Of a stretch of 64,000 nucleotides of DNA, positions 1 to 64,000 are shown one piece after another (position 1 is the stretch's first letter; the number at the start of each line of letters is the position of its first letter). A program made the position numbers and the translations under genes. This DNA comes from Sphingorhabdus sp. Alg231-15 (GTDB lineage Bacteria; Pseudomonadota; Alphaproteobacteria; Sphingomonadales; Sphingomonadaceae), in assembly GCF_900149705.1 (NCBI RefSeq), contig NZ_LT703001.1, positions 806,001-870,000 on the forward strand. Reading direction: 5' to 3'. The notes under the pieces are model-generated. The model did not search any database. It worked only from the letters and a program-made list of their open reading frames with translations, and was not told the origin of the DNA.

Positions 1-953
1 TGATATTCGCGCAATATGACATGCCCCATAGCCATTGCCAGAGCGGCATCAGTGCCCTGTTTCGGGTGCAGCCATATATCGGAAAATTTTGCCGCTTCCG
101 AATAGTCGGGTGAAACGACAACCGATTTTGTGCCCTTGTAACGTGCTTCCGTATAGAAATGCGCGTCTGGCGTGCGCGTCTGTGGAACGTTCGAGCCCCA
201 GAGCATCAGGAAGCCGCTATTATACCAGTCAGCGCTTTCCGGCACATCAGTCTGTTCACCCCAGGTCATGGGAGAGGCGGGAGGCAGATCACAATACCAA
301 TCGTAAAAGGACATGCATGTGCCGCCGAGCAGCGACATGTAGCGCGAACCGGCCGCATAGGAGACCATCGACATAGCCGGGATCGGTGAGAAGCCAATCA
401 CCCGATCCGGGCCATATTTCTTGGCGGTATAAGCATTGGCCGCCGCGATGATTTCCGTTACCTCATCCCATTTGGCTCGGATGAAGCCGCCATGGCCGCG
501 AATTTTGGTATAACTGTTGCGTTTCGCCTTATCCTGCACAATGGAAGCCCAGGCCGCCACCGGTTCCATTGTTTTGCGTGCTTCGCGCCACAGTCGCATC
601 AGGCGCGAGCGGATCAGCGGATATTTCACCCGGTTAGCAGAGTAGATATACCAGCTATAGCTTGCACCCCGCGAACAGCCACGCGGTTCATGGTTTGGAA
701 GGTCAGGACGGGTACGCGGATAATCCGTCTGCTGCGTCTCCCAGGTTACGATCCCGCCTTTCACATAGACTTTCCACGAACAGCTACCGGTGCAGTTGAC
801 GCCATGAGTGGAGCGGACAATTTTGTCATGCTGCCACCGCTTGCGATAGCCATCTTCCCAGCGTCGGTCCTCACTGGTGGTGACACCATGACCATTGGCA
901 TAGGTCGCTTTGGTTTTGCTGAAAAAATTCAATCGGTCGAGAAGATGGCTCAT
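1..953 (-). CDS. narG: Respiratory nitrate reductase alpha subunit NarG (N-terminal 317 residues, gene runs off the left edge)
   Basis: This is the N-terminal third of the molybdenum catalytic subunit of membrane-bound respiratory nitrate reductase, which reduces nitrate to nitrite on the cytoplasmic face of the inner membrane. Reading leftward from the ATG at 951-953 gives [13 protein letters not shown]. Next comes the His/Cys-rich segment [11 protein letters not shown] plus a later [10 protein letters not shown], which in NarG bind the FS0 [4Fe-4S] cluster. Further on is [18 protein letters not shown], where the family's molybdenum-coordinating aspartate lies. No twin-arginine signal is present, as expected for cytoplasmic NarG. 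It starts 15 bp downstream of the narK stop, so narK-narG form one operon, presumably followed by narHJI outside the window. Transcription is probably driven by the FNR-type box upstream of narK. Confidence 0.96.
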
Positions 954-968
954 TGTTCGAATCCTCGT

Positions 969-3713
969 TCAGGCCGTGGCCGGGATAGGTGCGGCGGCTT
1001 CTCTGCCCCGCTCGATGTCGTGAAGCAGGCTTCCCCGCCGGGTGTAATAATTCCACGTGACGAAGGCGCAGGCCGCGTAGAAGATCAGGAAACCCCAGAG
1101 CGCCGCATTGGGCGTGCCAGTCATCGCAATCGAGCTGCCATAGGCTTTGGGGATGAAAAACGCTCCGTAGGCCGCGATCGCCGAAGTGAAACCGATGATA
1201 GCTGCCGATTCCTTCTCTGCGTTGCGAAGCTGCTCATTGGCAGGCAGCTCAGGCATCAAGCGACCCACTTCCTTGCGCATGATGATCGGTATCATCTGGA
1301 AGGTGGATGCATTGCCTACGCCGGTTGCAAAGAACAGCAGCATGAACATCGCAAAGAAGCCCCAGAATGCGCCTTCCTGTTCCTTGATGCCCAGGAAGTA
1401 GAGCACGCCAGCAACCGCCACGATCATCAGCAGGAAAGTCCAGAACGTAACTCGTCCTCCGCCCCATTTGTCGGATATCCAGCCGGTTGCTGCACGGGAA
1501 GCGGCACCAACCAATGGCCCGAGGAATACATATTGCAATGAATCCACATCGGGGAATGCAATTTTCGACAAGAGTGGGAAGCCAGCTGAATAGCCGATAA
1601 ATGAACCAAATGTCCCTGTGTAGAGGAAGCACATGATCCAGTTATGCTTGCGCTGGAAGATCACAGCCTGATCGGAGAAAGTGGCTTTTGCAGAGGCGAT
1701 GTCGTTCATGCCGAACCACGCAAGTACCGAGCTGATCAGGATGAATGGGATCCAGATGAAACCGGCATTTTGCATCCATAGCTGGCTGCCATCTTCCAGT
1801 AGCTGAGGTTCGCCCCCCATGGCACCAAAGACGCCAGCAGTAATGACAATCGGCACCGCAAATTGCATGACGGATACACCCGCATTGCCCAGACCCGCAT
1901 TGAGCGCCAGCGCATTCCCCTTCTGCCGTTTCGGGAAGAAGAAGCTGATATTGGCCATGGAGGAAGCGAAATTGCCACCACCAAGACCGCAGAGCAGCGC
2001 CAGTGTCAGGAAGATGAAATAGGGTGTTTCCGGATTTTGTACCGCATAGCCGATGCCAAATGCCGGCACCATCAATGACAATGTGGTGAACGTGGTCCAA
2101 AGCCTGCCGCCGAATATTGGCACCATGAAACTGTAGAATATTCGAAGCGTTGCGCCGGAAAGACCCGGTAAGGCCGCCAACCAGAAGAGCTGGTCGGTCG
2201 TATAGTTGAAACCAATGGACGGCAGCTTGGCGACCACCACCGACCAGACCAGCCAGACCGAGAAAGCGAGCAACAGGCAGGGGATGGAAATCCACAGGTT
2301 GCGCTGGGCTATTTTCGCGCCCCTGTCCGCCCAGAACTCTTCGTCCTCCGGCTCCCATTCCTCCAGCACTTTGCCGGTGGCGTGGGTCTTTTTGTGCACG
2401 GATGCGCTCTGGACATTTTCCATTTCGGGGAATTCGGGCAGTTCCGATATATGTTCACCAATGGCTCTGTGTTCCATCTGACGCACTGAGAAGTGCATCC
2501 ACGCAAGCGCAACACCCACCAGCAAGAAGAGCAGCATGTAGCAACTCGTCCAGATACCGGTGAGATCATTCATGGCGCCAAAGGCGATAGGCAAAATGAA
2601 GCCGCCGAGCCCGCCGATCATGCCAACAAGACCGCCGACGCTACCGACATTTTCGGGATAATAGACCGGAATATGCTTGTAGACTGCCGCCTTGCCCAGC
2701 GACATGAAGAAGCCGAGAACAAAAATAGTTACGACAAAGGGAACCAGCCCCATGGACGTCGAGAATTTAATCTCCCCCTGGATGCCGTGAATGATATAGT
2801 CCGTCTCCGGATAGCTCAGCATGAAAAGGCAAATTAACGACACACCGAAGGTCGCGTACATCACCTTTCGCGCGCCATAGCGATCCGACAAATAGCCCCC
2901 ATAGGCGCGAAACAGGCTGGCCGGTATGGAGTAAGCAGCCGCAAGCAGACCGGCCGTCTTGATGTCCAGCCCGTAAACGCTGATCAAGTAATTGGGTAGC
3001 CAGAGTGCCAGGGCAACAAAGGCACCGAAGACAAAGAAATAATAGAGGGCAAAACGCCAGACCTGCTGGTTCCTCAGCGGCTCAAGCTGCATTAACGCCG
3101 AACGCGGTTTTTCGCCGCTCCGTTTGCGGGACTCTATTTCCGGATCATCTTCGGTTGTGAACCAGAAAAAAATCGCCGTTGCCGCCAGCACCACTGCCCA
3201 GACCTGCGCCACTGCCGTCCAGCCATAAGCGACCAGCACCAGAGGTGCCAAAAGCTTGGTAACGGCCGCACCAACATTACCAGCACCGAAAATGCCAAGT
3301 GCGGTTCCCTGCTTTTTCTGTGAATACCATTTGGATACATAGGCGATACCGACTGCAAAACTGCCACCAGCGAGGCCAACGCCCAATGCGGCGATGAGCA
3401 TCACGATATAGCTATCCGCCCATGAGAGCAGAAACGTCGCGAGCGCCGCGGCCAGCATGGTCAATGAAAATACCAACCGTCCGCCATATTGGTCGGTCCA
3501 GATGCCCAGAAAAATCCGGGAGAGTGATCCGGTCAGGATCGGTGTACCGACAAGCAAACCGAACTGGGTATCAGACAGACCCAGATCTTCTTTTATCTGG
3601 ATTCCGATAATCGAGAATATTGTCCAGACCGCAAAACAGATGGTGAAAGCGAAGGTGCTCATCCCCAACGCCTTATGTTGCTGTCCCGATGTTACGCTGG
3701 CGATATCTTGCAC
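969..3713 (-). CDS. narK: Fused NarK1-NarK2-type nitrate/nitrite transporter (two MFS domains)
   Basis: This inner-membrane transporter brings nitrate in and exports nitrite for the nitrate reductase encoded next to it. At 914 residues it is twice the usual length. Residues about 1-430 form one 12-helix major facilitator domain, a charged linker of about 50 residues (VLEEWEPEDEEFWADRG) follows, and a second 12-helix domain runs to the C terminus. NarK1-NarK2 fusions are known in Paracoccus and other alphaproteobacteria, where one half is a proton symporter and the other a nitrate/nitrite antiporter. Both halves carry glycine-rich helices such as VGSVGGLVGMIGGLGGF and LLCGLGGGNFASSM, like the nitrate signatures of the NarK family. 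The GTG start at 3711-3713 is chosen because GGAGA lies about 6 nt upstream. An FNR-type box sits 78 bp before the start. Confidence 0.95.
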   Translation of the reverse strand: MQDIASVTSGQQHKALGMSTFAFTICFAVWTIFSIIGIQIKEDLGLSDTQFGLLVGTPILTGSLSRIFLGIWTDQYGGRLVFSLTMLAAALATFLLSWADSYIVMLIAALGVGLAGGSFAVGIAYVSKWYSQKKQGTALGIFGAGNVGAAVTKLLAPLVLVAYGWTAVAQVWAVVLAATAIFFWFTTEDDPEIESRKRSGEKPRSALMQLEPLRNQQVWRFALYYFFVFGAFVALALWLPNYLISVYGLDIKTAGLLAAAYSIPASLFRAYGGYLSDRYGARKVMYATFGVSLICLFMLSYPETDYIIHGIQGEIKFSTSMGLVPFVVTIFVLGFFMSLGKAAVYKHIPVYYPENVGSVGGLVGMIGGLGGFILPIAFGAMNDLTGIWTSCYMLLFLLVGVALAWMHFSVRQMEHRAIGEHISELPEFPEMENVQSASVHKKTHATGKVLEEWEPEDEEFWADRGAKIAQRNLWISIPCLLLAFSVWLVWSVVVAKLPSIGFNYTTDQLFWLAALPGLSGATLRIFYSFMVPIFGGRLWTTFTTLSLMVPAFGIGYAVQNPETPYFIFLTLALLCGLGGGNFASSMANISFFFPKRQKGNALALNAGLGNAGVSVMQFAVPIVITAGVFGAMGGEPQLLEDGSQLWMQNAGFIWIPFILISSVLAWFGMNDIASAKATFSDQAVIFQRKHNWIMCFLYTGTFGSFIGYSAGFPLLSKIAFPDVDSLQYVFLGPLVGAASRAATGWISDKWGGGRVTFWTFLLMIVAVAGVLYFLGIKEQEGAFWGFFAMFMLLFFATGVGNASTFQMIPIIMRKEVGRLMPELPANEQLRNAEKESAAIIGFTSAIAAYGAFFIPKAYGSSIAMTGTPNAALWGFLIFYAACAFVTWNYYTRRGSLLHDIERGREAAAPIPATA

Positions 3714-3790
3714 GGCATGTCTCCATCAATGCGAAAGGACCGCTGGTCCCTGATTGAACATTGCTTTTGATTGCAGCCATTTGTGCGGCT

Positions 3791-3804
3791 TTGATCTGGA
3801 TCAA
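3791..3804 (-). promoter_or_regulatory. FNR/Dnr-type box upstream of narK
   Basis: TTGATCTGGATCAA is a perfect match to the TTGAT-N4-ATCAA palindrome bound by FNR-family activators. Its centre (3797.5) is 84 bp before the narK GTG. Class II activation (centre at -41.5) would place the transcript start near 3756 and leave a leader of about 43 nt, so oxygen- or NO-responsive activation of narK-narG is likely. Confidence 0.85.
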
Positions 3805-3893
3805 ATGCTGCAAATACCGGGTAAATTAGGAAAAATATCATTTCGCGATTTGCCCAAATTCGCGATTGGCTTTGGAATCTTTCAAATGATCTC

Positions 3894-3907
3894 TTGATAT
3901 ACATCAA
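3894..3907 (+). promoter_or_regulatory. FNR/Dnr-type box upstream of the CRP/FNR-family regulator gene
   Basis: TTGATATACATCAA is a second perfect TTGAT-N4-ATCAA palindrome in the same divergent intergenic region. It lies 45 bp upstream of the preferred regulator start at 3953. At -41.5 geometry the transcript would begin near 3942, almost at the start codon, so the site may serve autoregulation, possibly repression, rather than simple activation. It could also be a distal second site for narK. Confidence 0.75.
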
Positions 3908-3952
3908 TTCGATGCGCAAGGTTTTGGACTAGCGAATCAGAGGATGAATTTG

Positions 3953-4666
3953 ATGCGGTCACAGGACATGGATGCGGTTCGCGATCTGCCGATATTTGCC
4001 GGCATGGCAGATGAAAATTTCGAAGACCTGGTATCGGTTGCCTTTCTTCAGAATTTTCCCGCTCAGGTTGATTTGATCCGTGAGGGGGACAGCGCGGATT
4101 TTCTGTACATATTGGTTGAAGGATCGGCCGAACTGTTCGCGAGCAATGAAGGACGCGAAACCAGCATGGCGATCGTGAAGCCCATATCGGCGTTCATCCT
4201 CGCTGCGGTTTTGATTGACGCGGTTTGCCTGATGTCGGCCAGAACGCTGACGGCATCGCGATTACTTATGATACCGGCGGAACATATCCGGCGCCATTTT
4301 GCCGAGGATAAGGTCTTTGCCGTGGCCATCGCATCCGAACTGTCAAAAGCCTATCGCCAGATTGTCAAAATGCACAAGGAAACTAAGTTGCGTCCAGCTT
4401 TTGAACGACTGGCAAATTATCTGCTGCGTCTCTCGCATGAGAATGACGGCGCTTCCAGTTTTGCCCTGCCGGCGGACAAGAGGACCATTGCCGCCCTGTT
4501 AAGTATGACCCCTGAAAACCTGTCCCGGTCATTTGGGGCATTGAACACGCATGGCGTTCGGGTGCAGGGGGCGACTGTACATATTGATGACCAACAGGCG
4601 CTGGAAAAATTTGCGTGCCCCAATCCGCTGATCGACAATCCTGAAATCGGCCTGGGCGTGCGCTAA
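3953..4666 (+). CDS. CRP/FNR-family transcription regulator of nitrate respiration (NnrR/Dnr-like)
   Basis: The protein has a cyclic-nucleotide-binding-type beta-roll (roughly residues 10-120), a long dimer helix and a C-terminal winged helix-turn-helix. The recognition helix reads MTPENLSRSFGAL. The E..SR pattern is the one FNR uses to read TTGAT half-sites, and it matches the boxes around this gene. The N-terminal cysteine cluster that holds the [4Fe-4S] oxygen sensor in FNR is absent, so it resembles the NnrR/Dnr group, thought to sense NO through haem. The longest reading frame opens at ATG 3944. I prefer ATG 3953 because AGAGGA at 3939-3944 is correctly spaced for it. The stop overlaps the convergent nnrS stop by 4 bp. 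Expected targets are narK-narG, the porin-nnrS operon and itself. Confidence 0.88.
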   Translation: MRSQDMDAVRDLPIFAGMADENFEDLVSVAFLQNFPAQVDLIREGDSADFLYILVEGSAELFASNEGRETSMAIVKPISAFILAAVLIDAVCLMSARTLTASRLLMIPAEHIRRHFAEDKVFAVAIASELSKAYRQIVKMHKETKLRPAFERLANYLLRLSHENDGASSFALPADKRTIAALLSMTPENLSRSFGALNTHGVRVQGATVHIDDQQALEKFACPNPLIDNPEIGLGVR

Positions 4667-5853
4667 CGCCGCGGCGCGAATAGCATTGGCCCATATAATA
4701 TTGCGAAAAGCAGGAAGCCCGATGCCCAGACCATGCCCGCAATCGACATCGCCAGAGCGTAACCCATATCGCCAAATGGCAAAATGATGCGCAGCAGTGC
4801 GCCAATGAATATCAACAGATAAATCACCACCGTTCCGGTCCCGGCGCGCAGTTCCCGCCCGCAATGACCCAAGCTGGCTCTCGTCATCACCGCCATCGTG
4901 AGCTGACCGATCGCCCCTGTTGTCAGGGCATGCAAGGCATGAGCCGCAGTTAAAATGTCAGGCCGCAAAATGGCGAGTCCGATCATGCCAAAAGAGGCCG
5001 GTATCCAGATATAGGCGATATGCAAAACCAGCACGAGCGGGTCGCGCGCTACCGCCCATCCACACCATCGGACAAGACGAACCAGATGTAGAGCCGCGAT
5101 AATCAAAAAGCCCCAACCCGTGACAATGAATGTAGGAGCCATGATCCAGCAGGTCATGACCAGAGCGGAAATCAGCAAGGTCATTTTATCGAACAGATTG
5201 AAAGATATCGGCAATGGCAACATGCCTTGCTTCTTCATCCAATTGGTTGTGAAGGAGGGAATGATGCGGCCACCGATCAGCATCATCAATATCGTGATCA
5301 GCGCCAGTGCCAATCGCTGCCCGGCCTGGTAAGGCAGGTTCAGCGCAGGTTCCGCATGCCAGATAAGATTGCTGACCGCAAAAAGGGTGATGAGCGCACA
5401 AATGGGTATGTTTCGCCAGTTCTGGCCAGCGATTACTTCCCGCCAGGCCAAACCCATAACCGCAAACAGGAAAAGGCAATCAACGACAGCAATTACTGCG
5501 GCATTGCCGCCAATGAACATCACGACCCGGCCAGCCAGCCAGAGCACGAACAGCAAAGCCAGCGGCGTGTCCATGACCGGCAATCGACCGGTCCAGTTGG
5601 GGATTGCAGTCATAATAAATCCCGTGACCACCGCGCCGACATATCCAAAGATCATCTCATGCGCGTGCCAGCCCAGTGCATCACCATCCGCCCCGATCCG
5701 ATAGCCATGCGTGAAGGCTGCCATCCATAGCGGGATGGCCAGCCCGGCAAACAGGGCGGCGGAAAAGAAAAAGGGTCGAAAGCCATGGCTGAAAAAGGCA
5801 GGTCCAGAATATGCTCGCCGCTTGTCACCCGGGTTTTGCTCCAATTCAGCCAT
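4663..5853 (-). CDS. nnrS: NnrS family haem-copper membrane protein (nitrosative stress)
   Basis: This 396-residue, about 12-helix inner-membrane protein belongs to the NnrS family, whose members bind haem and copper, accompany denitrification genes and protect cells from nitric oxide. The family-typical opening FFSHGFRPFFFSAALFAG lies near residues 21-38 and is followed by WHAHEMIFGYVGAVVTGFI and IPNWTGRLP. The conserved histidines (WHAHE, and others in later helices) are the likely metal ligands. The start ATG at 5851-5853 overlaps the stop of the upstream porin gene as ATGA, so the two are translationally coupled. With narGK and the regulator, it suggests that the cell has to cope with NO or nitrite derived from nitrate respiration. 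Confidence 0.93.
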   Translation of the reverse strand: MAELEQNPGDKRRAYSGPAFFSHGFRPFFFSAALFAGLAIPLWMAAFTHGYRIGADGDALGWHAHEMIFGYVGAVVTGFIMTAIPNWTGRLPVMDTPLALLFVLWLAGRVVMFIGGNAAVIAVVDCLFLFAVMGLAWREVIAGQNWRNIPICALITLFAVSNLIWHAEPALNLPYQAGQRLALALITILMMLIGGRIIPSFTTNWMKKQGMLPLPISFNLFDKMTLLISALVMTCWIMAPTFIVTGWGFLIIAALHLVRLVRWCGWAVARDPLVLVLHIAYIWIPASFGMIGLAILRPDILTAAHALHALTTGAIGQLTMAVMTRASLGHCGRELRAGTGTVVIYLLIFIGALLRIILPFGDMGYALAMSIAGMVWASGFLLFAILYGPMLFAPRR

Positions 5854-7088
5854 CAGAATTTAAGCTGGGTCGTAAACCAGAATTTCTGTGTATCGGTCGC
5901 GAATCCATCACTGTCATAGTCGGCATATTTTAATGACATAGAGACATGCTTGCCAAAGTTTCGCGCGATCAGGAAATTCCATTCCGTGCCATAGTCGAGA
6001 TCACCGCCGGTTGATTTATAATCATGGTACAGCGCGCGGAAGGTCGTTCCTTTCAGCCACGCAGGGCCAGCCGGTTTGACGACCACGTCGCCATAGAGAT
6101 CACGCAAGCCATTTGCCGGGGTATTGAGAAATTTATCGGCCCAGCCATTAAATTTGTGCAGGGTTGCGAGCGGTGTTTGCAGCGCGGTGGTGCCGTCACC
6201 GTCCAGCCTTTCCAGTCCGACCTTCACGGTCACCGGACCAGCAGCAACTCCCGGTTCCAACAACAGATAATCATGCCGAAAATTGGCCGGATTTGGTCCA
6301 TGATCAGACTGCCGGGCATATTCTGCCGTATAGAGCAATTTTGCTCCGCCTAAATCCTGCTTGCCAGCCAGACGCATGCCATATGTTTGCGATGATGCGC
6401 CCGGAGCATCCGGGATCTTCAGCAGATAGGCATAGGTAGTAACATTACCGATGATCGGTGCCTTGTAGCTTGCCCGGATGAGATGAATATCATTGTTTCG
6501 AAAAGTTCCGCGCGGTGAGTCCGGACCAAATATTCGCTGCACCCGCCAGCTATATCCATAGGTCGCCGAAAAGCCCTTGGCAGGCGCTACGGTCACCAAT
6601 GCCGCATCCATTGTCTGGTCATTCTGCCGCCAGCCAACCGAACCAACCCATCGCTGGTTGTCGAGATTAATAGCTTGTCGGCCCGCCTTGGCATCGACAA
6701 TCCCAGCATGCCGCCAGCGGATATAGGCCTGGTTTAAGACAACATCCTCGGGATCAGCCACCACGGGAAATTGTGTCTTCCCGTTCAGCGTATCGTTAAA
6801 CTTCTCCGCGCCAACGTTGGAAATCGCCTCCATTTCCAGCTTGGCGCTGAGGCCTTGCCATTCGATTGTTTCAAGACCGGCCTTTATCCGCACTGTCGAT
6901 GCCGTTGCATTGCGCGGAAGCCCGTCCTGATCGACGGTCTCAAGACGGTATCGTAAATCTGCGTAGGGTTTCAGCTGATCGACCACCTGCGTTTCGTCTT
7001 CCCCTTTTTCCGCCAAGGCTGGCTGCGGAAAAACGGGCATAGCCATCATGGCCAGAGGCAGTATCGAACATTTGAAAAACTGAACCAT
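5853..7088 (-). CDS. Alginate-export-family outer-membrane porin
   Basis: This is a predicted outer-membrane beta-barrel. After a signal peptide (MVQFFK...PALA, cleaved near residue 26) come alternating amphipathic strands and a C terminus ending KFWFTTQLKF, with the terminal phenylalanine typical of barrel proteins. The segment AYIRWRHAGIVDAKAGRQAI resembles the alginate_exp porin family. The frame is open to an ATG at 7121, but I take 7088 because GGGAG lies just upstream and the signal peptide begins there. The gene is coupled to nnrS by an ATGA overlap and preceded by an FNR-type box. Such porins often accompany nitrate and denitrification genes in proteobacteria. A role in nitrate or nitrite passage is inference from context, and the natural solute is unknown. 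Confidence 0.82.
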   Translation of the reverse strand: MVQFFKCSILPLAMMAMPVFPQPALAEKGEDETQVVDQLKPYADLRYRLETVDQDGLPRNATASTVRIKAGLETIEWQGLSAKLEMEAISNVGAEKFNDTLNGKTQFPVVADPEDVVLNQAYIRWRHAGIVDAKAGRQAINLDNQRWVGSVGWRQNDQTMDAALVTVAPAKGFSATYGYSWRVQRIFGPDSPRGTFRNNDIHLIRASYKAPIIGNVTTYAYLLKIPDAPGASSQTYGMRLAGKQDLGGAKLLYTAEYARQSDHGPNPANFRHDYLLLEPGVAAGPVTVKVGLERLDGDGTTALQTPLATLHKFNGWADKFLNTPANGLRDLYGDVVVKPAGPAWLKGTTFRALYHDYKSTGGDLDYGTEWNFLIARNFGKHVSMSLKYADYDSDGFATDTQKFWFTTQLKF

Positions 7089-7146
7089 TTTATCGCTCCC
7101 GGAGAAATTGGGGATTTCCATCTAGCGACAGTTTGATCTGTTGAAA

Positions 7147-7160
7147 TTGATTTATATCAA
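7147..7160 (-). promoter_or_regulatory. FNR/Dnr-type box upstream of the porin-nnrS operon
   Basis: TTGATTTATATCAA is a perfect TTGAT-N4-ATCAA palindrome centred 66 bp before the porin ATG at 7088. With the centre at -41.5 the transcript would start near 7112, leaving a 24-nt leader. The palindrome also faces the divergent acetyltransferase gene, whose start is about 90 bp away. Confidence 0.82.
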
Positions 7161-7250
7161 GAGCAGGAAAAGAGAGCACTGTGCGTCCACAGATGCGCTC
7201 CAGACAAAAGTCAGTCCTTTCTGACAATGAAATTTCTGATACGAGGGTGG

Positions 7251-7883
7251 ATGATAATGACTGTTCCAAAACAGATACCATATACGCGAAACAGGATTTC
7301 GGCTGAAAAGGAAGAGCGAATCCGCGCTGCTGTCCGCGGCGCGCAATCTCTGCCTACAGAAAATGTGATGTCCCGTATTGCCGTTGCAGACGATGCGTCT
7401 TTGTTCCACGCCTTTTTAAACGATCCTCAAATAAGCGCACCGATCTATACGCTGCCACGCCCCTTGACCATTGAAGCGGTGGAGCAGTTTATTGCCAAAC
7501 ATGTGGCGGAACAGGACAAGGGTGAAGGCATGCTGTTTCTGAACTTCAACTCAGATGGCGAGATTGGAGGTTATCAGGATATTTGTATCTGGCCGCAATG
7601 GGCCGCCGGAGAATTGGGCGGTGCCGTCCATCCTGACCGGCAAGGCAAAAGGAAGGGGATTGAGGGCGCGAAGCTGGGCTTTGACTGGATGTTTGATGTT
7701 TTGGGTCTGGATTTGATCTGCGAAACAGCCGCGCTGGACAATCATCGAACCGCGCGCCTTCTGGACGGCTTGGGCTTTAAACGAATGGGCGAAACGCTGA
7801 GCCAACGCGACGATGGCACGACGCGTGCTTCACTGGTCTGGGAAATTTCCAAAGAGCAATGGAGCAGAAAGCACGGCGATTGA
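7251..7883 (+). CDS. GNAT family N-acetyltransferase (RimJ/RimL type)
   Basis: This is an acetyl-CoA-dependent N-acetyltransferase of the subgroup that modifies small amines or protein N termini. The GNAT core is visible. A beta-strand segment near VMSRIAVADDASLFHAFLND is followed by GEIGGYQDICIWPQ. The acetyl-CoA loop is GGAVHPDRQGKRKGIEGAKL, in which the usual Q/RxxGxG/A is changed to RQGKRKG. The C-terminal ETAALDNHRTARLLDGLGFK is the classic ending of the fold. The reading frame begins at 7227, but GAGGGTGG at 7243-7250 directly precedes ATG 7251, and ATG 7257 is also possible. It stands alone between the divergent porin operon and a convergent epoxide-hydrolase-like gene. The substrate cannot be told from the sequence. 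Confidence 0.8.
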   Translation: MIMTVPKQIPYTRNRISAEKEERIRAAVRGAQSLPTENVMSRIAVADDASLFHAFLNDPQISAPIYTLPRPLTIEAVEQFIAKHVAEQDKGEGMLFLNFNSDGEIGGYQDICIWPQWAAGELGGAVHPDRQGKRKGIEGAKLGFDWMFDVLGLDLICETAALDNHRTARLLDGLGFKRMGETLSQRDDGTTRASLVWEISKEQWSRKHGD

Positions 7884-7893
7884 GAAAGCAATC

Positions 7894-8265
7894 CTATACG
7901 GAAAGCGGCTTTGTGTAGGTCGCCATATCAAAATAATCCCGCCAGACTTTGATCTTCCCATTCTCCATCTCAAACACGCCGCAGCAAGGCAAGTCTACCG
8001 CGATATCGCCAATCATTGTACGATCGAGGCGCTCGGCGATGACGATATCACCGTCCTCCAACAGACTAAGAATATCCCAATCGGTCCTTGTCCAATTGCT
8101 GATAAATCCCGCTATAAACGGCTTCAGGCTGTCATGACCCGAAACCGGGGCTGCGGGCATATTGTGATAGACACCGTCGACTGTGAAATATTCCACCAGC
8201 GCATCAGCATCCAGCCGTGACCATGCCTCGATAAACTCTCTGACGATTTCCTTATTAGACGGCAT
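7894..8265 (-). CDS. Limonene-1,2-epoxide hydrolase-like / SnoaL-like NTF2-fold protein
   Basis: This 123-residue NTF2-fold protein closely resembles the catalytic domain of limonene-1,2-epoxide hydrolases. The N terminus has IVREFIEAWSRLDADALVEY and the core has VAERLDR-like spacing (IAERLDRTMIG). The C terminus has the diagnostic WRDYFD. In limonene epoxide hydrolase an Asp-Arg-Asp triad activates water. Arg and Asp of ERLDR and the first Asp of WRDYFD are candidates for it here, so an enzymatic role is plausible, but many SnoaL-like relatives of this size have other functions. The gene converges on the acetyltransferase (10 bp between stops). No operon partner is visible. Confidence 0.75.
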   Translation of the reverse strand: MPSNKEIVREFIEAWSRLDADALVEYFTVDGVYHNMPAAPVSGHDSLKPFIAGFISNWTRTDWDILSLLEDGDIVIAERLDRTMIGDIAVDLPCCGVFEMENGKIKVWRDYFDMATYTKPLSV

Positions 8266-8328
8266 GCCTTATCTCGCTGGCAATGTTACTTTGATCCGAC
8301 AATCTAGATGATTTGACTTGCGGTGTCG

Positions 8329-8386
8329 AACGTCCGCTTTTCCGCCCAGAGCGGTCAGAACCAGACATTCTGCTAACGGCCCAGTC
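8329..8386. repeat. Possible degenerate copy of the hairpin repeat
   Basis: The stretch beginning AACGTCCGCTTTTCCGCCC and continuing through AGAGCGG to CCAGACATTCTGCTAAC looks like a decayed relative of the GTCCGCTTTCGGGAT hairpins found at 11.9-15.9 kb. The GTCCGCTTTT start is shared and inverted arms (GTCCGCT, AGAGCGG) are partly kept. It lies just upstream of the tyrosine recombinase gene. The similarity is weak enough to be coincidental. Confidence 0.4.
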
Positions 8387-8441
8387 CTTAACGCTACTCT
8401 GCTGAGTTTTCTCTTGGCCATTCCGGTCAAGGAGAAAGTAA

Positions 8442-9074
8442 ATGACATACTCACAATTCGATCCAGCAGCGCAAAACCGAGTGCCTTGGAATTTTGGAGC
8501 CAAGATCGGCCCCAAGCGACCGTTCAATCAGAAACAGATTTGGGCCATCCGGTTCTTCCTCGATAGAGAGAAGCGTATTAGGGATCGGGCACTCTTCGAT
8601 CTGGCGATCAACAGCAAACTCAGGGGCTGTGATCTGGTTGAGCTTAAGATCGGTGATCTCGTCAATGGTCCTGATATACGAAAGCGCGCGGCGATCACGC
8701 AGCGCAAGACAGGGCGGCCAGTTCAATTTGAAATTGCTTCGGATGCGCGTGAAAGTCTGTTCGCTTGGCTTGAGTGCAGAGGTGGGTCAGTAGAAGACTA
8801 TGTTTTTCCAAGCCGTGTAGACCACTCAAAACATCTAAGCACACGTCAATATGCGAGACTCGTCGATGAGTGGGTTTTAGCAATTGGTTTGCGACCTGAG
8901 GAATACGGGACCCATTCGCTTCGCCGTACGAAAGCCTCGATCATCTACAAGGCAACCGGAAACCTAAGGGCAATTCAGATCCTGCTCGGCCACTCCAAGC
9001 TAGAGAATACTGTTCGTTATCTCGGTGTTGATATCGAGGACGCGCTGACCCTAGCTGAGAAGACTGAAATTTGA
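8442..9074 (+). CDS. Small stand-alone tyrosine recombinase/integrase
   Basis: This 210-residue site-specific recombinase consists essentially of the catalytic domain. All catalytic residues are visible: Arg61 in SKLRGCDL, Lys89 in QRKTGRP, His158 and Arg161 in THSLRRTK, His184 in LGHSKLE, and the nucleophile Tyr193 in TVRYLG. It has only about 35 residues ahead of the catalytic core, so it lacks the full arm-binding and core-binding N-terminal domain of phage integrases. AAGGAG lies well spaced before ATG 8442. Solitary integrases of this size are widespread in proteobacteria and are usually found in accessory DNA. Here it opens the accessory zone, about 3 kb left of a series of repeat-bounded genes. 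No attachment-site duplication was recognised, and its substrate is unknown. Confidence 0.92.
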   Translation: MTYSQFDPAAQNRVPWNFGAKIGPKRPFNQKQIWAIRFFLDREKRIRDRALFDLAINSKLRGCDLVELKIGDLVNGPDIRKRAAITQRKTGRPVQFEIASDARESLFAWLECRGGSVEDYVFPSRVDHSKHLSTRQYARLVDEWVLAIGLRPEEYGTHSLRRTKASIIYKATGNLRAIQILLGHSKLENTVRYLGVDIEDALTLAEKTEI

Positions 9075-9382
9075 CTGATGCTGGGCGCCGGTCAGTTTGT
9101 GGCTGGCGTCCACCATTGGGGTGGATTGCAGCCATTGTAACCGACAAACTCTATCGGCCGTAAAAATCCCGTTAGCGGACGCCAGCAGGCCGTGCAACAC
9201 GCCTTGTTCTCAACATGTTGTGGCACTTAATTCCGGGAAAATACCTATATCTATGCGCCGTGATTGATGCATATCAATGCTCATTGTTACTTCTGCAAAG
9301 GCCACCGGAATCACCTCTCTGATCAGGCAGCAGATTTTTTGGCGATTCGTAAGAGCGTTCCTTGAATTCTCGGGGGTTAGGT
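9075..9382. other. 308-bp intergenic region ahead of the lactonase-like gene
   Basis: There is no gene here. It contains one clear element, the FNR-type palindrome at 9264-9277. The remainder shows GGCTGGCGTCCACCATTGGGG and other GC-rich stretches without a convincing terminator for the recombinase gene. Confidence 0.6.
9264..9277 (+). promoter_or_regulatory. FNR/Dnr-type box upstream of the lactonase-like/flavoprotein pair
   Basis: TTGATGCATATCAA is a perfect TTGAT-N4-ATCAA palindrome, the fourth in the window. Its centre (9270.5) is 112 bp before ATG 9383. At -41.5 the transcript would begin near 9312, with a leader of about 70 nt. It implies anaerobic or NO-linked control of two genes with no obvious part in nitrate respiration. 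Confidence 0.7.
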
Positions 9383-10291
9383 ATGAACGAAACACAATCT
9401 GTTAAACCTCGCGAGAACCAAGATTCCAATCATCCTATTGCCTCGGTTAGAGTGCTGAACTGTGGACACGCAGAGCAGCATCAAGAACATCGCTATGGCA
9501 GCAGATTGCCACAACTCTGGTGGGTCTTCTTTGGGAGAAGATGGGTACCTTTGCCCTTGCAATGTTTCCTAATTGATCATCGCGATGGATTGGTGCTGTT
9601 CGATACAGGTATCGATCCGGCGATCATTTCCGACAAACGCTATATCAAACAAGCAATCGGGCGCCTTTTGTTGTCCCGAATTTTCCGGTTTCACCTGGCC
9701 GAGACTGACCGCATCGACCATGTTCTGGCGAAGGCAGGCATCGCTGCCAGTGATATTCGCAAAGCGGTTATCTCGCATCTCCATTTTGATCATGCCGGAG
9801 GCATCGCTCAGATACCACAGGCCGATCTGCTGGTCAGCGAGCATGAATGGAAAATCCTGTCCAGCCCGCATCCAGAACATGAATGGATTCTCCGAGAGCA
9901 TATCGAGATCCCATCCGCGAAGTGGCAGCAAATTTCGTTTGCTCCGACTGACGACCCGCTTTTCGGAGAGTTTGACGGGATTTACGACGTCGCAGGTGAT
10001 GGCTCGATGATCCTTTTGCCGACGCCGGGACATACACCTGGTTCGATGTCCCTGCTGATCCGCCAGGAAGGATGGGATCCGATACTGCTTGTGGGGGACA
10101 TGACATACGAAACTGCTTCATTCGAACAAGATATTGTTCCCGGCACGGGCGACAAAAAAACGCTTCTCGCCACCTTCGCCAAGGTTCGCCGGCTGCAGCG
10201 GTTTCTACCTGATCTAAAGATTGTGCCATCGCATGATTTCGCTGCTGGGGAGGCGATTTCGCGCAGTACGCAACTCGTCACAAATCGTTGA
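9383..10291 (+). CDS. Metallo-beta-lactamase-fold hydrolase, N-acyl-homoserine-lactonase-like
   Basis: This 302-residue protein has the metallo-beta-lactamase fold. The zinc-binding HLHFDH motif is at residues 132-137. A third metal-site histidine lies in TPTPGHTPGS-type context (PTPGHTPGS), a bridging aspartate in LVGDMTYE and the last histidine in VPSHD. The overall arrangement, with FDTGIDP near the N terminus, matches the AttM/AiiB-type N-acyl-homoserine lactonases that open quorum-sensing signals, but related lactonases and esterases share it. The long reading frame starts at TTG 9362. ATG 9383 is preferred because GGGGGTTAGG lies just upstream. The next gene starts 11 bp after the stop, so the two form an operon behind an FNR-type box. 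Substrate is unproven. Confidence 0.82.
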   Translation: MNETQSVKPRENQDSNHPIASVRVLNCGHAEQHQEHRYGSRLPQLWWVFFGRRWVPLPLQCFLIDHRDGLVLFDTGIDPAIISDKRYIKQAIGRLLLSRIFRFHLAETDRIDHVLAKAGIAASDIRKAVISHLHFDHAGGIAQIPQADLLVSEHEWKILSSPHPEHEWILREHIEIPSAKWQQISFAPTDDPLFGEFDGIYDVAGDGSMILLPTPGHTPGSMSLLIRQEGWDPILLVGDMTYETASFEQDIVPGTGDKKTLLATFAKVRRLQRFLPDLKIVPSHDFAAGEAISRSTQLVTNR

Positions 10292-10301
10292 GGATGAAAC
10301 A

Positions 10302-11852
10302 ATGACAAATGCAGAAACAGATGATTGGGACGTAATCGTCATTGGCTCCGGAATAGGGGGCATGGCCGCTGGCGCGGCATTGAGCCGGGTCGGGCATAAG
10401 GTGCTCCTTCTCGAGCAGCATTGGACGCTGGGTGGACTGACCCACAGCTTCACCCGCGAAGGCTTCACCTGGGACGTTGGCATTCATTACCTGAGCTATA
10501 TGGCACCGGGAGAACGTGAGCGCACCCTGCTCGATTGGCTGTGCGACACGCCGATTGAACTCGTGTCATTGGGCTCGATCTATGATGTTCTGCACATCGG
10601 CTCTTCCGAGCCACTGGCTCTGTCACGTCCCTATGAGGCGCAGGAAAGGGATCTAAAGGACCGCTTTCCAAAGGAAGCCGGGGCAATCGAAGCCTGGATT
10701 CAGGCGCTTCGCGAAGGCCGCGAAGCCATGCTCAAGATTGCCCCGACTCGGGCAATGCCCGAGCTCGCGGGTGACATGCTCGACTGGTGGAACCGCCACG
10801 AGATCGAGAAGTGGTGCGCTCGGACGACCAAGGATGTTATCGATGGCCTCACCGACAATCCGGAGCTAGCCGCCGTGATGGCTGCACAATGGGGGGACCA
10901 CGGCGGAAGGCCAAGCAAGGCAAGCTTCGCAATGCATGCGTTGATCGCTGCATCCTATCTCAAGTCGGGATCGTGGTATCCCGTCGGCGGTGGCGCTGCG
11001 TTTGCCGAACATATCATCCCGACAATTACTAAGGCCGGCGGAGAGGCTCGAACGGGTGTGCGCGTTGAAGAATTGCTTCATGACGGCGGCAAGGTTGTCG
11101 GTGTCCAGACGGGCGATGGCGAGCAAATTCGAGCGAAAGCTGTAATTTCCAACATTGGCGCGCGCGAGACCATCGAGTATCTTTTGCCGGAAGATTTTGG
11201 GAATGCCTCATGGTTCGAAGAGATCCGCGATCTCCCTTCAAGTATTGCGCACTACACGCTCTTCCTGGGTTTCGAAGGCGATATCGAAACCGCTGGCGCC
11301 ACAAAGGCAAACCACTGGTTCTATCCTAGCGGAGATGTCGATGTGCTCTGGACGACCGCACCGGACGGAGATCCACCTTTCGTGGTAGTCGGCTTTGGCT
11401 CACTCAAAGACCCGACCCATGAACCCGGCCCGCGCCAAAAGCACACCGGTCAAATTATAAGTTGGGCGGACTGGGGGCCTGTTGCACAATGGGCAATCAA
11501 GCTAGCCGGAGAGCGAGGAGAAGACTACGCGGACTTCAGACGCAGAGTTGAAGAAACACTTATGCGGCAATTCGAACAACGCTTTCCTGACCTCGCCAAA
11601 ATGGTCGTGTACCGCGAATTGGCCACACCGCTTTCCACTGTGACCTTTACTGGGCATCACGAAGGGGCATTCTATGGTCTTGATGTGACTCCACAGCGTG
11701 TTATGTGCGATGGCCTGCGGGCGAAGACACCCATCCCAGGCCTCTTTCTGTCTGGTCAGGATGTCATGAGCCCGGGCGTGCCCGGTGCGTTATGGGGCGG
11801 AGTGCTCAGCGCGGCCAGCGTCGATCCGAAGGTGTTCAAGGCATTCCGGTAG
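10302..11852 (+). CDS. FAD-dependent oxidoreductase of the phytoene dehydrogenase / retinol saturase family
   Basis: This 516-residue flavoprotein has an N-terminal Rossmann FAD-binding motif (VIVIGSGIGGMAAGAALSR) followed by LLLEQHWTLGGLTHSF, the signature of the CrtI / carotenoid isomerase / retinol saturase group. The C terminus LFLSGQDVMSPGVPGALWGG is the matching second FAD contact. Relatives desaturate, isomerise or saturate polyenes. The compound handled here cannot be read from the sequence. ATG 10302 is preferred over the frame opening at 10221, because GAGG at 10290-10293 precedes it and the longer form would overlap the lactonase gene by about 70 bp. It is the second gene of a pair with the upstream metallohydrolase, suggesting that both act on one lipid-like metabolite. 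Confidence 0.85.
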   Translation: MTNAETDDWDVIVIGSGIGGMAAGAALSRVGHKVLLLEQHWTLGGLTHSFTREGFTWDVGIHYLSYMAPGERERTLLDWLCDTPIELVSLGSIYDVLHIGSSEPLALSRPYEAQERDLKDRFPKEAGAIEAWIQALREGREAMLKIAPTRAMPELAGDMLDWWNRHEIEKWCARTTKDVIDGLTDNPELAAVMAAQWGDHGGRPSKASFAMHALIAASYLKSGSWYPVGGGAAFAEHIIPTITKAGGEARTGVRVEELLHDGGKVVGVQTGDGEQIRAKAVISNIGARETIEYLLPEDFGNASWFEEIRDLPSSIAHYTLFLGFEGDIETAGATKANHWFYPSGDVDVLWTTAPDGDPPFVVVGFGSLKDPTHEPGPRQKHTGQIISWADWGPVAQWAIKLAGERGEDYADFRRRVEETLMRQFEQRFPDLAKMVVYRELATPLSTVTFTGHHEGAFYGLDVTPQRVMCDGLRAKTPIPGLFLSGQDVMSPGVPGALWGGVLSAASVDPKVFKAFR

Positions 11853-11891
11853 CGGAGTCCGACTGCCCCCCACTTCGAACTCAAAGTCGAC

Positions 11892-12004
11892 GGTCCGTAA
11901 TCGGCCCATTTGCAGTCGTCAGAAACGTCCTAAGCTAGTGTCCGCTTTCGGGATAAAGCAGACAGAATGCTAGTGTCCGCTATGGGCGCAAAAGCGGACT
12001 CTAG
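11892..12004. repeat. Hairpin repeat copy A (double unit, with a decayed third unit upstream)
   Basis: Two tandem units begin CTAGTGTCCGCT at 11935 and 11970. The first is an imperfect hairpin with arms TGTCCGCTTT and AAAGCAGACA around CGGGAT. The second has loop ATGGGCGC and arms AGTGTCCGCT and AAGCGGACTCT. A more decayed unit (GTCCGTAATCGGCCC) is at 11892-11917. The same double unit recurs almost exactly at 13149-13219. Confidence 0.85.
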
Positions 12005-12027
12005 CGGGATTCACAAATCCCCTACTT

Positions 12028-12486
12028 TCAGTCCTGTAACGTTTGATGCTGACGGGTGATGATTTCTCGAAGACAAAATAACCACCAAGCGATACCAGTT
12101 GGTATACCATAAATTATGCCCATATCGAGTAGTTGAAATTTTTCAATTTCATAAGAGCCTGTGAACAACAGATGGTCGATGATGTAAAATAGTAACTTAC
12201 CCGCTGTAGCTCCCCAAAGAACCGCCACTACGCCAACCCACCAGCTGTGCGCTTTTCGAACAAGCAGGCGTGTGAAGGGTAGTCCAAATATGGCTAAACC
12301 TGCCGCAACAAATGGAATGGCGATTGAGCCATAAACAATCAAAAGCACGGGTATTGCCCATAGTTCGGATACGTCCAATGGTTCATTCCAAGACATGAGC
12401 AGCATTTGCAAAGCAACGCCGACATAAGCGCCGGTCAAAACGCTTCGCCAAAAACTTTTGGTGCTTGGGCTTTGTCCGCTTTCCAT
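12028..12486 (-). CDS. Hypothetical four-helix membrane protein
   Basis: This 152-residue protein is not recognised as a named family. Four hydrophobic segments are visible: about residues 15-33 (VLTGAYVGVALQMLL), 42-70 (LWAIPVLLIVYGSIAIPFV into AGLAIFGLPF), 80-105 (WWVGVVAVLWGATAGKLLFYI) and 122-140 (MGIIYGIPTGIAWWLFCL). Both ends are short and polar, so it is likely an inner-membrane protein. It stands alone, transcribed opposite to its neighbours, with a hairpin repeat on each side. It may be cargo of a repeat-bounded insertion. No function is proposed. Confidence 0.7.
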   Translation of the reverse strand: MESGQSPSTKSFWRSVLTGAYVGVALQMLLMSWNEPLDVSELWAIPVLLIVYGSIAIPFVAAGLAIFGLPFTRLLVRKAHSWWVGVVAVLWGATAGKLLFYIIDHLLFTGSYEIEKFQLLDMGIIYGIPTGIAWWLFCLREIITRQHQTLQD

Positions 12487-12570
12487 AAAACAGTAATTTC
12501 ATAGCCAATTGGGAATGTCAGCTTTTGTATGCCGGATAAGATAAATGCAAACCTTAGTTACGATGATTTC

Positions 12571-12604
12571 CTAATGTCCGCTTTCGGGATATAGCAGACA
12601 AGAC
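12571..12604. repeat. Hairpin repeat copy B (single unit)
   Basis: A single unit, CTAATGTCCGCTTTCGGGAT then ATAGCAGACA, has imperfect inverted arms (TGTCCGCT and AGCAGACA). It shares its first 20 bases, apart from one A/G difference, with copies A, C and D. It lies between the membrane-protein gene and the DUF4262 gene. Confidence 0.85.
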
Positions 12605-12669
12605 TGTATTTCTGGAGGAAAGTGAGCATTATTGGTTGCTATTGATCAACCGTTGGTTAGCGTATTGTT

Positions 12670-13152
12670 ATGCTATCTGACTATGATTCTAAACTTCTGG
12701 GCAACATAGACCAACATGGCTGGCAATTCACTTTCGTGTTCGATCCCGATGGGAAAAATCCGGATTTTGGTTATTCGATTGGGTTCACCCAAACACTCAA
12801 TGCACCGGAGTTCATCGTATTTGGCCTCGATAAAGGCCTAATGAATAGCATGATTTGGGAAGTATTCCGTCAAATTGAAGGTGGTTTGCAACCTGCAGAC
12901 GGGATGCGTTTGCAGGGACTTCTTGATGGGTTTGATTGCATTCTTCGCAAAGCCAAGCATCACCAGCTATTTGAAGAATATGCTGTTTCAGCAAATTGGT
13001 TTTGGCATCATTTAGGCGAAACTGGGCACCCCACTGTTTATCAAATTGTTTGGCCCGGAGCACAGCAAGGTCTATTTCCATGGGAAAGCGATTGCGATGC
13101 CTTTGTCATAGAATCGCAACCTCAACTTTGGGTTTCGAGCGAGAAAAACTAA
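12670..13152 (+). CDS. DUF4262 domain protein
   Basis: This 160-residue soluble protein matches the DUF4262 pattern. It has an N-terminal HGWQFTFVFDPDGKNPDFGY followed by SIGFTQTLNAPEFIVFGLD, then a helical part and an aromatic C-terminal region (FPWESDCDAF). The family is uncharacterised and often sits in accessory regions. It is a single-gene unit between hairpin repeats B and C. Its TAA stop (13150-13152) is made by the first bases of repeat C, so the repeat forms part of the coding end. Base composition is visibly more AT-rich than in the core genes, in line with acquisition by transfer. Confidence 0.82.
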   Translation: MLSDYDSKLLGNIDQHGWQFTFVFDPDGKNPDFGYSIGFTQTLNAPEFIVFGLDKGLMNSMIWEVFRQIEGGLQPADGMRLQGLLDGFDCILRKAKHHQLFEEYAVSANWFWHHLGETGHPTVYQIVWPGAQQGLFPWESDCDAFVIESQPQLWVSSEKN

Positions 13153-13219
13153 TGTCCGCTTTCGGGATGTTGCAGACATAACGCTAGTGTCCGCTATGGG
13201 CGCAAAAGCGGACACTATG
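13149..13219. repeat. Hairpin repeat copy C (double unit)
   Basis: Unit 1 is CTAATGTCCGCTTTCGGGAT followed by GTTGCAGACATAACG. Unit 2 is CTAGTGTCCGCTATGGGCGC followed by AAAAGCGGACACTATG, with a clean stem (AGTGTCCGCT with AAGCGGACACT). Unit 2 is nearly base-for-base identical to unit 2 of copy A, 1.2 kb away. Unit 1 supplies the stop codon of the DUF4262 gene. Confidence 0.88.
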
Positions 13220-13310
13220 ATAAGCATGCCCGAGCGAATTGATAATTGTAGCTTCCAATAGATATTGCGCAGTGTAAAAAGAAACGAGCGATAATGGTGG
13301 GCAATCTAAT

Positions 13311-14531
13311 ATGTCGAATAACATATTCTGGGCATGGCAGAGCGACCTAGACCAAAATCAAAACAGGCATTTTATAAAAAAATGCTTAGAGGAAGCAGCC
13401 GAAAAGTTCGCATTAGAACTCAATCTCGAAGAGCGGCCTGAAATTGACCACGGGACAAAAAATCGGCGAGGTTTGGCGGCTATCGCAGATTCGATACTTG
13501 AAAAAATTGACGACTGCAAAATTTTTGTTGCAGATTTGACGCCAATAACAGTATCAAAAAACGGGAAGTATTCTGCCAATCCCAACGTACTTTTCGAACT
13601 AGGGTATGCTGTAAAAAATTTAACTTTCGAACAGATTATACTTGTTTGGAATCGGTCTTATGCGGGAACGCAACCGGAGGAGTTACCGTTTGATTTGCGT
13701 CACCGAACTGGCCCGATAGGATATAACTTGTCGACGGAGTGCTCAAAAGCTGATCGCACCAAAGTAAGATCAAAACTGGTGAACGAATTATACGAAGCGA
13801 TCAAAATTAATTGGCCGCAGGATGACCCTTCACAAAGCTTTGCAAATCAGTGGTGTGACGATCATGGACATGGGCCCGCCAGTTGGACCGATCAAAAAGA
13901 GCAATGGTTGATTTCAGATTCTCGTAAAACCGAAAACTGGATCCAGCTCTATCCCGCTCAATCTTTTTGTCGAATATTACCCGCTTCGTGGCCAAAGAAC
14001 ATGGCTACGTCCAAGCTCCAACACACTTATCCAATCGGCCATTGGTCGGGGCTAGATAACGGCAAGGTGAAAGGAGGCCTCTTAACTTACAACAGGGTCA
14101 ATATTGCGGGTCGCGATTTCGGCAATGCTTTTTCAACGTGTGCAATGTGGTTTTCTTCAAACGGTGAGATTTGGAGTTTCGATAGTGATGTCTACCCAAA
14201 GAGCGAGAGTACACTGTATTGTGACGGATATAGCTATATCACTTCCTGCGCAGAATTCGTTCAAAGACACTTAACCATGATCGATTCAGTAGGTGGCAAA
14301 GGTCCCTACCGGATCAAAATGGGGATGATCGATCTTCAAGGGAAAACGTGGCTGACACCTCTGGGCCGGCCGGGAGGCAGGGCGACGGAAGAGTTTTTCG
14401 ACTTTGAGTTCGTCACTACCGACTATCAAGCGAGTAAGACTAGTTTTTGGGAAGCTTGGACAAAGCTATGCGATTGTTTTGGTCATGCCCCGGGTGATGA
14501 AACTGAATTTATTTCACAGTTACCCACCTGA
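13311..14531 (+). CDS. TIR-like / nucleoside-deoxyribosyltransferase-like nucleotide-binding protein, possible anti-phage effector
   Basis: Residues about 1-165 form a Rossmann-like domain with the hallmarks of a TIR-like family common in bacterial defence loci. It opens IFWAWQSD and continues with FVADLT at 72-77. NPNVLFELGYAVK, with Glu96 in the place of the catalytic glutamate of deoxyribosyltransferases, follows, and then LPFDLRHR at 125-132. Characterised relatives hydrolyse NAD+ or bind nucleotide signals, so an NADase or signal-responsive effector is plausible but unproven. Residues about 170-406 are rich in Trp and Tyr and match no family I recognise. They could be the sensor part. 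It stands alone between repeats C and D, has no visible partner gene, and is AT-rich, as transferred genes often are. Confidence 0.78.
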   Translation: MSNNIFWAWQSDLDQNQNRHFIKKCLEEAAEKFALELNLEERPEIDHGTKNRRGLAAIADSILEKIDDCKIFVADLTPITVSKNGKYSANPNVLFELGYAVKNLTFEQIILVWNRSYAGTQPEELPFDLRHRTGPIGYNLSTECSKADRTKVRSKLVNELYEAIKINWPQDDPSQSFANQWCDDHGHGPASWTDQKEQWLISDSRKTENWIQLYPAQSFCRILPASWPKNMATSKLQHTYPIGHWSGLDNGKVKGGLLTYNRVNIAGRDFGNAFSTCAMWFSSNGEIWSFDSDVYPKSESTLYCDGYSYITSCAEFVQRHLTMIDSVGGKGPYRIKMGMIDLQGKTWLTPLGRPGGRATEEFFDFEFVTTDYQASKTSFWEAWTKLCDCFGHAPGDETEFISQLPT

Positions 14532-14557
14532 ATTTTTATCATTAGGAATGATCTGCT

Positions 14558-14590
14558 CTAGTGTCCGCTTTCGGGATATTGCGGACAGGC
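14558..14590. repeat. Hairpin repeat copy D (single unit)
   Basis: CTAGTGTCCGCTTTCGGGAT followed by ATTGCGGACAGGC. The arms TGTCCGC and GCGGACA are perfectly complementary. It lies between the TIR-like gene (stop at 14531) and the convergent DUF3089 gene (stop at 14597), where it could also serve as a terminator. Confidence 0.85.
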
Positions 14591-14596
14591 TGCCGA

Positions 14597-15664
14597 TCAA
14601 CCTGCGGAGAGAAACGCATTGACTCTGTCCTGTGCATTTTTCCTAATGCTGCCGTAGAACAGTGAAAAATCTATCAGGTGATAGTTATCCTCTCCCATGT
14701 TTACTGGCAAATCATCGAACATATCGGATTGGAAATCACCAACAAGAAGCCGATCACTTTGGCATTGAGCACCGGTTACGCCAGCCTCGTAACGAACCTT
14801 ATCCCCGACTGAGAGGGAGCCGGTATTCTGTTCTGCAGCTACGGACCTTCCGTCGGTGGTCCAGCTAAGCGGATTGACGCAAACAGCGCCGATATAATCG
14901 GGAAAGGGCTTCGCATTTGGACCCAGCGAATTCCAAGTGACATAGCATGCCGTCTGCTCAGGCGTATCACAAACAGGAATGTCAGCCACAGCCTCTTTCA
15001 TATCAGAAGGATTGATGCCGAACCCAATCGGATATGCAGCGACCATGCGATCCTTCAACGATGTTCCGGTAATTTTGGCCTTCAGCAGCCGAACCACATG
15101 ATCCGCGCCCTGGCTATGCCCAGCAACAATGAAAGGCCGATCATCAATACGTTTGAGAAATTCATCAAAGGCTCGCTCAACATCCGCAAAGGCAAATGCC
15201 CGCGCTTTATCGCCAGAGCCGGTTTCATCCATGAATGACCAAAGCGTTGCCTGGCGATATTTAGGTGCGTAAACCTCGCAGCAACCGTTGAATGCGCTTG
15301 CCTGAGCGCGCATCACTAGGTCATCGCGGAATTCGCTCGATTCCGGGTCATCTGTCGGCGCATTCCAGCCCGCGTCCGATAGGTAGGTCGTTGGGTGCAG
15401 GAAAAATACCGCGACATCAGAAGGTTGCGGTTGTCGGTTGAGTTGATCAGGAATGAAATCTGCGCCATCCTTTTTACTGGGTAATGCAGCCCACGCGTCT
15501 TCGTCAGCATAATCTAACCCAGCGGGAACTTGTGCTACATCAAATGCGTTCGCTGGTTCCATTTGTGATTTCATCACTGCAAATATAATTTGTTCGCGAA
15601 ACAAATAGGACGCGCCAAGCACTAGCAGAAGAACCAACCCAATTCGGACGCCCCATTTCAACAT
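14597..15664 (-). CDS. DUF3089 alpha/beta-hydrolase, membrane-anchored
   Basis: This 355-residue alpha/beta-hydrolase of the DUF3089 group has an N-terminal hydrophobic anchor (residues about 4-25, WGVRIGLVLLLVLGASYLF), a conserved HPTTYLSDAGWNAP segment, and the nucleophile elbow AGHSQGA with its serine. A C-terminal NYHLIDFSLFYGSIRKN probably supplies the catalytic histidine. The likely location is the periplasm or outer face of the inner membrane, acting on an ester or lipid that cannot be specified. I place the start at ATG 15664 (GAGGAGG just upstream) rather than the first ATG at 15682. It is the last gene of the repeat-bounded stretch, flanked by copies D and E, and is transcribed opposite to the TIR-like gene. 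Confidence 0.85.
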   Translation of the reverse strand: MLKWGVRIGLVLLLVLGASYLFREQIIFAVMKSQMEPANAFDVAQVPAGLDYADEDAWAALPSKKDGADFIPDQLNRQPQPSDVAVFFLHPTTYLSDAGWNAPTDDPESSEFRDDLVMRAQASAFNGCCEVYAPKYRQATLWSFMDETGSGDKARAFAFADVERAFDEFLKRIDDRPFIVAGHSQGADHVVRLLKAKITGTSLKDRMVAAYPIGFGINPSDMKEAVADIPVCDTPEQTACYVTWNSLGPNAKPFPDYIGAVCVNPLSWTTDGRSVAAEQNTGSLSVGDKVRYEAGVTGAQCQSDRLLVGDFQSDMFDDLPVNMGEDNYHLIDFSLFYGSIRKNAQDRVNAFLSAG

Positions 15665-15980
15665 ATATGCCTCCTCGAACATTCTACAAAAATACGAGGC
15701 TAAGTGGGTGCATATAAAATTGCAACAATGGCAGACAGTCTAGTTCAACTTGAGAGGGTTCATCCGAGAATGGTTCCGATCAAGCCTTTAGCCATGACAA
15801 AATTAAGCTAAAGTCGGCTTTCGGGATAAAGCAGCGACGGAGTTAGTTTCCGCATGGGGTACGAAAGCGGTTTCTATATTTGCTGAAGGACTGCCCGCGG
15901 GTCATTGATCATAGCGTGGAAGAAAGATAAAACTTGAGGCTACAGATTCGACTCTTGTCGGGCGCACCATTCTTCTTTTG
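15665..15980. other. Intergenic region between the DUF3089 gene and the Nudix gene
   Basis: There is no gene here. It contains the decayed hairpin repeat E at 15808-15877 and otherwise nothing recognisable. The divergent/convergent layout places the promoter of the DUF3089 gene at the left end. Confidence 0.6.
15808..15877. repeat. Hairpin repeat copy E (decayed double unit)
   Basis: CTAAAGTCGGCTTTCGGGAT, then AAAGCAGCGACGGAG, then TTAGTTTCCGCATGGGGTAC and GAAAGCGGTTTCTAT. It keeps the two-hairpin layout and length of copies A and C but with many substitutions, and marks the right border of the repeat-bearing stretch. Confidence 0.75.
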
Positions 15981-16796
15981 CTATTTTTTAAAGCCGCGCT
16001 GGACGGCGTCCATGGGTTCTGAGGTCACCGGATAACCAATGCCTTCCGGAATACACAAATACGCGCCGTCATCGCGTTTCTCAATGGTTGGCGACACCAT
16101 CGTCACTGGATGACGGTTGCTATGGTCTGCTGCCTCGGCGAAGGATCCGAATTGCGCTAGCCGCTCAAGATTGCGTTTGGTTGGGAAGATGATCTTCACA
16201 TCTCCGGCATCGGCTTTTTGCAAGACGCCTTGCGCGCTGCTCCAAAAAAGATTGTAATTTTCGGTTTCATCAACTGTCGCCTCGGCGGCATGATCGTCGT
16301 GGGAAATCATGTAGAAGCGGGTGTCGAACACTCGCTTTTCAGCAAAGGGTGGGCACCAGCGGGTAAAGGGCACCAGCTTGTCGAGATGCAACTGCCAATC
16401 AAACTGGTTGCATATTTCCGACAATATCGTCCCTTCGTGCAGCGCGGCGCGCGCATCGATCACCCGGTGCGGCGCAAGATCGCCATCGACAGCCACTGCG
16501 ATGCCAGTCTCTTCTATCGATTCCCGGATAGCCGCGATCCGTGCGCCATATTCCTCAAAATCATCATGGCCCAATGTCCTGGCAAAATCATAGTCGGCAT
16601 CATCAACCCTGCCACCTGGAAAAACCGCCGCGCCTGCTGCAAAGGCCATTTTCGCCGACCGTTCGACCATCAACAGTTCCGGCGCGCTGGCTCCGGGCTG
16701 GTCTCGAAAAATAACCAATGTAGAGGCCGGTATCGGTTTCGGCATCGGTTTTCCGGTCAGGGCATCAATCGCGGGCACATCATTATTATTTGTCAT
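15981..16796 (-). CDS. Nudix hydrolase (NUDT7/NUDT19-like)
   Basis: This 271-residue Nudix-family pyrophosphohydrolase cleaves a nucleoside diphosphate linked to another moiety. The metal-binding part of the Nudix box, RESIEETGI, is at residues 91-99. It is preceded by VFPGGRVDDADYDF at about 58-71. About 29 residues separate the GG pair from RE, longer than the canonical box. This insertion and the overall length suggest the larger NUDT19/NUDT7-type branch, some of whose members act on CoA derivatives. The early STLVIFRD and LLMVERS strands fit that branch. The substrate is not predictable. It lies just outside the repeat-bounded accessory stretch and is divergent from the DUF4126 gene. Confidence 0.88.
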   Translation of the reverse strand: MTNNNDVPAIDALTGKPMPKPIPASTLVIFRDQPGASAPELLMVERSAKMAFAAGAAVFPGGRVDDADYDFARTLGHDDFEEYGARIAAIRESIEETGIAVAVDGDLAPHRVIDARAALHEGTILSEICNQFDWQLHLDKLVPFTRWCPPFAEKRVFDTRFYMISHDDHAAEATVDETENYNLFWSSAQGVLQKADAGDVKIIFPTKRNLERLAQFGSFAEAADHSNRHPVTMVSPTIEKRDDGAYLCIPEGIGYPVTSEPMDAVQRGFKK

Positions 16797-16901
16797 GACA
16801 ACCTATGAACAGCATGGCTCAACCAATGTAAAGCTATAGCGCACATCAACAAACACTCCCCCGATTTGCCAAGCCGGACGGATCGTGGCAATCATGCGGT
16901 C

Positions 16902-17489
16902 ATGGGAATTGTAGAAATACTGGGTCTGGCAGGCAGTGTAAGCCTTTTGTCGGGCTGGCGATTATATCTCACGGTCTTTGTCACTGGCCTCGCCATGCGA
17001 CTGCAATGGATCAGTCTGCCGGAGAATCTGCAGATGCTCGACGCGTTGGCCAATCCGTGGGTGCTGGCGATCAGTGCGCTTGGTGCGCTGGCCGAATTTT
17101 TTGCCGACAAGATATTATGGCTCGACAGTATCTGGGATACGATCCACACGGTGATCCGCCCACTGGGCGGCGCTCTGCTGGCATTGGCGGTTGTCGATTC
17201 TGGTGATCCGGCATGGCAGGTAGTCATCTTCCTACTCGGCGGCGGCGCGGCATTGATGAGCCACGGTGCCAAGGCCGGTGCCCGCGCGATCGTAAACACT
17301 AGCCCTGAACCGGTTAGCAACGCTGTCGTATCCACTGGCGAAGATGTCGCCACCGGCGGTTTGTTGATCCTTGCCTTTGCCAATCCTGTCGCGGCTTTTG
17401 CAATTGCATCACTGCTTCTGATCTTTTGTATTTTTCTGGTCTACAAAGGATATCGGCTTTGGCGAAAGATTGTGTCCAGTGGCAATTGA
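16902..17489 (+). CDS. DUF4126 family membrane protein
   Basis: This 195-residue integral membrane protein belongs to the uncharacterised DUF4126 family. Typical features are GLAGSVSLLSGWRLYLTVF near the N terminus, a central DSIWDTIHTVIRPLGGALLA and the glycine-rich GGGAALMSHGAKAGARA, followed by NTSPEPVSNAVVS. About five hydrophobic segments can be drawn. The open frame starts at TTG 16866. ATG 16902, which begins MGIVEILGLAG, is more likely, although the ribosome-binding site is weak in either case. It lies between the divergent Nudix gene and glpK. Confidence 0.82.
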   Translation: MGIVEILGLAGSVSLLSGWRLYLTVFVTGLAMRLQWISLPENLQMLDALANPWVLAISALGALAEFFADKILWLDSIWDTIHTVIRPLGGALLALAVVDSGDPAWQVVIFLLGGGAALMSHGAKAGARAIVNTSPEPVSNAVVSTGEDVATGGLLILAFANPVAAFAIASLLLIFCIFLVYKGYRLWRKIVSSGN

Positions 17490-17592
17490 CGCCGAGGAAG
17501 GTCCTTTATGATCACATCGCCTTCTCTCTCAGTTTTGCTTGCCTTTTGAAGACGATAAATTAGCGTGGCCCGCCACAAGGGAGCGGGTTTAA

Positions 17593-19065
17593 ATGGCAGT
17601 GCAACAGATTCTGGTAATTGACGAAGGCACGACTTCGACGCGCGCGATGCTCTTTGGTGTCGATGGCAAATTGCACGGATCTCAGCAGGAAGAGTTACAG
17701 CAATATTATCCCGCCGCCGGTCTGGTGGAACATGATGCCGCTGAAATCTGGAACAAGACTCTGCGCTGTTGCCAGAAAATGATCGAACAGGCGGGTGGAG
17801 CGGAAAAAATAGCCGCCATCGGAATCACCAACCAGCGCGAAACCATTGTTGCGTGGGACAAACGTACAGGCGAGCCGCTCAGCAAGGCGATTGTCTGGCA
17901 AGATCGCCGCACGGCGGAAACATGTGATGCCCTGAGAGCCAAGGATCTCGAGCCGATGATTCAGGCAAAAACCGGTTTGCTGCTGGATCCCTATTTTTCC
18001 GGTAGCAAAATTGGTTGGATGCTCAAGAACTGGCCCGATATTTCTGACGCCGGGGATAATCTGGCATTTGGCACCATCGAATCCTATCTTATTTTCCGGT
18101 TGACCGGCGGGGATCATATTACCGATGCCAGCAATGCCAGTCGGACCATGTTGATGGCTCTGGACAGTCACGACTGGGACGATGATCTTCTGGCGTTATT
18201 TGATATACCCAGAAAGGCGCTACCCAAGATTGTCGACTGCGCTGGTGACCTGGGCAAGACATCATCCCATCTGTTCGGAGCACCCATTGCGATATGTGGG
18301 TCCGCCGGAGATCAACAGGCCGCAACCATTGGCCAGGCCTGCCTGGATGTTGGTCAAACCAAAGCTACCTTTGGGACGGGTGCTTTCATCCTTACCAATT
18401 GTGGCAGTAAACCACCCAAGTCAGATAACCGCCTCTTGTCGACTGTGCTGTTCCAAATGGATGGTAAACGGACCTATGCACTAGAGGGCTCGGTTTTTGT
18501 CGCTGGCAGCCTGATGCAATGGCTGCGTGATGATGTGGGATTGATTCAATATGCCGGTGAGAGCGAAGAATTGGCGCGGTCGGTTGCCGACAATGGCGGT
18601 GTCTACCTTGTCCCTGCCCTCTCCGGTCTGGGCGCACCGCACTGGAAAGCCGATGCCAGCGCAACGATTTCCGGTCTCAGTTTCGCTGCGACAAAGGCCC
18701 ATATCGTGCGTGCGGCTCTCGAAGCCATGGCTTATCAGTGTTACGACTTGAAAACCGCTTTTTCAGCAGATGGCACGGACTGGCAAAGCCTGCGGATTGA
18801 TGGCGGTATGGTTGCCAATGACTGGATGGTGCAAGATCTGGCTGATATATTGGATATCCCGGTCGAGCGACCAGAGTTTTTTGAAACCACCGCACTTGGC
18901 GCAGCAATGTTAGCGGCAGTGGGTGCAGGCATTTATAGTTCCCTGAATGACGCATCGATCATGATATCGGGGCTAGAAACCTATCACGCCGCGATCGATC
19001 CGTCGCAGCGCGAAACCCGTCTGGTCGGTTGGGAGAATGCGGTGGAAAGCGTTCTCGGCAACTAA
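17593..19065 (+). CDS. glpK: Glycerol kinase
   Basis: This enzyme phosphorylates glycerol to glycerol-3-phosphate with ATP in the cytoplasm. The FGGY-family N terminus VIDEGTTSTRAMLF holds the ATP and substrate loop. ITNQRETIVAWDKRTGEPL and AIVWQDRRTAETC are the glycerol kinase signature segments. The second-domain signature GGMVANDWMVQDLADIL, then ETTALGAAMLAAVG, is near the C terminus. At 490 residues it is close to the usual length of about 500. GGGAGCGGG precedes the ATG at a suitable distance. No glycerol transporter or glycerol-3-phosphate dehydrogenase gene is adjacent, so the rest of the pathway must lie elsewhere. Confidence 0.97.
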   Translation: MAVQQILVIDEGTTSTRAMLFGVDGKLHGSQQEELQQYYPAAGLVEHDAAEIWNKTLRCCQKMIEQAGGAEKIAAIGITNQRETIVAWDKRTGEPLSKAIVWQDRRTAETCDALRAKDLEPMIQAKTGLLLDPYFSGSKIGWMLKNWPDISDAGDNLAFGTIESYLIFRLTGGDHITDASNASRTMLMALDSHDWDDDLLALFDIPRKALPKIVDCAGDLGKTSSHLFGAPIAICGSAGDQQAATIGQACLDVGQTKATFGTGAFILTNCGSKPPKSDNRLLSTVLFQMDGKRTYALEGSVFVAGSLMQWLRDDVGLIQYAGESEELARSVADNGGVYLVPALSGLGAPHWKADASATISGLSFAATKAHIVRAALEAMAYQCYDLKTAFSADGTDWQSLRIDGGMVANDWMVQDLADILDIPVERPEFFETTALGAAMLAAVGAGIYSSLNDASIMISGLETYHAAIDPSQRETRLVGWENAVESVLGN

Positions 19066-19074
19066 ACCCTATCC

Positions 19075-19488
19075 CTACTTACGGCTGAACCCCGGCCGTT
19101 TGTTGCAGGTATCGGTTTGAAAGCCGTTCCAGACATGGCCGTTATCGATCTTTTTCACAAAATGGCCCTGATCATTTTTTGCTTCAAAGTTAAACTGTTC
19201 GATATTGATTGGTTCATCAAATTGCATCCCGAACTCTCGGCCACTGAACCACCGCACCGTTCCGGACACTTTGCCAAAGCCTCTTTTGTTGATCTCCACA
19301 GCCTGCCCCACCCGCAATTTTATCGGCGAAGTCGCACGAACACCATAGGTGGAAAGGTTACGGACGATGGAGTCATGCGGCCCTGAGGCATCGGCAAACA
19401 GCTCGACCTTTACGAGCTTTCGTATCCGCGGTTCGCGAAAAACCGTCTGCGCGCTTTCTTCCTTCAGGTTTTCTAACGAGTTAATCAT
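19075..19488 (-). CDS. PilZ domain protein
   Basis: This 137-residue protein is dominated by one PilZ domain, a binder of the second messenger cyclic di-GMP. The N-terminal arginine motif appears as REPRIRKLVKVEL, and the second motif as VRNLSTYGVRATS, close to the usual D/NxSxxG. A W near the middle (VRWFSGREFGMQFD) is typical of the family. The arginine motif is not a perfect RxxxR, so binding strength is uncertain. ATG 19488 is preferred to the TTG frame start at 19515. It converges on glpK with a 9-bp gap. Similar single-domain PilZ proteins are abundant in sphingomonads and their targets are mostly unknown. Confidence 0.78.
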   Translation of the reverse strand: MINSLENLKEESAQTVFREPRIRKLVKVELFADASGPHDSIVRNLSTYGVRATSPIKLRVGQAVEINKRGFGKVSGTVRWFSGREFGMQFDEPINIEQFNFEAKNDQGHFVKKIDNGHVWNGFQTDTCNKRPGFSRK

Positions 19489-19757
19489 CCTTGTCGTCCG
19501 ATATTCAGGGTTCAACAGAATTTACGGTTGTTGAGTTGAAAACTTAAGGCCCGAAACCGAGGATCAGCCCGCTAATTAGATGGTCTGATAAGATGCTCAC
19601 CTTTGGTAACGTAAACCACTCAGAGACAATTGTTTTATTCTACAAAGGCAGTTTAAAATTGCGTCATAGCGAAACTTTTTTCGGACAAACCATGGACTCC
19701 GCCCGATTTTTGCTTATCAAAAGAGCTGGGTAACATTCACACACGTGGGTAATTGAA

Positions 19758-19952
19758 GTGGGTGATTTGATTAGGGATGGCTTCGGCCAGCTTGGAAAAA
19801 TTGCGCTGGTGGTTGCGTTGATCGCAGCTATTTGGGCGAGCTTATGGTATGCTGCAGCCACACAGACGGCGAAGCAGGCTCAGTCGACGGCTCCGTCTGC
19901 CAACAAAAATGCTCCGACAGCCGACATGAACCGTGAGCCCATGAAAGACTGA
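19758..19952 (+). CDS. Small single-pass membrane protein, hypothetical
   Basis: This 64-residue frame opens with GTG at 19758. It has one clear hydrophobic helix (about residues 14-33, KIALVVALIAAIWASLWYAA) and a polar, alanine-rich tail. It ends 45 bp ahead of a strong bidirectional terminator, which supports it being a transcribed gene. The ribosome-binding site is weak and no family is recognised. Confidence 0.5.
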   Translation: MGDLIRDGFGQLGKIALVVALIAAIWASLWYAAATQTAKQAQSTAPSANKNAPTADMNREPMKD

Positions 19953-19996
19953 CGACGACGCATGAAACTGCGTGTTGAAAAGAATTGCACCAGATA

Positions 19997-20032
19997 CAAA
20001 AAGGGCCCGCCAATCATGGCGAGCCCTTTTTG
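19997..20032. terminator. Bidirectional intrinsic terminator between the small membrane protein gene and petC
   Basis: The arms CAAAAAGGGC and GCCCTTTTTG are perfectly complementary, enclosing a second short stem GCC/GGC. A- and T-tracts on both sides suit termination of the rightward small gene and of the leftward cytochrome bc1 operon, which ends at 20054. Confidence 0.85.
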
Positions 20033-20053
20033 TTTGAAGCGTTAACTCAGTGA

Positions 20054-20908
20054 CTAAGCGTCTTTTTTCTTTTTCTCGGCTTTCACATCAGCCCAGATCG
20101 TCTTGTACGACAAGAACCCAAGTATCGTAGCGATCAACAGGAAGGCAATGACAGCCCAACCGGTCTGCTTCTGCTTGATCAGCGATGGTTCCGCAGTCCA
20201 GATCAGGAAGGCTGAGACATCTTCTGACATCTGAGAAACGGTCGCCTCTGTTTCATCTGAATAGGTGACCTGACCATCACCGGTAATCGGCGGTGCCATC
20301 GCAATATTCAGATTCGCAAAATAGGCGTTGTAGTGCAGTCCAGTTCCGGGGCGATTGGCTTCAGGAAGCTCTGCTGGTGGATCTGAATAGCCAGTCAGCA
20401 AAGAATAAACATAAGGAGCGCCGCCATTGCGTGCCTTGGTGATCAGTGAAAGATCAGGTGGAATGGCGTTGTTATTGGCCGCAGCAGCCGCAACATCATT
20501 AGAAAATGGCTTCGGAAACTTGTCCGCCGGAATAGACGGGCGGGTAGATGCCTCGCCGGTATCCGGATCAATAGCTGGTGTTTCAATGGGCCAGTTTGCC
20601 GCAATCGCCTTCACCTCGTCTTCGGTATAGCCAAGTTCAGCCAGATTACGGAAAGCGACCAGACGAATGCCATGGCACGCAGCGCAGACCTCTTTATACA
20701 CCTGGAAACCGCGCTGCAGCTGCTGCTGATCGAATTTGCCAAAGGGGCCGTCACTTGCAAAGGACACGTCCTTTGGTCCTTCGTGAAACTGATATTCCAC
20801 AGCTTTGACAGGTGGATTGGAGAAATACTCAACCGCGCCGCGCCCAAATGAATAGATCAGCATTCCAGCAAAGAACAAACCGATCAATATCCCGAAAAAT
20901 CTTACCAT
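20054..20908 (-). CDS. petC: Cytochrome c1 of the bc1 complex
   Basis: This is the haem-c subunit of ubiquinol-cytochrome c oxidoreductase. It carries electrons from the Rieske protein to soluble cytochrome c in the periplasm. The N terminus has a hydrophobic anchor or signal (FFGILIGLFFAGMLIYSF). The haem-binding CAACH lies in YKEVCAACHGIRLVAFRNLA, and the C-terminal membrane anchor is near residues 245-272 (TGWAVIAFLLIATILGFLSY), followed by a lysine-rich tail. The axial methionine is probably that of LNIAMAPPI. It is the last gene of the petABC operon, 19 bp after the petB stop, and is followed by the shared terminator. Confidence 0.96.
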   Translation of the reverse strand: MVRFFGILIGLFFAGMLIYSFGRGAVEYFSNPPVKAVEYQFHEGPKDVSFASDGPFGKFDQQQLQRGFQVYKEVCAACHGIRLVAFRNLAELGYTEDEVKAIAANWPIETPAIDPDTGEASTRPSIPADKFPKPFSNDVAAAAANNNAIPPDLSLITKARNGGAPYVYSLLTGYSDPPAELPEANRPGTGLHYNAYFANLNIAMAPPITGDGQVTYSDETEATVSQMSEDVSAFLIWTAEPSLIKQKQTGWAVIAFLLIATILGFLSYKTIWADVKAEKKKKDA

Positions 20909-20927
20909 TACTTCAGATCCCTGTTTC

Positions 20928-22199
20928 TTAGCTGGCTTGTTCTAGTGGCTTGCCGGTCACTGCTTCGGTTATCGAATTTGGCAGTGGCTCTGGTTTCTCG
21001 ATGCGAGAAAGCAGCGGCAATATGATCAGGAAGTGCGCAAAATAATAGGCACTCGCGAGTTGGCTCAGCATCACGTAAGGCTCTTCAGCCGGCGCACCGC
21101 CACAAATGCCGAGTACGACGATGCAGGGGATGAGTCCGAACCAGAAGAACTTCTTGAACCGGGGGCGATAGTCGCCGGACCGCACAGGTGACTTGTCCAG
21201 CCATGGCAGGAAGAACCAGACCAATATGGCAGAGAACATCGCCAGCACGCCGAGCAGTTTCGCTGGAACGAACAGGAAGTCGAAGGTAAAGGCCCGCAAA
21301 ATTGCGTACCATGGCCAGAAATACCATTCCGGAACAATATGCGCCGGTGTCGAAAGCGGGTTAGCAGGAATGTAGTTATCCGCATGGCCCAAAGCGTTCG
21401 GCATGAAGAACATCATTCCGGTGAAGAAAATCAACGCCAGGCCAAGGAACCAGCCATCTTTTGCCGTATAGAAGGGATGGAAGGGAACTGTGTCCTGTGG
21501 TCCCTTTACATTTACGCCGGTCGGGTTGTTCGATCCCGGGATATGCAGCGCCCAGATATGCATGATAATAACACCAGCAATCACAAATGGCAGCAGATAG
21601 TGCAGCGAGAAGAACCTGTTCAGAGCCGCATTATCCGGTGCAAAACCGCCCAATAGCAGTTCCTGAATCGGCTTGCCCACCAGCGGTATGGCCTCAAACA
21701 GCCCGGTAATCACTTTCGCGCCCCAGAAGCTCATCTGTCCCCATGGCAGAACATAACCCATGAAAGCGGTCGCCATTGCGAGCAGATAGATAACAACGCC
21801 AAGCAGCCAGATCATCTCGCGCGGAGCCTTGTAGGATCCGTAGTAGAGACCGCGGCCAATATGGAGATAGATCGCGATGAAGAAGAAGCTCGCGCCATTG
21901 GCATGGGCATAGCGGATCATCCAACCGCTGTTGACGTCGCGCATGATGTGCTCGACCGAGTCAAAAGCGATGTCCGCATTGGCGGCATAGTGCATCGCCA
22001 ATATAATACCCGTAACAATCTGTACCACCAGAAACACGCCGGCGAGTGAACCGAAGTTCCACATATAGTTCAGATTGCGCGGCGTCGGATAACCCGCGCC
22101 GAGGCTGTTATAGATCAAACGGCCAATTGGCAGTCTGTCATCCATCCACTGACCGAATTCGGTGGTTGGTTTATATTGCTGTGCCCAAGGAAAACTCAT
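20928..22199 (-). CDS. petB: Cytochrome b of the bc1 complex
   Basis: This 423-residue membrane core subunit of the bc1 complex holds the two b-type haems and the quinol oxidation and quinone reduction sites. Features seen are the N-terminal [21 protein letters not shown], the haem histidines in [12 protein letters not shown] and [21 protein letters not shown], the quinol-site motif [15 protein letters not shown] (PEWY), and [20 protein letters not shown]. It has the eight-helix length typical of mitochondrial-type cytochrome b. It is the middle gene of petABC, 11 bp after the Rieske gene. Proton translocation by this complex would feed both oxygen and nitrate respiration. Confidence 0.98.
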
Positions 22200-22210
22200 T
22201 ATTCTTGCCC

Positions 22211-22792
22211 CTAGCCGATTTTCACGACGGTATCTGTTAGGAAACTATATTCCGGTACTTCCAAATTGGTCGGTGCAGGCCCTTTGCGGGTCCGACCAGC
22301 AGTATCATAGTGCGAGCCATGGCACGGACAGAAATAACCGTCATATTCACCTTTGACTTCACCTTGTGCAGCACCAAGCGGGACACACCCCAAATGAGTG
22401 CAAACGCCGAGCGTGATCAGCCAGTTTTCTTTTCCGGGCTGTGTACGGTCTGCCAGAGATTCCGGATCGCGAAGGCCTGAAAGGTCAACTGCATTAGCGG
22501 CTTCAATCTCTGAAGCGGTCAGGTTGCGAATAAAAATGGGCTGCTTGCGCCAGCTGGTCTTGATCGCCTGCCCTTCTTCAATTGCCGAGATATCCACTTC
22601 AATCGATGATAGCGCCAATACGTCTGCACTGGGATTCATCTGATTCACTAGCGGGAAGACGGTTGCCACAACGCCAACGCCTCCAAAACTCACCGCTGCG
22701 ATATTGATGAAATCACGACGCCTAACACCGCCAATTTCAGTTTCCGAGACAGCCGAATCACTGGGTTCAACCGCGGTATCAACACTAGCCAT
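22211..22792 (-). CDS. petA: Rieske iron-sulfur subunit of the bc1 complex
   Basis: This is the [2Fe-2S] subunit of ubiquinol-cytochrome c reductase. The two cluster-binding boxes are CTHLGCVP and CPCHGSHYD, with the Cys and His ligands intact. The N terminus carries a twin-arginine-type sequence RRRDFINIA followed by a hydrophobic helix that anchors it in the membrane. At 193 residues the length is normal. It is the first gene of petABC, so the operon promoter should lie in the 170 bp between it and the divergent trmL. No recognisable operator was seen there. Confidence 0.97.
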
Positions 22793-22964
22793 GCAAACAT
22801 GCCCTTACGTTTGTTATGTTCCCTGTCTGCCAGATCGAGGCCGAACCCTCAATATGTTTCATTTGGCAGCTATTGGCGCGCCTGATAGCCGCGAAGACCA
22901 TGGTTTGCCAACAGTCAATTTTTGATTGACCAAACATAATGAACAACCCCATGCTGAACGCCTT

Positions 22965-23423
22965 ATGAGAGTAGCCCTGTACCAACCCGATATTGCCGGA
23001 AATTTAGGAACAATTTTAAGAACATGCGCCTGTCTCGATGTATCGGTTGATATCATCGAACCTTGTGGTTTTCCGTTCAGCGATCGCAGCCTGAAACGGG
23101 CAGGAATGGACTATTTTGATCATGTTGATTTTACCCGGCACGTGGATTGGGATGCCTTTCTCGCTTTTGTTGATTCACGATCGACGCGTATCATCCTGCT
23201 TACCAGCAAGGCCGAAACCGCATATCACAAATTCACATTCCGACCGGATGACATATTATTATTCGGATCAGAAAGTGCCGGCGTTCCCGTTGATGTGAAT
23301 CAACGTGCTGACGAACGAATCACCATAAAGATGAAAAATGGCATGCGCTCATTGAACCTTGCCGTTTCTGCAGGCATGGCGCTTGGCGAAGCGCTCAAAC
23401 AAACAGGACAGTTTTCCAAATGA
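22965..23423 (+). CDS. trmL: tRNA (cytidine/uridine-34) 2'-O-methyltransferase TrmL
   Basis: This 153-residue SpoU-family (SPOUT, trefoil-knot) methyltransferase uses S-adenosylmethionine to methylate the 2'-hydroxyl of the wobble nucleotide in certain leucine tRNAs. Motifs seen: MRVALYQPDIAGNLGTILRT at the start (N for motif 1), LLFGSESAGVP (motif 2) and MRSLNLAVSAGMALGEAL (motif 3, cofactor-binding knot). A TTG at 22926 extends the frame, but ATG 22965 gives the canonical N terminus. The stop overlaps the hemF ATG by 4 bp, so the two genes are co-translated. A TTGAT-N4-ATCAA match at 23290-23303 is inside the coding sequence and probably accidental. Confidence 0.92.
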   Translation: MRVALYQPDIAGNLGTILRTCACLDVSVDIIEPCGFPFSDRSLKRAGMDYFDHVDFTRHVDWDAFLAFVDSRSTRIILLTSKAETAYHKFTFRPDDILLFGSESAGVPVDVNQRADERITIKMKNGMRSLNLAVSAGMALGEALKQTGQFSK

Positions 23424-24304
23424 CAGAACAGCCCCCAATTCGCCAAAATGACAACCCGCTGGATGAACAGCAGTTGCGGGCACAGACCTGGTTTGCCGAG
23501 TTACGCAACAGTATCTGCGCCGAATTTGAAGCCATCGAATCCGAAGCCGGCAGCGATGCGCATTTTGACTATCTGCCGTGGGATCGCAAAAATCCCGACG
23601 GCAGCCCTGGTGGTGGTGGCGTCCGCGGTGTCATCAAAGGCAAGGTTTTTGAGAAAGCGGGTGTCAATATATCGACCGTTGACGGCACGTTCAGCGAGGA
23701 GTTCGCTAAGTCCATCCACGGCGCAGCCGACAACCCCCATTTCTTCGCAACCGGCATCAGCCTTGTGGCCCATATGGCAAATCCGCATGTTCCGGCGGTC
23801 CATATGAACACACGCTTCCTGTGCACAACCAAGCGCTGGTTCGGCGGTGGCGCGGACCTTAACCCCCCTATTCCCTATGACGAAGATACCTCTGACTTTC
23901 ACAGCCGGTTGAAGGAGGCCTGTGATGCCCATGATCCGGACTATCATGCCAAATATAAAAAATGGGCGGATGACTATTTCTATATCCCGCACCGGCAAGT
24001 GCATCGCGGTGTTGGCGGAATATTCTACGATCATCTGGAACTCGAATCGGACGATGATTTCGACCGGCATTTCGCATTCACGCAGGACGTTGGTCGCGCG
24101 TTTGTGGATATCTTCCCGAAACTGGTGCGGCGACGCATGGGCATGCCGTGGACCGAGGACGAGAAAGAAGAACAACTGGTCTGGCGTGGTCGTTATGCCG
24201 AGTTCAATCTGGTATATGATCGCGGTACAACCTTCGGTCTGAAAACCGGCGGCAATGTAGATGCTATTTTGATGAGCCTGCCGCCCGAAGCGAAATGGAG
24301 CTGA
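23420..24304 (+). CDS. hemF: Oxygen-dependent coproporphyrinogen III oxidase
   Basis: HemF converts coproporphyrinogen III to protoporphyrinogen IX in haem synthesis, using oxygen. Signature segments are GGGGVRGVIKGKVFEKAGVN, HMNTRFLCTTKRWFGGGADL, VHRGVGGIFYDHLE and VWRGRYAEFNLVYDRGT, all in order and with normal length (294 residues). It overlaps trmL by 4 bp and is followed by an acetyltransferase gene 4 bp later, forming a three-gene operon. The oxygen-independent HemN, expected in a cell with nitrate respiration, is not in this window. Confidence 0.97.
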   Translation: MTEQPPIRQNDNPLDEQQLRAQTWFAELRNSICAEFEAIESEAGSDAHFDYLPWDRKNPDGSPGGGGVRGVIKGKVFEKAGVNISTVDGTFSEEFAKSIHGAADNPHFFATGISLVAHMANPHVPAVHMNTRFLCTTKRWFGGGADLNPPIPYDEDTSDFHSRLKEACDAHDPDYHAKYKKWADDYFYIPHRQVHRGVGGIFYDHLELESDDDFDRHFAFTQDVGRAFVDIFPKLVRRRMGMPWTEDEKEEQLVWRGRYAEFNLVYDRGTTFGLKTGGNVDAILMSLPPEAKWS

Positions 24305-24308
24305 TCAC

Positions 24309-24887
24309 GTGACCACGATTGCAATTCCCAACGATAAATTGGCTGTGATCGTTACCTATTTCGAGATGCAACAAAGGCCGTCGGATGCAGAAGAGCCGTC
24401 TGATCTCATTTTTTCGGTCTGGGATCGTCCGGATCTGGATGAATATAGAAAGCTATTTCGAAAAATCGGAGATGAATGGCTGTGGTTTGGACGACTATTG
24501 ATGTCCGACGAGGAACTGCGCTCGATTCTCGATAATGACAAAATTGAGATTGCGAAAATTCAACATGGTGAAGAAATCGTGGGGTTTGTTGAGCTTGATT
24601 TTAGTGATCCCGGTGCGTGCGAAATCGTTTATTTCGGACTCGTCCCGGAAATGAACGGCAAAGGTTATGGCCATTCTCTGATGACCGAAACCCTCAAGCG
24701 TGCATGGAAAAACAATATCAAACGGGTTTGGCTACACACCTGCACCAACGATTCTCAGCGCGCACCAAGCTTTTACGAGCGGGCTGGCTTTACTGCCTAC
24801 AAGCGCGAAGTTGACATGCATGACGACCCACGCCTGTCCGGCCATCTGCCGATGGAGGCCGGGCCTCATGTTCCTGTTATCAGCTGA
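24309..24887 (+). CDS. GNAT family N-acetyltransferase
   Basis: This 192-residue acetyltransferase has a clear C-terminal GNAT core. EIVGFVELDFSD leads into the substrate strand, VYFGLVPEMNGKGYGHSLM is the acetyl-CoA-binding motif with GKGYG, and TNDSQRAPSFYERAGFTAYK is the standard final segment. The N-terminal part (residues 1-80) carries acidic and aromatic stretches and may define the substrate, which is unknown. The GTG start at 24309 is 4 bp after the hemF stop, so it is the last gene of the trmL-hemF operon. Its end overlaps the convergent membrane-protein gene by 8 bp. Confidence 0.85.
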   Translation: MTTIAIPNDKLAVIVTYFEMQQRPSDAEEPSDLIFSVWDRPDLDEYRKLFRKIGDEWLWFGRLLMSDEELRSILDNDKIEIAKIQHGEEIVGFVELDFSDPGACEIVYFGLVPEMNGKGYGHSLMTETLKRAWKNNIKRVWLHTCTNDSQRAPSFYERAGFTAYKREVDMHDDPRLSGHLPMEAGPHVPVIS

Positions 24888-25632
24888 ACACTTCGCTCAC
24901 ATCTGATCCCTTGCCGGTCAATTGCATGTAGATTGATGCAATCACGCCGGCGAACAGAACCTGCAAGGCAGTACCACCGAGCGCAGAAACAAGATTGTTG
25001 ATCAACGGCCATCCTGCGCCGCTCGTTGCCAGCCCTGTTACGACACCTATGATCATTTGTAGTACACCCACCGTAATCGCTCCGATAATCGCAATTATCA
25101 AAACCAGCAGCAAGATCGAGAAGCCATTTTTATCGGTGCTTTCCCAGCTCATTTTCAGCGCTTCGATTGGATTTCTTGTTCCGGTATCAGCGATGGTTAT
25201 CGGCACCAGAATCAGGCGACAAGCAACGTAGAGCCCTGGGACGATGAAGAGCAGCATGCCGGCAAAGGTAACAAGTCCGGTCAAGATATTGGCAAGCAGA
25301 AAAAACGGAAAAAGGCGCAATGCCTTGCCCAGATCATCTGCAACGGTGCCGCTATGAGAAGGTGCGATAGTCAGGAAAATAACAAAGCCACCAAAGCTGA
25401 TGAGCAGATTGGACAATATAACCGCTATCGCATTCTCACTGAAAAATGATGAGTAAGCTGCGGTCATCCCGCCCAAATCTTCGATGCCTTCCAAAACAGG
25501 TTGCCCAACAAACTGCGCCATCAACAATGTTGGCAAAAATACAAAAACCCCTGATATTGCAAGTACCGCTTCCTTGTGACCGCGCAATATTGCGATCGCA
25601 CCGTTCCAGCATTCCATATAGTTGAGCTTCAT
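24880..25632 (-). CDS. Multi-pass membrane protein of unknown function
   Basis: This 250-residue protein has about six hydrophobic segments, among them ISGVFVFLPTLLMAQFVGQP, ILTGLVTFAGMLLFIVPGLYV and ILLLVLIIAIIGAITVGV. FIVPGLYVACRLILVPITIAD, followed by ALKMSWESTDKNGF, resembles the repeat unit of glycerophosphoryl-diester-phosphodiesterase membrane-domain and related uncharacterised families. No catalytic domain is present. It is divergent from lipB (about 74 bp between starts) and converges on the acetyltransferase gene. Confidence 0.75.
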   Translation of the reverse strand: MKLNYMECWNGAIAILRGHKEAVLAISGVFVFLPTLLMAQFVGQPVLEGIEDLGGMTAAYSSFFSENAIAVILSNLLISFGGFVIFLTIAPSHSGTVADDLGKALRLFPFFLLANILTGLVTFAGMLLFIVPGLYVACRLILVPITIADTGTRNPIEALKMSWESTDKNGFSILLLVLIIAIIGAITVGVLQMIIGVVTGLATSGAGWPLINNLVSALGGTALQVLFAGVIASIYMQLTGKGSDVSEVFS

Positions 25633-25706
25633 CGCCTTAACCCTCAGGATTGAATTTCATTGTTCGCACTCTTGCCACCAGCGCGCCAATTGTGCACGGA
25701 AATTCT

Positions 25707-26354
25707 ATGACGATCTTGTCCGACATCGAGTGGCGCACCAGCGACAGTAAAATCGCCTATCCGGATGCTGTGGCTGAAATGGAACGCCGCAATGCTGATA
25801 TTCATGCTGGAGAGGCGCGGGAACTGATCTGGTTTCTGGAGCACCCTCCCCTTTATACCGCAGGCACAAGCTCTGATCCGTCCGAATTGCTAAGCCAGGA
25901 GTTTCCGGTTTTTGAAACCGGACGCGGCGGGCGGCATACTTATCACGGCCCTGGTCAACGTGTAGGCTATGTCATGCTCAATCTGAAAAAGCGGCAAGCG
26001 GATGTGCGCAATTTCGTTCACGCTCTGGAGGCCTGGGTGATCGCCGCCCTTGCCGAATTTGGTATCGATGCTCGAGCGGTCGACGGCCGGGTGGGCATAT
26101 GGTGTGATACGCCGGAAGGCGAAGAAGCCAAGATCGGAGCGATCGGCATACGCATCCGCAAATGGGTTACGATGCACGGTTTTTCAGTCAATATTGATCC
26201 GGATCTCAGTCATTTTGGCGGCATCGTTCCTTGCGGTATCAGCGAGTATCCCGTGACCAGTTTGAAACAGTTGGGCATTGCGGCAACACTGCATGACTTT
26301 GACGAGGCTTTGAAAAAAACTGCGCCGCAATTTTTATCAGCGATTGCCAAATAG
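25707..26354 (+). CDS. lipB: Lipoyl(octanoyl) transferase
   Basis: LipB moves the octanoyl group from acyl carrier protein to lipoyl domains of 2-oxoacid dehydrogenases, the first step of lipoate synthesis. It has the conserved [16 protein letters not shown] motif. The catalytic lysine is in AKIGAIGIR and the catalytic cysteine in VPCGIS, as in characterised LipB. The frame extends upstream to 25650. ATG 25707 fits the family's N terminus and has a modest CGGAAA upstream. At 215 residues the length is normal. It stands alone, divergent from the membrane protein. Confidence 0.96.
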
Positions 26355-26398
26355 ACACAAAACAATATGCTCACACGCTATACAGACTGGGAAACACC

Positions 26399-26653
26399 AT
26401 GAAAAAAATGATCACAACCTCCACCCTATTGCTAGCCGCGCTGTCGGTTTCAGCATGTTCCGGCGATCCGGAAGCGCCAGAGGCCGAAACCGTCACAGAA
26501 ACCCGCATGGACGAAGTCGATGTCATCGATGGCACTATCAGCGATGATATGGTGGATGTCGATGCACAGCCCACGGGTGAAGAACTAGCCGAAGACTCCG
26601 ATGAGTCCACCGAGACATCTGATAATGACTCCGAGGAAGACTCGGAAGAATGA
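26399..26653 (+). CDS. Small acidic lipoprotein, hypothetical
   Basis: This 84-residue protein has a lipoprotein signal peptide (MKKMITTSTLLLAALSVSAC, lipobox around Cys20). The mature part is composed almost entirely of Asp, Glu, Ser and Thr and is probably unstructured and tethered to a membrane. No family is recognised. It follows lipB by 44 bp and ends 4 bp before the convergent queE stop. Confidence 0.72.
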   Translation: MKKMITTSTLLLAALSVSACSGDPEAPEAETVTETRMDEVDVIDGTISDDMVDVDAQPTGEELAEDSDESTETSDNDSEEDSEE

Positions 26654-26657
26654 TCAG

Positions 26658-27302
26658 TTAAGCCAGGCCCAATATCTTATGGGTTTGCAGGGATAGTCGC
26701 CATTTGGGATGAGCCTGCACAAAGGCAATCGCTTCCTGCAAATTGGCAGCATTGGCCTCTTCGTCCAGACGCGCGTCCATGGGCTGCAACAGGTAATTGG
26801 CAAAATCCCAATCCTGCATCGCTTGCCAGTCGCTGTCCGGTTGCGGCCAGACCAGTTTCAACTCGTCACCGGAACGCTGCACTGTTTCGCTACCCGCTTT
26901 CGGGCTGATACAAATCCAGTCGATCGAACGCGGCACTGGAAGCGTGCCATTGGACTCAATGGCGATTTCAAATTGAGCAGCGTGAAGCGCATCAATCACG
27001 GCCTCATCCACCTGCAACATCGGCTCGCCGCCGGTCAACACGATGAAGCGGGCATCATCGCCCTCACCCCAGACGTCGGTTACTGCGGCAGCCAACGCTG
27101 CTGCATCGTCAAAGCGACCGCCACCATCGCCGTCCATGCCGACAAAGTCAGTATCGCAAAACTGGCAGACGGCATCACTGCGGTCTCGTTCCAGACCGGA
27201 CCATAAATTGCATCCTGTAAAGCGCGTAAACACAGCGCGACGCCCGCTATGTACACCCTCGCCTTGCAGGGTCAGGAACATTTCCTTGACCGCGTAACTC
27301 AT
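26658..27302 (-). CDS. queE: 7-carboxy-7-deazaguanine synthase
   Basis: This radical S-adenosylmethionine enzyme converts 6-carboxytetrahydropterin to 7-carboxy-7-deazaguanine on the path to queuosine. The N terminus FLTLQGEGVHSGRRAVFTRF is typical. The cluster cysteines are in GCNLW and CQFC, with about 14 residues between the first Cys and the CxxC, one of the known QueE spacing variants rather than the standard CxxxCxxC. VLTGGEPMLQ is the SAM-contact strand. The start ATG overlaps the queC stop as ATGA, so the two are translationally coupled. Confidence 0.94.
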   Translation of the reverse strand: MSYAVKEMFLTLQGEGVHSGRRAVFTRFTGCNLWSGLERDRSDAVCQFCDTDFVGMDGDGGGRFDDAAALAAAVTDVWGEGDDARFIVLTGGEPMLQVDEAVIDALHAAQFEIAIESNGTLPVPRSIDWICISPKAGSETVQRSGDELKLVWPQPDSDWQAMQDWDFANYLLQPMDARLDEEANAANLQEAIAFVQAHPKWRLSLQTHKILGLA

Positions 27303-27988
27303 GGCACCAGTGCATAGCGGGTTGGATCGGCGATGCCCGCTTCCTCAAAACCCTTCTGGCGCAGGCGGCAGCTATCACAAAAGCCGCAGTGCAGATTGGC
27401 CTCTGCCGGATCATAGCAAGACCAGCTCAACGCGGGATCGATATCCAGTCGCCGGGCTTCCTTGGCGATATCCGCTTTGGTCATATATTGCAGCGGGGTT
27501 TGGATCGTGAAACCACTGCCCTGATCACCAGCCTTTGTGGCAAGGTCGGCCAGTCTCTCGAAGCCCTCGATAAACTCAGGGCGACAATCCGGATATCCGG
27601 AGTAATCCAGCGCGTTGACACCAATGAAGATATCCCGGGCATCGCGAGCTTCCGCCAGACCAAGAGTCAGCGACAGAAATATTAAGTTGCGCGCAGGGAC
27701 GTACGTTACCGGAATATCATTGGTGACACCGGATTTTGGAACATCAATATCGTCGGTCAAAGCAGAACCACCAAAACGACTCAGATCAAGCGGCAGGATG
27801 ATATGCTCGCTAACCTCCAGTTTGGCTGCAATCTGAACCGCCGACTGCAGTTCGATTTTGTGCCGCTGATTATAATCGATAGTCAGCGCGACAATATCAT
27901 AGCCCTGCTCGCGCGCTATTGCGGCGGATACCATAGAGTCGAGCCCGCCGGACAGCAGGACAATAGCCTTTTTTTGATTTTGTGACAT
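27299..27988 (-). CDS. queC: 7-cyano-7-deazaguanine synthase
   Basis: QueC uses ATP and ammonia to turn 7-carboxy-7-deazaguanine into preQ0. The PP-loop motif LLSGGLDSMVSA lies at the N terminus. The zinc site is at the C terminus (LHCGFCDSCRLRQKGF plus an upstream Cys in SWSCYDP). ATG 27988 is chosen over the frame opening at 28024, since MSQNQKKAIVLLSGG is the usual start. It overlaps queE. No preQ1 riboswitch could be recognised in the upstream 60 bp. Confidence 0.95.
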   Translation of the reverse strand: MSQNQKKAIVLLSGGLDSMVSAAIAREQGYDIVALTIDYNQRHKIELQSAVQIAAKLEVSEHIILPLDLSRFGGSALTDDIDVPKSGVTNDIPVTYVPARNLIFLSLTLGLAEARDARDIFIGVNALDYSGYPDCRPEFIEGFERLADLATKAGDQGSGFTIQTPLQYMTKADIAKEARRLDIDPALSWSCYDPAEANLHCGFCDSCRLRQKGFEEAGIADPTRYALVP

Positions 27989-28049
27989 GCCCGCCCCGCT
28001 AATCCTCTTCGCCGCGACAAGCAAGTATTTGAAGGCACCAGGGGCAAAA

Positions 28050-28092
28050 TTAAAAAAAATAGGGCCGCAGCTTCATCGAAGCGCGGCCCAGT
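28050..28092 (-). terminator. Intrinsic terminator for the 28204-28611 gene (leftward)
   Basis: On the minus strand, GGGCCGCG and CTGCGGCCC arms with an inner CTTC/GAAG pair form a strong hairpin followed by TATTTTTTTTAATTTT. It lies about 110 bp beyond the stop of the leftward periplasmic-protein gene and just ahead of the queC promoter region. Confidence 0.8.
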
Positions 28093-28203
28093 TAGGCTCT
28101 AGTTCAAGCCAAAAGGGAGGAAGTCATGCCAGAAGCATGATTGTTTTGGTTTAGCAGAAACATGGTAAATATTTGGTTAACGTCCGCGCCAAATAGGCTG
28201 GAT

Positions 28204-28611
28204 TTAGCAAGCACCGGTCCTGCGACCTTCGACACTGAACGAAAATGGCGCATTGCCTTCGATCCCTTGAGACTGGATTTGCACCAGTCCGCTGGATTCG
28301 CGTTTAATTGTCGTCACCCCATGGTCCGAGCTGCCACATTTGTAGCTGACGCGGACACTATTAGGTGTATCTTGAATGACATAGCGCGAACAATCCGTTT
28401 CACGATGTTGAATTTGCAGCAATATTCCTGGATCGCCGAGACAGACTTTCTTTCCAGGTTCAACCGAACCACGGGCTTTGAGCGTCCACTCCCCTTTTTG
28501 CAAACCGTCAAGAAGAGCCAGTTCCGGTGCCTGTGCCGGTGCTGAAACAGAGAAAGCCAGAAATGCGGCAGCGGTTGCGCTGATAGACTTTACCAGTGTC
28601 GTGCTGTTCAT
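28204..28611 (-). CDS. Conserved periplasmic protein, DUF3617-like
   Basis: This 135-residue protein has a cleavable signal peptide (residues about 1-27, ending SVSAPAQA). The mature domain contains LQKGEWTLKARGS and four further cysteines (VCLGD, DCSRYV, YKCGSS and a terminal GAC) that could form two disulfides. WTLKxR openings and this cysteine pattern resemble DUF3617-type sphingomonad proteins, but the assignment is tentative. No function is known. It is monocistronic with its own terminator to the left. Confidence 0.75.
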   Translation of the reverse strand: MNSTTLVKSISATAAAFLAFSVSAPAQAPELALLDGLQKGEWTLKARGSVEPGKKVCLGDPGILLQIQHRETDCSRYVIQDTPNSVRVSYKCGSSDHGVTTIKRESSGLVQIQSQGIEGNAPFSFSVEGRRTGAC

Positions 28612-28762
28612 TCCCTGATCCCTTTAGTTTCCAATGATAAGCGGCGCATCCGCTTCATTGTGTAGTTGGCTTAAGAATATGGCGAATATCGCGCCCAATT
28701 GCGGCGATTAATTGTATGATTCGGACAGTTTTTGGAAAAAAACCAGAAATACGCGTTCAAGT

Positions 28763-29677
28763 TCAATTGTTTAAACTAGCACTCGAAATTGTGAATTTCT
28801 TACTACAAAATGCACAATCTATCGAAATTGTACCGTCCGCGTCGACCATATCCTCCTTATCTTCTTTCGGGAATCGTGCGATCACATCCCTGATATGGTC
28901 TTCATTACACCGGCAACCCTTAACGAGCGGTTTACCGCTCAAAACCCTCACTTCGTCGCTCTCGCTAAACAGGCGCCACAGCAAATCTTCCAGGGGTAAA
29001 TCGGGATCAACAAGCTCTTCTGGCTGCACGCTACTACCCATCACGGCCACATGCTCCCACTCCGGATGGTTCATCCGAACATGCAAGCGTTCCTTACCTT
29101 CCTCGCCATCAGGCAGATGCTGTACCAGCAATCCACCAACCACCGTACGATCATCCTCGATGTCCAGCGCAACACGAATCACGGTGGGAATCTGCTCAGA
29201 CTGCATGAAGTAGTTCTGCACCGCTTCGGCAAGACTGCCTCCCTCGAGCGGCACAATCCCCTGTGATCGTCCGCGCGGTTCGGGGTGATCAAAGGTGATC
29301 GCCAGATAGCCTTTGCCAAATAAGGCCATCAAGCTGGGTTCCAACGGCTGGCTGGCAAGACGCTCGGCATCAAACTGAATATAGCCCCGTATATCACCAT
29401 CCTTATAATCGCAGGCCAGCAGGCTGATCACGCCGCTTTCGGTCTGGGCCTGTAACGTCAATTGCGCTTCCTCTTCTTTCAGAAGAGCGCCCAGCAACGC
29501 TGTCAAACACATGGCTTCAGCCAGCAAGGATCGCATCTGCGGCGGATAGTCATGTGCGGACAATATATCGTCGAGCACAGGCCCCAGTCTCACGGCCCTC
29601 CCTCGACAATGTTTCGCGGGGATGGAGAATGAAAGGTTCTTGTCGATCAATGTCGGCAAATTTGGACTTTCAACCAT
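28763..29677 (-). CDS. hslO: Hsp33 redox-regulated chaperone
   Basis: Hsp33 is a cytoplasmic holdase switched on by oxidative unfolding. The C-terminal zinc-binding redox switch is intact: CRC in KGCRCNEDHI and CAFC in DCAFCSKKF. The N-terminal folding domain contains AEAMCLTALLGALLKEEEA and GYIQFDAERL. The start ATG overlaps the argF stop (ATGA), so hslO is the third gene of argD-argF-hslO, an arrangement common in alphaproteobacteria. Its presence near katG fits oxidative-stress defence but does not prove co-regulation. Confidence 0.94.
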   Translation of the reverse strand: MVESPNLPTLIDKNLSFSIPAKHCRGRAVRLGPVLDDILSAHDYPPQMRSLLAEAMCLTALLGALLKEEEAQLTLQAQTESGVISLLACDYKDGDIRGYIQFDAERLASQPLEPSLMALFGKGYLAITFDHPEPRGRSQGIVPLEGGSLAEAVQNYFMQSEQIPTVIRVALDIEDDRTVVGGLLVQHLPDGEEGKERLHVRMNHPEWEHVAVMGSSVQPEELVDPDLPLEDLLWRLFSESDEVRVLSGKPLVKGCRCNEDHIRDVIARFPKEDKEDMVDADGTISIDCAFCSKKFTISSASLNN

Positions 29678-30603
29678 CAGATTTGTCCAAAGGCCCAGCG
29701 CAGAACTGATTTTTGGGCATGGATACGATTTTCCGCCTCATCCCAGACCAGTGACTGGGGGCCATCAATAACGGATGGCATAACCTCTTCTCCGCGATGA
29801 GCGGGAAGGCAGTGCAGGAATACGGCATCGGACTTTGCCTGCTCCATAATCACATCATTGACCTGAAACGGCATCATCGCATCCATTTTCGCATCGGCAT
29901 GCGCTTGTCCCATGGATACCCAGGTGTCAGCAACAATGACGTCAGCACCGGCAACAGCTTCCAAGGCGTCGCGGTAGATCGTAACTTTCGCTCCAGCCGC
30001 TTGCGCTTCGGCAATGAAGTCATGATCGGGATCATAGCCTTCGGGACAGCCAATGCGCACGTTAAACTTCATCAAGCCGGCCGCTTCGACGATACTATTG
30101 AGGACATTATTGCCGTCGCCGAGCCATGCAACCTCAAGCCCGGGCAATGGCTTCCCGTGCTCGATCAGCGTGAGTAGATCAGCGACGATCTGGCAGGGAT
30201 GAGACAGATCGGTCAGACCATTTATCACTGGCACGCTAGCATTGCCCGCCAGTTCTTCAATCTTGGCATGATCGTCAGTCCGGATCATCACGGCGTCACA
30301 CATGCGTGACAGGACCTTAGCGGTATCGGCAACCGTCTCACCGCGCCCCAACTGCATCGAGCCGCTGTCCATAACAATACTCGTGCCACCCAATTGGCGG
30401 ATCGCAATATCAAAGGATACCCGAGTCCTGGTGCTACTCTTCTCAAAAATCATGGCCAGGACGTGATCCGCAAGCGGCGCATCTGCGTCTGTCTTGCCCT
30501 TGGGCCAGCCTTTACGTGCATTCTTTCGATCCAGCGCATCGCTCAGCATAGCCGCAATGGCATCACCGCCCGCATCGGACAGGTTCAGAAAATGCCGCGT
30601 CAT
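29677..30603 (-). CDS. argF: Ornithine carbamoyltransferase
   Basis: This enzyme joins carbamoyl phosphate and ornithine to citrulline in arginine synthesis. The carbamoyl-phosphate loop is [10 protein letters not shown]. The ornithine-side motifs are [11 protein letters not shown] and [13 protein letters not shown], and DTWVSMGQA is also present. Length (308 residues) is normal. It overlaps argD upstream and hslO downstream, each by an ATGA, so the three are translated as one unit. Confidence 0.97.
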
Positions 30604-31787
30604 GAGTCCGCTGCCTGATAGTCAGCCGCGCCAGCTGAAAGTTTTTCAATGAAAGTCGCGATATGGCTCTCGTCAATGTTGAGCGGTGGCAATATCCGCA
30701 ATGTATTGTCGCCCGCTGCGACCGTCAGCAAACCATGATTGTCGCGCAAATGAGCCACAAGAGGTCGGGATTCTTGGGTCATCGTGATACCGAGCATCAG
30801 ACCATGTCCCCGTACACCCGTGAACAGAGCGGGATAGTTCCCGATAAACTGTTCGATCGCCGCGCGCAGCTTTCCACCAATGTCTCGCACATGTTCAAGA
30901 AACTCGTCATTCGCGACTACATCCCAGACTGCATTGCCCGCAGCCATTGCCAACGGATTGCCTCCATAGGTTGAGCCATGGGTGCCGGGAACCATGCCGC
31001 GCGCGGCTTCTTCTATTGCCAGACAGGCGCCGAATGGAAAACCGCCGCCAATACCTTTGGCGCTGGCCATGATGTCAGGCTTTATGTCGTAAAGCTCATG
31101 CGCATATAGCGCGCCCGTCCGCGCAACGCCGCACTGCACTTCATCGAGAAGCAACAATATGCCATGTTGGTCCGCCAAGGCACGAAGACCCTTCATGAAG
31201 GCTTCGGATGCCGGACGAATGCCGCCCTCGCCTTGAATCGGTTCGACCAGAAATGCCGCGGTCTTCGGACCTATCGCCGCTTCGGCGCCTTCCAGATCAT
31301 CAAAGTCCACATATTTGAAGCCGGCAAGCAGGGGAGAAAAACCATGATGCATCTTCTCTTGATTGGATGCGGAGATGGTCGCCATCGTCCGACCGTGAAA
31401 CGCATTTTTGAAGGTGATAATCTCAAACCGGTCGCTGCCCTGAGATTGGTGATAGACTCGCGCTGTCTTGATCGCACATTCCACCGCTTCCGCGCCGCTG
31501 TTAGTGAAGAATACCGTGTCGGCAAAAGTTGTATCGACCAGCCGTTGAGCAAGCTTTTCACCCTGCGGGCTACCATAGAGGTTTGACACATGCATGAGTG
31601 TCGCCGCCTGTTCCTGTATCGCCTTGGTCAGATGCGGATGGCCATGGCCCAAAAGGTTCACGGCGATGCCCGTAGCAAAATCAAGAGCACGGCTGCCATC
31701 TTCGGAAATCAGCCAAGCGCCTTCGCCTCGCACAGGACGAAAACCACACCGAGGATAGACGGGCATGAGCGGGGTAATCGTCATCAT
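30600..31787 (-). CDS. argD: Acetylornithine aminotransferase
   Basis: This PLP-dependent aminotransferase makes N-acetylornithine from the semialdehyde and glutamate in arginine synthesis. Motifs: [18 protein letters not shown] (phosphate-binding), [26 protein letters not shown], and the PLP lysine in [15 protein letters not shown]. The frame is open to 31889, but ATG 31787 (or 31784) follows AAGGAA at the right distance and gives [15 protein letters not shown], the family N terminus. A terminator-like hairpin sits in the leader at 31824-31846. It is the first gene of argD-argF-hslO and divergent from katG. Confidence 0.96.
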
Positions 31788-31823
31788 TATTTCCTTTATT
31801 TTTGCGCCATAGATAAAATAGAA

Positions 31824-31846
31824 AAGGCGACCCGATTGGCCGCCTT
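31824..31846 (-). promoter_or_regulatory. Terminator-like hairpin in the argD leader (possible attenuator)
   Basis: On the minus strand AAGGCGGCC, a five-base loop and GGTCGCCTT form a nine-pair stem with one mismatch, followed by TTCTATTTTATC. It lies 37 bp before the argD start, and there is no leftward gene upstream for it to terminate. It could act as an attenuator, or mark a terminator for an unseen transcript. Confidence 0.5.
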
Positions 31847-32020
31847 CTTTAAGCAAGCCTCTTATATGCATGAACAGGATAACGGTCAATCATTGCAAAA
31901 TACCAGATGCGATCGCCGCCCCTTTTGATTAATCGATTGAAGCAATCAAACATAGTGCTTTAATTGATTTAGCGCGATGGCCAATCTGTATTATAAGCAG
32001 GTCAGAATCTAATGAATTAA

Positions 32021-34249
<2,229 letters not shown>

Positions 34250-34271
34250 ACAGATCTAGAATCTAAGAATG

Positions 34272-34308
34272 AAAAGACGGCTCGCTGGGAAACCGGCGGG
34301 CCGTTTTG
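34272..34308 (+). terminator. Intrinsic terminator after katG
   Basis: The arms ACGGCTCGCTGG and CCGGCGGGCCGT pair (with two G-T pairs) around a GAAA loop and are followed by TTTTGCT. It lies just beyond katG and next to the convergent GFA gene. Confidence 0.75.
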
Positions 34309-34311
34309 CTA

Positions 34312-34680
34312 TCAAAGCTTGGCCTTTGAAGCTTCCCAATTCTGTCCGTCAAATTTTGCGATATTCGGCTGTAAATCATGCCCTGCATCCAGGCAGTTAT
34401 AATTGACGCTATAGCTTTCAGGGTGGGAACGCGGTTGGTAGAAGCTCTTTATCCCGCAATGGCTACAGAATAAATGATCGGCCTGACCGCTGCCAAATTT
34501 ATAACTGGTCAGGTCATCCTCGCCTTTCAGCAAATTGAATTGATCATGCGGTATGAAAAGGTGCAGATAACCTGTGCGCGCGCATATCGAGCAATTGCAA
34601 TCCAGCATCTCCGGCTCCGGATCGGCCTTGGCAGTGAATCGAACCGCCCCGCAATGACATCCGCCCGCAACTTCGATCAC
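34312..34680 (-). CDS. GFA family (CENP-V-type) zinc protein
   Basis: This 122-residue protein has the Gfa fold, named for glutathione-dependent formaldehyde-activating enzyme. Zinc ligands are visible as [21 protein letters not shown] and [11 protein letters not shown]. Most members of this family are uncharacterised and few are true formaldehyde-glutathione enzymes. It is coupled by an ATGA overlap to the upstream OsmC gene. The window holds a second, different GFA protein at 60436. Confidence 0.88.
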
Positions 34681-35117
34681 GACCTTACCTCGGTGGAATG
34701 AATATCAATCCGGTTTTCCAGCGTCCGGTGAACCGGGCATTTATCAGCAATTTCAAGCAACTTCTGGCGCTGCTCTTCCGATAAATCTCCTGTGATGGTT
34801 ATAGCGCGGTCGATCACATCAATCCGGTTGTCATCATTGCTGCAGGTGGTGCAATCATCGACATGTTCACGGCTGTGCTCCAGCTCAATATGCACGCCTT
34901 CGAGCGGAATGCCTTTCCGATCTGCATACATTTTCATGGTCATGGACGTGCAGGTCCCCAACGCGGCGAGCAGCAGGTCATAGGGCGATGGCCCACTATC
35001 CTCTCCACCGAAAAAAACGGGCTCGTCCGCAAGAAAAACATGTTTGCCAACACGGACGGTCTGCTGAAATTTACCGCTCGCCGTTTCGACGGTAACGAGG
35101 GATGGATTGGTAGCCAT
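34677..35117 (-). CDS. OsmC family protein
   Basis: This 146-residue member of the OsmC/Ohr fold has the two conserved cysteines, in [17 protein letters not shown] and in [10 protein letters not shown], that reduce organic peroxides in characterised relatives. Two further cysteines (DDCTTCSND) are unusual for Ohr proteins and fit the broader OsmC/YhfA branch. It starts 3 bp after the glmS stop, so glmS, osmC and gfa appear to be one operon. A detoxifying role is inference. Confidence 0.88.
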
Positions 35118-35120
35118 ATT

Positions 35121-36944
35121 TTACTCCACAGTTACCGATTTCGCGAGATTGCGAGGTTGATCAACATCCGTACCTTTTGCCACCGCCACATGATAGGCAA
35201 GCAATTGGACCGGCACAGCATAAACCAGCGGTGCGATAAGCGGATGAACCTTCGGCATTTCGATAGTCGCCATACAGCCCTCGCCGGCTTCGGCCAAACC
35301 GGCTGCATCGGAAATCAATACCACCTTGCCGCCACGCGCCATCACTTCCTGCATGTTGCTGACCGTCTTTTCGAACAGCGGCCCAGATGGCGCCAGCACG
35401 ATGACTGGCACCGCTTCGTCAATAAGCGCAATGGGGCCATGCTTCATCTCGCCTGACGCATAGCCCTCAGCATGAATATAGCTTATTTCTTTGAGTTTCA
35501 GTGCGCCCTCCAGTGCCAGCGGATAATCCGGGCCACGCCCCAGATAGAGCACGTCTCGTGCCGGCGCGATAAGATGGGCCATATCGGATATGTCTTCATC
35601 ATGGGCCAGAGCGGCATTCAGCGCAGCCGGAGCTTCCGTGAGATGCTCAACAACTTCATGCTCTTCATCACGCGACATTTTGCCCTTCACTACAGCGAGA
35701 TGCGCAGCGAGCGCGGCCAGAACGGCCAACTGGCAGGAAAACGCCTTGGTCGAAGCCACGCCGATCTCAGGGCCCGCATGGGTTGGCAGCAACAGATCTG
35801 CCTCGCGTGCCATGGAACTGGTCGGAACATTGACCACAACCGCGATTTTCTGGCCCTGCTCCTTGCTATGGCGCAGCGCGGCAAGCGTATCTGCAGTCTC
35901 GCCAGATTGTGAGATGAACAATGCCAGTCCGCCCGGCTCCAGCACCGGATCGCGGTAACGAAATTCCGATGCCACATCGAGGTCCACAGGAACCCGCGCA
36001 AAGGTTTCGAACCAATATTTGGCAACCATCCCGGCATAATAACTTGTGCCGCAAGCGACTATGGTAATCCGTTTGATATCCTTGAGATCAAAATCCATCT
36101 GCGGCAGCGCGACTTGCTGTTCGAGTGGCCGGATGTAGCTTTGCAGAGTTTGCGCCACCACCGTTGGCTGCTCGAAAATCTCTTTCTGCATATAGTGGCG
36201 ATATTGTCCCTTTTCGATGGTCGCTGCCGAGACGCCAGAGGTCGTCACTTCGCGCTCCACCGGATTGTTGGCGCTGTCAAAAATCTGTGCGCCTTCTTTG
36301 TTGATGACAACCCAGTCGCCTTCCTCAAGATAAGCGATTTTCTGGGTCAGTGGTGCCAAAGCCAGCGCGTCCGATCCCAAATAGGTCTCGCCCTCACCAT
36401 ATCCGACCACCAGCGGCGAACCGAGTCGCGCACCGATCAGCAGATCCGGATTCGACTTGAAAGCAATGGCCAGCGCAAAAGCTCCGCGCAGCTGCGGCAA
36501 TACCGCCTGCACTGCTTCCTGTGGAGATTTACCTGCCTCGACTTGCTCACTGACCAAATGCGCAACCACTTCGGTATCGGTTTCGCTTTCAAAACTGCGT
36601 CCCCTCGCCGACAGTTCTTCTCGCAGCGGTTTGAAATTCTCGATAATGCCATTGTGGACCAGCGCCACTTCGCCGGTGGCGTGCGGATGCGCATTACTCG
36701 TCGTCGGTGCACCATGAGTGGCCCAGCGGGTATGGGCAATGCCGATCATTCCCGGTGCATCGTCCTTCTTCAGCACCTCAACCAGATTGATCAGCTTCCC
36801 TTCAGCGCGGCGGCGAATGAGCCGGCCGTTGTCGACCGTACACACACCGGCGCTGTCATAGCCGCGATATTCCATCCGCTTGAGACCATCGACCAGGCGA
36901 TCCGAGACGGCATCCTTGCCAACAATTCCGATAATTCCGCACAT
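35121..36944 (-). CDS. glmS: Glutamine-fructose-6-phosphate aminotransferase
   Basis: GlmS makes glucosamine-6-phosphate from fructose-6-phosphate and glutamine, the entry to UDP-GlcNAc for peptidoglycan and lipid A. The N-terminal nucleophile cysteine is Cys2 (MCGIIGIVG). The glutaminase domain shows THGAPTTSNAHPH and HNGIIENF. The two SIS sugar-binding domains show CGTSYYAG and QSGETADT, and the C terminus ends DQPRNLAKSVTVE as in the family. Length (607) is normal. No glmS ribozyme is expected in this group and none was seen. The partner glmU lies 1.3 kb upstream, separated by a toxin-antitoxin pair and an accessory gene. Confidence 0.98.
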   Translation of the reverse strand: MCGIIGIVGKDAVSDRLVDGLKRMEYRGYDSAGVCTVDNGRLIRRRAEGKLINLVEVLKKDDAPGMIGIAHTRWATHGAPTTSNAHPHATGEVALVHNGIIENFKPLREELSARGRSFESETDTEVVAHLVSEQVEAGKSPQEAVQAVLPQLRGAFALAIAFKSNPDLLIGARLGSPLVVGYGEGETYLGSDALALAPLTQKIAYLEEGDWVVINKEGAQIFDSANNPVEREVTTSGVSAATIEKGQYRHYMQKEIFEQPTVVAQTLQSYIRPLEQQVALPQMDFDLKDIKRITIVACGTSYYAGMVAKYWFETFARVPVDLDVASEFRYRDPVLEPGGLALFISQSGETADTLAALRHSKEQGQKIAVVVNVPTSSMAREADLLLPTHAGPEIGVASTKAFSCQLAVLAALAAHLAVVKGKMSRDEEHEVVEHLTEAPAALNAALAHDEDISDMAHLIAPARDVLYLGRGPDYPLALEGALKLKEISYIHAEGYASGEMKHGPIALIDEAVPVIVLAPSGPLFEKTVSNMQEVMARGGKVVLISDAAGLAEAGEGCMATIEMPKVHPLIAPLVYAVPVQLLAYHVAVAKGTDVDQPRNLAKSVTVE

Positions 36945-36962
36945 ATATCTGAGGCTTTCTTC

Positions 36963-37331
36963 TTAGAGAGTATAGGGAACGCGAATACCCGGCATTTCCG
37001 CCGGAAAGTCGCGAGTATTACGTGTGATCAAGATGCGCCCGGTGAGCTGGGCCGATGCGAGAATGACGGCATCCATGGCTTTCAGCCGTCGCCGGTCACT
37101 GCGCAGCAGTGCTGCCCGCCGACCGATTTCCTCATTCACCTCGATAATGTTGAAAAAGGACAGAAAGTCTTCCGCCCGGTCGCCGTCATCCGGCAGCGCG
37201 CGGGTCAATATCTCGACCCAGGTCAGGCGGCTGATATAACGCCGGTCATAGCGTTTCAGCTCGACATTGGCCCGGCCAACATCATTCAGCGCATCAAACA
37301 AGATGTTGCTATCAAAAACCGCTTCGTTCAC
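36963..37331 (-). CDS. vapC: VapC-type PIN-domain toxin
   Basis: This 122-residue PIN-domain ribonuclease is the toxin of a type II toxin-antitoxin pair. The acidic metal-binding residues are in place: Asp7 (VFDSN), Glu40 (TWVEI), Asp87 (KAMDAVILASA) and Asp108 (TRNTRDF). Members typically cut tRNA or rRNA, but the target here is unknown. Its ATG overlaps the stop of the antitoxin gene by 4 bp. It is 18 bp upstream of glmS on the same strand, so read-through into glmS is possible. Confidence 0.9.
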   Translation of the reverse strand: MNEAVFDSNILFDALNDVGRANVELKRYDRRYISRLTWVEILTRALPDDGDRAEDFLSFFNIIEVNEEIGRRAALLRSDRRRLKAMDAVILASAQLTGRILITRNTRDFPAEMPGIRVPYTL

Positions 37332-37660
37332 GAGGCGTCCTTCTTGCGATAGCGCTCGGCCTCACGATCGTCATCGGCATCAAACAGATCGGGAAATTCC
37401 TTACGCACATCCCAGTAATCGGGATCCCAAGGCCGGGTCCATGACGCTCGCTCGCGCCGCTGCCACGCCACCGGATCGCCAACCTCCCGGCGTTCACGCC
37501 ACATGCCGAAATATTTCTCAATCCCCTGCTTCGACGCATCCGCCCGAAACGCCGCCACCGCATCACGCAACAATTGCGCCCGCGACGTGCCCTGTGCCGC
37601 CGCCTGGGCGTCGAGCCACTGGACATCTTCTTCGGATAGATCAGCAAGTATGCGAGTCAT
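37328..37660 (-). CDS. vapB: Ribbon-helix-helix antitoxin (VapB-type)
   Basis: This 110-residue protein has an N-terminal ribbon-helix-helix DNA-binding part (TRILADLSEEDVQWLDAQ to RAQLLRDAVAAF, residues 2-38) and an acidic, aromatic tail (DPDYWDVRKEFPDLFDADDD) that would wrap around the toxin. The tail is longer than in many VapB proteins. It is the first gene of the pair and is preceded by a palindromic TGATATCA operator region that the protein itself probably binds. Confidence 0.85.
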   Translation of the reverse strand: MTRILADLSEEDVQWLDAQAAAQGTSRAQLLRDAVAAFRADASKQGIEKYFGMWRERREVGDPVAWQRRERASWTRPWDPDYWDVRKEFPDLFDADDDREAERYRKKDAS

Positions 37661-37690
37661 GATATGGTGATATCATATCATGATATCATG
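37659..37690 (-). promoter_or_regulatory. Palindromic operator of the toxin-antitoxin operon
   Basis: Repeated TGATATCA-type half-sites in both orientations (TGATATGG, TGATATCA, TCATGATATCATG) lie directly against and just upstream of the antitoxin start. Such clustered palindromes are the usual binding site of ribbon-helix-helix antitoxins and imply autorepression. Confidence 0.7.
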
Positions 37691-37694
37691 TCAA

Positions 37695-38258
37695 TTATAA
37701 ATTGCCACGCCGGCCTAGCATTGGTTGTACTTCTCGGGCTAAATCATCCTCAATATAGGTGAGCAAATGCAACTGTTCGTCGTCCAGATCAAATTTATGT
37801 ACAACGATTTCGAACCCTCCCGTCAAGCGACTTGCCCAACACTTCAAGTGTAATGAATATGTACTCTTGGCACCGAATCCGAGATGCCCTTTGAGTCGCT
37901 CAAAAGTATTTCGAGACGTACCAACATAGAAGCAATCGCTGGGACTGTCTGAATTCAACTTGTTTCTTCTGGGATATGCCAGTCCATCTAACTTGGTTTC
38001 TTTAGCGTGATCTATTGCGTCCAGAAACTTCTCGCGACCATCCATTGAATCCAGATGGAATGAGTAAATGGACTGAAAATTTTTCGATAGGTCATCTTTG
38101 AACTTTTTGGAAATAGGATCGAAATCATTAACATTCAACTCTGTGAACTTGAACCTAAACTCCAATCTTTCCAGTGAAGCAATCTGCGACAGATCGTCAG
38201 ACAGCTTAGTGAGATAACGTGCGGCGTTTTTCCCATCAATGCCCTCGCGTTGAGTCAC
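37695..38258 (-). CDS. GIY-YIG-like nuclease-fold protein, overlapping the glmU stop
   Basis: This 187-residue protein has a charged N-terminal half and a C-terminal half with GIY-YIG traits. CFYVGTSRN stands for the GIY...YIG strand pair, followed by an Arg in TFERLKGHLGFG, a segment TYSLHLKCWASRL, an acidic IEDDLAREVQPM (possible metal-binding Glu), and a final GRRGNL. GIY-YIG domains cut DNA, but the match is partial and the motif GIY itself is replaced. The start is GTG 38258, overlapping the glmU TGA as GTGA, so it is probably co-translated with glmU. With the adjacent VapBC pair it forms an accessory insert in the glmU-glmS neighbourhood. Confidence 0.65.
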   Translation of the reverse strand: MTQREGIDGKNAARYLTKLSDDLSQIASLERLEFRFKFTELNVNDFDPISKKFKDDLSKNFQSIYSFHLDSMDGREKFLDAIDHAKETKLDGLAYPRRNKLNSDSPSDCFYVGTSRNTFERLKGHLGFGAKSTYSLHLKCWASRLTGGFEIVVHKFDLDDEQLHLLTYIEDDLAREVQPMLGRRGNL

Positions 38259-39604
38259 TTCCCCGCCTTCTTCTTCGCGCTCACCGCATTGAACCGGTCC
38301 GCCCAGCCTTTTTTCGCGGTTTGCTCGGCCCGGACCAGCGCAAGATCGCCAGCATCTACATCCTTGGTCAGAGCCGCTCCTGCGCCGACTATTGCGCCAT
38401 CGCCAATGGTCACGGGCGCAACCAGTGCGCTGTTTGACCCAATGAACGCGCCCTTGCCGATCTTGGTCTTATATTTGAAATAGCCGTCATAATTGCAGGT
38501 GATCGTGCCAGCGCCGATATTGGCGCCCTCACCCACTTCGGCGTCACCCAGATACGTCAAGTGATTGGCCTTGGCGCCCTTACCCAGAACTGCCTTTTTC
38601 ATCTCGACGAAATTGCCAATTTTTGAACCTTCCTCGAGCACCGCTCCGGGGCGTAGTCTCGCAAACGGCCCGACATTGGTGTGTGCGCCAATGGATGCGC
38701 CCTCGATATGGCTATGGCCATAGATTCGCGCGCCGATGGCTACGGATACGCCCGGACCAAAAATCACATTTGGTTCTATCACTACATCTGAGGAAAGATT
38801 CGTATCATGCGCAAACCAAACGGTTTCTGGCGCTATCAGACTCACTCCATCCGCCATCGCCTGCGCCCGCCGACGCTGCTGCCACTCGCCTTCGACCGAG
38901 GCCAGTTCCGCGCGGCTATTTACGCCCGCAACCTCGGCTGGATCATCCACTTCAATGACGGCACTGGCCTGGCCCGACAGCATCACAATATCCGGCAGAT
39001 AATATTCACCCGCCGCATTGTCATTGCCGATCTGGTCGAGCAGGATGAACAGGTCAGTCGCCCGCGCGGCCATCAATCCGCTATTGCACAGGTTGACCGC
39101 GCGCTCAGCCTCGTCAGCATCCTTAAATTCGACCATTTTTTCGATTTCGCCCTGGTCGCTGGCAATGATCCGGCCATAAGCACCGGCGTCATCTGGACGA
39201 AAACCCAGCACTACCGCGCGTGGATCGGTGCCGTCGTTCAGCCGCGCGATCATCGCCTGCATCGTGTCAGCGCTGACCATCGGTACATCGCCGTAGAGTA
39301 TCAACACATCGCCAGCGAAACCTTTCAGCGCCTCATGCGCCTGCGCCACGGCATGGCCTGTACCAAGCTGGTCTTCCTGAACCGCGATCGCGACATTACG
39401 CCCCTCGACGCTTGCTTCAATCTGCTCACGCCGCGCACCGACCACGACAACGGTACGCTCCACGCCTATCGAATCGACCGTATCGAGCAAATGATGGAGC
39501 ATCGGCTTGCCGGCAATCGGATGCAGCACCTTGTGCGTTTCCGATTTCATCCGTGTGCCTTGTCCGGCCGCTAATATAATGGCTGCTAAAGGACGGTCAC
39601 TCAT
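38255..39604 (-). CDS. glmU: Bifunctional UDP-N-acetylglucosamine pyrophosphorylase / glucosamine-1-phosphate acetyltransferase
   Basis: GlmU carries out the last two steps to UDP-GlcNAc. The N-terminal uridyltransferase domain has LAAGQGTRMKS and later QLGTGHAVAQA and LYGDVPMV. From about residue 250 a left-handed beta-helix of hexapeptide repeats forms the acetyltransferase domain, with YLGDAEVGEGANIGAGTITC and NYDGYFKYKT. ATG 39604 (MSDRPLAAIILAAGQG) is preferred over the frame opening at 39652. A GIY-YIG-like gene overlaps the stop. Confidence 0.97.
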   Translation of the reverse strand: MSDRPLAAIILAAGQGTRMKSETHKVLHPIAGKPMLHHLLDTVDSIGVERTVVVVGARREQIEASVEGRNVAIAVQEDQLGTGHAVAQAHEALKGFAGDVLILYGDVPMVSADTMQAMIARLNDGTDPRAVVLGFRPDDAGAYGRIIASDQGEIEKMVEFKDADEAERAVNLCNSGLMAARATDLFILLDQIGNDNAAGEYYLPDIVMLSGQASAVIEVDDPAEVAGVNSRAELASVEGEWQQRRRAQAMADGVSLIAPETVWFAHDTNLSSDVVIEPNVIFGPGVSVAIGARIYGHSHIEGASIGAHTNVGPFARLRPGAVLEEGSKIGNFVEMKKAVLGKGAKANHLTYLGDAEVGEGANIGAGTITCNYDGYFKYKTKIGKGAFIGSNSALVAPVTIGDGAIVGAGAALTKDVDAGDLALVRAEQTAKKGWADRFNAVSAKKKAGK

Positions 39605-39701
39605 GCCAAAAACTCCGAATATCCTGTTCCAAACGCTGAATTTCCGCCCCATGCCATGATGCGGTTGCTTATGCCAGCAAGATCGGTTCTATGCAGGGAC
39701 T

Positions 39702-40388
39702 ATGACAGAAATTTCTTTCGATATCATTGGCTTTGATCTGGATGGTACCTTGCTGGATACCAGCATGGAACTCGCGGCTTCGCTCAATCACGCTCTCGAC
39801 AGCGCGAACCGGCCACAAGTGGACGAACAATCCATCCGCTCGCTGGTCGGCATGGGCGCGCGTCACATGCTGGAAATGGCGCTGGAGCAATCAGGCGGCA
39901 GCGACAAAGATCTGGTCAAAAGCCTGATGCCTGTCCTGATCGATCATTATGAGGCTAATCTGGGCAATAATGCGCCCGCTTTTGCCGGATTGATTGATGC
40001 GATGGATGTGCTGCAGGATCAGGATGTTAAACTGGCGGTGGTGACGAATAAATTCGAAAGCCTCGCGGTGAAGCTACTGACCAATGTCGGCATGATAGAT
40101 CGCTTCGTCACCGTCATTGGCGGCGATACGATGGGCAAAGGCCGCAGCAAGCCTAAGCGGGACCCGATTGACGAGATGATCCGGCGCTGCGGCGGGATAG
40201 TCGAGCAAACACCAGCAGCTTTTATCGGCGACAGTATTTTCGACATTAAAGCCGCGCAAAATGCGGGCATCGCGAATGTCGCGGTCAGTTTCGGCTTTTT
40301 GAATCAACCGGTTGAAGAGTTAGGCGCTGACGCAATTATCGATCATTATGACGAGCTGGTTCCAACCTTGGCCGCACTCAGCCGTTAA
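39702..40388 (+). CDS. gph: Phosphoglycolate phosphatase (HAD family)
   Basis: This 228-residue haloacid-dehalogenase phosphatase removes phosphate from 2-phosphoglycolate formed in DNA repair and metabolism. The catalytic motif is GFDLDGTLLDTS (Asp nucleophile and acid/base), motif II is LAVVTNKF, motif III is the lysine in KPKRDPI, and motif IV is FIGDSIFDIKAAQNAG. These match Gph and its close relatives. Substrate breadth in HAD proteins means another phosphate ester cannot be excluded. It is divergent from glmU with about 97 bp between starts. Confidence 0.9.
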   Translation: MTEISFDIIGFDLDGTLLDTSMELAASLNHALDSANRPQVDEQSIRSLVGMGARHMLEMALEQSGGSDKDLVKSLMPVLIDHYEANLGNNAPAFAGLIDAMDVLQDQDVKLAVVTNKFESLAVKLLTNVGMIDRFVTVIGGDTMGKGRSKPKRDPIDEMIRRCGGIVEQTPAAFIGDSIFDIKAAQNAGIANVAVSFGFLNQPVEELGADAIIDHYDELVPTLAALSR

Positions 40389-40391
40389 CGG

Positions 40392-41411
40392 TCAGCCCTT
40401 GCGCCACTTGGTCCACAAATGGCGGGCCAGCATCAACGGTGGCATGCGCAGCCAATGGGACCGGATATAGAAAGCTTGCCGTGTGAGCTTTCGGGTTTCC
40501 CGCCCCCAACCATCGCGCGCCAATAGGCGCCGGACATACAGATAATCGGTGAATTTCTTTTGGCCCGCACGATATTCTTGGGCTGGCGTGTCATAAAGAC
40601 GAACAGCCAGGCGCAACGCCCGCGCCAGATGCGGCTCCAGCTGATGCAATCTCGCACGCACGCCTAGCTCGGTCCAGAATTCCTCATCCGCATCGGCAAA
40701 TTGCCGGATGAGCCTGTCGATATCCCAAAGATTACGTAATCCCCCGGCCAGATCACCATCTGCAAATAGATGAGCGACACTGTGCAACAGTATGTCCGCA
40801 GGAGCCATCACATAAAGCCCGGATTCCAGCTCGATCGCTGCATCGAGCATTGCTTGAGGATTCGGCGTCGGGTTCGCGGTCAGAGGCAAGGTCGTGTGAT
40901 GGACATCGATCATCCGGTCGCGGTCGCGGTGAATCAACGGTGGCAGCTCATGCATATGCTCACGATAATATTGGTCATCATAAGGGTCCGGCTTAACCCA
41001 CTCCCATCCCGCGTCCAGCAATTCTGCTTCAACAGCGGGCAGCGCATCCCGCGCGACCATGATATCAAGATCACCGATGCTTCGACCAATCCCCGCATCA
41101 AGATCCGCAGCAACATAGGCGGTGCCTTTCATCAGCACGGCTTTGCCGCTTAACGGCGCAAGAGCCCGGCGCGCGCAATCCGCCTCCCAAAGCGCTTGTT
41201 GTCTCGCGAGATCAGTGGCTTGAATCGCATCTTTCAGAATGGGCCTGACTTGCTCCGGCACTGCGATACTCGCCAGACGATGGGCCAGACTGCCGATCAA
41301 CGACTCTGCGCGGGCAATGCTAATCAGATCCGTCCATCCAGCACCGTCAAGCGAGAGAACCGTCTCCGGCTCGCGCAAGGCGTCAACCAATGGCTGGGCA
41401 TTGCGCATCAT
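40392..41411 (-). CDS. Nucleotidyltransferase-fold protein of the HprK-related/PqqD cassette
   Basis: This 339-residue protein of the NTP_transf_5 group has the signature KGTAYVAADLDAGIGRSIGD followed by LDIMV, where G-R-S and the Asp-x-Asp pair (residues about 109-116) form the nucleotide- and metal-binding site. Related nucleotidyltransferases lie beside HprK-like kinases in some lasso-peptide clusters, where they extend phosphate modification. The C-terminal third is helical with conserved His and Arg (HHTTLP, LLHSVAHLFADGDL). The frame opens with GTG 41426. ATG 41411 overlaps the kinase stop as ATGA and is preferred. It is the last gene of a four-gene unit, and its substrate is unknown. 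Confidence 0.82.
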   Translation of the reverse strand: MMRNAQPLVDALREPETVLSLDGAGWTDLISIARAESLIGSLAHRLASIAVPEQVRPILKDAIQATDLARQQALWEADCARRALAPLSGKAVLMKGTAYVAADLDAGIGRSIGDLDIMVARDALPAVEAELLDAGWEWVKPDPYDDQYYREHMHELPPLIHRDRDRMIDVHHTTLPLTANPTPNPQAMLDAAIELESGLYVMAPADILLHSVAHLFADGDLAGGLRNLWDIDRLIRQFADADEEFWTELGVRARLHQLEPHLARALRLAVRLYDTPAQEYRAGQKKFTDYLYVRRLLARDGWGRETRKLTRQAFYIRSHWLRMPPLMLARHLWTKWRKG

Positions 41412-42268
41412 GGGAGCTTGCTCCACAGACTATCGATGAGTTCTTCGGCTTGGTCACTCGATTGATAATCCATGGCCTTGGTTGGAACGGTATCAACAAA
41501 GTGGGTCAGCGCCTGAAAGCCTGTTTCTCCGAGAGCGACATAGTTGGTTGATGCCTGGGTTAACCGCACAAATATTTCGCTCTTACCCATATCGCGCAGA
41601 GCAGGATCATGTCCAAAGCGCGGAAACAGAAGCAAAGCAGGTTTGGCCGTGTCCGCCGTCCGCTTCACCGCATCCAGCGGTGGGATAATGTGACGGATAT
41701 CCCCTTTCGGCGTCCCTTTCATCAGGGGGCCGAAGCGATTGTCCGGCACAACCGCTTGCATGGTGGCAATTGCCTCGTTTTTGAGGCTGATCAGTCGCGG
41801 AAAGCTATGCACCATGCCGGTGTCCGGATTAAGCAACGCAAATTCATCCCCCATGAATCGCCAGCCTTTTTCCGCCAGCATGGCAGAAAGTGTAGACTTT
41901 CCCGAACCGGACAGGCCAGTCATCAGCAATGCCCTACCATCCTTCTCGACACTGCTGGCATGCAGCAAAAGATGCCGTCGCCAGCCCAGTGCCATTTGCA
42001 AGTTCATGCCCATTTCCGCAGCCAGCAGACTTTGATCAAGTGGCAAGGGAGCAGCATCAGGGAGCCAAAAATCGCCGGAAATATGAACCGAAGGTCGGAA
42101 ATAGCGCCGCCAGGGCTTTTCAGGCTCCAACCGCACGGTGAAATCTGCGTAACCGTCCTGCGAAGCTGGGTAGTCCTGATAGAGAGCTGCCAACTGATCG
42201 AGCGGCCGCCGCCAGCTCGAGACCAGCCGATATCGTGTCGGCCCGACAGTCAGATAAAGCTGATGCAT
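41408..42268 (-). CDS. HprK-related kinase A
   Basis: This 286-residue P-loop kinase is related to the catalytic domain of HPr serine kinase/phosphatase. The Walker A motif GLSGSGKST is at residues 118-126 and MGDEFALL (139-146) corresponds to the metal-binding acidic motif. The N-terminal 100 residues form a beta-rich domain (YRLVSSWRRPLDQL, DFTVRLEPEKP) without match to HprK. There is no HPr or phosphotransferase gene nearby, so the target is probably a peptide or protein, perhaps the Tat-exported product of the first gene. ATG 42268 is preferred to the frame opening at 42313. It lies 14 bp after the PqqD-like gene and overlaps the nucleotidyltransferase gene. Confidence 0.88.
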   Translation of the reverse strand: MHQLYLTVGPTRYRLVSSWRRPLDQLAALYQDYPASQDGYADFTVRLEPEKPWRRYFRPSVHISGDFWLPDAAPLPLDQSLLAAEMGMNLQMALGWRRHLLLHASSVEKDGRALLMTGLSGSGKSTLSAMLAEKGWRFMGDEFALLNPDTGMVHSFPRLISLKNEAIATMQAVVPDNRFGPLMKGTPKGDIRHIIPPLDAVKRTADTAKPALLLFPRFGHDPALRDMGKSEIFVRLTQASTNYVALGETGFQALTHFVDTVPTKAMDYQSSDQAEELIDSLWSKLP

Positions 42269-42282
42269 GCGCGCCACCGAGC

Positions 42283-42561
42283 CTAAACCTTGTCCACAAG
42301 ACCAAGCGAACACAGTTCGACAAGCCTTGCCAGCACGATATCAGCGGTGTCACCACTATCCTCCAGATCATAGCTATCGGACAGTCTGCCTGCGATATCG
42401 ACGGCCGTCAGGGAATGTTCTCCCATAACGGCTAATATCGCCGGCACGGGATCAGCTACGATATGAGTGATCCCTGACGATTTCTGAAAAACCAGCGTCA
42501 TACTGTCCAGCGGATGCTGGATCAGCCCTTCAGAGGCTGCGGCGCGATAAAGCTGGCTCAT
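42283..42561 (-). CDS. PqqD-like peptide chaperone of the HprK-related system
   Basis: This 92-residue protein fits the PqqD-like winged-helix fold (RiPP recognition element) that hands a precursor peptide to modifying enzymes. Typical features are a beta-strand pair (MTLVFQKSSGITHIVADP), a first helix (VPAILAVMGEH), HSLTAVDIAGRLSDSY, and the C-terminal helix (IVLARLVELCSLGLV). NCBI naming calls such genes HPr-rel-A system PqqD family. It is the second gene of the unit, 100 bp after the Tat-exported protein and 14 bp before the kinase. Which peptide it binds is unknown. Confidence 0.82.
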   Translation of the reverse strand: MSQLYRAAASEGLIQHPLDSMTLVFQKSSGITHIVADPVPAILAVMGEHSLTAVDIAGRLSDSYDLEDSGDTADIVLARLVELCSLGLVDKV

Positions 42562-42662
42562 TGGCGGTTACACTATCCCTGATCACGGCAATTCGTTCGA
42601 AAAAGCCATTAGCATGAATATGTTAATAAGCATTGGCTTTGAAGCCAAAAATCAGCGCAAAA

Positions 42663-43091
42663 CTATCGCGGCATCTGCAGAGATGCGTAGCAGGTAAAGC
42701 CGCTTTGCCCGGACTGGAGACGCCGAATATAGTTCACATAGGCTTTGGACTGATCGTAAGATGTGCCGGGAAGAGACCGGCCATTCATCGCCCGCTTCAC
42801 TTCTTCCCCGGTAAAATTCCGGCCTGCAGGCGGAAAAGCTCCAGGCGTGTCGGGAGATACAATTTTTCCGTCCGGACCAATATATCCGCCAGCAGCGTGA
42901 TTTCCGGGAACCGGAATTTCGCAGTTTAGCACCGAACCAGCGGTCTGCGCCAAAGCAGGCTTGATGCTGACGACCGCAGAAGCCGTCACAGCCCCCATCA
43001 TCAGCGCACGGCGGCGGGTGACAATCGCAGCATTCTCAGAATCATCAGTTGGTGCTGATGATCTACCATTCTGATTTAGACTGTCTGTCAT
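42663..43091 (-). CDS. Tat-exported small protein, possible substrate of the HprK-related system
   Basis: This 142-residue protein is not in a family I recognise. A twin-arginine signal is visible: TRRRALMM followed by a hydrophobic stretch and a cut after KPALA (about residue 48). The mature 90-odd residues contain two cysteines (LNCEIPVP and GFTCYASL) that may pair, a Gly/Pro-rich segment (YIGPDGKIVSPDTPGAFPPA) and a helical part (GEEVKRAMNGRS). It heads the unit with the PqqD-like, kinase and nucleotidyltransferase genes, and its small size and secretion make it a natural modification substrate. That is inference from order alone. Confidence 0.68.
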   Translation of the reverse strand: MTDSLNQNGRSSAPTDDSENAAIVTRRRALMMGAVTASAVVSIKPALAQTAGSVLNCEIPVPGNHAAGGYIGPDGKIVSPDTPGAFPPAGRNFTGEEVKRAMNGRSLPGTSYDQSKAYVNYIRRLQSGQSGFTCYASLQMPR

Positions 43092-43327
43092 AACGTAATA
43101 ATTTCCTCTGAATGTCGCCCTTAGAGCGAAAATCGTTTAATTGCGAGTAAACAGTCGCGCGTGCAGACTGTCGTCCATAATCGGGACAAACCGGCCAAAT
43201 TTCTTAACGGCACAAAGACGGTGAACTGATCAAAACGATATAATCGGGTACAAAACAGACATTGCCATTGCTGTTTTTGCGAAAACCCGCCTAAACATAG
43301 CCACCGAATTTCATCGCAACGGCCAAT

Positions 43328-44602
43328 ATGAACACAATTTCTCCCTTTCGCCTGATTTTTGCGATTCTTCTGATCATTGGAGGAGCGGTTCTTGCTGCAC
43401 AAACATCGGCAGCGTTGATGAAAATTATCATCATGTCGGCCTTTGGCGTTGTTTCTCTGGCGATTATAGCGCTGGAAGACCACGCACCGGCGCAGCCGGA
43501 CCTCAGTGCGTTGGAGCGCCAGAAAAAGCGGATATTATATCAAGGCAGAGCCGAAGCTTACCAGGATGTGATAGATCCGATCACGGATCCGATACTGCTC
43601 ATCCGCAATGCGAAAGTGGCGGTGGCCAATCCGGCGGCACGAAATTTTCTCGGCGATCATATTATCGGTGAAGACGTTCGGGTTGCCATCCGTCATCCGG
43701 CAGCCGCGGATCGGTTAGCGAACCCCAATGCCGAGCATAGCGGCGAACCAATTTTGCTGGTCGGCGTCGGCAGCGCGGATCAACGTTGGGAATTGCGCAT
43801 TCACGCCTTGGGTGATGGTTTGAAACTGGTCCAGCTTTCCGACCAAAGCAGTCGCTACGCCGCAGAACGCATGCGCACTGATTTTGTTGCCAATGCAAGC
43901 CATGAATTACGTACACCGCTGGCGGCGATAAAGGGCTTTATTGAAACCCTGGAAAACCCGGAAGCTGGCAAAGACGAGGACACACGCGCCCGTTTTCTGA
44001 CCATCATGTATCAGGAAGCCGATCGCATGCAGCGCCTGGTCGAAGACCTGATGTCTTTGTCGCGCATCGAAGCGGAAAAATACCAACTGCCCTCGGAACC
44101 GGTTGATCTGACGGAACTGGTGGCAGAGGTAAAATCCGTTTTCCTCAACGGTCGCAATAAAAAGGATGATAATTTTGTTGTGTCAGCGCCCGACAACTTG
44201 CCGATGGTTCAGGGCGATCATGCACAATTGTCTCAGCTGCTCCACAATCTGGTGAGCAACGCTTATAAGTATGGACGGCGTGGCGGGATCGTAACGGTTT
44301 CGGTCAAACCCAATCGCACCGGTTCCATGCTGCGACTTTCAGTCACCGATCAGGGGGACGGCATCGCAGCAGAACATATTCCCCGGCTTACCGAACGCTT
44401 CTACCGGGTTGATAAGGGGCGCAGCAAATCAATAGGTGGGACCGGATTGGGCCTAGCGATTGTCAAACATATAACAGAGCGCCATGGCGGCAGGATGGAA
44501 GTAGCCAGCGAGCAAGGAATCGGCACGACGGTCACGATTTTTCTGCCGGTGATCAAATCATCCAACGATCCCGATGCCGCATCCGTAACATATCTGTCAT
44601 AA
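43328..44602 (+). CDS. phoR: Phosphate regulon sensor histidine kinase PhoR
   Basis: This membrane histidine kinase reports phosphate limitation to PhoB. Two N-terminal helices (residues about 8-24 and 32-48) are followed by a PAS-like domain (YQDVIDPITDPILLIRN). The phosphoacceptor is His192 in ANASHELRTPL. The ATP-binding domain has LVSNAYKYGRRGG (N box), VTDQGDGIAAEHIPRL (G1) and GGTGLGLAIVKHI (G2). It is the first gene of the seven-gene pho-pst cluster, with a Pho box at its end. Confidence 0.95.
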   Translation: MNTISPFRLIFAILLIIGGAVLAAQTSAALMKIIIMSAFGVVSLAIIALEDHAPAQPDLSALERQKKRILYQGRAEAYQDVIDPITDPILLIRNAKVAVANPAARNFLGDHIIGEDVRVAIRHPAAADRLANPNAEHSGEPILLVGVGSADQRWELRIHALGDGLKLVQLSDQSSRYAAERMRTDFVANASHELRTPLAAIKGFIETLENPEAGKDEDTRARFLTIMYQEADRMQRLVEDLMSLSRIEAEKYQLPSEPVDLTELVAEVKSVFLNGRNKKDDNFVVSAPDNLPMVQGDHAQLSQLLHNLVSNAYKYGRRGGIVTVSVKPNRTGSMLRLSVTDQGDGIAAEHIPRLTERFYRVDKGRSKSIGGTGLGLAIVKHITERHGGRMEVASEQGIGTTVTIFLPVIKSSNDPDAASVTYLS

Positions 44603-44611
44603 ATCTGTAAC
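44594..44611 (+). promoter_or_regulatory. Pho box (PhoB binding site) ahead of pstS
   Basis: CTGTCATAAATCTGTAAC is a near-perfect pair of 7-bp PhoB half-sites with the regular 11-bp repeat. It overlaps the phoR stop codon (44600-44602) and lies 104 bp before the pstS ATG, indicating phosphate-starvation induction of pstSCAB-phoU-phoB separately from phoR. Confidence 0.85.
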
Positions 44612-44714
44612 CAATAGGACACTGCCCACTTTTAAACGGTGCCCATCCGGTCAGAAATCACAACCGATTCTTGACCAAATATATCAACACTCCAAAGAAA
44701 ACGGGGACAGCATA

Positions 44715-45758
44715 ATGTTTAAGAAAATCGCTCTATTAGCGGTATCAACACTCGCCTTGGCAGCATGTCAGGATCAAGCTTCCGGCGGACAAGGTGGTAC
44801 ACGCAGTGAAGTTCGGATTGTCGGTTCATCAACTGTTTTCCCATTTGCCAAAGCGGTTGCTGAACAATTTAGCGCGGGTGGTGCAAATACCTCACCAATT
44901 CTGGAATCAACCGGAACTGGCGGCGGAATGAAGCTATTCTGTGCAGGCGTAGGCGCCAACACACCCGACATTGCCAATGCATCCAGGCGGATGAAGGCTT
45001 CCGAATTCGAAATGTGCGCAGAAAATGGCGTTACCGACGTTGTTGAGGTTCAGATCGGCATTGATGGTATCGCGATTGCCCAAGCCAACGAAGGTCCAGC
45101 GATCAAGCTGACGCCAACGCAGATTTACGAAGCCATTGCCGAACGCCCATTTGGCAAAAAGAATGAGACGAAGAACTGGTCGGATATCGATCCTTCGCTC
45201 CCCAATATCACAATCAGTGTCTATGGCCCCCCATCGACGTCAGGCACGCGAGATGCGTTGACCGAATTGATCATGGAAGTGGGTTGTAAAACCGACGCCA
45301 CGACCAAGGCGCTGAAAGACACAAATGAAGACGAATATGACGCTATCTGCCACGATGTCCGGGCCGATGGTGCTTATATTGATGCCGGCGAAAACGACAA
45401 TCTGATCGTTCAAAAACTGAAAGCCAATCCAAATAGTCTCGGAATCTTTGGATATAGCTTCCTTGAGGAAAACACCGACTCCGTTCGCGGCGTTGCGGTG
45501 TCCGATGTCGAGCCTGCTTATGAAGCAATCGCATCAGGCGAATATCCAGGTGCTCGCCCGCTTTATATTTACGCCAAGAAACAACATGTTGGCGTAATCC
45601 CTGGTCTTCAGGAATATCTTACGGAATTTGTCAACGCAGGTGGATCAGATGGCTATCTGATTGAGGCCGGCCTGATTGCTTCGCCGGATGATATTCGTAC
45701 ACAAATGGCTGATACTGCAAAAAATCTACCAACTTTGACCGGCGCTGAACTGAAGTAA
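44715..45758 (+). CDS. pstS: Phosphate ABC transporter, substrate-binding protein
   Basis: This is the periplasmic phosphate receptor. The N-terminal lipoprotein signal has lipobox LALAAC at residue 18-19. The phosphate-binding signature begins RIVGSSTVFPFAKAVAEQF, and FCAGVGANTPDIANASRRM and SGTRDALTEL line the ligand pocket. Length (347) is normal for the PstS/SphX type. It follows a Pho box and is followed by the permease genes pstC and pstA. Confidence 0.93.
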   Translation: MFKKIALLAVSTLALAACQDQASGGQGGTRSEVRIVGSSTVFPFAKAVAEQFSAGGANTSPILESTGTGGGMKLFCAGVGANTPDIANASRRMKASEFEMCAENGVTDVVEVQIGIDGIAIAQANEGPAIKLTPTQIYEAIAERPFGKKNETKNWSDIDPSLPNITISVYGPPSTSGTRDALTELIMEVGCKTDATTKALKDTNEDEYDAICHDVRADGAYIDAGENDNLIVQKLKANPNSLGIFGYSFLEENTDSVRGVAVSDVEPAYEAIASGEYPGARPLYIYAKKQHVGVIPGLQEYLTEFVNAGGSDGYLIEAGLIASPDDIRTQMADTAKNLPTLTGAELK

Positions 45759-45840
45759 TTGTTAATCGTGGTGCGGGGTACTAGGACGGTGCCTCGCACT
45801 GCGCTTCTGCATATTCCGAATCAAGGATCAGTTTTCTACC

Positions 45841-47223
45841 GTGACAGGCTCCATTCTCTTTTTACTGATCATCGTCCTTGGAGGCATGGCATGGTTTTTT
45901 GGCCGTGTTAAAGCGAATCGCTTTTTAAAGGACAGCACAAAAAGGGGAGAGGTCCATTCGCTTCCCAACTACCATGGCTGGTATGTCGCACTTTGGGCCA
46001 TCGGCCCTGCCCTGCTTTTTTTGCTCGTCTGGAATATTACTAGCCCAGCGCTGATAACTGATGCGGCGCTGGCCAGTCCGGCTGCCGAACAGTTGCCGCA
46101 AGACGCATTTGCACGTGGATCGATATTGGCGGAAGCACGTTCAATCGCGTCTGGCCAACAAGTCAAAGCGTTTAACCCGCTTTCCCAGTCGATGGTCGAG
46201 CCCTACAAGACCGCTATCATCTATTACCAGACTATAGGCGCAATTGCAGCGCTATTGCTGGTATTTGCGGGCGGTGCTTATTCCTGGCTGCGATTGAAGC
46301 CGGAGTTAAGGGCACGAACCAAGATAGAGCGGATTACGATGATGACCCTGCTCCTCGCATCGCTCATCGCAACAATTACAACAGTGGGTATATTTGCTTC
46401 GTTGATTTTTGAATCAGCGCGCTTCTTTTCGATGGTCTCGCCTATCGACTTTCTCTTTGGCACAGAATGGAACCCGAAAGCGGTAGCGGGTCCTCGCGGA
46501 GAAACCGGATTCGGCGCCATCCCCTTATTCTGGGGCACCGTGTTCATTGGCGCTATCATCGCAATGATAGTTGCTATTCCGCTAGGTTTGATGAGTGCGA
46601 TCTATCTCACTCAATATGCTCCAGCCAGGTTCCGCGCCTGGATGAAACCCATATTAGAAGTTCTCGCCGGGGTTCCGACGGTGGTCTATGGTTATTTCGC
46701 TGCCTTGACGGTTGCACCCGCCTTACGCGACTTTGCCGTTTCCATCGGGATTTCCGGAGCCTCTTCAGAATCTGCTTTAGCGGCTGGTGTGGTTATGGGG
46801 ATCATGATCATCCCGTTCGTCTCTTCGATGGCCGACGACAGCATTGCTGCGGTACCCAGCGCCATGCGCGATGGTTCTTTGGCCATGGGTGCGACGAACA
46901 GTGAAACCATTAAGAAAGTTCTGATCCCCGCAGCTTTGCCGGGCGTTGTGGGCGGTGTATTGCTGGCGGTTAGTCGGGCCATCGGAGAAACGATGATCGT
47001 GGTGATGGCCGCAGGCTTAGCTGCAAATATGACGGCCAACCCGTTTTCGAGCGTTACGACGGTGACCACCCAGATTGTGCAGTTGCTGACGGGTGACCAG
47101 GAGTTTGACAGTCCCAAAACGCTAGCGGCTTTTGCGCTTGGGCTGGTGCTGTTTATCGTGACCTTGCTGCTCAACCTCATCGCATTGAGAGTGGTGAAGA
47201 AATATCGGGAAGCTTATGAATAG
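45841..47223 (+). CDS. pstC: Phosphate ABC transporter permease PstC
   Basis: This 460-residue inner-membrane permease subunit of the Pst system is longer than the usual 320 residues or so, because of an N-terminal extension with two hydrophobic segments before the canonical six-helix core. The core is recognisable by SPIDFLFGTEWNPK, the translocation-channel helix region EVLAGVPTVVYGYFAALTV, and the ABC-contact loop in DGSLAMGATNSETIKKVLIP followed by AALPGVVGG. A GTG start is used. Its stop overlaps the pstA start by 8 bp. It acts with PstA and PstB in high-affinity uptake. Confidence 0.94.
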   Translation: MTGSILFLLIIVLGGMAWFFGRVKANRFLKDSTKRGEVHSLPNYHGWYVALWAIGPALLFLLVWNITSPALITDAALASPAAEQLPQDAFARGSILAEARSIASGQQVKAFNPLSQSMVEPYKTAIIYYQTIGAIAALLLVFAGGAYSWLRLKPELRARTKIERITMMTLLLASLIATITTVGIFASLIFESARFFSMVSPIDFLFGTEWNPKAVAGPRGETGFGAIPLFWGTVFIGAIIAMIVAIPLGLMSAIYLTQYAPARFRAWMKPILEVLAGVPTVVYGYFAALTVAPALRDFAVSIGISGASSESALAAGVVMGIMIIPFVSSMADDSIAAVPSAMRDGSLAMGATNSETIKKVLIPAALPGVVGGVLLAVSRAIGETMIVVMAAGLAANMTANPFSSVTTVTTQIVQLLTGDQEFDSPKTLAAFALGLVLFIVTLLLNLIALRVVKKYREAYE

Positions 47224-48484
47224 CACGACCGCCTTGGTAGAAGAACGCAATCCGACCGATTGGCACAGCAATGCCATGCAAACCCGCATTCGCAAGCGCT
47301 ATGCTGCCGAGCGACGGTTTAAAGCACTGGGCCTGGGCGCGATAATTCTGTCAGCAGGGTTCCTTGCCTTTCTCCTGATCGTGATGGTCGGCAATGGACT
47401 TCGCGGCTTCACCCAAACCGAGCTACCGGTCGAGATAGATTTCCCAGCGATGACCGGCGGTGCCTCGGCAAGTCAGTTTGAAGGTGCCAATGGAGAAGCC
47501 AATCTTCGGACATTAGGAGTCCGGGATATTGTGAACACCAGTGTCGAGATTCAATATGGCGAGGAAGGCAGCGCGATTTTCTCTGCGGGTGGGTGGCAAG
47601 CCGTCAGCGCAGCGATACTGAGCGATCCTGATTTGGTTGAGACAAAGACCACTTTCTATCTTCCAGCGGATTCAGAAATTGATGTTGCCTATAAGGGCGA
47701 TGGCAGTGCGTCGGCCGAGGCAAAAGTCACTGAACTGAACGACCAGTTGAGCACAGGGTTCAACTGGAATTTTCTGAGCAATTCCGACGCAACAGATCCC
47801 ATGCAAGTGGGGATATGGGGAGCACTTAAGGGCTCGCTGATCACCATGTTCATTACTTTGTTGATCGCCTTCCCGATCGGCGTGCTTTCAGCGCTCTATC
47901 TAGAAGAATATGCGCCGAAGAATCGCTTTACGGACCTGATTGAAGTTTCGATCAATAACCTCGCTGCGGTTCCATCGATAATCTTTGGTTTGCTTGGCTT
48001 GGCCGTGTTCCTCAATCTCTTTGGCTTGCCGCGATCCGCCGCATTGGTTGGTGGTCTGACTTTGGCTCTTATGACCATGCCGGTGATTGTTATATCAGGG
48101 CGCAATGCTGTCAAAGCCGTTCCACCATCCATTCGCGAGGCCGCTTTGGGGATCGGTGCCAGTCAAATGCAGGTTGTGTTCCATCATGTCTTGCCGCTCG
48201 CCCTGCCCGGCATCCTGACCGGTACAATAATCGGTATGGCTCGTGCGCTAGGTGAAACTGCGCCACTGTTGATGATCGGTATGCGCGCCTTTATCGCAAC
48301 GCCGCCGGGCGGCATTGTTGAGCCCGCTACCGTTCTTCCGGTGCAGATTTTTCTCTGGTCCGATGAAGTGAATCGCGGATTCGTAGAGAAAACCTCTGCA
48401 GCGATAATCGTCTTGCTTCTGTTCCTTCTCACAATGAACGCTCTTGCCATTTATTTGCGCAATCGTTTTGAAACCCGCTGGTAG
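47216..48484 (+). CDS. pstA: Phosphate ABC transporter permease PstA
   Basis: This second permease subunit (422 residues) again carries an N-terminal extension ahead of the six-helix core. The core has [20 protein letters not shown] and [20 protein letters not shown], then ABC-contact loop [21 protein letters not shown] soluble domain of about 130 residues (roughly 70-200) lies between the first helix and the core, an enlarged form seen in alphaproteobacterial PstA. It overlaps pstC by 8 bp and precedes pstB by 8 bp. Confidence 0.94.
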
Positions 48485-48492
48485 ATGATAAT

Positions 48493-49335
48493 ATGACCGA
48501 GTTACTCGATAGCACCAGTTCCAGTGAAAGTCCGACTATGACCGAATCCGCTGCATCCGCCATCTCTGCCGGCGACGGGCCTCTGAAAATGACCACCCGC
48601 AATGTGGATGTTTTCTATGGCGAGAAACAGGCCATTAAAGATGTTTCGATTGATGTGACCATGGATAATGTCACGGCTTTCATCGGTCCTTCTGGCTGCG
48701 GGAAGTCGACCTTCCTGCGTTGTTTGAACCGGATGAATGACACGATACCGATCGCTAAAGTCACCGGTGATATCACCCTCGAAGGCGAGGACATTTACGC
48801 GCCTCAAATGGATGTTGTGCAGCTGCGTGCGCGGGTTGGCATGGTCTTTCAAAAACCAAATCCTTTTCCCAAGTCCATCTATGACAATATCGCCTATGGC
48901 CCACGCATTCACGGGCTTGCCAGTAGCAAAGATGAACTGGACAATATCGTCGAAACGTCACTCCAGCGCGCCGGTTTGTTGGGCGAGGTACAGGACCGGT
49001 TGCAGGATAGCGGAACCGCATTGTCTGGTGGTCAACAGCAAAGACTATGCATTGCGCGCGCAATTGCAGTCGATCCCGAAGTCATTCTGATGGATGAGCC
49101 CTGCTCTGCGCTTGACCCCATCGCCACGGCCAAGATTGAAGAGCTGATTCATGAGCTCCGCGGGAAATATGCTATCGTTATCGTGACGCACAATATGCAG
49201 CAAGCTGCCCGTGTGTCGCAACGAACCGCCTTTTTCCATTTGGGAACACTGGTTGAATATGGCGTAACATCAGACATATTCACCAATCCCACGGAAGAAA
49301 AAACGAGAGACTATATTACCGGACGCTACGGATAG
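48493..49335 (+). CDS. pstB: Phosphate ABC transporter ATPase PstB
   Basis: This cytoplasmic ATPase of the Pst transporter has the Walker A motif GPSGCGKST at about residues 65-73, the ABC signature [17 protein letters not shown] at about 176-192, and Walker [14 protein letters not shown] at about 197-209. The phosphate-type PstB marker sequence [11 protein letters not shown] is present. The N-terminal 30 residues are a low-complexity Ser/Thr/Glu extension. It lies between pstA and phoU in the usual order. Confidence 0.97.
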
Positions 49336-49364
49336 CAGCCCAAATAGGGGAAGGAACCCGACAG

Positions 49365-50093
49365 ATGCCAAATAGCGGCGCAGAACATACCGTTAAAGCC
49401 TTTGACACCGACATTAACGAATTGCGCGGCATGGTCGCGGAAATCGGCGGTCGTAGCGAGCAGGCCATTTCCAAGGCGATGCGCGCATTGGAAAAGCATG
49501 ACCTGAAGCTGGCCGAAGAAGTTGTCGCTGAAGACAAGTTGATCGATGATCTGGAAAAACGCATTGATGATCTGACTTTCCAGACTATCGCCTTGCGGGC
49601 ACCGATGGCTGATGATTTGCGCGAGTTGATTGCGACCTTCAAAATATCGGGAGTTGTCGAACGGATAGGCGATTATGCGAAAAATATCGCAAAACGTGTT
49701 CCCGTAATCGCCAGTACACATAAACTGGGCCCAGCATCCCTGCTGCCGTCCATGTCGAATATTGCTTCACAACTGGTACGCGATTCTCTTGAGGCTTTTG
49801 CGCGGCGCGATGCGGATCTTGCCCTGGAAGTCAGTGAACGGGATCAAATCGTCGATGACTTCTACACCAGCATCTTTCGGTCTGTGATCACCTATATGAT
49901 CGAAAACCCGAAGGACATCGGGGAAGCCGCCCATCTGCTTTTCATCGCCAAGAACTTGGAAAGAATAGGCGATCACGCCACCAATGTCGCGGAAATGGTC
50001 TATTTCGCTGCTAAAGGCGAACCGATGCCGGAACGGGATCGCGGCGAAAATCCAACTGATCTTTTGGAGGAACCAAGCGGAGATAGCGAATAA
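49365..50093 (+). CDS. phoU: Phosphate transport regulator PhoU
   Basis: This all-helical protein of two PhoU repeats (242 residues) links Pst transport to PhoR and prevents pho-regulon induction when phosphate is ample. The repeats carry the acidic metal-binding motif (EDKLIDDLEKRIDD in the first, ERDQIVDDFYTSIF in the second), each followed by the usual IAKNLERIGDHATN-type segment (VVERIGDYAKNIA and NLERIGDHATNVA). Its TAATG overlaps phoB by 1 bp. Confidence 0.96.
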   Translation: MPNSGAEHTVKAFDTDINELRGMVAEIGGRSEQAISKAMRALEKHDLKLAEEVVAEDKLIDDLEKRIDDLTFQTIALRAPMADDLRELIATFKISGVVERIGDYAKNIAKRVPVIASTHKLGPASLLPSMSNIASQLVRDSLEAFARRDADLALEVSERDQIVDDFYTSIFRSVITYMIENPKDIGEAAHLLFIAKNLERIGDHATNVAEMVYFAAKGEPMPERDRGENPTDLLEEPSGDSE

Positions 50094-50788
50094 TGTCCAA
50101 CGCAAAGCTTTTACTGGTTGAAGACGATGCTGCACTGGCGGAGCTGCTATCATGGAATTTCAAAAAAGAAGAATATGATGTCATTCACACGGCAGACGGT
50201 GAGGAAGCCCTTCTGTTGGTCAAAGAAAACCGCCCAGATGTCATTTTGCTCGACTGGATGATCGAGAACCTTTCCGGCATTGAAGTATGCCGACGTCTGC
50301 GCCGTTCACCGGAAACAGCCAATATCCCTATTATCATGCTCACTGCACGTGGTGAGGAAGAGGACAAGATTCGCGGCTTGGAAACCGGGGCAGATGACTA
50401 CATCACAAAGCCATTTAGCCCACGGGAACTGATCGCACGGGTTAAAGCGGTGTTGCGGCGCGTTCGCCCTGCCCTGGCGGGCGAGAAACTGGCCTTTGGC
50501 GACCTGGAAATGGACACCGTCGGTCATAAGGTGAAACGCAGTGGCGATACCATACCGCTTGGCCCAACAGAGTTCCGTCTATTGCGCCATTTTCTGGAAC
50601 ATCCCAACTGGGTATTCTCCCGCGAGCGTTTGCTCGACAGCGTCTGGGGTCAGGATAGCGATATAGAATTGCGGACCGTTGATGTGCACATCCGCCGTCT
50701 CCGCAAAGCTTTGAATGCAAACCAACGTCCGGATATCATTCGAACTGTGCGTTCTGCCGGCTATGCACTGGATACCGAAGCGGCTTGA
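50093..50788 (+). CDS. phoB: Phosphate regulon response regulator PhoB
   Basis: This OmpR-family response regulator activates the pho genes when phosphorylated by PhoR. The receiver domain has the acidic pocket VEDD and phospho-Asp54 (VILLDWMIEN), with the conserved Lys in ITKPFSPREL. The C-terminal winged helix has LGPTEFRLLRHFLEHPNWVF and TVDVHIRRLRKALN, as in PhoB. It ends 24 bp before a strong terminator. It is the likely binder of the Pho box at 44594. Confidence 0.97.
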   Translation: MSNAKLLLVEDDAALAELLSWNFKKEEYDVIHTADGEEALLLVKENRPDVILLDWMIENLSGIEVCRRLRRSPETANIPIIMLTARGEEEDKIRGLETGADDYITKPFSPRELIARVKAVLRRVRPALAGEKLAFGDLEMDTVGHKVKRSGDTIPLGPTEFRLLRHFLEHPNWVFSRERLLDSVWGQDSDIELRTVDVHIRRLRKALNANQRPDIIRTVRSAGYALDTEAA

Positions 50789-50811
50789 GCCTTTGAGATT
50801 GTTGGACATAA

Positions 50812-50836
50812 AAAAGGCCGGTCAAACCGGCCTTTT
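50812..50836. terminator. Bidirectional terminator between phoB and the phosphate porin gene
   Basis: AAAAGGCCGGT, loop CAA and ACCGGCCTTTT form a perfect 11-pair stem with A- and T-tracts on both sides. It ends the rightward pho-pst operon and the leftward porin gene. Confidence 0.92.
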
Positions 50837-50856
50837 ATTTGTTCTGTCTGCGATCA

Positions 50857-52212
50857 CTAGAACGCAATTTGCGCTCGTGCTCCAATGACATCGACCGAGT
50901 AATCCTCTGGCGCACCGGTCACGATGCCCAGCGCATTACCATAAGACAAGTGGCCATAGTTCACCAGAAAGCGGACATAGTTGACTGGCGTCCAGATCAA
51001 TGAAGCCATGTAGCCATCCTGGGTACCGCCGATAACACCCGCATCTGTCAGATCGAGCCGGTCATAGCGCACATTCACTTGCCAGGCGCCAGAACCGCCA
51101 GAACCAACCGGATTTTTTACCTTCACGCCTTTGAAAACACCGCCTCGATATTCCCGTTTGTCGTCTGTCAGGAACAAACCAGCTTCCACCGAACCGCCAA
51201 AGAAGGTCGGATTGGCCAATCCAGGCCGGCTGACCTTTGCCCAGTGGGTTTCAGCGGCGGCGTGAAAGCGGCCAGAGATAACCGCAGCTTCAAGGCCATA
51301 GGTGAGCTGTTCTTCGGCGTCGATACTTCCGGTATTGATGAAACGTGTATCCACGCTGTGGATGAGAGGACGTTGACGATAGCGCAGCGAATCAATTTCA
51401 TCGCCTAGGTCCTTCCAGTGGACAGAACCACCAAGATGAAGCTGTGCATCACCCAGTTTCGGCGCAAAGACAACACGTCCGTCCAGACCGATGCTGTCAT
51501 TGCCATCGCTCAAGTCATCGATATTGTCAGTAAAAACACCACCTTGTAGCAGGAGATCACCCGTTTTGTAGGCTGCAGACACACCAACCTGCCGCTGGAA
51601 CCCGAAAGCATCGGTAAAGGCTGATCGCTCGATAAAACTGGTGTCGTTACTGCTCGATAGTTCTTCCAGGGACTGGAAGTTATTATGCTGACCAACTGTT
51701 ATCGTCAGACCGCCATCTTTATAATCCAGATAAGCATCAGTCAGTTCGACGCCATCCAGCAGATCGGCTTCAAGCTTGTAGCCGAAACCGCCTGGGATCT
51801 TGCCCTGGACGCCCAAACGAACGCGGCGCGCTTCATTGGAAAAGCCTTCGCCTGGAATATCAATTGTCGAAGGCACGGATGAGAGATTGTTGAAGTCATA
51901 GAGAATACGACCGCGTGGTTTGAAACTCCAACCGTCGTCAGTTTTGATCTCAGGAGCACCTTTAAACTTGATGCTGGTCTTTTCTTTGGCCTGCGCCACT
52001 TTCTCGACCTCGGCGACTTGTTTTCTTTGCTCTTGCTGCACAGTTTCGACATTGCCGAGCTGCGCGCGCAGACTAACAACTTCCTGCTCCAACTGGTTCA
52101 ATCGTTCCAGAAGCGCCGCTGCCTGTTCACTAGAAATTTGGGCTGCAAAAGCCTGACTGGGCAGCAATGCCAGAATTGCTGCGCCTGCTGCGAGTGTAGA
52201 TTTGATTTTCAT
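50857..52212 (-). CDS. OprP/OprO-type phosphate-selective porin
   Basis: This is an outer-membrane beta-barrel of about 450 residues. A signal peptide (MKIKSTLAAGAAILALLPSQAFA) is followed by a short coiled-coil segment (ALLERLNQLEQEVVSLRAQL, residues about 32-55) of the kind that trimerises OprP-like porins, then a barrel domain with FKPRGRILYDFNNLS. The C terminus ends GARAQIAF with the final aromatic residue of barrel proteins. ATG 52212 is preferred. The position converging on the pho-pst operon supports a role in phosphate or polyphosphate entry. I found no Pho box upstream, so its regulation by PhoB is not shown by the sequence. Confidence 0.88.
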   Translation of the reverse strand: MKIKSTLAAGAAILALLPSQAFAAQISSEQAAALLERLNQLEQEVVSLRAQLGNVETVQQEQRKQVAEVEKVAQAKEKTSIKFKGAPEIKTDDGWSFKPRGRILYDFNNLSSVPSTIDIPGEGFSNEARRVRLGVQGKIPGGFGYKLEADLLDGVELTDAYLDYKDGGLTITVGQHNNFQSLEELSSSNDTSFIERSAFTDAFGFQRQVGVSAAYKTGDLLLQGGVFTDNIDDLSDGNDSIGLDGRVVFAPKLGDAQLHLGGSVHWKDLGDEIDSLRYRQRPLIHSVDTRFINTGSIDAEEQLTYGLEAAVISGRFHAAAETHWAKVSRPGLANPTFFGGSVEAGLFLTDDKREYRGGVFKGVKVKNPVGSGGSGAWQVNVRYDRLDLTDAGVIGGTQDGYMASLIWTPVNYVRFLVNYGHLSYGNALGIVTGAPEDYSVDVIGARAQIAF

Positions 52213-52345
52213 CTTTTTAGAGTTCCCAGACCATATCATGAATGATTGATGTCGGCTCTATGATGGTTACGTTTCGAAAAAACGTCTTTTTTGTTTCAGT
52301 TTTTTTACGAAGATTTCTGAAGCAAGAAATTCTGACGAGACTGGC

Positions 52346-52702
52346 TTATTCCGCGACCAGTTTCATCAATCGGCGCTCCATGGGGGCTAGCACTCCGGCA
52401 AGTTCATGGCCGCGCTTCAATATCTGGCCATGCTCACCATGCAGCGTCCATATACCTTGTTTGTTGCGATTGGCCGGGCGCTTTTCAATCCGCATCTGGG
52501 GTCTTTCCGAGGTCCGGCGAAAGGCCGCAAAAATGGCGGCGTCCTTCCCCATATCCATAGCATAATCTCGCCAGTGGCCAGCGGCGACCATCCGTCCATA
52601 GAGATTGAAAATGCGTTCCATCTCTTTGCGTTCAAATCCCACCTGAACAGGTGTATCGGTTTTATTGGGAAAAGATGAAACGTTGGAACTGTCGGAACGC
52701 AT
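52346..52702 (-). CDS. DUF2794 family protein
   Basis: This 118-residue soluble protein of the alphaproteobacterial DUF2794 family has the sequence FERKEMERIFNLYGRMVAAG and WRDYAMDMGKDAAIFAAFRR, then GQILKRGHELAGVL near the C terminus. Function is unknown. The family is conserved in alphaproteobacteria. Its ATG overlaps the cysE stop (ATGA), so the two are co-translated. Confidence 0.88.
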   Translation of the reverse strand: MRSDSSNVSSFPNKTDTPVQVGFERKEMERIFNLYGRMVAAGHWRDYAMDMGKDAAIFAAFRRTSERPQMRIEKRPANRNKQGIWTLHGEHGQILKRGHELAGVLAPMERRLMKLVAE

Positions 52703-53406
52703 CAGGCGCTGTCTCGTTTACTTTCTGATTCGTCACCATCCGCGTTGTCACGTCCCTCTGCATAGGCAGCAATTCTCTTTTGCAGCTGCTCCATCTCACA
52801 TTGCAGAATTTCGAGCTTCTGCGTTGAAGGGTCAAAAACCTCGCTGCACGGAGTTCCGTACGGGGTAAATTCTTCCTGATATTGCTCAACCTGGACCAGT
52901 GTAGGACGTGCGCGTACACCGACCATTGTCGCACCTTCCGGTACGTCCTGCGTAACCACGGCATTGGCACCTATGCGCGACCTTTTGCCGACGATTATCG
53001 GCCCCAATATCTGCGCGCCGGATCCCAGAATCGTATCATCTTCAATCGTCGGATGACGTTTGCCGCCCACGCCATTGGTCGGATTGGTCCCACCTAGCGT
53101 GACACATTGATATATGGTTACATTGTCGCCAATTTCTGCGGTCTCACCGATCACCGAAAAGCCGTGATCAATGAACAGATGACGTCCGATCTTTGCTCCG
53201 GGATGAATATCAATCGCGGTGAACAGACGCGAAATATGATTCACAAAGCGTGCAAAGAAATAGAGTTCTCCCTTGAACAACCAATGGGCAACCCGATGTA
53301 ACCCTACAGCCAGTACGCCGGGATAGAGCAGCACTTCCCAACGGGAGCGAGGAGCAGGGTCCCGCGCTTTTATTGAATCCAAATATTCACCCAGATCGCG
53401 AAACAT
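52702..53406 (-). CDS. cysE: Serine O-acetyltransferase
   Basis: This enzyme acetylates serine, the first step of cysteine synthesis. A left-handed beta-helix is formed by hexapeptide repeats (IDIHPGAKIGRHLFIDHGFS, GDNVTIYQCVTLGGT, GSGAQILGPIIVG). The catalytic His lies in DHGFSVIGE, and the active-site GGT and GKRHPTI loop are also there. It is a shorter EpsC-type form of 234 residues with a charged C-terminal tail (ESESKRDSA). It is divergent from oxyR. Confidence 0.95.
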   Translation of the reverse strand: MFRDLGEYLDSIKARDPAPRSRWEVLLYPGVLAVGLHRVAHWLFKGELYFFARFVNHISRLFTAIDIHPGAKIGRHLFIDHGFSVIGETAEIGDNVTIYQCVTLGGTNPTNGVGGKRHPTIEDDTILGSGAQILGPIIVGKRSRIGANAVVTQDVPEGATMVGVRARPTLVQVEQYQEEFTPYGTPCSEVFDPSTQKLEILQCEMEQLQKRIAAYAEGRDNADGDESESKRDSA

Positions 53407-53555
53407 GTTTTTCTCCGGCGATTTTACACGTCCTAAGTTAGTGGCCCGACCATTATATTTCCAGTCCTTTCTTGCAACCTATTTGGAAAGACCATTTTTC
53501 CTCTCGCATTTATCACTAAATTGAATTATTATTCAAAAACTCATCGAAGGAATGA

Positions 53556-54482
53556 ATGATTTCTAACTACCTACCAACACTCAAACAGCTGCAATATCTG
53601 GTATCACTCGAAGAACATGGCCATTTCGGGCGAGCGGCGGAAGCCTGCTATGTTACGCAATCCACATTGTCCGCCGGCATCAAAGAACTGGAAACGCTGC
53701 TCGACATCATGTTGGTGGAACGCACCCGTCGCGTGGTCCGCTTTACGGAACTTGGCAAAAAAATGGTGGAAAAGTCGCACCGCATATTGCGTGAAGCCGA
53801 AGAATTGACTGACATGGCCCGTTCCGCTGGCCAGCCGCTGGTTGGTGACATTCGGATGAGTGTCATCCCGACAATCGCCCCCTTTCTTCTGCCGAAGCTT
53901 CTCAAGCGCTTGCGCACAGAGCGACCGGAGCTCAAATTATATCTTAAAGAAGAAACCAGCCAGGCTGCCTGTGATTCCCTCAGCCATGGTCAGGTCGATT
54001 GTGTTTTGCTGGCCCAGCCTTTCGCTTGCGGTGACGTAGATTCAGAACTGTTGTTCAATGACGAAATTCTCATAGCCTTCCCGAAGGATGATCCACGCGA
54101 CCCGCCCAAACTGGTCGATCCGGCGCTTATTGACGAAAACCGACTTTTGCTATTGGAAGACGGACATTGCTTGAAGGACCATGCTCTGGCTGCTTGTAAT
54201 CGGCCGGAACTTCGTGCTTCGGCACGGATGATGGGTACGTCGCTTCATACTTTGGTACAGATGGTCGACAACGGACTAGGGCTAACCCTGTTGCCGAAGA
54301 TGGCTATTGATAGCGGTATATTGGCTGATACCGAAATACTCGCGCGCCCGATCAAATCCGATCGTGCCTTTCGCGATATCGCCCTGGTCTGGCGGAAAAA
54401 CAGCCCGCGGAAAGATGAGTTTCGCCTTCTGGCGGAAATTATGCGCCAAGGCCAAAGCTGGGTTACCGATAAATCGGCTTAA
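53556..54482 (+). CDS. oxyR: Hydrogen-peroxide-sensing LysR-type regulator OxyR
   Basis: This 308-residue LysR-family activator has an N-terminal winged helix (LKQLQYLVSLEEHGHFGRAA, then YVTQSTLSAGIKELE) and a sensor domain in which Cys205 and Cys214 lie in DGHCLKDHALAAC. The spacing of nine residues matches the peroxide-reactive cysteine pair of E. coli OxyR (199 and 208). This identifies it as OxyR rather than a generic LysR protein. Target genes probably include katG, 21 kb away. It is divergent from cysE and its stop overlaps the convergent moaE stop by 4 bp. Confidence 0.95.
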   Translation: MISNYLPTLKQLQYLVSLEEHGHFGRAAEACYVTQSTLSAGIKELETLLDIMLVERTRRVVRFTELGKKMVEKSHRILREAEELTDMARSAGQPLVGDIRMSVIPTIAPFLLPKLLKRLRTERPELKLYLKEETSQAACDSLSHGQVDCVLLAQPFACGDVDSELLFNDEILIAFPKDDPRDPPKLVDPALIDENRLLLLEDGHCLKDHALAACNRPELRASARMMGTSLHTLVQMVDNGLGLTLLPKMAIDSGILADTEILARPIKSDRAFRDIALVWRKNSPRKDEFRLLAEIMRQGQSWVTDKSA

Positions 54483-54922
54483 TGATCCCAGCTTGATGCG
54501 GCATCAATATCTGATTGGCGTTCCTCCACCCAGTTTTCGGTACCATCTTGCATTATCTCTTTTTTCCAGAACGGCGCCACCGTCTTCAGCTGATCCATGA
54601 TGTAAGAACATGCCTCGATCGCTGCCTGTCGATGATCCGAGCACGTGCAGGCCAGTACAATTTGTTCACCCAGCTGCAGTCGTCCGACCCTGTGAATCAC
54701 GGTGATTCCATGCAGATCCCATTTCTGATCAGCCGCATCAGCGATTTTGCGCAAGGCCTTCTCGGTCATCGCCGGATAATGTTCCAGTTCCAATGCTGAT
54801 AGCGAGCCATCACACCGAACTTGCCCGACAAAACTGGCTACAGCACCACCACCAAGACCAGATAATTGAGAAATTTCCGATCCAGCATCAAAATCCTCCT
54901 TCAATATCCGGATCTTGATCAT
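54479..54922 (-). CDS. moaE: Molybdopterin synthase catalytic subunit
   Basis: MoaE, with MoaD, inserts two sulfurs into precursor Z to form molybdopterin, the cofactor that nitrate reductase needs. Motifs: GAVASFVGQVR, LELEHYPAMTEKALRKIAD, VIHRVGRLQLGEQIVLACT and the catalytic lysines in APFWKKEIMQDG. Length (147) is normal. It overlaps moaD by 4 bp (ATGA). Confidence 0.96.
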   Translation of the reverse strand: MIKIRILKEDFDAGSEISQLSGLGGGAVASFVGQVRCDGSLSALELEHYPAMTEKALRKIADAADQKWDLHGITVIHRVGRLQLGEQIVLACTCSDHRQAAIEACSYIMDQLKTVAPFWKKEIMQDGTENWVEERQSDIDAASSWDH

Positions 54923-55182
54923 CCGCCTGTTACCGGCGGAAATATCGCCAGCTCCTTTGCTTCACGAAAAGTGGCATCCAGCCTGACAAAATCCTGATCA
55001 AGGGCAAACCGAAGCCTCTCCGTATCGGAAAAAACATCCCGATAGACAGCTTCCTGGTCTTTCAGATATTCGAGAAGTTCGCCAATGGTACCAATGCCAT
55101 CAGGACATTCGATCATATCATGGTCTCGGCCTAGCCGTTCCTTTACCCATGCAAAATAGACGATGTTAAGTTGCTTTGACAT
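54919..55182 (-). CDS. moaD: Molybdopterin synthase sulfur carrier subunit
   Basis: This 87-residue ubiquitin-like protein ends in FPPVTGG, the Gly-Gly C terminus thiocarboxylated during molybdopterin synthesis. N-terminal NIVYFAWVKERLGRDHD and the central GELLEYLKDQ are typical of MoaD. It lies between pgsA (12 bp gap) and moaE (ATGA overlap). Molybdopterin supply fits the presence of narG. Confidence 0.94.
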   Translation of the reverse strand: MSKQLNIVYFAWVKERLGRDHDMIECPDGIGTIGELLEYLKDQEAVYRDVFSDTERLRFALDQDFVRLDATFREAKELAIFPPVTGG

Positions 55183-55194
55183 TGTTGATGAATA

Positions 55195-55746
55195 TTAGTC
55201 CATGTGCTTCAAGCCGACACGAAGATAGTCCCAGCCAGTTATAAGCGTCAATATCGCTGCGGCCCAAAGCGTCCAGATTCCGACAGTTTGGATAAACTCA
55301 AAATGCGGCAATCCCCCTGCCAATATCAACGCGCCCAATGATATAAGTTGGAAGGTGGTTTTCCATTTGGCCAGCTGGGAAACCGGCACGCTCACTTGCA
55401 AGCCTGCCAAAAATTCGCGTAACCCGGACACTGCAATTTCCCGCAACAATATGATCAATGCGGCAATGACGTTATAGCCTTCTATATCACCTGTCGCACA
55501 AAGGATAAGGATGACCGAAGCGACCATGATTTTATCCGCAATCGGATCAAGAAATATTCCAAGCTTTGAGACTGTTCCCTGGGACCGGGCAAGATAGCCA
55601 TCAAAGTAATCCGTGATCGCCATCAATGCATAAAGGACGGTCGCCAGCAAGTAACCGAGTTTCCAGTCCGGCCACCACAGCAGACCAACCAGAAAAGGCA
55701 CAGTGAATATCCGCGAGAGCGTCAAAATATTTGGAAGATTCAACAT
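55195..55746 (-). CDS. pgsA: CDP-diacylglycerol-glycerol-3-phosphate 3-phosphatidyltransferase
   Basis: PgsA makes phosphatidylglycerol phosphate in the inner membrane. The CDP-alcohol motif is complete: DYFDGYLARSQGTVSKLGIF followed by LDPIADK, with the metal-binding aspartates. About five membrane helices are seen. ATG 55746 (MLNLPNILTLSRI) is preferred to ATG 55761, as GGGAG precedes it. It heads pgsA-moaD-moaE, a frequent alphaproteobacterial arrangement. Confidence 0.95.
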   Translation of the reverse strand: MLNLPNILTLSRIFTVPFLVGLLWWPDWKLGYLLATVLYALMAITDYFDGYLARSQGTVSKLGIFLDPIADKIMVASVILILCATGDIEGYNVIAALIILLREIAVSGLREFLAGLQVSVPVSQLAKWKTTFQLISLGALILAGGLPHFEFIQTVGIWTLWAAAILTLITGWDYLRVGLKHMD

Positions 55747-55921
55747 ATTGCCCGCTCCCATAACGAGGTTTGACGCAAAGTTAAATGCCCTCCTTGTACT
55801 AAGCGCATTTACGACGAAATTTTCGTATATTCAACGCCTTGCGCTATCGGGCAACATCGTTAGGGTGGCGTCCAGTTTAATCCCCTGTCTGACCACGCTC
55901 AACAACAGGAAAACTCCAAAA

Positions 55922-57208
55922 ATGACACCAGCCCTAAGACTATTGGCCAAACGGCGTTTCTGGCCGTTATTTGTCACACAACTGCTCGGCGCATTTAATG
56001 ATAATCTGTTCAAATTTTCGATGGTAATCTTGGTCACCTATGGCATTTACAAAGATCCAGCGCAGGATTTCCAATTCAACGCGCTGGCATCGGGTATCTT
56101 CATTTTGCCCTTTTTCCTGTTTTCCTCACTCGCTGGCCAGCTTGCTGACAATTATGACAAGGCACGCATTACCAGGCTTGTAAAAACACTAGAGATTGCA
56201 ATCGCAATTATTGGCGGCATCGGACTCTGGATACAGTCAATTCCAATCATGTTGACCGCACTGTTCCTGCTTGGCCTGCAATCCACATTTTTCGGTCCGA
56301 TCAAATATGCAATTTTACCTCAACATCTGGGCAAGGATGAAGTGTTGGCTGGGACCGGGCTGGTAGAAGCAGGCACTTACATTGCGATATTGGCCGGAAC
56401 GATTTTGGGAGGTATCATTATTGACCGCGACGGGAATGGCGTTGAACTGGCTGTCATCGCAGTTCTTATTGTAGCGGTTGTGGGTAGAATTGGTGCCCAG
56501 TATTTGCCTAGCGCACCGCCACAAAAAACAGTCGAAAAAATTGACTTCAATTTTTTCAGGTCATCTATCAAGCTCATCTCTGCCACACTGCATATCCGGA
56601 GACTCTTTCTTGCGATAATCGCGATCAGTTTTTTTTGGACCATAGGCTCCGTGTTGATCATTCAATTCCCGCCTCTGGTCGAGAATGTACTTACGTCCAC
56701 ACCGGCCGTCGCCAGCCTGTTTCTTGGCGTATTCTCCATTGGCATTGCCATTGGATCTATTCTGATAAACAGATTGCTAAACAGCGAAGTTTCGGCACGC
56801 TATGCGCCCTTTAGCGTCCTCGCAATGGGCGGCTTCGTCGTCATACTCTTCTTCATTGCGCGGGGTTGGGAAGGTTTGCCAAATGGCGAGCTATATACAT
56901 TCGGCACTTTCATTATGCATGATGGGGCATGGGCGTTGCTGGGTACGCTTGCAGGCGTTGCAATTTTTGGCGGTATGTTCGTGGTTCCGCTTTATGCCTT
57001 TTTGACCACCACAGTTGATATTAGCGAGACCGCAAGAACAATTGCCGCAAATAATGTCGTCAATTCCGGATGCATGGTCCTGGGCGCCCTTGCCGCACTA
57101 GGACTTAGTCTTCTCGGTGTTTCGACAACCGAACAATTGCTTCTTGTAGCAGGTATGTGTGTCGTTGCCGCCTGGCTGGGCCAGCAGTTACATCTTGCCT
57201 GCGACTAG
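55922..57208 (+). CDS. LplT-like major facilitator transporter
   Basis: This 428-residue, 12-helix transporter has the N terminus RRFWPLFVTQLLGAFNDNLF and the loop GQLADNYDKARITRL, typical of lysophospholipid transporter LplT and of the transporter part of fused Aas acyltransferases. In those systems it flips lysophospholipids into the cell for reacylation. Here it ends at residue 428 and no acyltransferase or acyl-ACP synthetase gene follows, so it is a stand-alone form. The open frame extends to 55703. ATG 55922 is preferred because the longer form would overlap pgsA. Substrate is inference. Confidence 0.85.
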   Translation: MTPALRLLAKRRFWPLFVTQLLGAFNDNLFKFSMVILVTYGIYKDPAQDFQFNALASGIFILPFFLFSSLAGQLADNYDKARITRLVKTLEIAIAIIGGIGLWIQSIPIMLTALFLLGLQSTFFGPIKYAILPQHLGKDEVLAGTGLVEAGTYIAILAGTILGGIIIDRDGNGVELAVIAVLIVAVVGRIGAQYLPSAPPQKTVEKIDFNFFRSSIKLISATLHIRRLFLAIIAISFFWTIGSVLIIQFPPLVENVLTSTPAVASLFLGVFSIGIAIGSILINRLLNSEVSARYAPFSVLAMGGFVVILFFIARGWEGLPNGELYTFGTFIMHDGAWALLGTLAGVAIFGGMFVVPLYAFLTTTVDISETARTIAANNVVNSGCMVLGALAALGLSLLGVSTTEQLLLVAGMCVVAAWLGQQLHLACD

Positions 57209-57227
57209 ACCGAGATCCCGGCGGTCT

Positions 57228-57446
57228 TCAGAAAATGAATAGATAGAATGCGGTAAAAAACGCTGAAAAGCTTAGCACGAAGAGACTTGCATCTTCATTG
57301 AGCCATTTTTTTGGCATCGCCGCCGTCTCTTCCGCAGCAACTTCAAGCTGGGATGAGACCAGAGCTTCCATTGGAAGGCTGAGGCGAAAAGGGTGTCTTG
57401 CACCCTCATTGCGAAGTACGAGCGACCGTGTTCTTTTTTGCTTCAT
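57228..57446 (-). CDS. Small protein with C-terminal membrane helix, hypothetical
   Basis: This 72-residue protein has a basic start (MKQKRTRSLVLRNEGARHPF), a central acidic part and one hydrophobic C-terminal helix (SLFVLSFSAFFTAFYLFIF) ending at the stop. It looks like a tail-anchored protein. I recognise no named family. The ribosome-binding site is poor. It converges on the LplT-like gene (19 bp between stops). Confidence 0.55.
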   Translation of the reverse strand: MKQKRTRSLVLRNEGARHPFRLSLPMEALVSSQLEVAAEETAAMPKKWLNEDASLFVLSFSAFFTAFYLFIF

Positions 57447-57813
57447 GCGTATTTATTAACAATTTGTTAGCTATGAAATCCATCGAAAAAATCATCGACC
57501 ATCCGCTTGTTCCGATCTGGTACAAGATAAAGGCAGCCGCTACCCCCAATGGAGGTCCAAGGGCCGGGATATCACCGAGTGGAAAAACAGGTCCATTTTG
57601 GACTATTCGCAGTTTTTGAGTCTAATCTGCCAAATTCCACAGACGAGACAGCCAATATTTGGCTCAATTACAACGCAATTTGATGATTGTGTGATCTTTG
57701 CAACAACCGCCAAAATTCGATTCCACAAGGATGAATGTGGTTGATTTCAAACATTTGTTATGGCAGTGGGCCTTTCGTATTGAGTGAAATGCGAAACCCT
57801 AAAGGAGCATATT
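57447..57813. other. 367-bp region before the 57814 small exported protein
   Basis: There is no convincing gene here. A 48-codon frame at 57473-57619 (MKSIEKIIDHPLVPIWYKIK...) lacks a ribosome-binding site and family support. The right end carries the leader and AAAGGAG ribosome-binding site of the next gene, and its promoter presumably lies within 57620-57780. Confidence 0.5.
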
Positions 57814-58062
57814 ATGCGTTTCGGTAAAATTGGTATGGCTGCTGTTGCAGCCTCAGCTCTGGTTGCTACACCTGTCTTCGCACAGGCTGCTCAGCCAGTT
57901 TCTAAAGTTTCTCAGCCTGTTCGTGCTGATGCATCTTCAGAAGAAGCAGAAAAACTTCAAGGCGGATCAGGCATCATCATTGCTGTTCTCGCCGCTGCCG
58001 CAGTAATCGGCGGCATCGTCATCGCAGCTGACGGCAGCGACGACGATCCAACAAGCCCCTGA
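57814..58062 (+). CDS. Small exported protein with one membrane helix, hypothetical
   Basis: This 82-residue protein has a signal peptide (MRFGKIGMAAVAASALVATP, cut after VFAQA near residue 25). The mature part is short: a polar stretch (SKVSQPVRADASSEEAEKLQ), then a glycine/alanine-rich hydrophobic segment (GIIIAVLAAAAVIGGIVIA), and an acidic tail (DGSDDDPTSP). The strong AAAGGAG site and its own terminator suggest substantial expression. Similar short proteins occur in sphingomonads without known function. The frame opens at 57784, but ATG 57814 gives the clean signal peptide. Confidence 0.7.
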   Translation: MRFGKIGMAAVAASALVATPVFAQAAQPVSKVSQPVRADASSEEAEKLQGGSGIIIAVLAAAAVIGGIVIAADGSDDDPTSP

Positions 58063-58083
58063 ATTCAGGCGCTAATCTAATTT

Positions 58084-58114
58084 AAAATGGCGGCCTTTTG
58101 GTCGCCATTTTTTT
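58084..58114 (+). terminator. Intrinsic terminator after the small exported protein gene
   Basis: AAAATGGCG and CGCCATTTT are perfect arms around GCCTTTTGGT, followed by TTTTG. It separates the small gene from hslV. Confidence 0.85.
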
Positions 58115-58198
58115 GCTTTGGTTTCGAATATTCTTAAATATCTTTAGCCATGCATACCAATGGTTGCACATGGCCATCATATTTCCCATATCCGGTTT

Positions 58199-58765
58199 AT
58201 GACAGAAAATCAGCAACATGGCCTGCAACAATGGCATGGCACCACCATAGTCTCCGTCCGCAAAAATGGGAAAGTGATCGTCGCTGGTGACGGTCAGGTC
58301 TCCATGGGACAGACCGTCATGAAACCCAATGCGCGTAAAGTTCGGCAATTGCATGATGGATCGGTTATTGGCGGTTTTGCAGGCGCTACGGCTGACGCAT
58401 TCACACTGTTCGAGCGTTTAGAAGCGAAGCTGGAACGCCATAACGGCCAGTTAATGCGCGCCGCAGTTGAGTTGGCGAAAGACTGGCGCACAGACAAGTA
58501 TCTGCGCAACTTGGAGGCTTTGATGATCGTGGCCGATAAGGACGTGACGCTGATTCTAACCGGCAATGGTGATGTGCTCGAACCAACCCAAGGGATTGCC
58601 GCCATCGGTTCAGGTGGTAACTACGCTTTGGCTGCTGCTAGAGCCCTTATCGACTATGAAAAAGACGCGGAAAAGCTTGCTCGAAAAGCTATGGCAATTG
58701 CGGCGGATGTTTGCGTCTACACAAATGATCAAGTGACAGTCGAAACACTGGACAGCAACGGATAA
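58199..58765 (+). CDS. hslV: ATP-dependent protease proteolytic subunit HslV
   Basis: HslV is the proteasome-like peptidase of the HslUV complex, in which the N-terminal threonine of the mature protein is the nucleophile. The sequence shows [24 protein letters not shown], and cutting before TTIV would expose Thr at residue 15 or so. [17 protein letters not shown] is the conserved C-terminal half. The 14-residue pro-segment is longer than that of enterobacterial HslV but usual in alphaproteobacteria. ATG 58199 is preferred. The next intact gene is hslU, 340 bp downstream. The gap holds a broken oxidoreductase fragment. Confidence 0.95.
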
Positions 58766-58783
58766 CCTCCTATTGTTCGGGCG

Positions 58784-59047
58784 GTGTTAGCAACGACGCC
58801 TCTCAATCGCAGATCGCTAATCGCCGGTGGCACTTTGCGTGGACAGCTTGCCGTTCTGCTGCTGCAACCCGAGCTTGACTACGCCTATACCGCAACAAAT
58901 GGCCTGTACATATTTCCTCGTTCCAACGGAATCATTCTTGGCGGAACGAGCGAAGCGCGGAAAACCAACCTGGAACCCGATCATGAAATTGCAGGCAGGA
59001 TCATAAGCGGCCATCATGCGATAGCAAATGCAATGCATTGTGCTTGA
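58784..59047 (+). pseudogene. Remnant of an FAD-dependent amino-acid oxidase (DAO family), C-terminal fragment
   Basis: An 87-codon frame encodes LRGQLAVLLLQPELDYAY, then YIFPRSNGIILGGTSEARK and EPDHEIAGRIISGHHAIANA. This matches the region of D-amino-acid oxidase/DAO-type flavoproteins that runs from the substrate domain to the C-terminal FAD-binding loop. The N-terminal Rossmann FAD domain, which should precede it by about 200 residues, is missing, as is the end of the protein. It lies between hslV and hslU, on the same strand, and is presumably an inactive relic. A GTG at 58784 opens the frame, but a functional product is unlikely. Confidence 0.72.
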
Positions 59048-59104
59048 TAAAAAACAACAAAGCCCCAAATCTGCTTCTTCTAGTTAAACTTACATTGGAC
59101 ATTT

Positions 59105-60406
59105 ATGAACAACGAACTCACTCCCAAGGCCATTGTCAAAGCGCTTGATGAACATATTGTAGGTCAAAAAGAGGCCAAGCGCGCCGTGGCAGTGGCTTTA
59201 CGGAATCGCTGGCGGCGTCAGAACTTGCCGGCAGAACTGCGTGAAGAGGTGACACCAAAGAATATATTGATGATCGGCCCCACCGGTTGCGGTAAAACTG
59301 AAATCTCACGCCGATTGGCGAAGCTCGCGGACGCGCCGTTTATCAAGATCGAAGCGACCAAATTTACAGAGGTCGGCTATGTTGGGCGCGATGTTGAACA
59401 AATTGCCCGTGACCTCGCGGAGGAAGCGGTAAGGTTGGAACGCGAACGTCGGCGTTCGGCAGTTCGGGAAGCGGCAAGCGATGCTGCGATGAAACGATTG
59501 CTGGACGTCCTCTGCGGCGAAAATGCCAGTGAAGCGACAAGAGAGAGCTTTCGTCAGCGCGTTGTGGACAATCACATGAACGACACAGAAATTGAAATTG
59601 ATGTCGAAGATACACCAAATACACAAATGGATATCCCTGGCATGTCTGGCCAGGTCGGAATGATAAACCTGTCCGACATGATGGGCAAAGCCTTTGGTCA
59701 AAATGCCATGAAACGCCGCAAGATGCGCGTTGCTGATGCATGGGACAAACTGATCGAAGAGGAATCAGATAAGCGTCTTGACGATGATGACATTGCTCGG
59801 GCCGCCCTCTCCGATGCAGAGTCCAATGGTATCGTCTTTCTTGACGAAATTGACAAGATCGCCGTCAGTGATGTTCGCGGCGGCTCCGTCAGCCGTGAAG
59901 GCGTGCAGCGCGATCTGTTACCTCTTATTGAGGGAACGACCGTGGCAACCAAATATGGTCCGATGAAAACCGATCATATTCTGTTTATCGCATCAGGCGC
60001 TTTTTCTATATCCAAACCCAGTGACATGTTGCCGGAGTTGCAAGGCCGCCTTCCGATCCGTGTGGAACTGCGTGCCCTTACAGAAGAGGATTTCGTCCGC
60101 ATTCTTACCGAAACAAAAGCCAATCTGCCGAAGCAATATATTGCGTTGTTGGGGACTGAAGACGTCACCATAGATGTCACCAAGGATGCTATTGAGAAAC
60201 TCGCCCAGATCGCCGCAAACGTGAACGAAACGGTTGAAAATATCGGGGCACGGCGATTGCAGACCGTGATGGAAAAGCTTCTGGAAGACATCAGCTTTGA
60301 TGCAGAAGATCGCAAGGGTGAGACAATTTTGGTAGATGCGGCCTATGTCGACAGCCAACTTTCCGATGTTGCAAAAGACACGGATTTGTCGAAATATGTG
60401 CTGTAG
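59105..60406 (+). CDS. hslU: ATP-dependent protease ATPase subunit HslU
   Basis: HslU is the AAA+ unfoldase that feeds substrates into HslV. Walker A is [10 protein letters not shown] at about residues 57-66. Next come the HslU-specific intermediate domain (roughly 110-240, with [20 protein letters not shown]) and Walker [28 protein letters not shown] and [18 protein letters not shown] are sensor-region motifs. The C terminus ends DLSKYVL, which inserts into HslV. Length (433) is typical. Confidence 0.97.
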
Positions 60407-60435
60407 GGTATCATATTGATCTAATGGAGGGAAAA

Positions 60436-60837
60436 ATGGCTGAAGGTGGGTGTTATTGCGGATCGGTGCGATATGAAATTTCTGGGGAGCCGATTAATCA
60501 GTCCATTTGCCATTGCAGGGACTGCCAGAAAAGCAGCGGTGCAGCCTCGGTCGCCTGGATCATGCTGGATCAGGATGAGTTTTCGCTAACCACTGGCGCG
60601 CTCAAGACTGTAGATGGCCAAGGCGGCGCCGAACGCCATTTTTGCGCAGATTGCGGCACCGGTATTGCCTATAAAAACGCCAATATTTTGCCGGGCATGA
60701 TTGATGTGCAGACGGCCACCCTCGATCAACCTGATAATTATATCCCGGAAATGAATATTCAGACTGCCGAACAGATTTCGTGGGAAAAAGTCGCACACGA
60801 AATGCCAAGCTTTGATCGTTTTCCACCTCAGGAATAA
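60436..60837 (+). CDS. GFA family (CENP-V-type) zinc protein
   Basis: This 133-residue protein of the Gfa/CENP-V fold has the zinc ligands GGCYCGSVRYE, ICHCRDCQKSSG and FCADCGTGIAY. The biochemical role is unknown. Most family members are not formaldehyde enzymes. ATG 60436 is preferred over the frame start at 60424 because GGAGG lies in between. It is unlike the other GFA protein at 34312 except in the shared motifs, so the two are probably not recent duplicates. Confidence 0.88.
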   Translation: MAEGGCYCGSVRYEISGEPINQSICHCRDCQKSSGAASVAWIMLDQDEFSLTTGALKTVDGQGGAERHFCADCGTGIAYKNANILPGMIDVQTATLDQPDNYIPEMNIQTAEQISWEKVAHEMPSFDRFPPQE

Positions 60838-60903
60838 TTTCAACCTCTGTAACCGGATCTCGTTGCACGACGAATAAGCGGTGAAACCCATAGGAGTATA
60901 AAA

Positions 60904-61533
60904 TTGAAACGGAAAACATCTTTATTGGCTTTGGCCCCTGCACTCGCTTTTGCGAGTTGCTCTGAACCCCAGGGTCAGCCCGAAGAAGGAATTGAAACCA
61001 GCGAGAACGCAGAATCTGAGATGGTCGAAGAAATCGCTGAAGTGCCCAGCATTGATGCTGGTATTGCGGTTGGAGCGACCGTGCCTTTGGACGCAAATTT
61101 TAAAACCGCAGATGGTGAAAAAACGTTGGCCACGATCTTGGAAGACGGGGCCGCAATCCTGGTATTTACGCGATCAGTGGAATGGTGCCCGTTCTGCCAA
61201 ACCCAACTGAAAGGCATCAATGCCATAGTCGGTGATCTGCAAGAACGTGGCTATAAGCTATACGGCGTGAGCTATGACAGTGTCGATAGCCAGGGCCGCT
61301 TTTCGAAGAACCAGATGCTGGACTATAAGATGCTGTCAGATGAGAGTTCCACTGCCATTGATGCATTTGGACTGCGTGATCCACAATATACCGAAGGCAA
61401 GGCGCTCGGCGTTCCTTATGCTTCGGTGGTGGTTATCGACAAGGACGGCAAGGTTACGGCCAAGTCAGTATCGGGCGACTTCAAGAAGCGCCCCACCAAC
61501 GACCAATTGCTAGCTATAGTTGACGCGATCTAG
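60904..61533 (+). CDS. Thioredoxin-fold lipoprotein (AhpC/TSA or TlpA-like)
   Basis: This 209-residue protein begins with TTG and has a lipoprotein signal (LALAPALAFASC, lipobox at Cys19), an acidic linker and an AhpC/TSA-type thioredoxin fold. The motif WCPFCQTQL near residues 95-103 carries a CxxC pair, so it could be a disulfide reductase or a peroxiredoxin-like enzyme. ATKSVSGDFKKRP-type C-terminal strands (VTAKSVSGD) complete the fold. It is probably anchored in the periplasm. GGAG at -9 supports the TTG. A terminator follows, overlapping the end of the M16 gene. Confidence 0.82.
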   Translation: MKRKTSLLALAPALAFASCSEPQGQPEEGIETSENAESEMVEEIAEVPSIDAGIAVGATVPLDANFKTADGEKTLATILEDGAAILVFTRSVEWCPFCQTQLKGINAIVGDLQERGYKLYGVSYDSVDSQGRFSKNQMLDYKMLSDESSTAIDAFGLRDPQYTEGKALGVPYASVVVIDKDGKVTAKSVSGDFKKRPTNDQLLAIVDAI

Positions 61534-61535
61534 AT

Positions 61536-64000
61536 TTATCTGGATCCCACAGCAGAAGCCGCGTCGGTTCTCATCGTCGCGGCTTTTTTATTCCCTTCAG
61601 GCAAGACAACCAATTTCCATTTGGTTGAATCTTTCAGATATTTTATCGCCAACTGCTGGACTTCTTCGGGTGTTATCACCGTATAGTCGGTCAGCAATGT
61701 GCGTAGAACAGTAAACTTCTTGGGATTGAAACTCGCGCCTTCCAATTGACTCATCCAGAAACTGTTTCCGCTGCTTGCTCGCGAAATCAATTGACGCAGT
61801 GGCTCCACAATCCGTTTCATCTCATCTGGGCTGACCGGATTCTCGCGCAGGTCTTTCGCGATCAATTCAGCGACACCATAGAAACGGTCGACATTGGAAG
61901 GCGTGAGTTGGCTGGATGCGCTTATGTAGCCGCCGGTTTGGAAGGCGACGGGCCAGCTGTTTATGACTTGCGGACTATAGCTTGCTCCCTCTTTGGAGCG
62001 CAATATCTCAAACATCCGATCATTAAAGATCGAAACCAGAACCTCCAGCTTGCGACTTTCACGAATATTTTCCAGCCCACCGCCTGTTGGCCAAGCAATC
62101 AGAGCCGCCGCGCGTTCATTATCGCCCTTGTGCACCAAAATTTCTGGGCCCTGTTTTGGTTCTGGAAATACAGGTGACCGACCGCCATCAGGCATATCGT
62201 CCGGCTTGCGTTTCCGCAGCGCGCCAAAAGTTTTTAGCACCGCTTCAACCGCCTTATCCCGGTCAAAATCACCAAATAGCATCAACTCAATTGGTCCACT
62301 CGCCAATATGGGCTTCCAGAACTTCTTGAATTCCTTGGGTGTAAGCGCGTTGAAATCATCCTTGTCGGGCGTTTTCCAACGGGGATCCTTTCCGCGCACA
62401 AGCCATTCCAGATCACGCTGCAATACCGCCTGGGGAGACGCAGAAAAACTGTCATAGCCAATCAGGGAAGCAGCGCGTCCACGAATGACCGGAGCATCGT
62501 CCCAACGCGGCTGCTGCAATTTGGCGGCGATCAGATGGAGCTGATCTTTAAGATCTGCCGCCCGTGTATCCGCCTTAATTTCATAGGCATCGTCATCAAT
62601 TTCAAAGCCCAGCCCGATCCGGCGACCGGTGGTTATTTTGTCGAGTTCTTCTTGTCCAAGTTTGCCGACGCCGCTGGCCATCAAAGCCATTGCTCCGGTC
62701 CAGGCCAATCCTTCATCATCTGGATTCAGACCGCTATAGCCTTTCCCAAACCGGGCATTGACCATGATCTTGTTGCGTTCGGCTTTGTTCGGAAAAAGCA
62801 AAACCCGAACGCCATTTGAAAGAACCAGCTTTTCCATATCAAAGCGTTTGACCTTCTCGGACGACCGCACCCGGCCTTTGCGCCCGATACGCGGCAATGC
62901 ATCGAAGCCAAGACTGGCCTGGCGTACCCGTGCATTGCTTGCCGCCTTAACATCTTCGCCAAGCGCAGCGGCCAACTTGTTTTTTCCATCGTCCACCACT
63001 GTCGGTGAAGTGAGCAGCGCTCGTGTGGCAACGCCGCTAAAGAGTTTCTGTGTCGATTCCAGCAATCGTTGGGGCGTGTAGAGGTCACGCATGTCACGGA
63101 ATACATCAAGCGCTGTCTGCGGTGTCGCGACGGTTTCGCGAATATCAACGGCATTGACGATATCATCGGCCTGCTTACGTGCAGCTTCCGTTGCGTAGCC
63201 CTCGACCCCAATCGCAAGAGCCGCATCAAATTCTGCTATTTCTCTCGCAATATCCGCTTCCGACGGCGCTTGAGTCGTAGCGTCGGCAATAACTGCGCGG
63301 ACATCTTTCAACGCTGCGGCCCAGTCATCCGTCAATGGCACAATATTGACGAATGTTCCGTCAACTGAACGACTGACATCATCCTGATTAACATTGGCTT
63401 GAAGATAGCTTCCCCCTGCCCTTGCTCGCGATTCCAATCGACGATTGATCATCTGCAAGGCCAACAGGTCAATCAACAGCTGCTGATTATAGACAATTGT
63501 ATCATCAACCTGTTCCCAAGGGCGCACTGTCGCCAGCGAGATAAAACGCGGCAATGTTGGTTCGATAACCAAACGGCTGCTATCCGCATCAGCGACAGGA
63601 TCACCGAAATCAGGAGCAATCCCGGGTTCGCCTTTTCCGTTCCAATCAGAAAAGTGCTTTTTGAGTAGCGCCTCAAACTCCGCAGGATCACCGTCACCAG
63701 CAATCACCACAACGGTGTTTTCAGGGCGATACCAGCGCTGATGAAAAAGCTGCAGCATCTGCGGTGTTGCCGCTCCCAACGTCTCTGGCGTCCCGATCGG
63801 GGCTCGGCTGGCCAGCCGCTGGTTTGCAAAGAACAATTCACGAGTGGCATCCTGCACTTTCGTTTGCGGCCCTCTGCGTTCTTGCAATTCTGCGAGGACA
63901 ACCGGCCGCTCCGCATTTACTGCAGTAGCATTCAGACCAGGTGCGCTGATCATGCCGGAGATAATCTTTATGCTCTCATCCAAACTCGTCGGATTCGCAT
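61536..64000 (-). CDS. M16 family zinc peptidase (5' end outside the window)
   Basis: At least 821 residues of a large, two-repeat M16 metallopeptidase are encoded. The frame stays open to the right edge (ANPTSLDESIKII...), so the internal TTG at 63983 is not the true start. The window begins after the expected HxxEH motif. The third zinc ligand is likely the Glu in ERPVVLAELQERRG. The second half contains the inactive partner domain with KLVLSNGVRVLLFPNKAERN and MLFGDFDRDKAVEAVLKTFG. It ends with KKAATMRTDAASAVGSR. M16 enzymes of this length in alphaproteobacteria are often periplasmic, but the signal cannot be seen here. It converges on the thioredoxin-fold lipoprotein gene. Confidence 0.92.
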   Translation of the reverse strand, partial: ANPTSLDESIKIISGMISAPGLNATAVNAERPVVLAELQERRGPQTKVQDATRELFFANQRLASRAPIGTPETLGAATPQMLQLFHQRWYRPENTVVVIAGDGDPAEFEALLKKHFSDWNGKGEPGIAPDFGDPVADADSSRLVIEPTLPRFISLATVRPWEQVDDTIVYNQQLLIDLLALQMINRRLESRARAGGSYLQANVNQDDVSRSVDGTFVNIVPLTDDWAAALKDVRAVIADATTQAPSEADIAREIAEFDAALAIGVEGYATEAARKQADDIVNAVDIRETVATPQTALDVFRDMRDLYTPQRLLESTQKLFSGVATRALLTSPTVVDDGKNKLAAALGEDVKAASNARVRQASLGFDALPRIGRKGRVRSSEKVKRFDMEKLVLSNGVRVLLFPNKAERNKIMVNARFGKGYSGLNPDDEGLAWTGAMALMASGVGKLGQEELDKITTGRRIGLGFEIDDDAYEIKADTRAADLKDQLHLIAAKLQQPRWDDAPVIRGRAASLIGYDSFSASPQAVLQRDLEWLVRGKDPRWKTPDKDDFNALTPKEFKKFWKPILASGPIELMLFGDFDRDKAVEAVLKTFGALRKRKPDDMPDGGRSPVFPEPKQGPEILVHKGDNERAAALIAWPTGGGLENIRESRKLEVLVSIFNDRMFEILRSKEGASYSPQVINSWPVAFQTGGYISASSQLTPSNVDRFYGVAELIAKDLRENPVSPDEMKRIVEPLRQLISRASSGNSFWMSQLEGASFNPKKFTVLRTLLTDYTVITPEEVQQLAIKYLKDSTKWKLVVLPEGNKKAATMRTDAASAVGSR
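61556..61590 (+). terminator. Intrinsic terminator of the thioredoxin-fold gene, inside the M16 coding end
   Basis: AAGCCGCG and CGCGGCTT are perfect arms around TCGGTTCTCATCGT, followed by TTTTTATT. The hairpin lies beyond the stop at 61533 of the rightward gene but within the last codons of the leftward M16 gene. Confidence 0.78.

Follow-up and report, generated by a model that had tools for sequence, protein, structure and literature searches.

A Tat-exported protein as regular partner and putative substrate of the HPr-rel-A kinase, PqqD-like protein and nucleotidyltransferase

The window analysed here, a stretch of 64,000 nucleotides from contig NZ_LT703001.1 of Sphingorhabdus sp. Alg231-15, contains four genes on one strand that encode a small protein with a twin-arginine (Tat) signal, a PqqD-like protein, an HprK-related kinase and a nucleotidyltransferase (Table 1). 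A sequence-only reading had described these genes as a tightly spaced unit, which is correct except for one distance: the successive spacings are 101, 14 and -4 bp, the first having been given as 100 bp. The motifs that it had named, GLSGSGKST, MGDEFALL and GRSIGDLDIMV, all occur in the translations of the open reading frames. The unit is not a chance arrangement, since both the kinase and the Tat protein find a match in 31 of 31 same-genus genomes (60 genomes searched, the window's own counted); in two genomes of the genus (G007 and G008) the Tat reading frame is broken. The conserved element that precedes the Tat gene could belong to the operon promoter or act as an operator. Its only exact copy in the genome is the window's own site, and a regulon was rejected: with up to three mismatches allowed, the element gave 17 genomic sites and its reversed control 15.

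Table 1. Features of the four-gene unit, in positions of the window or residues of the encoded protein.
Feature	Position	Strand	Remarks
NTP_transf_5 nucleotidyltransferase	40392..41411	-	PF14907
Third Asp of the nucleotidyltransferase, in MIDVHH	40896-40913	-	
GRSIGDLDIMV of the nucleotidyltransferase	41055-41087	-	
HprK-related kinase A, 286 aa	41408..42268	-	TIGR04352
PqqD-like protein, 92 aa	42283..42561	-	TIGR04353; predicted leader-binding (RRE) fold
Tat-exported small protein (predicted substrate), 142 aa	42663..43091	-	ORF; own signal profile
T-C-Y-A-S-L motif codons (residues 133-138)	42678..42695	-	Ser137, predicted phosphorylation site
Cys57 codon	42921..42923	-	First Cys, conserved, just past the signal; may form a disulfide with Cys134
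ALA-Q signal cleavage region, Tat protein	residues 46-49		
RRR, Tat protein	residues 26-28		
Upstream element TTGTCCCG-A-TTATGGACG	43172..43189	-	Conserved 5' of the Tat gene; 26 same-genus loci aligned

The kinase scores 247.6 bits against TIGR04352 (HprK_rel_A, cut-off 200) and the adjacent PqqD-like protein 46.4 bits against TIGR04353 (PqqD_rel_X, cut-off 35), so that both pass the curated thresholds of the HPr-rel-A system; the unit differs from that system as modelled in having a Tat partner to which, over ten proteins scanned, neither NCBIfam nor Pfam assigns a model. The NCBIfam names of the kinase and the chaperone state no function, and our literature search found no paper naming the system. 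The invariant residues of the window kinase are His103, Lys124-Ser125-Thr126, Asp141 and Lys163, numbered on the 286-aa frame; the alignment over 129 loci counts from a start lying 15 codons further 5'. His, Lys and Asp are kept at 129 of 129 kinase loci and the residue after Asp is Glu at 128 of them, the HPr kinase structure 1ko7 having Asp-Asp at this place; the catalytic set of lasso-type kinases is given as His-Lys-Asp-Asp. The kinase profile is related to the HPr kinase structures 1ko7 (E 2.6e-5) and 1jb1, which have the same P-loop core, its His, Walker A motif and Asp included. The 1ko7 match is restricted to profile positions ~83-151 of 278, and the conserved motifs SLKN and TPKG fall beyond it. 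The window kinase is not adjacent to an HPr gene. The earlier statement that HPr is lacking thus applies to the surroundings of the unit and fails for the genome, in which an HPr gene lies ~98 kb away, beyond the window. The nucleotidyltransferase reaches 153.9 bits against PF14907 (cut-off 31.2), and its Asp triad is identical in all 120 alignment rows having a residue there.

The AF2 model of the PqqD-like protein (pLDDT 91.6) resembles RiPP recognition elements (RREs) in its predicted fold. Its 13 top PDB matches are all RRE proteins, including leader-bound lasso B1, TruD and PqqD, other winged-helix proteins appearing from rank 14; the first is the lasso B1 protein 5v1v (Foldseek probability 1.00, E 4.6e-3), and 4bs9, 5sxy and 6jx3 are also among the best, with no PDB match below E 0.001.

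The Tat protein carries the traits of a Tat signal, namely a twin arginine, a hydrophobic stretch and an AxA, in RRRALMMGAVTASAVVSIKPALA, and the signal region conserved among its relatives reads RRR-[FL]-[LA]-K-x-G ... P-V-V-L-[TS]-L-x-S-x-P-A-x-A. Neither Pfam nor NCBIfam has a family that it matches, and the general models of Tat signals, TIGR01409 and PF10518, miss it as well; among nine relatives these two models gave sub-cut-off matches in one and two proteins, respectively, two relatives in all. The length of the partners ranges over ~84-310 residues.

A Tat regular expression proved too strict and then unspecific as a means of finding the partner at other loci: in its strict form it matched only 81 of 129 loci, and in a looser form 110 of 129, yet also 189 of 5500 shuffled proteins, choosing five ORFs that were wrong by eye (L084, L089, L095, L106 and L113). 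It was therefore replaced by a signal profile. Of 129 de-duplicated kinase loci in Alpha-, Beta- and Gammaproteobacteria, 123 have a Tat partner by this profile; 105 of the 129 (82 distinct segments) served to build it, and all 105 are matched again. Since the profile matches its own building loci, the cleaner evidence is given by the loci outside profile building, 18 of 24 of which match, and by the held-out set. Among 6542 further ORFs of the kinase loci the profile matched only those same partners and extra copies of them. The six loci without a partner comprise three with short flanks (L126, L133 and L139), one whose kinase is below the cut-off (L084), one with a polysaccharide-export-like neighbour gene (L078) and one with the kinase and nucleotidyltransferase only, lacking the PqqD gene too (L136). 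The Tat gene is present despite altered gene order at L113 and L132, where two tandem copies follow the trio, and at L096. In the held-out set an adjacent Tat gene is absent at 2 of 63 loci, L165 and L184, the latter from a genome (G491) with a Tat gene ~4 kb from the kinase; two further held-out misses, L205 (signal cut by the contig end) and L226, have the serine motif described below by eye.

The association extends to whole genomes. Of 298 genomes of the window's family, 100 have the kinase, and 92 of these also have a window-type Tat protein; the 198 that lack the kinase have none. These counts are not independent of descent; ten of the 92 positive genomes gave profile rows, and 82 of 90 remain when these are removed. 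An overlapping genome set gave 23 of 25 against 0 of 20, with five of the 23 positive genomes being profile rows. Of the eight kinase genomes without a window-type match, the Tat protein of G603 is a divergent one (L222), and in G373 no Tat gene adjoins the kinase (L165). In four genomes of one genus (G355, G399, G416 and G438) the Tat gene is unlinked, 164-685 kb from the kinase, and still present. When genomes were sampled from the order, 126 of 296 had a kinase above the cut-off; in a sample from the class, 8 of 289 did. The HPr-rel-A system regularly has the Tat protein as its fourth component. The outcome that the earlier reading had named as refuting it, a Tat gene missing from other genomes with the trio, was not what the survey showed, also where the gene is unlinked.

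The motif [ST]-C-x-x-S-hydrophobic is present in 59 of 59 held-out window-type proteins (shuffled mean 0.79), which otherwise vary freely. It also occurs in 20 of 21 proteins of the window-type (type I) set, a count that weighs less than the held-out one because the grouping was made partly by eye, L128 and L129 being assigned by hand. In type I, 25 to 218 residues separate the first Cys from the motif, and the Cys count is even in 21 of 21 proteins, as in 58 of 59 held-out ones, versus 37 of 59 in type II. Ser137 lies five residues ahead of the C-terminal end of the window protein, and in relatives the motif starts 7 to 53 residues upstream of the last residue. In the beta/gamma form (type II) the signal is directly followed by an invariant SGxxSG arm, whose two Ser are identical in 58 of 58 proteins; the predicted fold of one such partner is confident except for this arm, where the confidence is lowest (pLDDT 72 and 63). 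Profile, Foldseek and VIA-align searches found no solved relative of the fold, which does not by itself prove a new one. A common serine motif found no support in a third substrate type, comprising six proteins from Accumulibacter, Methylococcaceae and Chromatium (2 of 6, against 1.7 by shuffling), and C-x-x-S by itself is not a general motif (32 of 65 non-type-I proteins, shuffled mean 21.6). Substrate type tracks the kinase tree, with 4 changes against 25.5 for shuffled labels.

As described in PMC7533575 and PMC9266682, lasso-peptide clusters contain the same three enzyme types, and the likeness extends over an RRE-type B1 protein, an HprK-like kinase and a nucleotidyltransferase, the phosphorylated lasso peptides concerned being those of PadeK (paeninodin), ThcoK, SyanK and the pseudomycoidin pair PsmK/PsmN. 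The enzymes are described there as acting on a Ser at the precursor C terminus: PadeK and ThcoK phosphorylate the C-terminal Ser, and a hexose on the Ser requires PsmN (PMC9266682). The modified Ser of these peptides is, in the same accounts, the last residue, unlike Ser137 of 142 in the window protein. The lasso pathway further differs in its substrate, which here would be a Tat-exported protein, and in having a B2 protease; the absence of the latter, noted earlier for the locus, extends to the whole genome (PF13471, 0 matches). Inspection by eye of the ORFs at positions 36000-48000 brought up no asparagine-synthetase-like cyclase.

We strongly infer that the Tat protein is the substrate of the HPr-rel-A trio, and it is likely the missing target of that system. 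The earlier proposal of a peptide- or protein-modification system acting on the exported protein gains support from the conservation of the Tat protein with the kinase, the modification itself being a presumed step. With a predicted RRE, modifying enzymes and a presumed precursor gene standing together, the unit has the gene content of a RiPP-like system. On balance we favour a function in making and maturing one exported protein, by PqqD-like presentation, Ser phosphorylation, extension by the nucleotidyltransferase and Tat export. In this scheme the RRE-fold PqqD-like protein would capture the newly made Tat protein in the cytoplasm, with the conserved signal region as the most likely binding site in place of a classical leader, and the kinase would phosphorylate Ser137 of the [ST]-C-x-x-S-hydrophobic motif or, in the beta/gamma form, the SGxxSG arm. 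The NTP_transf_5 enzyme would then add to the phosphoserine either a nucleotide or a sugar, the latter by a direct or an indirect route, on the pattern reported for PsmN with a lasso peptide (PMC9266682). The modified protein would be exported by Tat, with subsequent cleavage of the signal, and the two conserved Cys may pair as a periplasmic disulfide. A regular fourth gene and a fixed Ser make the function of the HPr-rel-A system testable. If the scheme is true, kinase/nucleotidyltransferase tailoring, known from few lasso peptides, decorates exported proteins more widely, and leader-binding domains are able to act on Tat signals. A tentative extension, which we would sooner doubt than defend, is a new class of ribosomally made, RRE-guided exported proteins of ~84-310 residues, folded or disordered, in which the Tat signal also serves as recognition leader and phosphorylation of a fixed Ser is followed by its nucleotidylation or glycosyl-phosphorylation; the PqqD-like protein would give up the signal to Tat only after modification, coupling export to completion, and the beta/gamma form would contribute a fold for which the searches found no solved relative.

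It is unlikely that the trio acts on another molecule, such as a polysaccharide precursor, HPr or a small metabolite, with the Tat protein as an accessory or sensor. The relationship of the kinase profile to HPr kinase structures and the HPr gene of the genome would fit such a target, as would the loci L078 and L136 and the exopolysaccharide-export-like genes that adjoin some loci (11 of 80, alongside an S1C-like protease at ~24 and a FAD-oxidase-looking gene at 4, all called by eye without a family scan). However, the best PDB folds of the PqqD-like protein are peptide-binding RREs, the Tat protein is retained when unlinked and its window type is confined to kinase genomes in the family, and a fixed Ser in otherwise free-running proteins would be left unexplained.

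A second alternative, which we regard as quite improbable, makes the PqqD-like protein a proofreading chaperone of the Tat route and the Tat protein a scaffold, at whose conserved Cys/Ser site a nucleotide-type cofactor would be assembled or attached by the kinase and nucleotidyltransferase, giving an exported small cofactor carrier. The Tat route suits proteins that acquire their fold or their load in the cytoplasm, which agrees with this view. The confident predicted domain of the beta/gamma partner with its flexible arm, and the Cys next to the conserved Ser, are in line with a carrier; the widely variable Cys-to-motif stretch of type I is unlike a cofactor fold. Moreover, in the 22 largest ORF clusters within ~4 kb round the 80 named loci, an uneven sample representing the best 80 of at least 549 confirmed relatives, just the four genes, as judged by eye, recur widely.

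Maturation of an exported protein is also preferred to a degenerate relic of a lasso pathway that has lost cyclase and protease, which is very hard to credit: the shared enzyme types and the lasso B1 protein as best fold match would suit it, but the kinase and nucleotidyltransferase active sites are conserved, the four-gene set recurs across Proteobacteria, the substrate would be a Tat protein of ~84-310 residues, B2 is missing genome-wide, and three HprK-like kinases of the same-genus genome G024, beside genes named asparagine-synthetase-like by reading their sequences, score 37-46 bits against TIGR04352 compared with ~250 for the present family.

The four ORFs of the unit encode a Tat protein of 142 aa, a PqqD-like protein of 92 aa, a kinase of 286 aa and a nucleotidyltransferase, with gaps of 101, 14 and -4 bp between them. 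In family scans the kinase, the PqqD-like protein and the nucleotidyltransferase lie above the curated HprK_rel_A, the curated PqqD_rel_X and the NTP_transf_5 cut-offs, respectively. The Tat protein belongs to no family in NCBIfam or Pfam scans and falls short of the generic Tat models. To the right lies a divergent phoR-like gene (sub-cut-off match), followed by genes reading as phosphate-uptake genes (named by reading, no family scan); to the left there is a convergent gene resembling phosphoglycolate phosphatases, again a sub-cut-off match.

Features of the window (first four rows, window positions) and of other loci (L, kinase locus; G, genome; C, contig)
Feature	Position	Strand	Remarks
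Four-gene unit	40392-43091	minus	ORF order Tat protein, PqqD-like, kinase, nucleotidyltransferase
Conserved element TTGTCCCGATTATGGACG	43172-43189		upstream of Tat gene; kept in 26 same-genus loci; sole exact copy in genome
VapBC-like toxin-antitoxin pair	36963-37660	minus	matches under curated cut-offs
187-aa ORF	37695-38258		between glmU and VapBC-like pair; without family, weak GIY-YIG match only (E 0.11)
Two HprK_rel_A kinases in one locus	L096:3651-7958		substrate gene between
Two tandem substrate genes	L113:6011-7540		after nucleotidyltransferase, not before PqqD
Two tandem substrate genes	L132:5689-7107		after nucleotidyltransferase, not before PqqD
Tat gene, apparently broken	G007:C45:376700-377091		two separate matches
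Tat gene, apparently broken	G008:C377:6714-7097		one in-frame TAG
Lasso-like cluster	L243:1492-10913		same-genus genome G024; genes named by reading

The window PqqD-like protein, modelled with 65 relatives (pLDDT 91.6), has RRE proteins as its 13 best PDB matches (Foldseek E 0.005-0.06, none under 0.001, probability about 1), among them the leader-bound lasso B1 protein, TruD, a sactipeptide enzyme, PqqD and ThcOx; from rank 14 onward the matches are other proteins with such domains. The kinase profile matches HprK structures across the P-loop region, and the HprK-like active-site His, Lys, Ser, Thr and Asp are found in all 129 kinase loci. The nucleotidyltransferase is present at 121 of these, the other eight having short flanks or a contig end, and its Lys-Gly, Arg and three Asp are kept in 120/120 rows having a residue there.

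The loci derive in part from a kinase-alignment scan of genome contigs, which gave 80 named loci (the best 80 of at least 549 confirmed relatives), mostly from Beta- and Gammaproteobacteria; 129 were left once identical kinases had been taken out. BLAST with the window Tat protein found it in 34 of 60 genomes, its own included, against 45 with a kinase above cut-off. The resulting impression of a lineage-bound protein was overturned by reading the loci, as the order's other families have a different small ORF, likewise Tat-like, in the same position (two in genome G038). A signal-region profile, whose 82 distinct segments came from 105 loci, detects a partner in the upstream stretch at 111/129 loci. 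It also finds one at a further 12: at ten the PqqD start overlaps, and at two the trio is followed by two tandem copies. The sequence-only reading, which took the exported protein as the possible substrate of the trio, is thus borne out in gene order, the Tat gene being conserved with the trio elsewhere, at 123 of 129 kinase loci. Among 6542 further ORFs of the loci, matches are limited to those partners and copies, and 18 of the 24 loci outside the building set match. No partner was detected by this profile at six loci, namely three with short flanks, L084, whose kinase is below cut-off, L078, which adjoins a polysaccharide-export-like gene, and L136. L096 has a second kinase, and there the partner sits between it and the trio.

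We then considered 63 held-out loci of the window's order (23 new from a 30-locus set and 40 further regions), from genomes related to those behind the profile; the Tat protein is detected at 59 and was recognised by eye at two more. A single draw of 298 genomes from the window's family contains 100 with the kinase, and an 11-row window-type Tat profile matches 92; all 92 are among the kinase-positive genomes, and none of the 198 kinase-negative ones matches (Fisher p 4e-68, which takes no account of shared descent). Ten of the 92 had given profile rows, and their exclusion leaves 82/90. Within the class, few genomes outside the window's order have the kinase (8/289 genomes of the class, own order included). 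In genus g251 the Tat gene adjoins the kinase in G407 and G435 and lies 164, 280 and 685 kb from it in G355, G399 and G438, respectively, and on a different contig in G416; the three unlinked copies read (G399, G438 and G355) retain signal, Cys and motif. As the gene is kept when unlinked, hitch-hiking alone does not explain its retention. In G491 other genes separate the Tat gene from PqqD. When the substrate types are mapped on a tree of 87 kinase rows, 4 changes suffice, while shuffled labels require 25.5; a long partnership would give this, and so would linkage.

Partners of types I and II, sorted partly by eye, carry conserved serines. The motif [STN]-C-[YWFLVI]-x-S-[LIVAYGM] occurs in 20/21 non-redundant type I proteins (the window protein, other Alphaproteobacteria, L128 and L129), against a shuffled mean of 0.12, even though their length and their middle sequence, often Asp- or Gly-rich, vary widely. 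Among the held-out proteins [ST]-C-x-x-S-hydrophobic is found in 59/59 (shuffled mean 0.79), a stricter form attempted first having given 53/59. The Cys count is even in 21/21 type I and 58/59 held-out proteins, and in just 37/59 of the type II set. Type II proteins, the beta/gamma form, show C-x(3)-S-[GA]-x-x-S after the signal in the reference row, with the serines identical in 58/58 and the first Cys in 56. The structure predicted for one such mature protein (51 rows) has a mean pLDDT of 90.9, with 72 and 63 over the first 20 residues, where both serines lie; thus the fold seemingly leaves them unheld, as would suit a modification site. Six partners of a third type (L104, L143, L150, L154, L155 and L161, from Chromatium, Accumulibacter and Methylococcaceae) lack the motifs of types I and II, and their kinases form one clade.

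Beside what is shown, namely gene set, predicted fold class, active-site residues, motifs and co-occurrence, we propose a chemistry because of the lasso-peptide precedent. According to a review (PMC9266682), lasso-peptide kinases put one or more phosphates on the C-terminal Ser, and PsmN is required for one or two hexoses there, added by itself or by a host enzyme following nucleotidylation. For rumen lasso clusters, a survey (PMC7533575) gives HPr kinase in about 58%, PqqD in about 46% and an uncharacterised nucleotidyltransferase in about 30% of its analysed genomes. Here the Tat protein is probably the substrate, and its conserved Ser is a candidate modification site at even chances. By analogy, the nucleotidyltransferase might just as well act on the phosphoserine as not; somewhat less probably, the signal would be the part bound by the PqqD-like protein. 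Among open-licence papers we found no publication on the HPr-rel-A system, by name or accession, or on combinations among PqqD, HprK, kinase, RRE, RiPP and a twin-arginine or Tat signal peptide; the words 'kinase' and 'nucleotidyltransferase' are absent from the main text of two RRE surveys.

Other loci deserve mention. In the lasso-like cluster of G024, two HprK-like kinases accompany an asparagine-synthetase-like gene, together with genes resembling sulfotransferases and oxygenases; a small ORF there has Ser as its last residue. In three same-genus genomes (L244, L245 and L246) an HprK-like kinase and a sulfotransferase-like gene lie close to exbD-like genes, with asparagine-synthetase-like genes read in L244 and L245. 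Among L085-L164 (the best 80 of at least 549), genes named by reading include a nearby S1C-like protease in about 24/80 loci and a polysaccharide-export-like gene in 11/80. Finally, L127 is on a contig labelled Pirellulaceae (Planctomycetota), perhaps mis-binned, and its kinase is nested among Comamonadaceae.
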